From positions 1-38,228 of the forward strand of contig CANHCT010000012.1 of NCBI GenBank assembly GCA_947459175.1: a DNA stretch of 38,228 bases, in the 5' to 3' direction. The position numbers and the translations under genes are program-made. The number at the start of each line of letters is the position of its first letter. Positions within the stretch are counted from its first letter, which is position 1. This DNA is from Hymenobacteraceae bacterium (GTDB lineage Bacteria; Bacteroidota; Bacteroidia; Cytophagales; Flexibacteraceae). Below are positions 1-38,228 of this stretch, piece by piece. The notes under the pieces were generated by a model. The model was not told the DNA's origin, searched no databases, and saw only the letters and a list, made by a program, of their open reading frames with translations.

Positions 1-121
1 AATGACACGCATCAAATCCTGTGATGCTGTCAAAATCAAAAAAGCCGTATTTGGGATGGAAAGGTAGTTTCGGCATCATTACAATCGCTCCTTCAAAATT
101 AGCAAGATTCTTTTCAACCAT
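1..121 (-). CDS. Partial CDS, unknown protein, N-terminal 40 residues only
   Basis: An open frame starts at ATG 121 on the minus strand and runs off the left edge without a stop. The visible residues begin MVEKNLANFEGAIVMMPKLP and continue with an aromatic-rich stretch (HPKYGFFDFD). A good Shine-Dalgarno-like AGGAGAAAGG lies about 7-16 bases upstream, which is rare in this window and supports the start. A TAnnTTTG box lies further upstream at 180-187. I do not recognise the family; with 40 residues no function can be given. It is real rather than a shadow because the ribosome site, promoter box and open frame agree. Confidence 0.5.
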   Translation of the reverse strand, partial: MVEKNLANFEGAIVMMPKLPFHPKYGFFDFDSITGFDACH

Positions 122-179
122 AAATTCCGCCTTTCTCCTGCCCAAAAGGATGATTCTGAAAAAAAATAAAAAAGAAAAG

Positions 180-187
180 CAAAGATA
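180..187 (-). promoter_or_regulatory. Candidate -7 box TATCTTTG for the partial gene
   Basis: On the minus strand this reads TATCTTTG, a full match to the Bacteroidota -7 consensus TAnnTTTG. A TTTG that could act as -33 lies 24 bases upstream, a little further than the usual 19-21. The implied leader to ATG 121 is about 55 bases and carries the Shine-Dalgarno-like site. Consensus from known sigma-ABfr promoters; use here is inferred. Confidence 0.35.
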
Positions 188-216
188 ATGCAGGCTCCCA
201 CATCCTCCCCGCAAAT

Positions 217-327
217 GGCCGTCAAGGTCAAGCCCTGCGGGTTTTGGCAAAAATCTCCACCTATGCCTTGTTTGTTTTAATTTTTTAGTTGGCATAGGTA
301 GTATTTTTCCCAAAAACCTTGACTGCC
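217..327. repeat. Long imperfect inverted repeat (hairpin)
   Basis: The left arm (217-267) and right arm (291-327) are inverted copies. The inner part is a perfect 9-bp match, ACCTATGCC (259-267) against GGCATAGGT (291-299). Further out TTTTGGcAAAAAT pairs with its inverse in ATTTTTCCCAAAA, and GTCAAGG (221-227) pairs with CCTTGAC (317-323). The left arm has about a dozen extra bases that would bulge. It sits in a 500-bp stretch without a gene. It may be an insertion-element end, a miniature element or a structured RNA; no protein or target-site duplication is seen. Confidence 0.5.
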
Positions 328-560
328 CCGCCGCCTGCCTTGAAAAAGGGCTTTCTTTTTTCTTTTCTTTTTTCCGGCCTCGGTCGGTTTTTTCTTTTCT
401 CTTTTCTTTGTTAAACAGTTTCATGGGGCTTCGCTGTTGTGGATGTGCGAACCCTTTGGCCTACGGCCTCCCGGCAGTCAGTTTTGCCTTTCCGCCCCAT
501 CTTGATTCAGGGATGTCCCGCCCTTGCTTCCACCATAAGGCAAGGATATTTGCTCCCTAT
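328..560. other. Gene-free pyrimidine-rich spacer
   Basis: Together with 122-327 this forms a stretch of about 450 bases between the start of the partial gene and the terminator of the 268-residue gene. It has long runs of T and C on the plus strand (350-410). A weak hairpin (CCGGCC..GGTCGG followed by six T, near 373-392) could end transcription rightward, but no rightward gene precedes it. A short frame from 408 on the plus strand has no family resemblance and crosses the terminator at 561-593, so it is not called. Confidence 0.4.
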
Positions 561-593
561 GGAGAAAAAGAAAAACCCCGGCAATTGCCGGGG
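561..593 (-). terminator. Rho-independent terminator of the 268-residue gene
   Basis: A perfect palindrome CCCCGGCAATTGCCGGGG (576-593) is followed, on the minus strand, by TTTTTCTTTTTC. It lies 30 bases past the stop of the gene at 624-1430 and points the same way, so it is the clearest terminator in the window. Confidence 0.85.
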
Positions 594-623
594 CCCTTCC
601 ACTTTTTTCTGAATCAAAAAGTC

Positions 624-1430
624 TTACAATACCTCAGCAATCTTTAGGGCATTACCGGAATTGAACAGGTAAAAATTGCTTCCCACCTGCTGGAAAAACT
701 CAATCCCCACGCACTGAATCACACTTTCATTGGCCGATAAGGTTGGCGAACCTGGTAATGTTGCGGTAACGGTTACCGCAGCTGAAATGGCCGAACCCAA
801 TTCCAGATAATCCGAATATGCGATATGGGAAAGCTCATTTAACTCCTCGTTGATGGGCTCATAGGTGCCGGTTGTCTGGTTGTAGGCAAAATCCGACATA
901 CAAGCCAAGGCCTGGATAAGTCGGAAATGGGTGGCACCGGCGGGCGCATTAACCAGATTCTGGGGATTGAAGGCCGGAACGGTTAGTGTGCCGCTATCCC
1001 TTTCCGGTGTGCCCGACAAGGTAAAAGGTGCAGCAAAAATCCCCTCAAAGCTCACATTCCGATCGAAGGCAAAGCCTTTCAGGTACTGCGATTGCTGAGA
1101 GATGAGGATGGCCCTGTATCCCCTGCTTTCGGATTGGTCCTCCAGGTTGATTTTCTTCATCACCGCTGTAAGCCGACCCGTCATTTGGGGGTCACTCATT
1201 TGTTTGATGATGGCCGCCAGGGCCACCCGCAAGGATTTCCCGGCAGAAGCACATCCACCAAACTCATTCATGTTTTCACGGGTCCGTTCAAATTCAGGAG
1301 CGGAGGCAATTTGCTCCCCGCTTGGACCGCCTACCATGCCTGCAAAGTCTCCTTGAAGACCTTTGATTTTGAAATGTCGTACACCTCCCATGGTTCCGGT
1401 GTATCTGGTCAAGCCTGTTTGCTTTGCCAT
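624..1430 (-). CDS. Conserved hypothetical protein, 268 residues
   Basis: The protein starts MAKQTGLTRYTGTMGGVRHF and has an N-terminal motif GGPSGEQI..APEFERTREN (about 34-53) followed by a small-residue/Lys segment (FGGCASAGKSLRVAL). From memory this layout resembles a family seen repeatedly in Bacteroidota with N-termini such as MA(K/R)Q.G and an 'ERTREN..EFG' motif, always annotated hypothetical; that is recollection, not a search. There is no signal peptide or membrane segment. The C-terminal half is rich in small and hydroxylated residues, with beta-strand-like patterns. The ATG at 1430 is the only sensible start. It is divergent from the nuclease gene at 1498 and ends in a strong terminator, so it is a single-gene unit. 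Confidence 0.75.
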   Translation of the reverse strand: MAKQTGLTRYTGTMGGVRHFKIKGLQGDFAGMVGGPSGEQIASAPEFERTRENMNEFGGCASAGKSLRVALAAIIKQMSDPQMTGRLTAVMKKINLEDQSESRGYRAILISQQSQYLKGFAFDRNVSFEGIFAAPFTLSGTPERDSGTLTVPAFNPQNLVNAPAGATHFRLIQALACMSDFAYNQTTGTYEPINEELNELSHIAYSDYLELGSAISAAVTVTATLPGSPTLSANESVIQCVGIEFFQQVGSNFYLFNSGNALKIAEVL

Positions 1431-1480
1431 CGTGATTGAAAAATTTAGTTGTTAAAAAATAAGCCTAAAAATAAAACATA

Positions 1481-1488
1481 TATATTTG
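1481..1488 (+). promoter_or_regulatory. Candidate -7 box TATATTTG for the nuclease gene
   Basis: TATATTTG matches TAnnTTTG exactly. It ends only 9 bases before ATG 1498, so either the message is nearly leaderless or translation starts at the in-frame ATG 1519. No clear TTTG is seen at the usual -33 spacing. Confidence 0.3.
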
Positions 1489-1497
1489 AAAATCAAT

Positions 1498-2010
1498 ATG
1501 TTAAGACGTATAAATTCAATGCAGAGCAGCGCAAAAGCACCGGGATTTTGCCTTCACTACCAAAAAATAGTCAGATTGGTAGATGGAGACGGCCTCTGGG
1601 TGATGGATTTGTTTTCAAAAAGAGAACAGGAAATCCGGCTTTTGGGTATCGATGCACCCGAAATCAAAAGGTGCAAAAAGCTATTTCAGGATGAGAGAGA
1701 AACCCATCTCCCCGGCCAATTGCTGATGGAACTTGGCCGCTTGTCCTGGAAGCATCTGGCCAGCCTGGCTCCTGTTGGCGAAACGGTTTCTATCATGACA
1801 GAAAGCATGGATTCTTCCGATATCTATGGCAGGACACTGGCCTATGTCCACCTTCAGGATGATACCTGCCTGAACGAAAAAATGATCACAGACGGCTTTG
1901 CCAAGCCTTACGACAGGTATTTCTGTAAGCAGATGGCACGGTATCAAACCTTAAGTCTTGAGGCCCGGATTGCCGCCAGGGGCCTTTTTTCCAGGGTAAA
2001 CAATTTCTGA
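1498..2010 (+). CDS. Thermonuclease (SNase-like) family protein
   Basis: A staphylococcal-nuclease-fold protein of 170 residues, predicted to cleave DNA or RNA with calcium. Visible motifs follow the family: VDGDG (28-32), RLLGIDAPE (47-55) and DIYGRTLAYV (108-117). They supply the equivalents of the catalytic Arg35, Asp40, Glu43 and Arg87 of the staphylococcal enzyme, followed by LNEKMITDGFAK (125-136). The N-terminus has no convincing signal peptide, unlike many family members, so the enzyme may be cytoplasmic. The open frame reaches back to a TTG at 1486; ATG 1498 is preferred and ATG 1519 is possible. It is divergent from the gene at 624-1430. Its last codons include one arm of an inverted TGTTTACCC repeat that could form a hairpin past the stop. 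Confidence 0.85.
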   Translation: MLRRINSMQSSAKAPGFCLHYQKIVRLVDGDGLWVMDLFSKREQEIRLLGIDAPEIKRCKKLFQDERETHLPGQLLMELGRLSWKHLASLAPVGETVSIMTESMDSSDIYGRTLAYVHLQDDTCLNEKMITDGFAKPYDRYFCKQMARYQTLSLEARIAARGLFSRVNNF

Positions 2011-2136
2011 TTTTGTGTTTACCCCACTTTTGGGGGAAAGGAAAAAATCGGGCTGAAAAATCTTGCCTGGTTCATTGTATAGGGCTTTTTTGCTTCCGAT
2101 TGCCCCATATTCAAAATGTTTACCCTATGTTTACCC
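1994..2136. repeat. Four copies of the 9-mer TGTTTACCC
   Basis: TGTTTACCC occurs at 2016-2024, 2117-2125 and 2128-2136, and inverted (GGGTAAACA) at 1994-2002. The first two form a 9-bp inverted repeat with a 13-base spacer across the end of the nuclease gene. The set ends near the terminator of tRNA-Arg. The copies could be protein-binding sites, for example integrase arm sites left beside a tRNA, or a terminator hairpin plus chance copies. No integrase gene is present. Confidence 0.45.
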
Positions 2137-2140
2137 CGAT

Positions 2141-2178
2141 AAATAAAAAAGCCCGTAAGTTGTTGTATTACAGGCTTT
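2141..2178 (-). terminator. Terminator after tRNA-Arg
   Basis: On the minus strand AAAGCCTGTAA pairs with TTACGGGCTTT (arms 2168-2178 and 2148-2158, one G-T wobble) and the T-rich tract TTTTTTATTT follows. It lies 16 bases past the 3' end of the tRNA gene. Confidence 0.75.
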
Positions 2179-2193
2179 TGTTTCACTATTTTG

Positions 2194-2265
2194 TGGTCCC
2201 GACAGGAATCGAACCTGTATCTTGAGTTCCGGAGACTCACGTAGTATCCATTCTACTACGGGACC
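2194..2265 (-). tRNA. tRNA-Arg (anticodon CCG)
   Basis: The minus strand folds as a full cloverleaf: acceptor GGTCCCG/CGGGACC, D-stem GTAG/CTAC, anticodon stem TGAGT/ACTCA enclosing the loop CTCCGGA with anticodon CCG, and T-arm ACAGG-TTCGATT-CCTGT. The discriminator base is A and CCA is not encoded. It decodes CGG. It lies 30 bases past the lutB-like gene on the same strand and has its own terminator. Confidence 0.93.
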
Positions 2266-2295
2266 ATCAGACCGCCCTATCGGGGGCCGGCTGTT

Positions 2296-3672
2296 TTATC
2301 GCTTGCGCTTCTTCCACATTTCGTTGAAAGATTGCGGGGCCAAAATTGGCTCTTTTCTTCTTTTTGACCATGAATTTTTGAAAAGAAGTTCTAACACCCA
2401 CTGTTTCAGCCTGCTGCCGCCTATATTCATGAGCTTGCGGTTCAGCATGGCCTTCTTCCAAAGCTGAAATCCAAGCTTCTCCCGGGTGCTGCCCAGGTTT
2501 TCTTCTACAGATTGTTTCCTGTTGAGCAACAGGATGTTGTGGATGTCGATGCGCACGGGGCAAACCGAACTGCAGCCCCCGCAGAGCGAGGAGGCATAGC
2601 TGAGGTGCTTGTATTGCTCCAGGCCAAGGTATTGGGGTGAGATCACCGAGCCAATCGGTCCGCTGTAAACCGTCTGGTAGGTGTGGCCCCCGATGTTTTT
2701 ATACACCGGGCAGGCATTGAGGCAGGCACCGCAGCGGATGCAGTTCAGGGCCTGCCGCTTTTCGGGATCGGCCAGCAGCTTGGATCGGCCGTTGTCCAGC
2801 AGTATCACATACATTTCCTCGGGTCCGTCCACTTCTTCTTCCTGTCTGGGGCCGGTGAGGATGGTGTTGTACACTGTTACCTGCTGCCCGGTGCCGCTTG
2901 TGGCCAGCAGGGGCCAAAAAAGGTCTACATCCTGAATGGAGGGGATCATTTTTTCTATGCCCACCAGCGCAATGTGGATTTTGGGGAAGGCCATGGTAAG
3001 GCGGGCATTTCCTTCGTTTTCGGTGACAGCCACACCACCGATGTCGGCAATAAGAAAATTGCCGCCGGTTATCCCAACCTCGGCTTCAGTATATTTTTCC
3101 CGCATGATGCGCCGGGCAATCATGGTCAGCTCTTCGGGGCTGGCGTTTTCCTCGGTGCCCAGCTCCTTATGAAACAAGGCGCTCACATCTTCCTTGCTCA
3201 TGTGCATGGCAGGGGTCACAATGTGGTAGGGCTTTTGCCCGGCCAGTTGCACGATGTATTCGCCCAAATCGGTTTCAAATGGCTCAATGCCCCGCTCTTC
3301 CAAAAATTCGTTGAGGTGTATTTCTTCGGAGGTCATCGATTTGGACTTCACCACCAGACGGGCATTGGCCGTTTTCATGATGGCTCCAATGGCAAAAAGG
3401 GCCTCTTCGGCATTGCCGGCCCATACCACCCGTCCGCCTTTGGCTGTAAATTTCTGTTCCCACTCCATCAGGTATTTGTCCAGATTGAGCATGGCCGTAG
3501 ATTTCAGATACGAGGCACGGCTGCGGGCCAGTTCGTGGTCGGTGTATTGGTTCATGCCTGCAGCCACCGATTGCCGGTACTTGCCCATATTTTTGGCTAT
3601 GGTCTTCCGGTGCTTCAGGTCAAAGGTCTTTATCTCAGCTTCCTGCTGAAATTTTTCAATCGTTTCTGTCAT
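2296..3672 (-). CDS. LutB/LldF-type iron-sulfur protein
   Basis: A 458-residue protein of the LutB/YkgF family, the cytoplasmic ferredoxin-like subunit of L-lactate oxidation complexes. The LUD-type domain fills roughly 50-300 (including ITGGNFLIADIGGVAVTENE at 201-220). It is followed by two cluster-binding motifs, C311-x2-C314-x2-C317-x3-C321-P and C364-x2-C367-x3-C371-P. The ATG at 3672 overlaps the nbaC stop as ATGA, so the longer frame, which would begin with TTG inside nbaC, is rejected. The partners LutA and LutC are not next to it here. The partner is instead a tryptophan-catabolic dioxygenase, so lactate need not be the substrate; electron transfer for another dehydrogenase is possible. 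Confidence 0.85.
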   Translation of the reverse strand: MTETIEKFQQEAEIKTFDLKHRKTIAKNMGKYRQSVAAGMNQYTDHELARSRASYLKSTAMLNLDKYLMEWEQKFTAKGGRVVWAGNAEEALFAIGAIMKTANARLVVKSKSMTSEEIHLNEFLEERGIEPFETDLGEYIVQLAGQKPYHIVTPAMHMSKEDVSALFHKELGTEENASPEELTMIARRIMREKYTEAEVGITGGNFLIADIGGVAVTENEGNARLTMAFPKIHIALVGIEKMIPSIQDVDLFWPLLATSGTGQQVTVYNTILTGPRQEEEVDGPEEMYVILLDNGRSKLLADPEKRQALNCIRCGACLNACPVYKNIGGHTYQTVYSGPIGSVISPQYLGLEQYKHLSYASSLCGGCSSVCPVRIDIHNILLLNRKQSVEENLGSTREKLGFQLWKKAMLNRKLMNIGGSRLKQWVLELLFKNSWSKRRKEPILAPQSFNEMWKKRKR

Positions 3673-4226
3673 GCGGGTAGCAATTCTGGTTTTATCATCC
3701 TGGTTCCGCAACGGGTGCAGGTACTTTTGTCTTCTGAAGCATAAAAGCGGTTCATGACTTCGGGCAACTGGCCCACAATGTCCGAAACGGGTATGTTTTC
3801 TTCATAGAGGAGCTCCCCGCAGTTTTCGCAGTACCACTGAAATCTGTCTGTTTCGATGCCTGAGCGATATCTCTCTATCACAAGGCCTACGGTTTGGGCC
3901 GGCCGCCTCGGGCAATGCGGAACCATGGGGGGCAACAAAAACATTTCCCCGGGTCCGATTTTGACTTTTTCCTCTCTCCGTTTTCCGGGCTTATTCTCAT
4001 CTTCCAGCATCAGGCCCAGTTCTATTTCGCCTTCCAACTGAAAAAAAAGCTCTTCACCACGGTTGACATGGAAATCTTTTCTGGCATTGGGACCGCCCAC
4101 CACCATCACCATAAAGTCATCGTTTCCCTTGTAAATCTGCTGGTTGCCCACAGGAGGTTTCAGCAGATGCCGGTTTTCGGCAATCCATTTTTGCAGCGAA
4201 AAAGGGGGAAGGAATTTTTTGGCCAT
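3669..4226 (-). CDS. nbaC: 3-hydroxyanthranilate 3,4-dioxygenase
   Basis: A cupin dioxygenase of 185 residues that opens 3-hydroxyanthranilate on the kynurenine route to quinolinate and NAD, or to catabolism. The active-site set is visible: R49 in GPNARKDFH, metal ligands H53, E59 and H104, and the second Arg cluster CPRRP (105-109). A C-terminal rubredoxin-like site is present as C133-x2-C136 and C170-x2-C173, typical of the bacterial enzymes. The longer frame begins with TTG at 4250; ATG 4226 gives the family length. It overlaps the LutB-like gene by 4 bases, so the two are translationally coupled. A TACCTTTG box sits just upstream. Confidence 0.93.
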   Translation of the reverse strand: MAKKFLPPFSLQKWIAENRHLLKPPVGNQQIYKGNDDFMVMVVGGPNARKDFHVNRGEELFFQLEGEIELGLMLEDENKPGKRREEKVKIGPGEMFLLPPMVPHCPRRPAQTVGLVIERYRSGIETDRFQWYCENCGELLYEENIPVSDIVGQLPEVMNRFYASEDKSTCTRCGTRMIKPELLPA

Positions 4227-4234
4227 TGCGGTTT

Positions 4235-4242
4235 CAAAGGTA
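4235..4242 (-). promoter_or_regulatory. Candidate -7 box TACCTTTG for nbaC-lutB
   Basis: The minus strand reads TACCTTTG, a full match to TAnnTTTG, ending 8 bases before ATG 4226. No good -33 TTTG is seen at the expected distance. If used, the leader is only a few bases long. Confidence 0.35.
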
Positions 4243-4474
4243 GAAAGCAAAGGGGATTATCCGAATCACAGGGAAAGGAATTGTGGCAATTTCCGGAATG
4301 GAATTTCAAATGGCCCGGTAGATGAAGAATTTGGGGATGATGGGGTGAATTTCCCGATGCTGCAAAACAACACCGCTCCGGGCATCAGACCAAATGAAAA
4401 TGAGTTGGTTGCAAAGGAAAATCGCAGCCAGGTGGCTTGGATTGCTTGTTGGTGGAAGAACATGGGCTTGCCCC
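4243..4474. other. Gene-free spacer upstream of the repeat block
   Basis: With the following repeat this forms a stretch of about 570 bases between nbaC and the transposase. Small open frames on both strands (for example within 4266-4578) have no family resemblance and run into the hairpin repeats. I see no further signal here. Confidence 0.4.
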
Positions 4475-4572
4475 GACCCGCAGAGCGGGTCATATATCGG
4501 TAACCCAAAAATCCAAAGGTAGTGCCGACCCCGGAAGGAATCGTATAAAATCCCGGCCGCAGCGCCACCGCA
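4475..4572 (+). repeat. REP-like repeat, copy A (upstream of transposase)
   Basis: This ~98-bp element is repeated in the same orientation at 5311-5409, with about 80-85% identity by eye. Both start with a perfect hairpin GACCCGC-AGA-GCGGGTC. They share ATCGGTAACCCAAAAATCC, the block CCGACCCCGGAAGG, TCGTATAAAATCC and a CACCGCA end. In this copy the second hairpin (4527-4542) has decayed. The pair brackets the transposase gene. Confidence 0.8.
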
Positions 4573-4579
4573 ACCCATT

Positions 4580-4650
4580 CGACCCGCCTCCGGGGGTCGG
4601 GCCGGTTTGGAGCATCCTCTTGTTACAAATATGCCATCCCGACGGGATGG
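4580..4650. repeat. Two further hairpins between repeat A and transposase
   Basis: CGACCC (4580-4585) pairs with GGGTCG (4594-4599), echoing the GACCC stems of the flanking repeats. CCATCCC (4634-4640) pairs with GGGATGG (4644-4650) around a three-base loop, preceded by TGTTACAAATATG. From memory, short '..ACAAATAT..TCCC..GGGA..' hairpins are common intergenic repeats in Bacteroidota genomes. They may belong to the same mobile family. Confidence 0.5.
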
Positions 4651-4798
4651 AATGCAGGGTTCTGGACGATAACGAAGATAAATCTATCTTGATTTTCAAC
4701 ATCAGTTCAGCCTTCTAAAAAATACATATTGCTTACAACAAAGAAAATCTTAGAATTTCTGTCCAAATTGCCTTCTATATAAAAAACAAAATTTCGTC

Positions 4799-5260
4799 AT
4801 GCGGGATACTTTTTCACAAATTCACATCCAAATTGTTTTTGCTGTGAAAAGAAGGCAAAATTTAATTCTCCCCTCCTGGGAACAGGAATTGTACAAATAC
4901 ATCACAGGAATCATACAAAAAAAAGATCAAAAAATGTTGGCGATAAATGGCATGCCTGACCATATACACATTTTTATTGGCATGAAACCCAATTGTTGTC
5001 TATCTGATTTGGTAAGGGAGGTAAAAAAGTCATCTAATGCATTTGTGAATGAGAAAGGTTTCACCAAAACGAAATTTCAATGGCAAGAGGGTTTCGGAGC
5101 TTTTTCCTACAGTCATTCTGCATTGAGCATGGTGATCAAATACATTGAAAATCAAAAGGAACACCATAAAAAGCAATCATTCACAGACGAATACAAGGAA
5201 TTTCTAAGGAAATTTGAAATTGATTTTAAGGAGGAATTTTTATTCAATAAAGACGAATAA
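4799..5260 (+). CDS. IS200/RAYT-like Y1 transposase
   Basis: A 153-residue HUH single-strand transposase of the Y1_Tnp family. It shows the metal-binding HIH at 55-57 within NGMPDHIHIFIGM, the segment FQWQEGFGAFSYS (93-105), and the likely catalytic tyrosine Y115 in the helix IKYIENQ. The length matches full family members common in Bacteroidota, so the enzyme looks intact. There is no TnpB/IscB partner. It is framed by two ~100-bp direct repeats with hairpins (4475-4572 and 5311-5409), the arrangement of a REP-associated tyrosine transposase rather than a simple IS with hairpin ends. AT-rich sequence precedes the ATG; no ribosome site is seen. Confidence 0.9.
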   Translation: MRDTFSQIHIQIVFAVKRRQNLILPSWEQELYKYITGIIQKKDQKMLAINGMPDHIHIFIGMKPNCCLSDLVREVKKSSNAFVNEKGFTKTKFQWQEGFGAFSYSHSALSMVIKYIENQKEHHKKQSFTDEYKEFLRKFEIDFKEEFLFNKDE

Positions 5261-5310
5261 TCAGGCCCTGCCCTGACTTATTTTATTTCCAAAACTACGG
5301 AAATGAAAAT

Positions 5311-5409
5311 GACCCGCAGAGCGGGTCACAGATCGGTAACCCAAAAATCCAAACAAAATGACCGACCCCGGAAGGGGGTCGTATAAAATCCGGACACAGT
5401 GTCACCGCA
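5311..5409 (+). repeat. REP-like repeat, copy B (downstream of transposase)
   Basis: Direct partner of 4475-4572. Both hairpins are intact: GACCCGC-AGA-GCGGGTC (5311-5327) and GACCCC (5364-5369) with GGGGTC (5375-5380). It ends 45 bases from the hipA stop, so it also forms the 3' flank of the hipBA message on the other strand. Confidence 0.8.
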
Positions 5410-5454
5410 GTTGTCTTGATACCCCCTTTGCTTCGATTTCACTTTTTTTGTATT

Positions 5455-6765
5455 TCAGGATTTCAGGTTTAAAAGTGTTTTGGCTATTTCATCACGCAGC
5501 ATCGGTTTTACCTGAACCTCATCTGCAAATCTGTGCCATTGATTTACCGTATCGTTTATTTGCTCTGCAATCTCCGCTGCTTTTTTACATCGGATGGATT
5601 CCCCGATAACCAATAAATCTTTTTTGGTAATATTTTTTCTTTTCCCGTTAATGCTCAATGCATGCTGACTCACCCATTCACTTCCCGGCCTGAAGGCATG
5701 ACACATATCGTACGCAGGTGCCAGTTCCCAGGCGCCCCCCGGCTTGAGTAAAAAGGAAAAATTCTTGGTATGGTCGTCGCAATTTCGTGCAATTACATTA
5801 AAAACCATTCTTCTGAACATCTGCTCCGCATCAGCATAATTCAATCTTAACTCCCGCATGCACTGAAAGAGTTGCTCATAACTAAAACTGTTGTTCTGGT
5901 TGTAGTCAAAATGCTTTAAAGCACAGAAGGTTTGGATGTGGTACTTGTTTTCTCCTCCATCCCGGTCAAAACGCCTGGTCATAAAATGTGCCCTGCCGTT
6001 TTCTTCCAGCAAGCGGGATGGCATCATATCAATGTCGCATGCCATGGCCATGTTGCAGTAGGCCATTTCTACCCTTCCGTATCCATGACTGCTGCCCAAC
6101 TGTACATCACTCACTCCATCGAGTTTTATCAACCAATGCTCAAACCCCTTGGGTGCTTTGGTTTGCCCGGATTTTACCTCACCCGTAATTGGATTCCATG
6201 CAATGAGGGCTTTTGGCCGGGCTCCGCCTGCAGAGGTACCCATCTTTATAATATCCCATACAGCCTGCTCTTCATCTTTCTTCAGATTGGCAATGAATAC
6301 TTCCCTTTGATTCAGCATTTTTTGGGCCGTAGCCACCAGGCTGTCGATTTCAACAGAAAAGGCTCTCTTGCTTTCGTTTATCACAGCGGGCTGAAACTCC
6401 AAAGCACCCATTCCGCGGGTGCCTATGAAGCAAAGCATTTCAACCGGATTCATGCTATCCGGAGGACGACCTTGCTGCGCCAACCAAAGATTGATCAGTT
6501 GGTTTCCGTATTTGTCGGGTAATGCATCAGCCAGCAAACCGGGCAAACCTTTGAAGGTGTCGTATTCAGAGTTTTTTTCTTTTCGCAGCTCGGGGAAGGA
6601 ATACTGATTTCGGGCTTCGGAAACCGGCATTTTTAATGGAGCCAAATCCCAGCCCAGGGATTTGAATTTGGGCTCGTATTCAAAAATTGCATACCCCCTT
6701 TCTGCCTCCCAGGCTACGGCGCCTGCCAGCTTTCCCCATATATTTATTTCCGCTACCCGTACCAT
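5455..6765 (-). CDS. hipA: HipA-family serine/threonine kinase toxin
   Basis: A full-length HipA of 436 residues. In E. coli the toxin phosphorylates glutamyl-tRNA synthetase and causes growth arrest and persistence. The N-terminal subdomain spans about 1-110. The phosphate-binding loop GTSAGG (176-181) is where HipA proteins autophosphorylate on Ser. The catalytic loop is N328-C-D-D-H-T-K-N335, and the metal-binding Asp is in LAPAYDM (348-354), so the kinase looks active. The ATG follows the hipB stop with no gap (TAAATG), the usual antitoxin-then-toxin order. It is not split into HipS/HipT. The actual target in this organism is unknown. Confidence 0.93.
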   Translation of the reverse strand: MVRVAEINIWGKLAGAVAWEAERGYAIFEYEPKFKSLGWDLAPLKMPVSEARNQYSFPELRKEKNSEYDTFKGLPGLLADALPDKYGNQLINLWLAQQGRPPDSMNPVEMLCFIGTRGMGALEFQPAVINESKRAFSVEIDSLVATAQKMLNQREVFIANLKKDEEQAVWDIIKMGTSAGGARPKALIAWNPITGEVKSGQTKAPKGFEHWLIKLDGVSDVQLGSSHGYGRVEMAYCNMAMACDIDMMPSRLLEENGRAHFMTRRFDRDGGENKYHIQTFCALKHFDYNQNNSFSYEQLFQCMRELRLNYADAEQMFRRMVFNVIARNCDDHTKNFSFLLKPGGAWELAPAYDMCHAFRPGSEWVSQHALSINGKRKNITKKDLLVIGESIRCKKAAEIAEQINDTVNQWHRFADEVQVKPMLRDEIAKTLLNLKS

Positions 6766-7119
6766 TTACCAGTTTACACCTTCTTTGTTTTCTTCTTTGC
6801 CGGTTTTACTCCTTGCCCGTTGGCGTTTTTGTCTTTGCTGTTTTGCCAATGCCAGGGGACTTATCGTTTGTTTTACCTCAAAAGCATTCAGAACCGAAAG
6901 TTGATCCAATACCCTTAACACCTGTATCAGGGTGGCGAGCGTTACGGCTTCGCCCCGCTCCAGCAGGCTTAGGGTGGACCGACTGATTCCGGCTGCAGCT
7001 GCAAGCTGATCCTGGGTCTTATTTTGCTCCATTCGGTGGTGTCTGATAAATTCACCAATAAATTGGGCCAAAGCCCTGTCACTCATAGAAGGCATTGGCA
7101 TGAATGATCTATCGGTCAT
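6766..7119 (-). CDS. hipB: HipB-type helix-turn-helix antitoxin
   Basis: A 117-residue DNA-binding protein with an Xre/Cro helix-turn-helix at about 20-75 (IGEFIRHHRMEQNKTQDQLA, then GISRSTLSLLERGEAVTL). A strongly basic tail follows (KQQRQKRQRARSKTGKEENK, about 93-112). In HipBA systems HipB binds HipA and represses the operon. It is translationally joined to hipA. The upstream region (7120-7260) holds candidate operator repeats: AGTGTAtGaAT and AGTGTAaGcGAAT 20 bases apart, and GAATG..CATTC at 7193-7208. The E. coli operator pattern TATCC..GGATA is not seen. Confidence 0.9.
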   Translation of the reverse strand: MTDRSFMPMPSMSDRALAQFIGEFIRHHRMEQNKTQDQLAAAAGISRSTLSLLERGEAVTLATLIQVLRVLDQLSVLNAFEVKQTISPLALAKQQRQKRQRARSKTGKEENKEGVNW

Positions 7120-7445
7120 AAAATATGTTTTTTTAAATTAGTGTATGAATAATCATGCAAGTGTAAGCGAATTTTTTTAAAATAAAATTTGCGAATGACA
7201 TTTCATTCACTAAGCCAATATTTTGTAATTAATAAATAATTTATCATGCACAAATCCAACTTATGCCCGGCATTTTCCGCAGAATAAGCCGGATTCATAT
7301 TTAACGCTCGGGTTCCGGGCCTGCACAGCCGCAAGCAAACTCTCCGGCCAATGTTGCCATGTTGCTTTTTGAATCGGGAACATGCGCTTGCCCCGGCCGG
7401 CAAATTGAAGGCCATACAGGCGGCGAACTGCAGAAAATCAACAAT
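7120..7445. promoter_or_regulatory. hipBA upstream region with small repeats
   Basis: This is a 326-base AT-rich spacer without a convincing gene. It contains a direct repeat AGTGTA.G.GAAT (near 7140 and 7160), an inverted repeat GAATG-N6-CATTC (7193-7208) and the octamer ATCATGCA twice (near 7152 and 7242). A near-match -7 box TACACTTG lies at 7158-7165 on the minus strand. These are plausible HipB operators, by inference only. A minus-strand frame at 7203-7415 has no family features. Confidence 0.3.
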
Positions 7446-8120
7446 TTACAAAGGAAAGCGCAGACCAATGAAGGGCACATCCGAATAATTCACCCGTCGC
7501 TTTCCTGCATTGTTCACATACGGACTGTTGATATGGGAAATACCCAGTCGCAGTTCCGATAATTCACTCAGAGGAAAAAAAATGTAAAAATCCGAAATCA
7601 GATAGCCCTTGTCGAGACTGGGTCCGAGCAGCAGATTTTTGCCGGGTACAAAAAACTTCCCGTTTTTAATCAACTGGGTAAAATCCAAACCTAAGCCTGC
7701 CACATCAATATTCATTCCGATGCTGACTTTTTTGAAAAGGCGGGCTTCTGCAAAAAAAGCAAGATTGAAAAGGGAGAGGGAATTGATCCTTCCGGGATCC
7801 GGCAAACCGCTAAGTCCTGTGCCGGATGCGGCATTGCCATTGCCTTCCTGCAATTCCTCATCCGTAGGGCCGGCAAGGGCGAGAATTTGGGTAATGCGAA
7901 GTCCGGGGCCCAGACTTAGCCATTGGCTGCGGCCGAATTTGAATCCCTGATAGGCCGCAAAGGGTATGAAAAAATGGGATTTATTGACATTGAATGTCAT
8001 TTCGAATCTTCTGTTTTCTTTCCGCCATTTGGAAAACAAAGAGTCAGCCGAATGGCCCGCTGCCGAAACTGCCTGCAAAAAGAAAAGACACAAAAGAAGC
8101 AGTCTGCCGATTGTCATCAT
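7446..8120 (-). CDS. Predicted outer-membrane beta-barrel protein
   Basis: A 224-residue protein with a signal peptide (MMTIGRLLLLCLFFLQAVSA, cleavage near 20-23). It continues with alternating hydrophobic/polar strands such as SLGPGLRITQILALAG, LFNLAFFAEARLFKKVSIGMN and LSELRLGISH. The end GLRFPL is less clear as a barrel signal than a terminal Phe, but the periodicity suits an outer-membrane barrel. I cannot name a family. ATG 8117 is an alternative start one codon in. It is divergent from nadD and has the best-matching promoter in the window immediately upstream. Confidence 0.75.
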   Translation of the reverse strand: MMTIGRLLLLCLFFLQAVSAAGHSADSLFSKWRKENRRFEMTFNVNKSHFFIPFAAYQGFKFGRSQWLSLGPGLRITQILALAGPTDEELQEGNGNAASGTGLSGLPDPGRINSLSLFNLAFFAEARLFKKVSIGMNIDVAGLGLDFTQLIKNGKFFVPGKNLLLGPSLDKGYLISDFYIFFPLSELSELRLGISHINSPYVNNAGKRRVNYSDVPFIGLRFPL

Positions 8121-8124
8121 ACAT

Positions 8125-8156
8125 CAAAATTAGGTTGAATTACCATTCTGAACAAA
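8125..8156 (-). promoter_or_regulatory. Promoter TTTG-N20-TAATTTTG
   Basis: On the minus strand TTTG (8153-8156) and TAATTTTG (8125-8132) are spaced by 20 bases, a full match to the Bacteroidota -33/-7 pattern. The -7 box ends 4 bases before ATG 8120, implying a leaderless or nearly leaderless message. An inverted repeat ATTACC/GGTAAT (8139-8144 and 8158-8163) overlaps the -33 element and could be an operator. Confidence 0.6.
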
Positions 8157-8281
8157 CGGTAATTTCAGAAATTTTGTCTGCCGGACACAGCCGGTCTTCA
8201 TACCTTTCGCTTGGCAGGCAGTGCCGGCACTTCAAATCCTATTTTCTTTTCGGGCTGACGGATTTTCACTCTATTTGCGGC

Positions 8282-8872
8282 ATGAAAATCGGTCTGTTTT
8301 TCGGGACATTCAATCCCATCCACATCGGGCATTTGATTGTAGCCCAGGCCGCACTTTCGCAGGCCGGCCTGGATAAGGTTTGGTTTGTGATTTCGCCGAG
8401 CAGCCCGGACAAAGACTACAACAAACTCCTGCACGAATTCGACCGCTTTGACTTGGTGCGGGAGGCCATCCGCGACAACCCCAATTTCCGTGCGCTGGAT
8501 GTGGAATTTCATCTGCCCAAACCCTCTTATACCTACCAAACCATCCGCAAACTGAAGGCCGATTACCCTGAAAATGAGTTTTTTATCATTTTGGGTTCTG
8601 ACAATTACGAAAATCTGAATCGCTGGAAAAATGCCGGAGAACTGCGGCAGAATGTCCGCTTTGTGGTGTATCCCCGCTCCGAAAAATTTGAATCCGGACC
8701 GGGCGAAACAGGTGCAGTCTCCGATGATCAGTTGGTTCTCAGAATCAAAGCGCCTCTGCTGCAAATATCCGCCTCGGCCATCCGCGACCTCATCCGCGAA
8801 AACAAAAGCACACGCTACATGATTCCGGATGATGCCCGCAAGCTGATAGAGAAAAAAGGATTTTACCGCTAA
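8282..8872 (+). CDS. nadD: Nicotinate-nucleotide adenylyltransferase
   Basis: A 196-residue nucleotidyltransferase that joins nicotinate mononucleotide and ATP to deaminated NAD. The N-terminus has the family signature GTFNPIHIGH (8-17, HxGH motif). The middle contains FIILGSDNYENLNRW, and the C-terminal ISASAIRDLIREN is the ISxxxxR nucleotide-binding motif. The open frame extends upstream to 7994, but family length and the N-terminal motif require ATG 8282. It is transcribed alone and converges with the dihydropyrimidinase gene. Confidence 0.95.
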   Translation: MKIGLFFGTFNPIHIGHLIVAQAALSQAGLDKVWFVISPSSPDKDYNKLLHEFDRFDLVREAIRDNPNFRALDVEFHLPKPSYTYQTIRKLKADYPENEFFIILGSDNYENLNRWKNAGELRQNVRFVVYPRSEKFESGPGETGAVSDDQLVLRIKAPLLQISASAIRDLIRENKSTRYMIPDDARKLIEKKGFYR

Positions 8873-8883
8873 GGCCCTGTATT

Positions 8884-8902
8884 ACCCGGGCTGTCTCCGG
8901 GT
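8884..8902. terminator. Possible hairpin between convergent nadD and hydA
   Basis: ACCCGG (8884-8889) pairs with CCGGGT (8897-8902) in the 47-base gap between two convergent stops. No T-run follows on either strand, so termination is only a guess. Confidence 0.25.
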
Positions 8903-8919
8903 GACCTGCATAACGCAAT

Positions 8920-10299
8920 TTATTGCAATCCGGCCGGTTTTCTGTGCATGAATTTGCCGTAGCCCTTCTCCGTCAGGTCTTTGCCCTGGTCTACTACTAC
9001 TTTTCCCCGGAGGAGAACGGTTTTGACTTTGCCCGTCACTTCCACCCCTTCGTAGGCCGAATAGTCCACATTCATGTGGTGGGTTTTGGCAGAAAGGGTA
9101 TGTTTTTCGGCAGGATCAAAAATCACCACATCGGCATCGGAGCCCACGCCGATGGTGCCTTTTTTTGGAAACATACCAAAGATTTTGGCGGCATTGGTGC
9201 TGTTTACTTCTACAAATTTGTTGAGGTTGATTCTCCCTTTGGCTACACCCTCGCTGAAGAGCAACTCCATCCTGTGTTCGATGGCCGGGTGGCCGTTCGG
9301 GATTTTCGAGAAGTCGTCCTTGCCCATCAGTTTCTGCTCCCATTTAAAGGGGCAGTGGTCGGTGGCCACAATCTGGACCGTACCCTGCTGAATACCGGCC
9401 CAAAGGGCTTCGATGTCTTTCTTTTGCCGCAGCGGCGGACTCATCACCCATTTGGCGCCTTCAAAATCCTTTTCATACAGTGATGCATCGAGCATCAGGT
9501 ACTGGATGCAGGTTTCGGCATATACCTTTTTATTCTTTTTGGCCATATCCCGAACGGCATTGAGGGCACCTTCGCAGGTCATGTGCACGATGTAGCCCAG
9601 TGCACCGGTATAGTTGGCCAGAGAAGCAAAGCGCCCCGAAGCCTCAGCTTCTGTCACCTCGGGCTGGCTCAGATAGTGGTAAAGCGGAGACAATTTTCCT
9701 TCAGCCCGGTGTTTGGCTATGAGGTAATCGATCATATCGCCATTGGTAGCATGAACCGTTACCATGGCGCCATATCTTTTTACCTCTTCCATCAGACCAA
9801 TCATCTGCCTGTCGTCTATCATCAGGGCGCCTTTGTAGGCCATAAAGGTTTTGAAAGAGGTAATGCCTTCTTTTTCAACCATTTCGCCGATTTCCTTCCG
9901 GGTGTCGGGGTTGAAATCGGTCACCGCCATGTGGAAAGAATAGTCACCGCAGCAATTTCCGTCCGACCTTCCCCGCCATTCCTGCAGGGCATGTCGCAGC
10001 GATTTTCCCTGGGTTTGAAGGATGAAATCGATCACGGAGGTGGTGCCGCCAAACAAGGCAGCCCGTGTGCCGGTTTCGTAATTGTCGGAGGAAAAGGTTC
10101 CCATAAAGGGCATATCCAGATGCACATGCGGATCGATTCCGCCGGGAAAAACGAGTTTTCCTGAAGCATCAATTACTTGATCTGCCGTCACTTGCAGGTT
10201 TTTGCCGATGGCAGAGATGGTTTCGCCTTCAATGAAAATATCGCAAACAGAATCTTCGGAGGCCGTTACGACCCTGCCGTTTTTTATGAGAATGGACAT
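8920..10299 (-). CDS. hydA: Dihydropyrimidinase (D-hydantoinase family)
   Basis: A 459-residue amidohydrolase that opens dihydrouracil or dihydrothymine in pyrimidine degradation, or hydantoins. The binuclear metal site is complete: H58 and H60 (DPHVH), K150 in SFKTFMAYKG (to be carbamylated), H183 (VTVHATNGD), H239 (IVHMTC) and D314 (VATDHCPF). The longer frame adds 20 residues; ATG 10299 gives the canonical beginning MSILIKNGRV. No dihydropyrimidine dehydrogenase or beta-ureidopropionase gene is adjacent, so the physiological substrate is open. A TACTTTTG box lies about 58 bases upstream. Confidence 0.92.
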   Translation of the reverse strand: MSILIKNGRVVTASEDSVCDIFIEGETISAIGKNLQVTADQVIDASGKLVFPGGIDPHVHLDMPFMGTFSSDNYETGTRAALFGGTTSVIDFILQTQGKSLRHALQEWRGRSDGNCCGDYSFHMAVTDFNPDTRKEIGEMVEKEGITSFKTFMAYKGALMIDDRQMIGLMEEVKRYGAMVTVHATNGDMIDYLIAKHRAEGKLSPLYHYLSQPEVTEAEASGRFASLANYTGALGYIVHMTCEGALNAVRDMAKKNKKVYAETCIQYLMLDASLYEKDFEGAKWVMSPPLRQKKDIEALWAGIQQGTVQIVATDHCPFKWEQKLMGKDDFSKIPNGHPAIEHRMELLFSEGVAKGRINLNKFVEVNSTNAAKIFGMFPKKGTIGVGSDADVVIFDPAEKHTLSAKTHHMNVDYSAYEGVEVTGKVKTVLLRGKVVVDQGKDLTEKGYGKFMHRKPAGLQ

Positions 10300-10356
10300 G
10301 GAGCTAAATTGGTTTTGATAAACGATGAAGAGGAGGGCCCTTTCCGGGACAGAAAT

Positions 10357-10364
10357 CAAAAGTA
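10357..10364 (-). promoter_or_regulatory. Candidate -7 box TACTTTTG for hydA
   Basis: The minus strand reads TACTTTTG, a full TAnnTTTG match, giving a leader of about 50 bases to ATG 10299. No clear -33 TTTG is present. Confidence 0.4.
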
Positions 10365-10442
10365 ATGGGTTTCGGAAAAAATCTGTTTCTTTCTTCCATA
10401 AAATTTAAGTTTCTGCCTGCAGCCGGAATTCCTGCCGGCAGG

Positions 10443-10473
10443 TTGGTTGCCGATAATCAGTCCATTACCTTTG
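10443..10473 (+). promoter_or_regulatory. Promoter for prfA operon
   Basis: TTGG (10443-10446), 19 bases, then TACCTTTG (10466-10473). The -7 box matches fully and the -33 box closely. ATG 10490 follows 16 bases later, so the leader is about 10 bases. Confidence 0.5.
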
Positions 10474-10489
10474 CTACCCGATTCCGATT

Positions 10490-11563
10490 ATGCAAGATAA
10501 GTTTGAAGGGATAATTGACAGGTTTAAGGAGGTAGGCGAATGGCTGACTCAGCCCGATGCCATGGCCGACATGAAGCGTTTTTCGCAATTGTCCAAAGAA
10601 TACAAAGACCTTGAAAAGCTGGTGAATGCCTACAACGAATACCGGCAGGTGGAATCCAAAATCAACGGAGCAAAGGAAATTCTGGAAACCGAGAAAGACG
10701 AGGATTTCAGAGAAATGGCCAAAGCTGAGCTCGATGAACTGGTGCCCCTTTATGAAAAAATGGAAGCGCAACTGAAGGAAATGCTCATTCCGAAAGACCC
10801 CATGGACAGCCGGAATGTGATTCTGGAAATCAGAGGGGGAACAGGCGGAGACGAGGCGGCCATTTTTGCCGGTGACCTGTTTCGAATGTACCAGCGGTAT
10901 GCAGAAGGCATGGGCTGGAAATTTGATGTAATGGATTACAATGAAGGGACTTCCGGTGGCTACAAAGAGATTACGGCAGAAATTCAGGGAGAAGATGTGT
11001 ATGGCAAAATGAAATTCGAATCCGGGGTTCACCGGGTGCAGCGGGTTCCCGCCACCGAAACCCAGGGTCGGGTGCATACCTCCGCTGCCACGGTGGCAGT
11101 TTTGCCCGAGGCCGAAGAGGTTGACATTGACCTGAACCCCGGCGACATAGAACTTCAAACCTCCCGCTCCGGCGGCGCCGGCGGGCAAAATGTAAACAAG
11201 GTGGAAACCAAGGTACAACTTACCCACAAGCCCACCGGCATTGTGGTGGTGTGCCAGGTAGAGCGATCGCAGCTGGCCAACCGGGAACGGGCCATGCAGA
11301 TGCTGAGAACCAAACTCTACGAACTGGAGTGGGAAAAGAAAAATGCCGAAGTAACCCAGGCCCGGCGCAGCATGGTGGCCTCAGGTGACCGGTCTGAGAA
11401 AATCAGGACCTACAACTATCCCCAGGGCCGGGTAACAGACCACCGCATCGGCATGACGGTGTACAACCTCCCAACGGTAATGGACGGGCAGATTGGTGAC
11501 TTCATCGAGGCCCTGCGCATTGCCGAAAATGCTGAAAAACTCAAAGAAGGAACCGAAGCCTGA
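10490..11563 (+). CDS. prfA: Peptide chain release factor 1
   Basis: A 357-residue class I release factor. The stop-codon recognition tripeptide is PAT (187-189 in [12 protein letters not shown]), the RF1 type that reads UAA and UAG, not the SPF of RF2. The peptidyl-hydrolysis motif GGQ is at 231-233 in [14 protein letters not shown]. Length and termini match the family. Its TGA stop shares an A with the ATG of the next gene (TGATG), coupling the factor to an envelope lipoprotein gene. The gene ends with TGA, which RF1 itself does not read. Confidence 0.97.
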
Positions 11564-13101
11564 TGGGTAAATTCCAATTCATATCCAAATCGGTAAAGGC
11601 AGTGATGCCATTGACTATCAGGGTCTTTTTTGGATTCTTGCTCTCTTTATTGGCTTTCTGGTCCTGTAAAAACAATGCAGAAATGCTAGAACCCAATCCT
11701 TCGGGCGGACTGAGCTTTTCTACCGATACCCTCTTTTTCGATACCGTTTTCACCGAGCAAAAAACCATCACCTTCCGGCTCAGGATTTACAATTCCAACG
11801 AAAAGGGCATCAACATCAAATCGGCCTCTGTCAGCGGATTTGAAGGGTATTTTCCTTTCAGTTTTTATATCAACGGACGGTTTGGCCCCACCAGGGTGGA
11901 AAACATTTTTCTGGAGGGAAAAGACTCAGCCTATGTTTTGGTTTCAGCCCGACTGGATCCAAAGAATGAGAACCTGCCTTTCATCGTCAAAGATTCCATC
12001 ACCTTTGATATTGAGGGCCGGAGCGAAAAGCAAAATGTACTGCTGCTTGCCTACGGACAGGATGCCAACTATCTGAGAAACAAGGCTGTAGATTGCAATA
12101 CCACTTGGACCAAAAGCAGGCCTTACATCCTGGTAGACACCGTTTCGGTTGCCCCCGGCTGCACCCTCACAATTGAGGAAGGCACCAAAATCTATGGCTT
12201 CAATTCTGCCTTCTTTATTATCCGGGGTGTGCTGTTGATAGAGGGCGAGGCAGGCAAAGAAGTTGTCTTTCAGGGTACCCGTTTGGAAGATTACTACAGC
12301 ACCGTACCCGGGCAATGGGGCGGCATCCTCATCATGGACGGCGGATTGGCCGAAATCGCTTTTGCCAGTATAAAAAATTCCATCCGGGGCATTCAGGTCG
12401 GGCAGGTAGGTCCTCCTCAGGGCGGAACAACCAGTCCGGCTTTTCTTTTTTTGCGGAATTCCCGGATAGAAAACATCGTGGATTTTGGGATTTTGGCTGT
12501 AAAAAGTCAAGTCTGTGCCATGAACAATCATTTTGCCGATTGCGGTGAAAGTGGGTTTGCTGTATTGCAGGGAGGTCGCTGCGAGATGTGGCACAATACC
12601 TTCGGCCTGAGCGGCAACAATGCCTTTCAGCGGGAGGGAAAATTTCAGTTGGCGCTATCTGATAATTTTCCGGATGCCAACACACAAACCCTGTATACAG
12701 GAACTCTGGCAATAAGAGCTGTAAACAATTTGATTTTCGGGAGCCAGGAGGAGGAAATAGCCTTCGGGGAAAGGAAAGGTCCCAATCCCTTTGATATCCT
12801 ATTTTTTCACAATGCCATCCGAAGCAAAACCAACAGTTATTTTGTCACCTCAGACTTGCAAAAAGGCAATGTTCGTTTGGGTTCTGATTTTCGGTTTTTA
12901 AACCCGCTTCGCTATAATTTCGCACCCGATACCGGCGCATCGCAGGCCACGGTAAGCGGCGGGCTCCCGGTTGATAATGCCGTCTCGAACCTGGTAGGTC
13001 CGGTGGAGAACTTCCGGAGTTTGCTGGGTGTGGACATAACCGGCAGAACCCGAAACCTTCAAAGTCCTTTGATTGGAGCCTATGTCAGTCAAAAGAAATA
13101 A
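11563..13101 (+). CDS. Predicted lipoprotein with parallel beta-helix repeats
   Basis: A 512-residue exported protein. The N-terminal hydrophobic stretch VFFGFLLSLLAFWSC ends at Cys35, a plausible lipidation site though not a classical lipobox. An N-terminal beta-sandwich-like region (about 50-165, FSTDTLFFDTVFTEQKTITF) is followed by right-handed beta-helix-like turns from about 185 (LTIEEGTKIYG, GVLLIEGEAGKEVVFQG, WGGILIMDGG, LRNSRIENIVDFGIL, AMNNHFADCGESGF, MWHNTFGLSGNNAF). Such folds serve in polysaccharide binding, cleavage or surface adhesion; catalytic residues are not evident. The start overlaps the prfA stop by one base. An internal ATG (11605) would give a shorter signal sequence. 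Confidence 0.8.
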   Translation: MGKFQFISKSVKAVMPLTIRVFFGFLLSLLAFWSCKNNAEMLEPNPSGGLSFSTDTLFFDTVFTEQKTITFRLRIYNSNEKGINIKSASVSGFEGYFPFSFYINGRFGPTRVENIFLEGKDSAYVLVSARLDPKNENLPFIVKDSITFDIEGRSEKQNVLLLAYGQDANYLRNKAVDCNTTWTKSRPYILVDTVSVAPGCTLTIEEGTKIYGFNSAFFIIRGVLLIEGEAGKEVVFQGTRLEDYYSTVPGQWGGILIMDGGLAEIAFASIKNSIRGIQVGQVGPPQGGTTSPAFLFLRNSRIENIVDFGILAVKSQVCAMNNHFADCGESGFAVLQGGRCEMWHNTFGLSGNNAFQREGKFQLALSDNFPDANTQTLYTGTLAIRAVNNLIFGSQEEEIAFGERKGPNPFDILFFHNAIRSKTNSYFVTSDLQKGNVRLGSDFRFLNPLRYNFAPDTGASQATVSGGLPVDNAVSNLVGPVENFRSLLGVDITGRTRNLQSPLIGAYVSQKK

Positions 13102-13108
13102 TAAAGCC

Positions 13109-14206
13109 ATGAAAAACAGTTCCTTCCATATGTCCATCCTGTTTTGCCTGCTGAATGCTTCGGCAGGTTTGGTGCTTTCTTCCTGTGTCAGCCAAATGAA
13201 ATACAACCGCCTGAATACGGAGGTTTCCTCGCTCCGCAATGACCGCGACGAGGCCCTGAAGAAGGCAGAATTCACCAAGGTAGAAAGCACCAGACTGGAA
13301 AAAGAGAACAAGGCGCTTCAGGAAGAAAACGCCAAATTGAAACTGGACTCCGCCCAAAGCGGGGCCATGTACCGAAAAAATCGTGCCTTGCTCAACGATG
13401 TATTTGATAAGTACGAGCGCCTGGATAAAAGTTATAACGCCCTGCTCTCCAACTCATCCAACGAAAGAAGCTACACCGAAAAAGAAAACCAGCGAAAGGA
13501 AGCCGAGCTTCAGAAAAAAGAAAAAGAACTGACCGAGTTAAAAGCCCAATTGGCCAAACAACAGGCCGACCTGGATCAGAAAACGGAAGAAGCCGGCCGC
13601 CTTAATCAGGCTGTGGGCAGCAAGGACTCCAGGATAAAGGACATGGAAGCCAAACTTCAGGCTCAGGAAAAAATGCTGACGGATATCAAAGCCAAAATTA
13701 CGGCTGCTCTGCTGAGTATGAACAATTCCAACCTGCAGGTACAGGAACGGGATGGCCGTGTCTATGTGGTTTTGCCAAATCAAACTCTCTTTGCAGCAGG
13801 TAGTTATACCCTGCAGCCAACAGGAAAGGAAGCCATCAGGCGGGTAGCGCAGGTTCTCGTTCAAAATCCGGACCTGGATGTATCGGTTGAGGGTCACACC
13901 GACAACAGTCCGTTCAAGCCAAAGGCAGCGGCAAAACCGGTTAAAAAAGGAGCCAAAAAACCTGCCGCCGAAATCATGCCGGGCGGATTGAAAGACAACT
14001 GGGACTTAAGTTCCCTCCGGGCCTCCACCGTAGCCAGGGAGTTGTACCTTCGGGGGATATCCGGCAGCAGAATTTCTGCCACAGGCAAAGGGGAATTTTA
14101 TCCTCTCGACAATTCGCAAAGCGAGGAAGCCAAAATGCGTAACCGCCGGATCGAAATGGTGATTTCTCCGAATTTGTCCGATTTGTATCAGATGATCAGA
14201 AAGTAA
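13109..14206 (+). CDS. OmpA/MotB-domain lipoprotein with coiled coil
   Basis: A 365-residue peptidoglycan-anchoring envelope protein. A signal peptide ends in LVLSSC (Cys26 lipidated). A long charged coiled coil runs from about 35 to 205 (heptads rich in Glu, Lys and Leu). The C-terminal OmpA-like domain has FAAGSYTLQPTGKEAI, the peptidoglycan motif VEGHTDN, DNWDLSSLRA and MRNRRIEMVI. Between HTDN and DNWDLSS there is a Lys/Ala/Pro insertion (KAAAKPVKKGAKK) not usual for the family. The frame extends upstream, but ATG 13109 just past the stop of the preceding gene is preferred. It is the third gene of the prfA run, 7 bases after the beta-helix gene. Confidence 0.9.
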   Translation: MKNSSFHMSILFCLLNASAGLVLSSCVSQMKYNRLNTEVSSLRNDRDEALKKAEFTKVESTRLEKENKALQEENAKLKLDSAQSGAMYRKNRALLNDVFDKYERLDKSYNALLSNSSNERSYTEKENQRKEAELQKKEKELTELKAQLAKQQADLDQKTEEAGRLNQAVGSKDSRIKDMEAKLQAQEKMLTDIKAKITAALLSMNNSNLQVQERDGRVYVVLPNQTLFAAGSYTLQPTGKEAIRRVAQVLVQNPDLDVSVEGHTDNSPFKPKAAAKPVKKGAKKPAAEIMPGGLKDNWDLSSLRASTVARELYLRGISGSRISATGKGEFYPLDNSQSEEAKMRNRRIEMVISPNLSDLYQMIRK

Positions 14207-14213
14207 AAAGGCG

Positions 14214-14342
14214 AAACTCAAAAGGTTTTTAAGAATTCAGTTTTTAGTAGTCAGATTTAAGTGGATAAGGCAAATCAAAAGTAAAAAGTAAAAATTCAAA
14301 AGGATTTTCAGGTAGTCCGTTTTTAGTAGTCGGTTTTATGTG
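14214..14342. repeat. Imperfect direct repeat, two ~50-bp copies
   Basis: Copies at 14214-14263 and 14292-14342 share AAA.TCAAAAGG.TTTT followed by GTTTTTAGTAGTC.G.TTTA, 78 bases apart. They fill the 233-base gap between two convergent genes. Downstream are a palindrome TTCAATATTGAA and AT-rich sequence with repeated 'TTCAGG' words (14356-14434). The function is unknown. Confidence 0.6.
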
Positions 14343-14439
14343 TTAATGCGTTGAAATTCAGGAATTAAAAAAACTTTCAACTTTCAATATTGAACTTTTA
14401 ACTAAAATTCAGGGATCAGGAACAAGGATTCAGGCTTCT

Positions 14440-15147
14440 TCAGCCCCAAAGCCTTGCGCCTCCTTTTATTCCGTCCCGGTTGTGGACGATCCGGATATTT
14501 TCCTCAAGGGGAATTTGGAGTTTTTTGGCATTTCCTCCGCCGATGTAGAGAAAGTCGTAGTTGACAACAGTTTTGAAAATGTCCAGCACCCGCTGCATCC
14601 GCTCATTCCATTTTTTTTCGCCGATTTCCTGTAAAGCTGCCTCCCCGATGTAGGCATCATAGTCTTTGCTTTTGGTTGCCGGTGCATGCGAAAGTTCCAG
14701 ATGCGGCAGCAGATGACCATGGTTTAATATGGCCGTTCCAAAGCCGGTACCCAGGGTCATCACCATTTCCAGTCCTTTGCCGGAAGCAATGCCCAGTCCG
14801 GCCAGATCAGCATCGTTGACCACCTTGCATGGTTTACGCAAAAGCTTGGAAATAACATCGTCCAACTGAAGATTTTTCCAGCTTTCATTGTCCAGATTGG
14901 GGGCAGTGTATACCCGGCCATCCCGTACATAACCTGGAAAACCCACCGAAACCGCCTCGAAATCTGAAAATGTTCCGGCCAGCTTTTGAATGCCATCGAG
15001 AATGTTTTCGGGATTGGCCGGCCTGGGAGTGGGCTGTTTGTGATAATCTTCCAGGAAATTTCCCGAAGAATCGAGCAGACAAGCTTTCAGGCCCGTGCCT
15101 CCGATATCAATGGTCAGGATTTTTTCAGGGGTAAATTTTTTGGACAT
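14440..15147 (-). CDS. ROK-family kinase, polyphosphate glucokinase-like
   Basis: A 235-residue sugar kinase. Phosphate-binding segments LTIDIGGTGLKACLLD (about 10-25) and MTLGTGFGTAIL, plus the VNDADLAGLG segment with its catalytic Asp, mark the ROK/actin-ATPase fold. The length and the segment SVGFPGYVRDGRVYTAPNL resemble polyphosphate glucokinases more than NagC-type regulators, and there is no helix-turn-helix. The CxCGxxGC zinc motif of many ROK kinases is missing. ATG 15147 removes 32 residues of a longer frame and gives the expected start MSKKFTPEKILTIDIGGTG. The phosphate donor (polyphosphate or ATP) is not decided by sequence. Confidence 0.85.
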   Translation of the reverse strand: MSKKFTPEKILTIDIGGTGLKACLLDSSGNFLEDYHKQPTPRPANPENILDGIQKLAGTFSDFEAVSVGFPGYVRDGRVYTAPNLDNESWKNLQLDDVISKLLRKPCKVVNDADLAGLGIASGKGLEMVMTLGTGFGTAILNHGHLLPHLELSHAPATKSKDYDAYIGEAALQEIGEKKWNERMQRVLDIFKTVVNYDFLYIGGGNAKKLQIPLEENIRIVHNRDGIKGGARLWG

Positions 15148-15294
15148 AGCGAGGTATAGGCGGCTAAATAATGGAAAAGACGGTGATTGACAAAATGAAA
15201 TTATCGAACAATTCAGCAGGGCCTTTTTTTCAAGTTTGTCCATAAAATTTATTTTTGTATAAAACCAAATTCATCGAACCAAACGAATTCAAAT

Positions 15295-15322
15295 AAAAAA
15301 ACCACCCTGTTTCCGGGGTGGT
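15295..15322 (-). terminator. Terminator of the small membrane-protein gene
   Basis: ACCACCC (15301-15307) pairs with GGGTGGT (15316-15322). Read on the minus strand it is followed by T7ATTTG. It lies 22 bases past the stop of the gene at 15345-15539, supporting that this small gene is transcribed. Confidence 0.8.
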
Positions 15323-15344
15323 CTTTCAAAAAAACAAAAAAAAA

Positions 15345-15539
15345 TCAGCGTTGAAGTTGAGAAATCAAAGAATGTTGGCCTATGGCCGGATACTGCATCC
15401 GGAAAACTTCAGAACCGAACATGGTTTTCATCGTTTCTCCCAAACCGCCTTTTTTTTGCGCATATCCGAGCAGGAGCAGGGCAAATAAGAGCAGCATTTT
15501 GGCAAAAAACGACCGGTCGGTGAGGTTGCGGATTTTCAT
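15345..15539 (-). CDS. Small predicted membrane protein, 64 residues
   Basis: It starts MKIRNLTDRSFFAK, has one hydrophobic segment (MLLLFALLLLGYA, about 15-27), and ends with a polar tail containing MKTMFGSEVFRMQYPA. The positively charged N-terminus and segment could be a signal anchor or an uncleaved export signal. I do not recognise a family. It has its own strong terminator and no overlapping gene, which supports reality. The longer frame from 15590 is less likely. Confidence 0.55.
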   Translation of the reverse strand: MKIRNLTDRSFFAKMLLLFALLLLGYAQKKGGLGETMKTMFGSEVFRMQYPAIGQHSLISQLQR

Positions 15540-15721
15540 GCAGCAAAATAAACTGAGATTAAATACCCTTAAGAAAACAACAGTAACCAAACTTAAGCCA
15601 ATAACATGGACTTTTTTCTCAGCATTTGGCCCAATCGATTGGTATAGAACAGATTGAGTGAAAATAAATTTTTTTTCAAATTGGCTTGTTAATGTTGCAC
15701 CTGAATTAACCGGAACCCTTC

Positions 15722-16849
15722 ATGATTCTTCCCGGATGGCTTGATTTTGAGATTGCCGAAAATTCGGTTCAGGAATACCTGCTTGTCCTGCTGTCCATCG
15801 TTTTCCTTTTTTTGCTCCGGCGCTTTTTTTCGGTGATTTTGTCCCGAATATTATACCGGCTGATTGCCAGAAGAGGCCATTCGGATGCGGTTAAAACTTT
15901 TATCACCCTGCTGTCCAAGCCTCTGCAGTGGCTTATCACCCTGGTGGTGATTTATTTTTCTATCACACGCCTGGATATTCCGCAGGCCTGGGGTATTGCA
16001 GATACCACCCGACCCGGCCTGCTGATGCTGCTGCAGCGGTGTTTTGAAATTTCCCTGATTGTATGCATTACCTTTTTCTGTTTGCGGCTCATCGATTTTT
16101 TTGCATTGGAATGGATGCGCAAGGAGGAGGCCAAAACCGAGGGCCTTTTTGACAAGCAGATTTTTCCTTTTCTGAAAGAGTTAATCAAGATTTTTCTCGT
16201 CATTCTGTCCTTCTTTTTCAGTTTGGGATTTGTTTTTGGGTTGAATATTGCCAATCTCATTGCCGGCCTGGGTCTTGGCGGTCTGGCATTTGCCCTTGCA
16301 GCCAAAGAGTCGCTGGAGAATTTGTTTGCTTCCTTCACTATTTTTCTTGACAAACCTTTTGTGGTAGGAGACCTCATCCGCGTAAAAGAGATTACCGGTA
16401 CGATAGAAAAGGTGGGTTTTCGCAGCACCAGGATCCGAACATTGGAAAAGAGCTTTGTTACTCTGCCCAACAAAATGCTGATAGACAATCCTTTGGACAA
16501 TCTGAGTCAGCGTAATTTTCGCCGGGCCGACTTCAAACTTGCCCTGGTGTACGGCACCCCGAAAGACAAACTGGAGACATTCACTGCCCTCATTCGCGAT
16601 TTGCTGGATGACCATCCCTTGTGCAACAAAGAGGAAAGAATGGTGCGCTTTGCGGAGTTCGGTGATTATGCCTATGTCATCCGGGTTTTGTTTTATATCG
16701 AAACACATGATTTTTTGGAATTTATGCGGGTGATGGAAGAAATCAACCTCAGGATTTTCGAGCTGGCCGCCACCGCCGGGGTACAATTTGCCTATCCCAC
16801 CCAAACCCTTTTGGCAGGTTCGGCTGAAGGAGATGATCGGAATAAATAA
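15722..16849 (+). CDS. Mechanosensitive ion channel, MscS family
   Basis: A 375-residue inner-membrane channel that releases solutes on osmotic downshift. Hydrophobic helices lie near 18-40, 60-82, 103-125 and 150-172. The pore-lining segment follows (NLIAGLGLGGLAFALAAKESLENLFASFTIFLDKPFVVGD, about 180-220), with the Gly/Ala packing pattern of MscS helix TM3. After it comes the beta domain (GTIEKVGFRSTRIRTLEKSFVTLPN) and an alpha/beta tail. The extra N-terminal helices place it among the larger MscS relatives. It is preceded by 182 bases without a gene and followed by purF with its own promoter. Confidence 0.92.
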   Translation: MILPGWLDFEIAENSVQEYLLVLLSIVFLFLLRRFFSVILSRILYRLIARRGHSDAVKTFITLLSKPLQWLITLVVIYFSITRLDIPQAWGIADTTRPGLLMLLQRCFEISLIVCITFFCLRLIDFFALEWMRKEEAKTEGLFDKQIFPFLKELIKIFLVILSFFFSLGFVFGLNIANLIAGLGLGGLAFALAAKESLENLFASFTIFLDKPFVVGDLIRVKEITGTIEKVGFRSTRIRTLEKSFVTLPNKMLIDNPLDNLSQRNFRRADFKLALVYGTPKDKLETFTALIRDLLDDHPLCNKEERMVRFAEFGDYAYVIRVLFYIETHDFLEFMRVMEEINLRIFELAATAGVQFAYPTQTLLAGSAEGDDRNK

Positions 16850-16898
16850 ATTCCGGGTTCTGAGAAAGCCGGGGGTAAGAAAAATTTGTTTACCCGGC

Positions 16899-16930
16899 TT
16901 CGGAGCAATCAGACAAAATCTGTAGTTTTG
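16899..16930 (+). promoter_or_regulatory. Promoter for purF
   Basis: TTCG (16899-16902), 20 bases, then TAGTTTTG (16923-16930). The -7 box is a full match. An AAAGGA ribosome-binding-like site at 16941-16946 precedes ATG 16956. Confidence 0.5.
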
Positions 16931-16955
16931 AGACCTTCCGAAAGGAATAAATCCT

Positions 16956-18848
16956 ATGAGCGATTTTATTCACCACGAGTGCGGAATTGCCCTGATTCGC
17001 CTGAAAAAGCCCCTGCAGCACTACATAGATGTCTACGGGAGTCCGCTTTGGCCAGCCCAGAAGTTGTATCTGCTCATGGAAAAGCAACACAACCGCGGAC
17101 AGGACGGTGCCGGTGTGGCCAACATCAAACTCGACATGCCGCCCGGCAAGCCCTACATCCACCGCCTACGCAGTACCGAGCCCAACCCGGTGGCCTGGTT
17201 GTTTGAAAAAATCGGAAAAAAATTTCGCAAAGCTCAGACCCGCAACAAGGCATTGTTTAAAAACGAAAAATGGCTGAAAGACCATCTGGAATGGAGCGGT
17301 GAACTCTGGCTGGGACACCTCAGATACGGCACCCACGGGGAAAATACGGTTGAAAAGTGCCACCCTATGATCCGGCAGAACAACTGGCGAAGCCGCAACC
17401 TGGTGATGGCCGGAAATTTCAATATGACCAATGTGGATCAGCTTTTCCATCACCTGGTGGAAATCGGGCAACATCCTTACGAAAAGGCCGATACGGTAAC
17501 GGTAATGGAAAAAATCGGGCATTTTCTGGATGAGGAAGTACAGCGGCTGTTTAACTATTATAAAACTGAATACAACCAGCAGGAAATCAGCAGGAAAATT
17601 GAGTCGGAAATCGACATTCAAAAAGTATTGACCCGCTCCTGCAAGGATTTTGACGGGGGTTATACCATGGCCGGCCTTACCGGCAATGGTGCTGCATTTG
17701 TCGCCAGAGACCCCAACGGCATCCGGCCTGCCTGCTATTTCGAAAATGAGGAAGTGGTGGTAGTGGCTTCGGAAAAGCCGGCCATCAAGACTGCCTTTAA
17801 TGCCTCGTATAATCAGATCAAGGAAATCCGCCCCGGCCATGCCCTGATTATTTCACAGGAAGGCCTGGTAAGCGAAAAACCCTTTACTGAACCCCGGGAA
17901 CTTAAATCCTGTTCCTTCGAGCGCATTTATTTTTCCCGGGGAAACGATCCGGAGATTTACCGCGAGCGGAAAGCCCTGGGCGAAAAACTCACTCAGCAGG
18001 TCCTCCGGGCCATAGATTACGATCTGGAGAACACCGTTTTCTCCTATATCCCCAATACCGCCGAAACTGCATTTCTGGGGCTTATTTCCGGCCTGGAAAG
18101 CCATTTGGCCGGAGTGCGCCTTGCCGCCCTTGAAAAGGATACCCACAGCCCGGAGGCACATCGTAAGCTGCTGCATTTCAGGCCAAGGGTAGAAAAACTG
18201 GTGGTAAAAGACGCCAAGTTGAGGACCTTCATCACCGACGATGAGCACCGCGATGAAATGGTAAGTCATGTGTACGATACCACCTATGAGGTAATCAACA
18301 AAGGCATCGATACACTCGTAGTTATGGATGATTCCATTGTCCGGGGAACCACTCTGGAAAAAAGCATCATCACCCTGCTCAACAAGCTGGAGCCCGCCCG
18401 GATTGTGATTGTATCTTCCGCACCCCAGATTCGCTATCCCGATTGCTACGGAATAGACATGAGCAAAATGAAAGAATTTGTGGCATTCCGTGCCGTGGTA
18501 GCCCTGCTTCAGGAGACCGGTCAGGAAAATCTGCTCGATGAGGTGTACGAACAATGCCTTTCGGCCCGGGATTCCGGTACCGACCACCGCGAAAATTTTG
18601 TAAAAAGGCTGTACAAGCAGTTTTCCGTTGAAAAAATCTCTGAAAAAATTGCCGCCATCATCACCCCCCCAAACACCGGCGCGGGTATCCGGGTGGTATA
18701 CCAAACCATCGAAGGATTGCACGAGGCCTGCCCCCGCCACACGGGTGACTGGTATTTTTCAGGCAACTACCCTACTCCCGGCGGCAACAGGGTTGTCAAT
18801 CAGGCTTTTGTAAATTACATGGAAAATAAGGCCGTTCGTGCCTACTGA
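16956..18848 (+). CDS. purF: Amidophosphoribosyltransferase, long Bacteroidota type
   Basis: A 630-residue first-step purine enzyme: glutamine amidotransferase plus phosphoribosyltransferase. The N-terminal nucleophile is Cys9 in HHECGIALIRL, so an 8-residue propeptide must be removed, unlike the MCG start of most PurF. GHLRYGTHG (120-128) is the glutamine-site Arg segment. The usual HNG motif is replaced by AGNFNMTN (152-159). The PRPP motif VVMDDSIVRGTT lies at 455-466. Compared with the ~470-500-residue enzymes it has an inserted basic segment near 60-112 and a C-terminal extension of about 100 residues. It may be a second PurF or the main one; other pur genes are not in view. Confidence 0.9.
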   Translation: MSDFIHHECGIALIRLKKPLQHYIDVYGSPLWPAQKLYLLMEKQHNRGQDGAGVANIKLDMPPGKPYIHRLRSTEPNPVAWLFEKIGKKFRKAQTRNKALFKNEKWLKDHLEWSGELWLGHLRYGTHGENTVEKCHPMIRQNNWRSRNLVMAGNFNMTNVDQLFHHLVEIGQHPYEKADTVTVMEKIGHFLDEEVQRLFNYYKTEYNQQEISRKIESEIDIQKVLTRSCKDFDGGYTMAGLTGNGAAFVARDPNGIRPACYFENEEVVVVASEKPAIKTAFNASYNQIKEIRPGHALIISQEGLVSEKPFTEPRELKSCSFERIYFSRGNDPEIYRERKALGEKLTQQVLRAIDYDLENTVFSYIPNTAETAFLGLISGLESHLAGVRLAALEKDTHSPEAHRKLLHFRPRVEKLVVKDAKLRTFITDDEHRDEMVSHVYDTTYEVINKGIDTLVVMDDSIVRGTTLEKSIITLLNKLEPARIVIVSSAPQIRYPDCYGIDMSKMKEFVAFRAVVALLQETGQENLLDEVYEQCLSARDSGTDHRENFVKRLYKQFSVEKISEKIAAIITPPNTGAGIRVVYQTIEGLHEACPRHTGDWYFSGNYPTPGGNRVVNQAFVNYMENKAVRAY

Positions 18849-18922
18849 CCACTTTGAGAATGAGGGCATAGAAAAATACACGGTGCAGCAGGCCTTTGGG
18901 AAAGAAATACAACAATTATCCG

Positions 18923-18952
18923 TTTCCGAATTGAAAAGGCCTCCTAATTTTG
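18923..18952 (+). promoter_or_regulatory. Promoter for the AIM24-family gene
   Basis: TTTC (18923-18926), 18 bases, then TAATTTTG (18945-18952), a full -7 match. ATG 18989 follows with a leader of about 30 bases. This separates the gene from purF, whose stop is at 18848. Confidence 0.5.
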
Positions 18953-18988
18953 TCTTCTCAAAATTCAGTCAAATCAAAGAAATCAATC

Positions 18989-19777
18989 ATGAAATCTCAC
19001 GAAGTCGATTACCGGATTATTGGCGATGACATACAGATAGTGGAAATAGAGTTGGATCCGGGTGAAACCGTGATAGCCGAAGCCGGTGCCATGCTCTACA
19101 TGGAAGAGGGCATCCAATTTGAAACAAAAATGGGCGATGGGTCCAAGCCCAATGCTGGTTTTTTTGATAAAATGCTGTCAGCAGGAAGCCGGATTTTTAC
19201 CGGTGAATCCTTGTTTATGACCCATTTTACCCACCATGGTTATGGAAAAGGCCATGTAGCTTTTTCAGCTCCGTATCCGGGCACCATTATTCCTGTGGAT
19301 TTATCTCAAATGCGTGGAAATGAGTTGATTGTGCAGAAAGATGCCTTTCTCTGTGCGGCATTGGGAACCAAGCTAAATCTGCATTTCAACCGCAAACTTG
19401 GCACAGGCATATTCGGCGGAGAAGGTTTTATCCTTCAAAAACTGAGTGGCGACGGCAAAGCCTTTATCCATGCCGGAGGCACCCTGATTGAGCGCACTTT
19501 GAACAATGAAACCCTGCGGGTAGATACCGGCTGTGTGGTTGGATTTGAGAACAGCATAGACTTTGATGTGCAGCGTGCAGGTGGTCTTAAATCTATGATT
19601 TTCGGGGGTGAAGGGATGTTTTTGGCTACCCTGCGGGGTACCGGAAGGGTTTGGCTGCAATCTATGCCCATCGGAAAACTGATTGGTGCCCTGAACCCTG
19701 CCGGCAACAATGCCGGAAAAGAAAGCGGAGGCCTGTTCGGAAATCTGGGCGGTTTGGGCGGAATTCTGGAAGATTAA
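18989..19777 (+). CDS. TIGR00266/AIM24-family protein
   Basis: A 262-residue cytoplasmic-looking protein of the TIGR00266 (AIM24-like) family, whose biochemical role is unknown. Typical features are [21 protein letters not shown] near the N-terminus, [42 protein letters not shown] and the closing [11 protein letters not shown]. The fold is a tryptophan-RNA-binding-attenuator-like beta sandwich. The C-terminus is a Gly-rich tail ([18 protein letters not shown]). The longer frame starts at 18950; ATG 18989 is preferred because it follows the promoter and gives the family start. It converges with the ATPase gene. Confidence 0.9.
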
Positions 19778-19843
19778 GGCAGCCGGCCGGGATTCTTTCC
19801 TGCAGCTTTTTCTGAAAGATTTACGGAAGCCCTTCCTTTTGGC

Positions 19844-20242
19844 TTAAAGAAAAAATACCATCTCCACCTTGCTTCCCTGATTTTCGAAGCGAAGTACATC
19901 GCACAGGTGCTTCATCAGGAAAATGCCTCTGCCGTCGGGCTTCAGGATGTTTTCGTTGCTGGTAGGATCGGGCAGGGTGTTGTAATCGAATCCCCCGCCT
20001 TCATCTTCTATGGTAAAGGTGATTTCGTGGGGGCCGGAATTGCAGGTGAGTTTAACCAGTTTATCTTTGTCGCTTTGGTTGCCATGCTGGATGGCATTGT
20101 TTACCGCTTCTGTAATGGCCACCAGGATATTGCCATACAGATCGTCAGAAATTCTGTACTCATCGCGGCTGTTGTCGATGAAACTTTCCACAATCTTGAT
20201 GTTGTCCAGAATGGAGGGAAATTCAATACTTACCGGGTTCAT
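19844..20242 (-). CDS. RsbW-like anti-sigma/ATP-binding protein
   Basis: A 132-residue GHKL ATPase of the HATPase_c_2 type found in anti-sigma serine kinases. It shows the N-box EAVNNAIQHGN (45-55), the G1 box DEGGGFD (80-86) and the G2 box GRGIFLMK (104-111). There is no receiver or membrane domain. Family members phosphorylate an anti-sigma-factor antagonist or bind a sigma factor, but no STAS partner or sigma gene is nearby. It overlaps the DUF4175 gene by 4 bases (ATGA) as the last gene of the mrp-nifU-DUF4175 run. Confidence 0.88.
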   Translation of the reverse strand: MNPVSIEFPSILDNIKIVESFIDNSRDEYRISDDLYGNILVAITEAVNNAIQHGNQSDKDKLVKLTCNSGPHEITFTIEDEGGGFDYNTLPDPTSNENILKPDGRGIFLMKHLCDVLRFENQGSKVEMVFFL

Positions 20243-23200
20243 AAGCCACTGTTCTGAATGGATTCAAAATATTTATCAAAAACCTCCTGGTACATTTCTG
20301 TAAGTTTGGGTGTACCCTGCTGAAGCTGTTCTTTTTGTGAGCGACTTTTTTGGAGCAAATCCCGGATCGCGGGGGGCAAGTTAGTTCTTTCCTTTGAATC
20401 GGGCTTTTCTGCTTCTCTTCTTTGGTCAAGTTCCCGCTCCATCAGTGCTTTTTCGCTTTCCAGCAGTCGGGTAAGAATCTGTTGCTGCCGCATGATGGTT
20501 TCGGGGCTGAATTTTTTGTTCAGCAATTCCCGTTCTGTTTTTTCCATCATCTGTTTCACATCGCCCAGTCCGCCTGATTTTTCTTTTCCTTTCTGAAGCG
20601 ATTTTTCCAATTCTCCCAAAGCCCTTCTCATTGCAGCCTGCTTTTGTGCAATCTGGGCCAGTTCTTTGCTCATTTCCTTACCCGGTTTCTGTCCGTTTTT
20701 TAACTTGGAAATCTGCTCGTTCAGTTGTTTTTGCATCTGACTCATGCCACCTGGTTTAGGTTTTCCCTTACCTGGTTTTTTGCAGCTTTTGCTTCCTTTT
20801 GATTGTTGCTGCTGCTGTTGCTGCATTTGCTGAAGGGCATCTTTCAGCATCACGGTCAGGTTGTTGATGTTGGTCATGGCCTGTTGTCCTTTGCCTGCCG
20901 AAACATCCGGACGGCGGGCTTTTACAAATTTTACGGCATCTTCGATGGCGGCATCCATAGCAAAGAGTTCTTTCATTACAAAACTCTGAATCTGTGGAGC
21001 CCTTTTCGCAAGTGCCTTCAGGCTGTCTTTAATGATTTCGGCATCTTCGCTGATTTTGATCTGCTTCTGGGTGAGTGCCAAGTACTTGGGATCCAGCTGA
21101 TTGACTTTAGAAATTTCCTTGTACACTTCTTCCTGGTCAAAGGAAAGAGTCAGCAGGTTTTCGATGATGTAGCGCAGGTCGCCAATGTCCTCGTCCTGAG
21201 ATCCTCCGCCCTGCATTTCCATCAGGCTTTGCTCCATTTTGCGGGCCATTTTTTTCATTTTCCCTGCGGCACTTTTCTGCTGGTTGCCTGCTTTCTGCAT
21301 TTTGCCCTGCTGCATTTTCTCGCCGCTTTGCTTTTGGTCCTGCTCTATGCCCTTCTGGTCTTCTTCCCCGGCATCTATCTGATTTTTGTCTTCCAGCTCC
21401 TGATTCAGTTTTTGCAGTTCTTTCACATCCTCCTGAACTTGCTTAAACATATCGTTCAGATTCTTCTGCTTTTCCTGTGCCTGCTGCTTTTGCTCAGGCG
21501 ACTGCTTATCACCGTTCTTCTCGTTTTCTTCTCCGGCTTTGTTTTGTTCTTCTGCCAGTTTTTCCAGGTCCTTGGTGGCTTTTTCCAGTTTTTCTTCTAC
21601 CTTCAACTGCTTCAGCATTTCCATGGCCCTGTCGAGTTCGTTGCGGATAAACTCATTTTTATCCTGCATTTTTTCAAATGCCTCCTGCAGCTGGTCTTTG
21701 TTTTGCATTTGCTGATTTTCGAGCAGTTTTTCCAGCTCTTTCAGCATTTGTTTGGTTTTTTCATCCAGGATTTCCTCCAGCATCTTGTTCAGTTGCTCCT
21801 GTTTTTCAAGGAGTTCCTGCGACTGAAGCTGATTGTCCTGCTTGTTTTGCAGTGATTTCTCCGCTTCCTTTTTCAGCTCCTCAATTTGCTTGAACAAATC
21901 TTTTTGCTTGTCTACAAAATTTTGCAACTCTTTCTTATCCTGCCAGTTCAGCTCTTTTTTGCCTTTCATGCTTTCCAGCATTTTCTTGGCATTTTTCTCG
22001 AAGCTTTCGGTTTTTTTCACCAGTTCTTCCAGATTTTCCTCATTCTTTTTATCCAGACGGTCAACCGATTCGGCAACAAATTCCCTTGAGGATTCTTTCA
22101 GGTTAAATATTTGGGATTCAGCAAGTTTAGGTCCGATTATCGCATCGTTGTCCCAAACCTTGAAAAGCAGCAAAACGGGATTCTTCGCTACCATTTCTGC
22201 AATTTTTCCGGATGGGGTATAGGCAAAGGCCTGATTTTTTCCCGATCCTGAAATTGGAACCTGTGCTTCGGCCAGCACTTTTCGGGAAGCCGGGTCCAGT
22301 GCCTGTGCCTTCAGTTGGGTAAAACCGTAGTCATCAGAAATTCGGCCGGCAAAATATTGCCTCGACATCTGCAACGAATCCTGGAATGCGCTCACCTGAA
22401 TGCGGGGAAATTCGTCTTCTGTGACAGAAATGGTGTAACTCAGTTTCTGATCGGGTTGGTTAAGTATATTTCTGGTTTCTATTTGATAATCTGTGCTTTG
22501 CAAAATGTTTTGCTCCCGGATGAATCTGCCGTTTTCGGTTTCGGGGAAGGGAATGGGCTGCGCTTTGCCCATCACCAGATTCATGGCTTTCAGGTTTTCG
22601 GCGGAAATATCCCAAACCACCCTGCTTCCTTTGGGGATTTCCATATTGCCTTCATTTTCAAGAACTTCCTGTGGTTTTTGGGTATACGAAGGCGGAAAAA
22701 CGCGTATTTTCAAGCCTGTAATGTGGCCGGGTGCCAGAACTTCCAGATTCCTGACGGGTGAAGAAATATTGCCTGAATAGACTGTGAGCTCATGGTTGCC
22801 AACCTCGAGGTTTTGGATGGTTTGGGAAAAAACACCCTGTTTTTCCCTGTTCATTTTGATGGTCCGGGCTCCGATTTTGACAAACAGATTTTCAGGCAGT
22901 GCGCTGCCCTGTGCAATTGCCAGGATGTCGAGGTTTTGAGTGGAAAGCATGCGGGCGGGAATTCCGGATGTGCTGATTTCAAACGGAGCCGGCGGTGTAT
23001 ATTGCTTGTTGATGTGCACAAACCGCTGGCTTCCCTCCCTCACAAAATCGAAAAAAAACAACACCAGCAAAAGGCCGGAAATGCCAATGGGCAGGGTCGT
23101 TTTCCACCATCCCGCCGGTATCTGCAGGCTGATTCTTTCCGGTATGCGAAAGCCGCTGATGATGGCTCTTTTCTGTCCTAAGCTGTATGAAATCAGGCTG

Positions 23201-23568
23201 TTGTGGTTGTCTTTCAGACTGAGACCGAGCAACTGAAGGTAGTTGATCAGCTTGTCGTCGATGCCGGAAATACTGGAGGAAACATGGGAAGACAATTTTT
23301 CATACGCCTCCAGGCTGTTGGTCTGCCTCAGTTCCCACCAGGGTTTCAGGATTCGGGAATAAAGTATCCCCAGAACCAATACCGTATAACCACCCAAAAA
23401 GCTGATTTTAAAGGCCGGACTGAGATAAAAAAAATATTCCAGAAGCGCCATCACCGGAAAAAAGAGCACAGAAGCCGCCGCAATGCCAAGTCCAAGCTGC
23501 AGCCCTGTTTTCAGGATTCGCTTTTGCTCAAACCGGCTGATGTCTTCTATGATTTTGTCCTTTTCCAT
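20239..23568 (-). CDS. DUF4175-type membrane protein with long coiled coil
   Basis: A 1109-residue envelope protein. Hydrophobic segments lie at about 22-45, 52-70 and 155-175. A beta-rich extracytoplasmic region (about 180-480, including RVFPPSYTQKP) resembles DUF4175. A very long Glu/Lys/Gln coiled coil follows (about 490-760), then a Met/Gln/Lys-rich region, a run of eight Gln (near 935), and Lys/Gly/Pro-rich linkers (CKKPGKGKPKPGG). The function is unknown. The coiled-coil low complexity is real coding sequence: opposite-strand frames there are shadows. It lies 26 bases after nifU and overlaps the ATPase gene, so it is part of a four-gene operon. Confidence 0.85.
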   Translation of the reverse strand: MEKDKIIEDISRFEQKRILKTGLQLGLGIAAASVLFFPVMALLEYFFYLSPAFKISFLGGYTVLVLGILYSRILKPWWELRQTNSLEAYEKLSSHVSSSISGIDDKLINYLQLLGLSLKDNHNSLISYSLGQKRAIISGFRIPERISLQIPAGWWKTTLPIGISGLLLVLFFFDFVREGSQRFVHINKQYTPPAPFEISTSGIPARMLSTQNLDILAIAQGSALPENLFVKIGARTIKMNREKQGVFSQTIQNLEVGNHELTVYSGNISSPVRNLEVLAPGHITGLKIRVFPPSYTQKPQEVLENEGNMEIPKGSRVVWDISAENLKAMNLVMGKAQPIPFPETENGRFIREQNILQSTDYQIETRNILNQPDQKLSYTISVTEDEFPRIQVSAFQDSLQMSRQYFAGRISDDYGFTQLKAQALDPASRKVLAEAQVPISGSGKNQAFAYTPSGKIAEMVAKNPVLLLFKVWDNDAIIGPKLAESQIFNLKESSREFVAESVDRLDKKNEENLEELVKKTESFEKNAKKMLESMKGKKELNWQDKKELQNFVDKQKDLFKQIEELKKEAEKSLQNKQDNQLQSQELLEKQEQLNKMLEEILDEKTKQMLKELEKLLENQQMQNKDQLQEAFEKMQDKNEFIRNELDRAMEMLKQLKVEEKLEKATKDLEKLAEEQNKAGEENEKNGDKQSPEQKQQAQEKQKNLNDMFKQVQEDVKELQKLNQELEDKNQIDAGEEDQKGIEQDQKQSGEKMQQGKMQKAGNQQKSAAGKMKKMARKMEQSLMEMQGGGSQDEDIGDLRYIIENLLTLSFDQEEVYKEISKVNQLDPKYLALTQKQIKISEDAEIIKDSLKALAKRAPQIQSFVMKELFAMDAAIEDAVKFVKARRPDVSAGKGQQAMTNINNLTVMLKDALQQMQQQQQQQSKGSKSCKKPGKGKPKPGGMSQMQKQLNEQISKLKNGQKPGKEMSKELAQIAQKQAAMRRALGELEKSLQKGKEKSGGLGDVKQMMEKTERELLNKKFSPETIMRQQQILTRLLESEKALMERELDQRREAEKPDSKERTNLPPAIRDLLQKSRSQKEQLQQGTPKLTEMYQEVFDKYFESIQNSGL

Positions 23569-23594
23569 CGGGAATTTTTTCCTTCAAACGATTA

Positions 23595-23834
23595 TCAGGA
23601 AACCAAATTTACCGCTTCCACCCGGTTGATTTCAGGCATGGCTTTTTTAATGGCATCCTCCACACCCGCTTTCAGGGTCATGGAGCTCATGGGGCAATCG
23701 CCGCATGAGCCCAATAGCTCTACTTTAACCACTTGATCTTCTGTGACTTCCAGTACTTTAATGTCTCCCCCATCGGCTTTCAGATAGGGTCGGATGGAGT
23801 CGATGGCAAGTTCTACCTTTTCTATTGCGGTCAT
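23595..23834 (-). CDS. NifU-like Fe-S scaffold protein
   Basis: A 79-residue protein that is the NifU C-terminal (Nfu) domain alone. It has AIDSIRPYLKADGGDIKVLEV and the cluster-binding C44-x2-C47 in LGSCGDCPMSSMTLK. It carries or assembles a [4Fe-4S] cluster for transfer to apoproteins. It lies 30 bases after mrp, another Fe-S carrier of the same process, and 26 bases before the DUF4175 gene. Confidence 0.93.
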   Translation of the reverse strand: MTAIEKVELAIDSIRPYLKADGGDIKVLEVTEDQVVKVELLGSCGDCPMSSMTLKAGVEDAIKKAMPEINRVEAVNLVS

Positions 23835-23864
23835 ACAACGGGTCTGAAAAACAGGGTGGCGAAA

Positions 23865-24968
23865 TTAAGAAACAATGGCATTATCTGCTATTTCATTTTC
23901 AATGCCGGCATTTCGGATGGCCACCTGTTGCGCCACATTGCGTGCCAACTCGGAAAATGCCAATGAAATGGGCTCATCCTCATGTATCACAATCGGGATT
24001 CCGGCATCTCCGGCCTCTCTTACAGATTGTACCAGGGGGATTTCCCCCAGGAAGGGCAGTCCGTATTTTTCAGCCAGCATTTTTCCTCCATCCTTCCCGA
24101 AGATGTAATATTTTTTGTCCGGCAGTTCGGGAGGACTGAAGTAGGCCATATTTTCCACAATGCCCAATACGGGCACTTTTATGGGGGTTTGTCCGAACAT
24201 GGAGATGCCTTTGGCGGCATCGGCAAGGGCTACTTTCTGGGGTGTGGTCACCACTACGGCACCGGTCAGGGGTACTGTCTGAACCAGAGTGAGGTGGATG
24301 TCGCTGGTACCCGGAGGCAAATCAATCAGCAGGTAATCGAGTTCGCCCCACATGCAATCGGCAATAAACTGCTTCAAAGCCGAACTCATCATGGGGCCCC
24401 TCCATACCACAGCTGTATCCCCATGGGCAAGAAATCCGATGGACAAGAGCTTGATTCCCAGCCTTTCCACCGGAAGGAGAAAATTCCGGCCTTCGTGCAC
24501 CATCACCCTGGGCTGGGCATCTTCCACACCGAACATGGTGGGAATGCTGGGTCCTGAAATATCGGCATCAATGAGACCAACTTTAGCTCCGTTTGCCGCC
24601 AGGGCAAGGGCCAGATTGCTGGTCAGCGTAGATTTGCCCACGCCGCCTTTGCCCGAAGCTATGGCAATGATGTTTTTTACTTCCGGAAGCAAAGGGCCCT
24701 GAGAACGGGTACTGGTAACTTCAGCATCCATAGAAATTTCTACCCGGATACCGGTTCCGAAGTCTTCTTCCAGTGCTGTCAGGCAGCGTTCTTTTATCAG
24801 CTCCTTGAGCGGGCATGCCGGAGTGGTGAGGCGAACAGTAAATTTGATCAGATTTCCCTCCACTTCAGGATTTCGGATCATACCAAGACTGACCAGGTCT
24901 TTTTTCAGGTCAGGTTCCTCCACCCTTGATAAGGCTTTGAGGACCAAGTCTACATTCAGTTCTTTCAT
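23865..24968 (-). CDS. mrp: Mrp/NBP35-family P-loop ATPase (Fe-S carrier)
   Basis: A 367-residue protein. The N-terminal MIP18/DUF59 domain (about 1-80, with TTPACPLKE) precedes a ParA-like ATPase with deviant Walker A GKGGVGKST (106-114) and DLPPGTSDIHLTL. It is a likely carrier of [4Fe-4S] clusters. The CxxC found in enterobacterial Mrp after 'ENM' is missing here: the segment reads ENMAYFSPPELPDKKYYIFG. From memory this is common in Bacteroidota homologues. ATG 24968 is preferred over the longer frame. First gene of the mrp-nifU-DUF4175-ATPase run; the PKD-protein gene upstream is 57 bases away on the same strand. Confidence 0.93.
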   Translation of the reverse strand: MKELNVDLVLKALSRVEEPDLKKDLVSLGMIRNPEVEGNLIKFTVRLTTPACPLKELIKERCLTALEEDFGTGIRVEISMDAEVTSTRSQGPLLPEVKNIIAIASGKGGVGKSTLTSNLALALAANGAKVGLIDADISGPSIPTMFGVEDAQPRVMVHEGRNFLLPVERLGIKLLSIGFLAHGDTAVVWRGPMMSSALKQFIADCMWGELDYLLIDLPPGTSDIHLTLVQTVPLTGAVVVTTPQKVALADAAKGISMFGQTPIKVPVLGIVENMAYFSPPELPDKKYYIFGKDGGKMLAEKYGLPFLGEIPLVQSVREAGDAGIPIVIHEDEPISLAFSELARNVAQQVAIRNAGIENEIADNAIVS

Positions 24969-25025
24969 ATGGATATGCCTGCAAAACAACCAAAATGATG
25001 CCAATTGGTTTGCCTTTGCAGAAAA

Positions 25026-26366
25026 TTACTCCCGGAAGTTTCCGGCCAAAATCTTTTTGTGCCAGGCGGTCCGGCCATGAATTGCCCGCAGAACATATAT
25101 GCCTGCCGGCAAGGGCATTCCGGGTGTGGCAAGGTTGTGTTCATGCAGATTTGCAGACCTGATTTTTCCCTCGGGCGATATCAATTGCAAGGCATGACAG
25201 TTTTGCAACCAGTCGGGTGCAGAAAATGCCATGTTCTGAAAACCATATATCTGCTCAGGTTTTGAAATCTGAGGGGCTGATGAGGTGGGATCATTGATAA
25301 CCAGATAATTGGTTTTGGTTTCTTCGTCCGTTCCAAAAAAGTTGCCGGCCCTGAGTTTGACGGTGTACAAGCCAGGCTGAGAAAACGATACCACCGGATT
25401 TTTGGAGGTATCGGAAGTTCCGTTTTCATATCCAAGACCAAGAGAAGGACTGAAGGTCCACTGGTATTGGAGTAAATTACCACTCGAGTTGTTCTGAAAC
25501 GAAACAGGTTGGAATACATCAGCAGAAACAGGATTGGCAGAAAAGGCAGCAACAGGGGGAGAAGTTAGGGTGTTGCTGCGGGGAATATCCCGATAACGGA
25601 CCGAGGTGGCTGCAAAATTTCCTCCGATCAGGTTGCCGGTGATTTCCAGAACGGGTATTTTCTGACCATTGGCCAACCATTTGTACTCTACAATTCTGCG
25701 GTTGAATTTAATGGGGAAACCGCTGATATTAAGTGAGTCTGCAGAAAAAATGCTGCTCTTTATTTTGAGACAGTTGAAGGTTCCGAATGGGGTGGTCACG
25801 GTTCCCCAGCCTTCTGCCTCGTTGATGCGATAGCCCACCTGAGAATAAGAACCTAAAGAGGGTAGGTTTATCGTAAATTTAAAACCGGAACTGTCGCGGT
25901 CATTGTATTGCAGGGGAAACTGATAGAGCTTGTCTTTCTCTGTGTAATATGCGGGAAGCGGCACGCCCAGATACCTCAATCCGATTCCCTCCACCTCGTA
26001 TGCAGAGTTAGATTTCTTGTAGAAATTGTAGACATCGGTAAACTGAAATGTGGAAAAACCCAGGGTATCGGCAATTTTTCTTCCGTATTTATTTAAGCCG
26101 AAAAAGAAAAAGGCATAAGGGGTTTGCAATGAGGATTTGTAAGATTCCACATCCTGCGAAGAAGGAGTGAGGGTTGAAAAATCCCAGATTTGATTGGCTC
26201 CGGCAAGGTCAAAGGGAAGGGTGGCTGAAAAGACGCCGTTTGAATACCGCAGGGTATCTCCGGAAGAGGGCATATCGGCCTGTGTGATGGTAATCTGACC
26301 TGCAACCCGATAGCCCAAAAGGCTGAGAGCGGACAGGGTAAAAAGTAGTTTCAAATTGTGGTGCAT
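25026..26366 (-). CDS. Secreted PKD-domain protein with type IX-like tail
   Basis: A 446-residue exported protein. A signal peptide (MHHNLKLLFTLSALSLLGYRVAG, cleaved near 23) is followed by an N-terminal beta-rich domain with DLAGANQIWDFSTL, common in secreted Bacteroidota proteins. A PKD-like domain occupies about 270-360 (PVAAFSANP..VSFQNNSSGNLLQYQWTFSP..PGLYTVKLRAGNFFGTDEETK). The C-terminal about 70 residues end LPAGIYVLRAIHGRTAWHKKILAG, which fits a type IX secretion sorting domain (L.AG.Y.L....G....KK.L). Export through type IX is inferred. It is divergent from the EEP gene, with about 100 bases between the starts. Confidence 0.85.
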   Translation of the reverse strand: MHHNLKLLFTLSALSLLGYRVAGQITITQADMPSSGDTLRYSNGVFSATLPFDLAGANQIWDFSTLTPSSQDVESYKSSLQTPYAFFFFGLNKYGRKIADTLGFSTFQFTDVYNFYKKSNSAYEVEGIGLRYLGVPLPAYYTEKDKLYQFPLQYNDRDSSGFKFTINLPSLGSYSQVGYRINEAEGWGTVTTPFGTFNCLKIKSSIFSADSLNISGFPIKFNRRIVEYKWLANGQKIPVLEITGNLIGGNFAATSVRYRDIPRSNTLTSPPVAAFSANPVSADVFQPVSFQNNSSGNLLQYQWTFSPSLGLGYENGTSDTSKNPVVSFSQPGLYTVKLRAGNFFGTDEETKTNYLVINDPTSSAPQISKPEQIYGFQNMAFSAPDWLQNCHALQLISPEGKIRSANLHEHNLATPGMPLPAGIYVLRAIHGRTAWHKKILAGNFRE

Positions 26367-26466
26367 AAAATCAAAGACCAAATGTGAGAAATTTGTATAA
26401 AATCCTAAATGTGGCCTCATGGAATTTCTTTGGCCCCGATCGGGGAAAAATCAGCAAATTGCCCGC

Positions 26467-27759
26467 ATGAAAATGGCCCTTTTGCTTTTTGGTACTGTGT
26501 TAACTCTTTGTTTTCAGTTTCCCTCTCAGGCGCAGACCGATACCCTTTCGGTAATGTTTTACAATCTGACCAATTACGGCAATGTCGTGTCAGGTTGTAC
26601 CAATACCAACAATGGCATTTCCATAAAAAACCCTGAATTTAAGGTGATTATGAAATATACTATGCCCGATTTACTTGGCGTATGCGAGATGAACACCAAT
26701 CCCGCTGTGGCCGGTGGTTTTCTGAGCAATGTGCTGAATACCGATGGAACAACGCATTATGCCAAATCGGCCTTTGTGGCAGAGCCCTCCGGAACCCTGA
26801 CCAGCGTTTTGTACTACAACACCAACAAACTGGTGCTCAAAAATCAGTCTGCAGCACAAACGATTTACCGCCTTACCCATCATTTCCGTCTCTACCTCAA
26901 AACGGCCGCCCTCAGCCAGGGCGATACCATCTGGATTAATGCCCTGGTTTGCCATCTGAAGGCTGGCAATACATCTGCTGACCGGACAGACCGCGCCAAC
27001 ATGACCGCCACCATCCGCAATTTTGTAAATGCATTTCCCAAAAAGGAGAACTGCCTGATAATGGGGGATTTCAATGTGTATACGAGTACAGAAACCGGAT
27101 TTCAAAACCTGATATTACCCGGAACCAATGCTGCCTACCAGTTTCTGGATCCGGTTAACCGGATTGGAAGCTGGACCTCAAATTCTTCTTTTGCCAATGT
27201 TCACACCCAATGCCCCAGTTTAAACAGCAACGGCTGTTTCAGTGGTGGCGGGCTCGACGATCGCTTTGATTTCATTCTCATGAACCGGCATTTGCTGAAT
27301 GACTCAGCGAAATTAGGATATATTTCAGGCACTTATCGGGCCATCGGAAACGACGGATTGCATTACAATCAAAGCATCAATTCGGGTACAAACAACTCGG
27401 CTCCTGCCGCTGTCATCAATTCTCTTTTCAAAGTCTCCGATCACCTGCCGGTGTATGCCCGGTTGCGGGTCAGCGGCACCTTTGTGGATTCCCGCCCTTT
27501 CCAAAGTCAAATGTCAGATTGGAAAATCTATGAACGGGAGCATATGCTGGTGCTGGAATCCGGAGAAGCAGAGGAAGCAGAGGAAATATGCGCTTTTACT
27601 CCCGAAGGCAGAACCCGAAAGATTATTCGGAATTTTGAGCGCAGAGAAAACCGGCTTTTTATGCCTTTGCCCGGAACCGGATTGATGTGGCTGCAGATAA
27701 AAATGCGTACGGGCAAGGTAAAAACCCTGAAGTGGGCCTGCCGTGGACAAATGAATTAA
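26467..27759 (+). CDS. Secreted endonuclease/exonuclease/phosphatase-family protein
   Basis: A 430-residue EEP-fold hydrolase with a signal peptide (MKMALLLFGTVLTLCFQFPSQA). The active-site motifs are in order: FYNLTNYG (31-38), catalytic E74 in LLGVCEMN, HLKAG, MGDFNVY, DDRFDFILMN and the closing SDHLPVY. The C-terminal part (MSDWKIYEREHMLVLESGEA..LMWLQIKMRTGKVKTLKW) resembles a degenerate type IX sorting domain. Such enzymes hydrolyse DNA, phospholipids or phosphoesters outside the cell. ATG 26467 gives the signal peptide; the longer frame from 26419 overlaps the divergent gene's upstream region. It converges with the next gene with an 8-base gap. Confidence 0.88.
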   Translation: MKMALLLFGTVLTLCFQFPSQAQTDTLSVMFYNLTNYGNVVSGCTNTNNGISIKNPEFKVIMKYTMPDLLGVCEMNTNPAVAGGFLSNVLNTDGTTHYAKSAFVAEPSGTLTSVLYYNTNKLVLKNQSAAQTIYRLTHHFRLYLKTAALSQGDTIWINALVCHLKAGNTSADRTDRANMTATIRNFVNAFPKKENCLIMGDFNVYTSTETGFQNLILPGTNAAYQFLDPVNRIGSWTSNSSFANVHTQCPSLNSNGCFSGGGLDDRFDFILMNRHLLNDSAKLGYISGTYRAIGNDGLHYNQSINSGTNNSAPAAVINSLFKVSDHLPVYARLRVSGTFVDSRPFQSQMSDWKIYEREHMLVLESGEAEEAEEICAFTPEGRTRKIIRNFERRENRLFMPLPGTGLMWLQIKMRTGKVKTLKWACRGQMN

Positions 27760-27772
27760 GAAACTTCTTAAT
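27755..27772. terminator. Palindrome over two convergent stop codons
   Basis: ATTAAGAA-AC-TTCTTAAT contains the TAA of the EEP gene (27757-27759) and the stop of the minus-strand gene (27768-27770). A hairpin of about 7 bp could form on either strand. There is no GC clamp or T-run, so it may simply reflect two mirrored stop codons. Confidence 0.25.
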
Positions 27773-28220
27773 AATACAACTCAAACTTATTTGCCCTGAT
27801 TAACTCGGGGAATACCGCAACCAATCGCGGAATCAGGAAAAAGCAGAAAACTGCAAAAAAGCCAAACAATAAAAATAAAGCTGCAAAAAAATAAGGGGCT
27901 TCAGAACCCGATTCCAGCATATTGGTATGTTCAGCTCTGATTTTTAGGTCTTCAATTTTTCTGAGGAAAAGGCCGCCCATAAGAAAGAAGGAAACCATAA
28001 CGAAAAGATAGACGAGCCCGAGAAAAAAAATAAAGTCTTCTGTTGTTGAAAGGCCAGGAAATACCCATGCTAAGATTGCAACAAACGCAAAGAAAAATTC
28101 GAGGCTTGTAATGCGGGCGCAGGTGCTGGAGTAGTGCGCTTCCCGGAAATCATTAAGTCGAACCGAAATGGTGTAGTTGAGTTTCAACAAAAATTTCAAT
28201 ATTAAATCAATGAGAACCAT
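27768..28220 (-). CDS. Small integral membrane protein, unknown
   Basis: A 150-residue protein with three clear hydrophobic helices: near 40-58 (LEFFFAFVAILAWVFPG), 62-85 (DFIFFLGLVYLFVMVSFFLMGGLFL) and 109-133 (YFFAALFLLFGFFAVFCFFLIP). The N-terminal region (SVRLNDFREAHYSSTCARI) is charged and predicted cytoplasmic. I do not recognise a family. The hydrophobic pattern and the tight fit against the convergent EEP gene support a real gene. Start ATG 28220. Confidence 0.65.
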   Translation of the reverse strand: MVLIDLILKFLLKLNYTISVRLNDFREAHYSSTCARITSLEFFFAFVAILAWVFPGLSTTEDFIFFLGLVYLFVMVSFFLMGGLFLRKIEDLKIRAEHTNMLESGSEAPYFFAALFLLFGFFAVFCFFLIPRLVAVFPELIRANKFELYY

Positions 28221-28853
28221 GCTGTTTAAGAAAAGGAAAAGCTATTTCCGGTTTCAGGTTATTTATCTGTTCTCCGAACATAGTGCTTGAAAAAATAAAA
28301 TGGACGGCAGACGGGTATCACCACATCAAATCCAAAACTCTTTCAAAAGTTGAATTGAGAAAAGTGCAGGCAAAGCTAAGAAGAAAAAAATATTTTAAGA
28401 ATTTGACAATTCGGTTTCAGGTTCTGCCTCATTGGCGTGTCGGAAACACCGGGGATTTAAATTATTGATTTCACATTGGTTCTTTTTCCTGGCCTTAAGG
28501 GAAAATTTTGTTTGATTATCAGGCCTGAGTCTCATGCGGATCAGGCATTATCAGAATGTATACTTTATTAGCGAAATTGTCATTTTTTAAGTATAAAATC
28601 AAATAAAATTAAAGTTCATAGACCAAATTTTGGTTTTTCTAAAACAATGAACAGAGGTTTTCTTTTCCGGCCGTGCAGCCGAAAATCAGATATTTCCCTG
28701 TTCTCCTTCAGGTTTCAAGTATGCAAAATGGTTTTGAAAGGAAGGCTTTATCAGACTGAAGAAAGGAAAAAACATGCTTAAATTTATTGAATCCGGTTTT
28801 CGACCAGTTGTCGAATACATCCTTTTAAATTCCGTTTCAAACACCCAATTCGT
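28221..28853. other. AT-rich gene-free stretch
   Basis: About 630 bases between two minus-strand genes. A 61-codon plus-strand frame (28283-28468) is Lys-rich with no family features. Small palindromes are seen: TCAGGCCTGA near 28519 and ACCAAATTTTGGT near 28622, the latter followed by TTTTTC. It may hold the leader of the gene at 27768-28220 and decayed sequence; nothing firm is supported. Confidence 0.4.
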
Positions 28854-29528
28854 TCACTGCTTATCCTTGTCCAGATTCAGTTTGTACCGGAGGGAAAACT
28901 GCAGAACATTATTGAACATGCCTCCTCTGGGCCCAATCACATTGGAAATGCCTATGGTTGTCAGATTGCCCTTATTTACTGAAATAATGGAGTAACTCCA
29001 GCGCCCCTGCAGCCAGATATTGTCGAAAATCTCATATTCCAATCCGGTAAGGAACTGATAATCCATTCTTTTGAAATAGGGGGAAGCATCATAAGGCTCT
29101 GCGTTGGTTCCATTGTCAATTTCGCCGCTAATCAGGTAATTGAAAGAGAGTCCCGCCAGAGCCCCGAATCTGTCCCTGACCTTATAGCCGGCAATCACCG
29201 GAATCTCGATATAGCGCAATTTATATTTGATTGGGGCCAGTCCCAACTCAGTTATCTGATCCAAAGTCACCTGGCTTCCTTTCCCGGAATACAAAAATTC
29301 CGGACCTACACTCCAATGCTCATCTATTTTAAAAGAAGCACCGAAACCAGCCAAAAGCCCGGCTCTGTTGAATCCGCTGAAACCGTCACCGTCTATCTGG
29401 GCACCATTGATTCCTGCAATGATGTTGCCTGTAAAACGCTGGGCTTTGGACTCCTGAGATAAATTAAGCAGAGACAAGGCAAACAGACAGGCAACTTTCA
29501 GGATTTTGGCAAAATGCATATTTTTCAT
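28854..29528 (-). CDS. Porin-family beta-barrel outer-membrane protein
   Basis: A 224-residue protein of the outer-membrane beta-barrel family typical of Bacteroidota (OMP_b-brl_2/PorT-like). A signal peptide runs MKNMHFAKILKVACLFALSL and ends near SKAQ. Strand features include NIIAGINGAQIDGDGF, GFGASFKIDEHWSVGPEFLYSGKGS, LRYIEIPVIAGYKV and FGALAGLSFNYLISGEI. The end LQFSLRYKLNLDKDKQ carries extra charged residues past the last strand. ATG 29528 is preferred; ATG 29519 and the longer frame from 29555 are alternatives. It is divergent from the GT2 gene, with a 125-base shared upstream region. Confidence 0.88.
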   Translation of the reverse strand: MKNMHFAKILKVACLFALSLLNLSQESKAQRFTGNIIAGINGAQIDGDGFSGFNRAGLLAGFGASFKIDEHWSVGPEFLYSGKGSQVTLDQITELGLAPIKYKLRYIEIPVIAGYKVRDRFGALAGLSFNYLISGEIDNGTNAEPYDASPYFKRMDYQFLTGLEYEIFDNIWLQGRWSYSIISVNKGNLTTIGISNVIGPRGGMFNNVLQFSLRYKLNLDKDKQ

Positions 29529-29653
29529 CAGGACAATAATCGAAATTTGAAACACAAATTAAGGGGATTCATCCAAGCCCCGCAGTGCATTAAGAATAAT
29601 TTAATTGATTTGCACACTCAAAAATTCTTATCCGGTGTTTTCCGGAAAAACAG

Positions 29654-30589
29654 ATGCCAAAGTTATCCATCATTATTCCTTGTTATTACAATGAGGGAAA
29701 TATTCCGGTAACAACCGCCGAATTGCTCAGGAATGAGTCCAACCTTCCCTCGGGGCTAGAATTCGAATATGTCATGGTAGATGATGGTTCCAAGGACGGA
29801 ACGCTTTCGGAACTACTGAAATTTGAGGCGGCCAATCCCGGAAAAGTAAAAGTAGTGAAGCTGGTGGCCAACTATGGCTCCTACAATGCCATTGTGGCCG
29901 GAATGCAAGTAGCTACCGGCGACTGCAATGTGGTGATTACTGCCGACTTGCAGGATCCGCCGGAGTTGATGGCCAAAATGTACAGTTACTGGACAAGCGG
30001 AATGAAGTTGGTGATTGCCAACAGAAAAGAGAGAAAGGAAGGCTTCTTTAAAGATTTGTTTGCCTCCACCTTTCAGTTTCTCATGAAGAATTTTGCCCTG
30101 GAAAATCTTCCCGAAGGCGGCTTTGACTATGTGTTGTTCGACCGAATGATTCGGGAAGAAATTGTGCGTATGCAGGAAAAAAACACCAATAGTCTTTACC
30201 TGATGCTGGCTTTGGGATTCGACTATGTAAGCATTCCCTACACCAGAAAAGAAAGGGCAATCGGCAAGAGCCGGTGGACACTGAAAAAGAAACTCAAGTT
30301 GTTTGTAGATTCTTTTGTTTCGTTTTCTTTTCTGCCCATCCGTGCCATTACATCTATTGGTTTTCTTTTGGGATTTTTGGCTCTTTGTTACGGGCTCTTT
30401 GTAGCTTTTGCCAAAGTTACCGGCCTGGTCAGTAATCAGGGTTGGAGCAGTACAATGCTTGTATTGTTGTTTGTTTCTTCATTTCAAATGATATCAATCG
30501 GTATTTTGGGCGAATACCTTTGGCGTACTTTGGATGCAAGCCGAAAGCGGCCCAACTATCTCATTGACAAGGTTTATCACCAATCCTGA
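29654..30589 (+). CDS. GT2 glycosyltransferase with C-terminal membrane helices
   Basis: A 311-residue polyprenyl-phosphate-type glycosyltransferase (DPM1/ArnC/GtrB-like). The GT-A nucleotide-sugar site is visible as SIIIPCYYNEG (5-15), VDDGSKDG (42-49) and TADLQDPPE (96-104). The segment KERAIGKSRWTLKKKLKLFVDS precedes two transmembrane helices (about 230-255 and 268-292), typical of enzymes that transfer a sugar to undecaprenyl phosphate. The next gene follows at once and encodes a multi-span transferase that could use such a lipid-linked sugar. First gene of a three-gene run. Confidence 0.92.
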   Translation: MPKLSIIIPCYYNEGNIPVTTAELLRNESNLPSGLEFEYVMVDDGSKDGTLSELLKFEAANPGKVKVVKLVANYGSYNAIVAGMQVATGDCNVVITADLQDPPELMAKMYSYWTSGMKLVIANRKERKEGFFKDLFASTFQFLMKNFALENLPEGGFDYVLFDRMIREEIVRMQEKNTNSLYLMLALGFDYVSIPYTRKERAIGKSRWTLKKKLKLFVDSFVSFSFLPIRAITSIGFLLGFLALCYGLFVAFAKVTGLVSNQGWSSTMLVLLFVSSFQMISIGILGEYLWRTLDASRKRPNYLIDKVYHQS

Positions 30590-30590
30590 A

Positions 30591-32078
30591 GTGAAATTCC
30601 TGAAAGAAAAACCTCTTCTGGTACTTGCTGCAGGCTTTCTGTTTCTTTTCCATTTATTTTCCCTTTCTATTAGTCCTCTTCCCTGGTTCGATGAAACATA
30701 TTTTGCCAGTATGGCGATGCACTTTTCCGAAACCGGCGAATTCATGGCTCCCATCGGGCCGCTCATTGATTATTATTATCCCCAGTCCAAGGCGTATGGT
30801 CCGGGCTATTTCCTCGTCCTTTCCGGAATAATCCGGACTTTTGGTTTGGGAATAACCCAGATTCGTTTCCCCGGACTTGCGTTTGGTTTCCTTTTCGTTT
30901 TTGTTGTATTTAAAATACTTCAGCAACAAAAGGTTTCGTTTCGCCTGTCGGTCGCAGCCGCAGTTTTGCTCGTTTTTGATGTCATTTTTGTTCAAAGCAT
31001 TCACTCCGCCCGAATGGACTCCATGGCACTTTTTTTTGCCGGATCGGGCATTTTTTTCGAACTAAGGGCACTGAAAACAAAACGGTTATATGATTTCGTC
31101 TATTGCGGAATTGCTTTTGGTCTGGCCCTGCTCACCACCCCAAGGATTGCGGTTTGCCTTATCGGACCCTGTCTCGTGTTATTGGGTTATTTTATAAAAG
31201 ACCTGAGCCCAAAATCGTTTTTGCAAGGTTTTATTGTTTTGATGTCTGTTGCGCTTCTGTATTCCATATGGGTTTTTTGGGGTTTCGGAGGCTATTCTGA
31301 AGCATGGCAATATTTTTTTGGTAAACCCCGCGAAGTTATTGCTGCTCAGAATCTTGCAGATAGTTATATCGGGGGAAATCTTTTTTTACCGGTGTTTCAA
31401 AAACCATCCATTGCACTTGCCATAATATTGGCATTAGCAGGTCTGTTGAATGCCAAAATTCGACGGCATCCCCTTTTTCTGATATGCCTGATCAATATTC
31501 CGGCTTTTTATCTTCTGGTGGCAGATACCGGCATCTATTCCATTCTGAATATGCCTTTCGTATACCTCCTCATGGCTTTGAGCCTGAAGGAAATTTCTTT
31601 GCCGGGAAAATTAAATCCACTTTGGGTTCTTATTCCCGTATTCCTGATAAACTTTGGAATTTTTTGTGTTAAAAACTTGATAGTGTGGACCTTTGCCAAC
31701 CAAAGAAATGCTGAAACAGTACTTACTGAAGTAAAAAAACGGATTCCAAAAGGCAGCAGGGTTATTGGTGACGATTGCTTCTTTTATGTCATAGTACAAT
31801 CCGGAAGCGATTTCCAATATTTGGAAAGGGGTTCTCATACTCCGATGCGTCGTGAATACCATCTGAATCAATTTAAATTCAACTATATAATCGTTCAGGA
31901 CCCGCCCCAAAGTGCAAAAGAATTTGGATTGTATGCAAAGTTTATTCCAATGAGGCCTGTTGGATACATCACCATGAAACCAAATTCAGCCTTTGGTAAT
32001 TTTCTGGAATCCATATTGAAACGGTTCAGCTTCAAGATACCGCCGGGCTACAAAGGGACCATTTACAAGAGGCTATGA
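30591..32078 (+). CDS. Multi-span glycosyltransferase, GT39/ArnT-like
   Basis: A 495-residue membrane protein with about ten hydrophobic helices and a polar C-terminal domain after about 370 (NAETVLTEVKKRIPKGSRVIGDD). The first extracytoplasmic loop has the Asp-Glu pair PWFDETYF (D34, E35), the catalytic signature of PMT/ArnT-like GT-C enzymes that use lipid-linked sugars. A second loop has DYYYPQSKAYGPGYF. A GTG at 30591, right after the GT2 stop, gives the start VKFLKEKPLL; an ATG at 30534 would overlap GT2 by 56 bases. The acceptor is unknown (lipid, protein or polysaccharide). Overlaps the SGNH gene by 4 bases. Confidence 0.82.
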   Translation: MKFLKEKPLLVLAAGFLFLFHLFSLSISPLPWFDETYFASMAMHFSETGEFMAPIGPLIDYYYPQSKAYGPGYFLVLSGIIRTFGLGITQIRFPGLAFGFLFVFVVFKILQQQKVSFRLSVAAAVLLVFDVIFVQSIHSARMDSMALFFAGSGIFFELRALKTKRLYDFVYCGIAFGLALLTTPRIAVCLIGPCLVLLGYFIKDLSPKSFLQGFIVLMSVALLYSIWVFWGFGGYSEAWQYFFGKPREVIAAQNLADSYIGGNLFLPVFQKPSIALAIILALAGLLNAKIRRHPLFLICLINIPAFYLLVADTGIYSILNMPFVYLLMALSLKEISLPGKLNPLWVLIPVFLINFGIFCVKNLIVWTFANQRNAETVLTEVKKRIPKGSRVIGDDCFFYVIVQSGSDFQYLERGSHTPMRREYHLNQFKFNYIIVQDPPQSAKEFGLYAKFIPMRPVGYITMKPNSAFGNFLESILKRFSFKIPPGYKGTIYKRL

Positions 32079-32752
32079 AAAGGTGGATCTTGTTCTTACT
32101 GGCAGCTTCGGCTGTGGCAGGGCTTTTTCTTTTCCGGTATCTGGATTTGGGAGAAAGAATCCGGGTTTATTTTCTGACACCCCCCTTCGGAAAGAACTGG
32201 CAGAATGAAATAACGAAGCAAAAATACTTGTATACAGGCACTTACGATTGGGTTTTTCTCGGCGATTCGCACATGGAGCAGTGTGAATGGCAGGAGCTGT
32301 TTTCTCAAAAAAAAGTTTCCAACCGCGGCATCGGGGGAGAAACGACAAACGCCCTGCTCGTAAGGCTTGATGCTGCCGTAAAACCCGGAACTCAATGGGT
32401 GATGCTGCAAATCGGAATCAATGACTTGCTCTCCGGCCGCGATACGGCAGATATCCTCAGAGATTACCAAACCATACTGGAGCGCCTGAAATCCAAAAAA
32501 GTGAAATCCGTTTGTACGCTTCCTTTTTATACCCGCTATCGCCCTGAAGTGGAATCCGAACAGACAGGCATGAATTTAAGAATGAAAGAAATGATTGAAA
32601 AACAGGGGTTTATCTGTCTGAATCTGAATCCCGTCTTTGCGCCGGACCATAAAATGCTGTTGAAATTCTCCTCCGATGGTGTCCACCTCAATGCAGAAGG
32701 CTACCGCATTTGGGCCGATAGTCTTCAGGCCCTCGCAGGAAAGTTGCCCTGA
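32075..32752 (+). CDS. SGNH/GDSL hydrolase, membrane-anchored
   Basis: A 225-residue esterase/lipase-fold enzyme. An N-terminal signal anchor (KRWILFLLAASAVAGLFLF, 2-20) places it in the periplasm. All four SGNH blocks are present: FLGDSHME (S65), RGIGGET (84-90, G88), GIND (114-117) and DGVHLN near the C-terminus with the Asp-His pair. Likely reactions are deacetylation or ester hydrolysis of a glycan or lipid. The ATG overlaps the glycosyltransferase stop as ATGA, so it is coupled to the GT pair and may trim or modify their product. Confidence 0.9.
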   Translation: MKRWILFLLAASAVAGLFLFRYLDLGERIRVYFLTPPFGKNWQNEITKQKYLYTGTYDWVFLGDSHMEQCEWQELFSQKKVSNRGIGGETTNALLVRLDAAVKPGTQWVMLQIGINDLLSGRDTADILRDYQTILERLKSKKVKSVCTLPFYTRYRPEVESEQTGMNLRMKEMIEKQGFICLNLNPVFAPDHKMLLKFSSDGVHLNAEGYRIWADSLQALAGKLP

Positions 32753-32850
32753 ATCCAAAGCCCGATGGCATAAAACATGGCAACGCAGGCTGAAATGCCT
32801 GGTTCCAAACACTTTGGTAATCAGTACTTAGGAAAATAAATTGTCACGCT

Positions 32851-32882
32851 TTTCTCCGAAACAAGGAAATAGACTATTTTTG
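32851..32882 (+). promoter_or_regulatory. Candidate promoter for dxr-rseP
   Basis: TTTC (32851-32854), 20 bases, then TATTTTTG (32875-32882), a full -7 match. It would give a leader of about 115 bases to the dxr start. A weaker box CAGTTTTG at 32989-32996 lies just before that start. Confidence 0.4.
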
Positions 32883-33002
32883 GCCACCTGCCGGAGCTTT
32901 GTTTTTTGTCTACCATATTCAGCACCAAAATAAATCCGGCTTACAAATGATTGACACGCAGTGCTAATTATTATTGATTGGCGCCGACCAGTTTTGTATA
33001 AA

Positions 33003-34187
33003 TTGAATTCTTCAAGACAAAAAAACATCGCCATTCTTGGCTCCACGGGTTCCATCGGGGTGCAGGCTTTGGATGTGATAGCCCGAAATCCGGATAGGTT
33101 CAGGGTAGAGATACTAACAGCTGGCAACCGGGGTATGGACCTGATTCAGCAGGCCCTCCGCTTTAAGCCCAATGCCGTGGTCATCGGCGACGAAAGCCAG
33201 TACAGTCTGGTCAAAGAAGCCCTTTGGCCGGAAGGCATCAAAGTATTTGCCGGAAAAAAGGCCCTTGCCCAAATCGTGGAATCTTCGGAAATCGATTTGG
33301 TATTGAATGCACTTGTGGGATATTCAGGCCTCGAACCGACACTTAATGCCATAAAGGCAGGCAAAACCATTGCCCTGGCCAACAAAGAAACTTTGGTGGT
33401 GGCGGGCGAATTGGTCAATGCCGAATTGGAAAAACACCGGGTGGCCATGATTCCCGTAGATTCGGAACACTCAGCCATTTTCCAGTGTCTGGTTGGCGAG
33501 ATGTCCAATCCAATCGAGTGCATATACCTCACCGCTTCCGGCGGACCCTTCCGGGGAAAGAAAAAATCAGACCTGGAGCATGTAAATGTTTCTCAGGCAC
33601 TGAAACACCCCAACTGGAGCATGGGCAACAAAATCACCATCGATTCGGCCACGCTGATGAACAAAGGCTTTGAGGTGATTGAAGCCAAATGGCTATTTGG
33701 TCTGGAGCCGGAACAAATCCGGGTAGTGGTTCATCCTCAGTCTATTATTCATTCCATTGTGCAGTTTACCGATGGCTCCATGAAAGCCCAAATGGGCCTC
33801 CCGGATATGAAACTCCCCATCCAATATGCCATGGTCTATCCGGACCGCATAGCCTCCGATTTTCCCCGGTTTGATTTTTTGAAATACCCCAGCCTGAGCT
33901 TCGAAAATCCTGATACAGAGGCTTTTCCATGCCTGGATTTGGCTTTCCGGGCACTGAGAGATGGGGGAAATGCAGCCTGCCGGCTCAATGCCGCCAACGA
34001 GATGGCTGTGCAAGCTTTTTTGCAGGAAAAAATCAGCTTTGCCCGGATTCCTGAACTTTTGGCCTACTGTTTGCAGAATGGAACCCATGTAGCCAATCCG
34101 GTATATGAAGACTATGTTGCCTCGGATGAGGAAACCCGAATTATGGCAGGTGAATGGATTGATAATCAAGTATTTAGCAACACTTAA
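33003..34187 (+). CDS. dxr: 1-deoxy-D-xylulose 5-phosphate reductoisomerase
   Basis: A 394-residue NADPH enzyme of the methylerythritol phosphate isoprenoid pathway. The NADPH loop ILGSTGSIG (11-19) lies at the very N-terminus. ANKETLVVAGE, the metal and substrate segment PVDSEHSAIFQC, SATLMNKGFEVIEAKWLF and NAANEMAV complete the family motifs. No ATG lies upstream of the nucleotide loop: choices are TTG 33003 (preferred, 10 residues before the loop) or GTG 32961 (14 residues more). rseP follows after 9 bases, a common arrangement in which isoprenoid and site-2 protease genes share an operon. Confidence 0.93.
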   Translation: MNSSRQKNIAILGSTGSIGVQALDVIARNPDRFRVEILTAGNRGMDLIQQALRFKPNAVVIGDESQYSLVKEALWPEGIKVFAGKKALAQIVESSEIDLVLNALVGYSGLEPTLNAIKAGKTIALANKETLVVAGELVNAELEKHRVAMIPVDSEHSAIFQCLVGEMSNPIECIYLTASGGPFRGKKKSDLEHVNVSQALKHPNWSMGNKITIDSATLMNKGFEVIEAKWLFGLEPEQIRVVVHPQSIIHSIVQFTDGSMKAQMGLPDMKLPIQYAMVYPDRIASDFPRFDFLKYPSLSFENPDTEAFPCLDLAFRALRDGGNAACRLNAANEMAVQAFLQEKISFARIPELLAYCLQNGTHVANPVYEDYVASDEETRIMAGEWIDNQVFSNT

Positions 34188-34196
34188 AACGAAATT

Positions 34197-35513
34197 ATGG
34201 ATATTTTAATTATGGCGGGGCAGCTCATTTTGTCCCTTACCATTTTGGTTGGCCTACATGAAATGGGCCATATGCTGCCTGCCAAATGGTTTGGTATGCG
34301 GGTGAGCAAATTTTTTATCGGCTTTCCCCCCACACTTTTTTCCCGCAAAAAGGGCGAAACCGAATACGGTATCGGGGCCATTCCTCTGGGTGGTTTTGTG
34401 AAAATTGAGGGCATGGTAGACGAATCGCTCGACACCGAAAACCTGAACAAAGACCCCGAACCCTGGGAATTCCGGGCCAAGCCCGCCTGGCAACGACTGA
34501 TTGTGATGCTCGGAGGAATCACGGTGAATTTCGTTTTGGGGATTCTCATTTTTATTGGCATCATCTGGATATCAGGTGAGCATTATCTCCCCCTCTCGGA
34601 AGTTAAATATGGTATTGTGGCCCATGAACTGGGAGAAGAAATGGGCCTTCGCGACGGAGATAAAATCGTGAAGGTAAACGGCAGAACCATTGACCGGTTC
34701 GAAGAAACCCTGTCGCCGGAGGTATTCCTGAATTCCAACTCTTTCTACACCATTTCCAGGGAAGGAAAACTTATGGATATCCGCATTCCTTCCGATTTGA
34801 TTGAAAAACTGAGCGATCGGAAGGCCAGAAAGCGCCTGTTTTCGCCTGCCGCTCCTTTTGAAGTGGGCATGGTGATGGGCGGAATGCCCGGCGAAAAAGC
34901 CGGTCTCAAAGCCGGAGACCGGATTATGGGGGTTGACAGTATCGGGATTTATTATTTCCAGCAATTGCAGGATGTCTTGAGTAAAATGAAAGGCCGGAAT
35001 GTGACCCTGCATGTGCAGAGAGCGGATCAGATCTTGCATTTTCCCTTGCAGATTTCAAGCGACGGACTGATTGGTTTTAAACCAAAACTTCTTTTGAATG
35101 AGGGGGTTACACACTATGGCTTTTTTCAGTCCATACCCAAAGGAACCGCAATGGCCATCGAAATTCTGGACATGAACCTATCCGGTTTTGGAAAAATATT
35201 CAAAGGTGAAGTATCGCCTTCCAATGCCGTTTCGGGCCCCATCGGCATTGCCCGGGACTTTTTCGGAGCCAATTTCGACTGGATTAATTTCTGGAAAAAT
35301 ACAGGCATGCTTTCCCTCATTCTGGCATTCATGAACCTGCTTCCCATTCCTGCCCTCGACGGCGGTCACTCGCTCATGCTCACCTACGAAATCCTCACCC
35401 GAAGAAAACCCTCTTTGGTTTTTATGGAGTGGGCACAAAAAATCGGGATGTTTTTGATCCTGGCCCTGATGGCTTTTGCCATTTTCAATGATCTGATAAA
35501 GAGCTTTTTTTAG
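34197..35513 (+). CDS. rseP: RIP zinc metalloprotease, RseP/site-2 protease
   Basis: A 438-residue inner-membrane intramembrane protease that cuts anti-sigma factors and signal-peptide remnants. The zinc site is H21-E-M-G-H25 in the first helix, and the third ligand region is NLLPIPALDGGH in the third core helix. Two PDZ-type domains lie between (EMGLRDGDKIVKVNGRTIDRF, then MPGEKAGLKAGDRIMGVDSIG). C-terminal hydrophobic helices end KIGMFLILALMAFAIFNDLIKSFF. Start ATG 34197, 9 bases after dxr. Confidence 0.95.
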   Translation: MDILIMAGQLILSLTILVGLHEMGHMLPAKWFGMRVSKFFIGFPPTLFSRKKGETEYGIGAIPLGGFVKIEGMVDESLDTENLNKDPEPWEFRAKPAWQRLIVMLGGITVNFVLGILIFIGIIWISGEHYLPLSEVKYGIVAHELGEEMGLRDGDKIVKVNGRTIDRFEETLSPEVFLNSNSFYTISREGKLMDIRIPSDLIEKLSDRKARKRLFSPAAPFEVGMVMGGMPGEKAGLKAGDRIMGVDSIGIYYFQQLQDVLSKMKGRNVTLHVQRADQILHFPLQISSDGLIGFKPKLLLNEGVTHYGFFQSIPKGTAMAIEILDMNLSGFGKIFKGEVSPSNAVSGPIGIARDFFGANFDWINFWKNTGMLSLILAFMNLLPIPALDGGHSLMLTYEILTRRKPSLVFMEWAQKIGMFLILALMAFAIFNDLIKSFF

Positions 35514-35516
35514 CGG

Positions 35517-35534
35517 ATTTCAAGCTGAAATTTT
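35517..35534 (+). terminator. Weak terminator after rseP
   Basis: ATTTCA-AGC-TGAAAT is followed by TTTC on the plus strand, within the 22-base gap to the convergent cca stop. The stem is AT-rich, so efficiency is uncertain. Confidence 0.35.
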
Positions 35535-35535
35535 C

Positions 35536-37035
35536 TTATTCAGCCTCACGGGCTGAAATGAAAGCCTCGGGGTCAAAACCCGGTGCAGGGCTCAGGTCAA
35601 TTTCTGCTGCCAGTTTCATAGCCATAAACAAGCATTCGGGCAGGGTGTTTTTGATGTGCCCTTCCAGTATGGCCTCCCGGATTTGTTCTTTGATGATGCC
35701 GATTTCTTTGCCGGGTTTCAGTGCAAATACCTCCATAATCATTTCCCCTGTAAGCAGGGGCTGAAAAAGCCGGAGTTTGTCTTTTTCGCCTACTTCGGCA
35801 ATCTTTTCATCCACCCGGTCAAATTTCTCCAGATACCTTTTGGCCTTATTCGGGTTTTTGGTGGTGACATCGGCCCGGCATAAAATCATCAGATCCTCCA
35901 GGTCGGGACCGGCTTCGTACATCAGCCGGCGTACTGCAGAATCGGTCACGGCTTCATTGGTCAGGGAGATGGGCCGCAGATGAAGCCGTACTATTTTTTG
36001 AACATACTTCATATGTTCATTGAGCGGAAGGCGCAATTTTTTGAATATGCCGGGCACCATGTGGGCCCCTTTTTCCTCATGGCCGTGAAAGGTCCAGCCT
36101 TCGCCCTGCACATAGCGCTTGGTGGCCGGTTTGGCTATGTCGTGCAATACGGCGGCCCATCTCAGCCACAGGTTTTTGCTCCGGGCTGCGGTGTTGTCCA
36201 GCACCTCCAGGGTATGGAAAAAATTGTCTTTGTGCGCCTTGCCGTCTTTGTTTTCCACACCGGCAAGGGCCACCATTTCAGGAAAAATCTCTTTTAGTAA
36301 ACCACTGTAGTACAGAAGCTTAAATCCATATGAGGGGCTGGGAACCTGAATGATTTTGTTCAGTTCATCCGAAATGCGTTCTCCCGAAATAATGCGGATG
36401 CGTTCCTTCATATTCTGAATGCCCCCGAAGGTATCTGCCTCAATATCGAAGCCCAGCTGGGCAGCAAAACGGATGGCCCGCATCATCCGGAGCGGATCGT
36501 CGGAAAAGGTGCGCTCAGGCTCCTGCGGTGTGCGGATGATTTTGTTTTTCAGGTCAGTCAGCCCGCCGAAGGGATCGAGCCATTTTCCAAAAGTCTTTTT
36601 ATTCAGGGAGATGGCCAGTGAATTGATGGTCAGGTCCCTGCGGTTCTGGTCTTCTTCCAGGGTCCCGGGCTCTACCTCCGGCTTCCGGGAATCGCTTCGG
36701 TAAGATTCTTTGCGGGCCGAAACAAATTCCAGCACCCAGTCTTTGTGCTTCACCTGGGCCGTACCGAAATTTTTAAAATGTCCCACCTCGCAATGCGGAC
36801 CAAAAGTTTCGGCCAGCTTTTCGGCCAGCGGAAGGCAATCACCCAGGGTTACAAAGTCGGCATCTTTGCTTTCCCGGTTCAATATCAAATCCCGGACGAA
36901 TCCGCCGATCAGGTAGGTTTCCAAACCCAGTTCGTCCGCCAGTTTTCCGACCAGCGTAAATATTTCATGCCCTTTCAGCCAGGGTAGATAATTGGCCGAA
37001 AGGATATCGGTTGTGGCATTTTCGCTTGTCGACAT
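35536..37035 (-). CDS. cca: CCA tRNA nucleotidyltransferase with HD domain
   Basis: A 499-residue class II nucleotidyltransferase that adds or repairs the tRNA 3' CCA. It has LIGGFVRDLILNR (42-54), the catalytic DAD pair (58-60), RRDLTINSLAISL and the RNA-binding segment FSDDPLRMMRAIRFAAQLGF. The C-terminal half carries an HD phosphohydrolase domain (HTLEVLDN..WAAVLHDIAKPATK..FHGHEEKGAHM). Such a protein is needed here because the tRNA-Arg gene lacks an encoded CCA. ATG 37035 trims 25 residues of a longer frame. A TACCTTTG box lies 7 bases upstream of the ATG. Confidence 0.93.
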   Translation of the reverse strand: MSTSENATTDILSANYLPWLKGHEIFTLVGKLADELGLETYLIGGFVRDLILNRESKDADFVTLGDCLPLAEKLAETFGPHCEVGHFKNFGTAQVKHKDWVLEFVSARKESYRSDSRKPEVEPGTLEEDQNRRDLTINSLAISLNKKTFGKWLDPFGGLTDLKNKIIRTPQEPERTFSDDPLRMMRAIRFAAQLGFDIEADTFGGIQNMKERIRIISGERISDELNKIIQVPSPSYGFKLLYYSGLLKEIFPEMVALAGVENKDGKAHKDNFFHTLEVLDNTAARSKNLWLRWAAVLHDIAKPATKRYVQGEGWTFHGHEEKGAHMVPGIFKKLRLPLNEHMKYVQKIVRLHLRPISLTNEAVTDSAVRRLMYEAGPDLEDLMILCRADVTTKNPNKAKRYLEKFDRVDEKIAEVGEKDKLRLFQPLLTGEMIMEVFALKPGKEIGIIKEQIREAILEGHIKNTLPECLFMAMKLAAEIDLSPAPGFDPEAFISAREAE

Positions 37036-37042
37036 GGGGCGG

Positions 37043-37050
37043 CAAAGGTA
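37043..37050 (-). promoter_or_regulatory. Candidate -7 box TACCTTTG for cca
   Basis: The minus strand reads TACCTTTG, a full match, ending 7 bases before ATG 37035. It has the same sequence and nearly the same spacing as the box before nbaC. There is no clear -33 element. Confidence 0.4.
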
Positions 37051-37146
37051 GGAAAGGGAACCGATTTGCACCCGAAACAAAATCGGATGATATAAGCTGC
37101 TGAAGATCATTTTTCCACCATATTTGGCGCTTATCTTTTCTCATGC

Positions 37147-37812
37147 ATGGCTGATGTGAAACTGGAGGCAAGCTGGAAGCTGCGGTTGCAGGCTGAGTTT
37201 TCGAAACCTTATTTCGAAAATCTGATTGCTTTTGTGAAAAATGAATATCAAACCCAAACCATTTATCCGCCCGGAAAGCTGATATTCAATGCTTTTGAAC
37301 ATTGTTCCTGGGATAAGCTCCGGGTGGTAATTCTGGGACAAGACCCCTACATCAATCCCGGACAGGCCATGGGCCTGAGTTTTTCGGTGCCCGACGGGCT
37401 GCCGAAGCCGCCTTCACTGCTCAATATTTTCAAAGAACTGAAAAAGGAAACAGGACAAGAAATTCCGGTTTCGGGCAACCTGACCTATTGGGCCGATCAG
37501 GGCGTATTGTTGCTCAATACTGTACTTACGGTTCAGGCCGGACTCTCCAATTCGCATCAGGGCAAAGGCTGGGAAACTTTTACTGACGAGGTTATTCAGT
37601 TGATTTCCAGAGAGAAAGAGCAGGTGGTCTTTATGCTTTGGGGCAGCCCGGCACGCAAAAAGGCCCAGCTGGTAGATGCCGGAAAACATTTGATTCTGGA
37701 GTCTGCGCACCCTTCGCCCATGAGTGTGGAAAGGGGTTTTTTCGGCAACGGCCATTTTGTAAAATGCAACGAATACCTGCAATCGAAAGGTTTAAATCCA
37801 ATCAATTGGTAA
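37147..37812 (+). CDS. ung: Uracil-DNA glycosylase, family 1
   Basis: A 221-residue base-excision repair enzyme that removes uracil from DNA. The water-activating motif is VILGQDPY (61-68, D66). NTVLTVQAGLSNSHQGKGWETFTD follows in the middle, and the DNA-intercalation loop is HPSPMS. MGLSFSVP and the Pro-rich loop PKPPSLLNIFKE are also present. The length is that of E. coli Ung. ATG 37147 follows a spurious out-of-frame ATG by 4 bases. It is divergent from cca, and the DUF4197 gene starts 9 bases after its stop. Confidence 0.97.
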   Translation: MADVKLEASWKLRLQAEFSKPYFENLIAFVKNEYQTQTIYPPGKLIFNAFEHCSWDKLRVVILGQDPYINPGQAMGLSFSVPDGLPKPPSLLNIFKELKKETGQEIPVSGNLTYWADQGVLLLNTVLTVQAGLSNSHQGKGWETFTDEVIQLISREKEQVVFMLWGSPARKKAQLVDAGKHLILESAHPSPMSVERGFFGNGHFVKCNEYLQSKGLNPINW

Positions 37813-37821
37813 ATTGCGCCC

Positions 37822-38228
37822 ATGATGAAAACACTTTTTTCTTTTGTCTTTGCTCTGGTCCTGCTGACGGTTCCAACCTCCTGCGAACACCTTGAAAAAC
37901 TCGGAATCAGCGAGCAAGAAATCATTTCCGGCCTCAGGGAAGCCCTTTCGGCGGGTGCCAATTCGGCGGCATCCCAGCTGAGTGTTACCGATGGTTATTT
38001 CGGAAACCAGGCATTGAAACTCCTGCTTCCCCCCGAAGCCAAACCCGTGCTGGACAACATCTCCCAAATTCAGGGAGGGCAATCGTTGCTGGACGATGTG
38101 GTGCTGAAGATGAACCGCGGTGCTGAAAAAGCTGCCCTGAAGGCCGCCCCCATTTTTGTCAATGCCATTACCTCCATGACCCTGACCGACGGGCGCAACA
38201 TCCTCATGGGTTCAGATACCTCCGCAAC
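37822..38228 (+). CDS. DUF4197 protein, partial (C-terminus beyond window)
   Basis: The first 135 residues are in view, starting MMKTLFSFVFALVLLTVPTS, an export signal ending at Cys21 and suggesting a lipoprotein. The following EQEIISGLREALSAGANSAASQL, LLPPEAKPVLDNI, MNRGAEKAALKAAPIFVNAI and MTLTDGRNILMG match DUF4197, an exported family of unknown function. It starts 9 bases after ung and probably shares its transcript. The reading frame is open to the window edge. Confidence 0.85.
   Translation, partial: MMKTLFSFVFALVLLTVPTSCEHLEKLGISEQEIISGLREALSAGANSAASQLSVTDGYFGNQALKLLLPPEAKPVLDNISQIQGGQSLLDDVVLKMNRGAEKAALKAAPIFVNAITSMTLTDGRNILMGSDTSA

Follow-up and report, generated by a model that had tools for sequence, protein, structure and literature searches.

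The window, a stretch of 38,228 nucleotides from a Hymenobacteraceae genome (contig CANHCT010000012.1), contains a Y1 transposase gene and hairpin repeats that together represent, with a probability of about three in four, a member of a REP/REPIN-like system, partly decayed, that has an IS200-type transposase (TnpA-Y1 subclass 1.2, core clade) in place of a classical RAYT. REP elements are among the commonest repeats of bacterial genomes, and their mode of spread is still open. A REP/REPIN-like system tied to a group of IS200-type transposases for which none had been reported appears to be new, and no earlier description of one was found in the open-access literature. If the reading is true, REP-like modules accompany a second, IS200-like transposase lineage, and the REP lifestyle either arose more than once or predates the RAYTs. 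Bacteroidota would also gain a testable REP-like system with a defined motif and module.

The transposase gene is an intact open reading frame at positions 4799-5260 of the plus strand, encoding a Y1/HUH protein of 153 amino acids (Pfam Y1_Tnp, E=1.1e-26), as the preliminary description had claimed. The protein scores above the cut-off of the NCBIfam IS200 model (71.8 bits against 55) and below that of the RAYT model (30 bits against 80), and among solved structures the ISDra2 and ISHp608 transposases come closest to it. By its motifs DHIH, FQWQ, and YIENQKEHH it belongs to TnpA-Y1 subclass 1.2; the tyrosine motif reads Y-x3-Q-x2-HH instead of the Y-x3-NP of RAYTs. Residues H55, H57, W95, Q96, Y115, Q119, and H123 are invariant among 25 sequences compared, and 24 relatives share 55-71% identity with the window protein. 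Judged by its sequence, the protein is an IS200-type enzyme of the subclass 1.2 core clade. A profile search recovered three diverged genes in its own genome, and one relative holds three near-identical copies (L031-L033).

Subclass 1.2 has been described as close to the IS200 transposases, low in copy number, and found mostly in Bacteroidetes and Cyanobacteria, without REPs and without typical terminal structures (Quentin et al., 2018; PMC6006769). The window protein agrees with this description in its DH[IV]H, WQ, and Y-x3-Q-x2-HH motifs, its length of about 150 amino acids, its conserved C-terminal tail, its low copy number, and its occurrence in Bacteroidetes. Contrary to the published absence of REPs and terminal structures, the core clade studied here has hairpin units, which amends the description of the subclass, not the assignment of the protein, and corrects the claim that subclass 1.2 has no associated repeats.

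Two direct repeats flank the gene, at 4475-4572 and 5311-5409 of the plus strand (85% identity over 100 nt, E=3.6e-25), confirming the repeats of about 98 bp first reported on either side. The downstream copy consists of an outer hairpin, GACCCGC-AGA-GCGGGTC (5311-5327), the linker motif ACAGATCGGTAACCC (5328-5342), an inner hairpin, CGACCCC-GGAAG-GGGGTCG (5363-5381), and a shared tail that runs to CACCGCA. The upstream copy opens with the same outer hairpin (4475-4491) and continues with the linker motif ATATATCGGTAACCC (4492-4506) and a decayed inner hairpin (CGACCCCGGAAGGAATCG, 4526-4543). Both hairpins had been ascribed to each repeat, but the second is broken upstream, so that only the 3′ copy has the pair. 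The two further hairpins noted between the repeats, at 4580-4599 and 4634-4650 upstream of the gene, do exist, but they are not separate features. With centres at 4483, 4535, 4590, and 4642, hairpins upstream of the gene follow one another at about 52-55 nt, and downstream the step from 5319 to 5372 is 53 nt. The additional hairpins thus belong to the same array as the direct repeats and form a single unit in the opposite orientation (4578-4652, minus strand), with its inner hairpin at 4580-4599, the linker motif GTTACAAATATG (minus strand CATATTTGTAAC) at 4622-4633, and its outer hairpin at 4634-4650.

A covariance model of outer hairpin, linker, and inner hairpin (R1), trained on 30 units that flank these genes in other species, recovers all three window units, which were outside the training set: the opposite-orientation unit (E=6.8e-9), the downstream unit (5308-5383, plus strand, E=2e-6), and the upstream unit (4472-4545, plus strand, E=8e-4). 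This recovery bears on a very improbable explanation, that the window repeats are a local tandem duplication without functional tie to the gene. Stem decay in the upstream copy agrees with such a duplication, as does the finding by BLAST of only three window-type copies in the genome, a pair at the gene plus a solo copy on contig C19. The presence of a gene-less copy on another contig argues against it, however, and the held-out match and the family-wide pattern already contradict it. In keeping with the partly decayed system proposed, the window modules are decayed and few, a modest example of the family; folded as single-stranded DNA, the window module has no excess stability over shuffles (z=-1.0).

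Among 80 relatives (proteins 55-72% identical) compared together with their flanking DNA, perfect hairpins cluster within 500 bp of the gene, with 4-5 per kb in the nearest 250 bp versus roughly 0.1-0.7 per kb beyond 1 kb. A C-rich class (arms GACCCC, AATCCC, GATGCC, and similar) reaches 2.3-3.3 per kb near the gene and is almost absent beyond 1 kb. This enrichment is partly built in because the units were first found by proximity to these genes; circularity is less of a concern for the held-out test and the genome-wide ones. From one hairpin to the next, the distance shows a sharp peak at 47-54 nt across dozens of loci with unrelated linkers. The triplet TAG occurs 174 times at 16-17 nt from the centre of a hairpin, versus a background of about 8 per position (consensus ATRTYTRTAGAAA), an exact DNA pattern being too strict for this motif. 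Within 151 linkers, it occurs at the left end only in 63, at the right end only in 59, at both ends in 1, and at neither in 28. The motif variant, ATAG or GTAG, follows the protein tree, on which it changes 10 times versus 20.7 for shuffled labels. The conserved non-hairpin block ATCGGTAACCC, regarded at first as unusual, is the window's version of this (G/A)TAG linker motif.

Two candidate signs were set aside: the C-rich 5′ arm (227 against 6) was rejected as a mark of strand orientation, GACCCC-n-GGGGTC being identical on both strands, and stem covariation was discounted as following from the choice of perfect stems. Some loci vary the layout. In L084, L103, and L109 the hairpins are about 25-26 nt apart, roughly half the usual 50 nt, and L169, L170, L171, and L172 have a shorter module in which two outer hairpins lie about 50 nt apart with both linker motifs present and the central hairpin absent. 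Similar genes also occur in metagenome-assembled genomes labelled Planctomycetes, Acidobacteria, Marinimicrobia, and SAR324 (L041, L081, L082, L098), with units in at least three of these loci; either horizontal transfer or binning error may explain them.

The arrangement of units around the gene differs between clades. Distant relatives have an inverted unit of about 70 bp on each side, in the order outer-inner-gene-inner-outer. In those closer to the window, the modules are complete (outer-inner-outer) and frequently one-sided with respect to the gene. A direct-repeat bracket like that of the window occurs in at least roughly 17 of the 80 relatives, and direct bracketing, singled out in the preliminary description as unusual, is therefore a common feature of the family. 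Typical solo modules are pairs of inverted units around a central hairpin, resembling REPINs. Module ends are clear in Flavobacterium only, where one genome carries the same module in both orientations with terminal inverted repeats of about 20 bp; as single-stranded DNA it folds into a cross (z=-10.7).

Evidence of insertion comes from locus L037 of another Flavobacterium genome, where a flippase-like gene and a dUTPase gene enclose gene and module; in at least 25 of 60 relatives the two enclosing genes are direct neighbours and the insertion is missing. Upstream of the insertion, the 5′ end of the dUTPase gene recurs in decayed form (2762-2818), and the same holds at L044 for the 5′ end of the gene downstream (vsr-like, named from its sequence alone), which recurs at 2669-2823. 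The duplicated 5′ ends suggest insertion, or later recombination, that duplicated flanking DNA, and the direct repeats of the window can be read as a flank duplication of the same kind. L037 also contains, at about 2600-2760 (query 300-459), a distinct dispersed repeat, about 150 bp long, that has many copies across the relatives searched.

The insertion absent from relatives' sites would also be expected of an ordinary IS200-like insertion sequence, made up of the gene and its flanking units, whose solo modules are internally deleted, MITE-like remnants moved in trans. The IS200-model score, the match to the solved ISDra2 and ISHp608 transposases, and the inverted ends of about 70 bp that closely bracket the gene in distant relatives all fit this explanation, and IS200/IS605 elements (IS608, ISDra2) share with the family hairpins at both gene ends. 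Yet known IS200 elements have one hairpin per end, whereas each end here has a pair spaced by 50 nt; one-sided modules are frequent in the window's clade; solo units far outnumber genes; and the genes are few per genome and mostly diverged. No tnpB was noticed among the reading frames next to the window gene. An ordinary insertion sequence is rather unlikely, though the least so of the rival explanations.

Dispersal beyond the gene favours the REP/REPIN-like reading. R1 units are present in all 20 gene-bearing genomes searched, with 17 matches in the window's own genome and 1-46 in the 19 others, these counts, like those of the other large searches, being lower bounds from a scored part of the candidates. 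Of the arrays inspected closely, most lie between genes and have no transposase gene with them. Outside the window, its own genome has three gene-less R1 units on contig C19 and four around a paralogue on C195, and the repeats are accordingly not confined to one locus, a point for which a genome-wide count had been proposed. Its units fall into two types, window-like and C195-like, each type lying next to a different gene, which is the pattern expected of gene-specific repeats. A search of 58 relatives with the window DNA as query found no window-type units. Solo C195-type units of the own genome (L133, L134, L135) have in their vicinity a further repeat, CTGTTTTGTCGGGCCGGCGCACTGG, arranged as tandem blocks of about 270-310 nt.

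In a class-wide sample of 198 genomes, units occur in at least 93 and a gene-profile match in at least 102. Units accompany a strong protein match in 62 of 65 genomes and occur in 12 of 96 without a match, a comparison that ignores shared ancestry and in which training species may recur. Repeats in genomes lacking this type of Y1 gene had been named beforehand as evidence against the association; they are mostly absent from such genomes, but not from those 12, of which only two have at least five units. G146 (11 units) and G187 (5 units) have no subclass 1.2 profile match; they may have lost the gene, lack it through gaps in the sequence, or have units driven by something else.

The association is also specific. 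No units were found at 37 loci of other Y1 classes (30 RAYT-type, 7 IS200-type), and the remaining IS200-model set, mostly subclass 1.2 by motif, has them at 6 of 22 loci. Among strong-match control loci, about half are without a unit next to the gene. Outlying members of subclass 1.2 (C42 and C4 of the own genome, L223, L225, L227, and L232) have no units at E<=0.01. The units are therefore associated with the subclass 1.2 core clade and not with the whole subclass.

These distributions weigh on the improbable alternative that the arrays belong to the host and serve RNA or chromosomal functions, the Y1 gene merely favouring them or their vicinity for insertion. That the arrays are intergenic and mostly gene-less is compatible with such a role, and insertion into REPs is known for other elements, as in the account of ISPpu9 (PMC8450116). 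Against it stand the scarcity of units in gene-less genomes, their absence from the loci of other Y1 classes, the linker variant that tracks the protein tree, and the two unit types of the own genome, one beside each of two genes.

Under the preferred reading of a REP/REPIN-like system, the recognised unit probably comprises the outer GC-rich hairpin, a (G/A)TAG 8-9 nt past the hairpin foot, and the inner hairpin about 50 nt off. A solo module would consist of two inverted units, the inner hairpin usually common to both, and would multiply between genes. Well-preserved modules, as single-stranded DNA, are predicted to form a cross with a terminal stem, a hairpin on each side, an apical hairpin, and pairing between the linker motifs. 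From the sequences compared, the protein may be expected to bind the hairpins, cut them at a defined position, and move the modules. The gene would travel with its units, as inverted units bracketing it in early-branching clades and as complete modules beside it in the window's clade. The window's direct repeats would then be two copies of one half-module, arising from a second insertion or a duplication beside an existing module.

The resemblance to RAYT-associated REPs and REPINs (TnpA-REP, class 2) lies in small palindromes dispersed between genes in many copies, often as inverted pairs, with one gene type per repeat type. The preliminary description had accordingly proposed a REP-associated transposase with its substrates, which stands at the family level, as a Y1 gene with a cognate repeat family, but not for the known kind of RAYT: the window protein is of class 1 and has Q instead of NP. 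A GT[AG]G marks the hairpin's 5′ foot in RAYT REPs, whereas (G/A)TAG lies 3′ of the hairpin here, and the regular spacing and third, central hairpin set the present modules further apart. A 2013 survey reported no canonical GTAG REPs in Bacteroidota (PMC3733652). The TIRtrons or TIRYTs of the same survey resemble the family in solo copies and in inverted repeats that bracket the gene in distant clades (L071, L073, L090, L107, and others), an arrangement absent at the window, where the bracket is direct. Their reported terminal inverted repeats, however, belong to RAYT-like (subclass 2.1) genes, and regular hairpin spacing and a TAG motif are absent from their description. A bolder proposal, for now tentative and somewhat doubtful, is that the family is a distinct class of single-stranded DNA transposition, in which an IS200-type enzyme would read a cross-shaped module by means of a hairpin ruler of about 50 nt, and gene-less modules would have spread in many Bacteroidota independently of RAYTs.

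In the window, the Y1 locus is adjoined by a HipBA-type toxin-antitoxin pair, consisting of a HipA-like kinase gene at 5455-7119 of the minus strand (HipA_C and Couple_hipA) and an HTH gene upstream of it.
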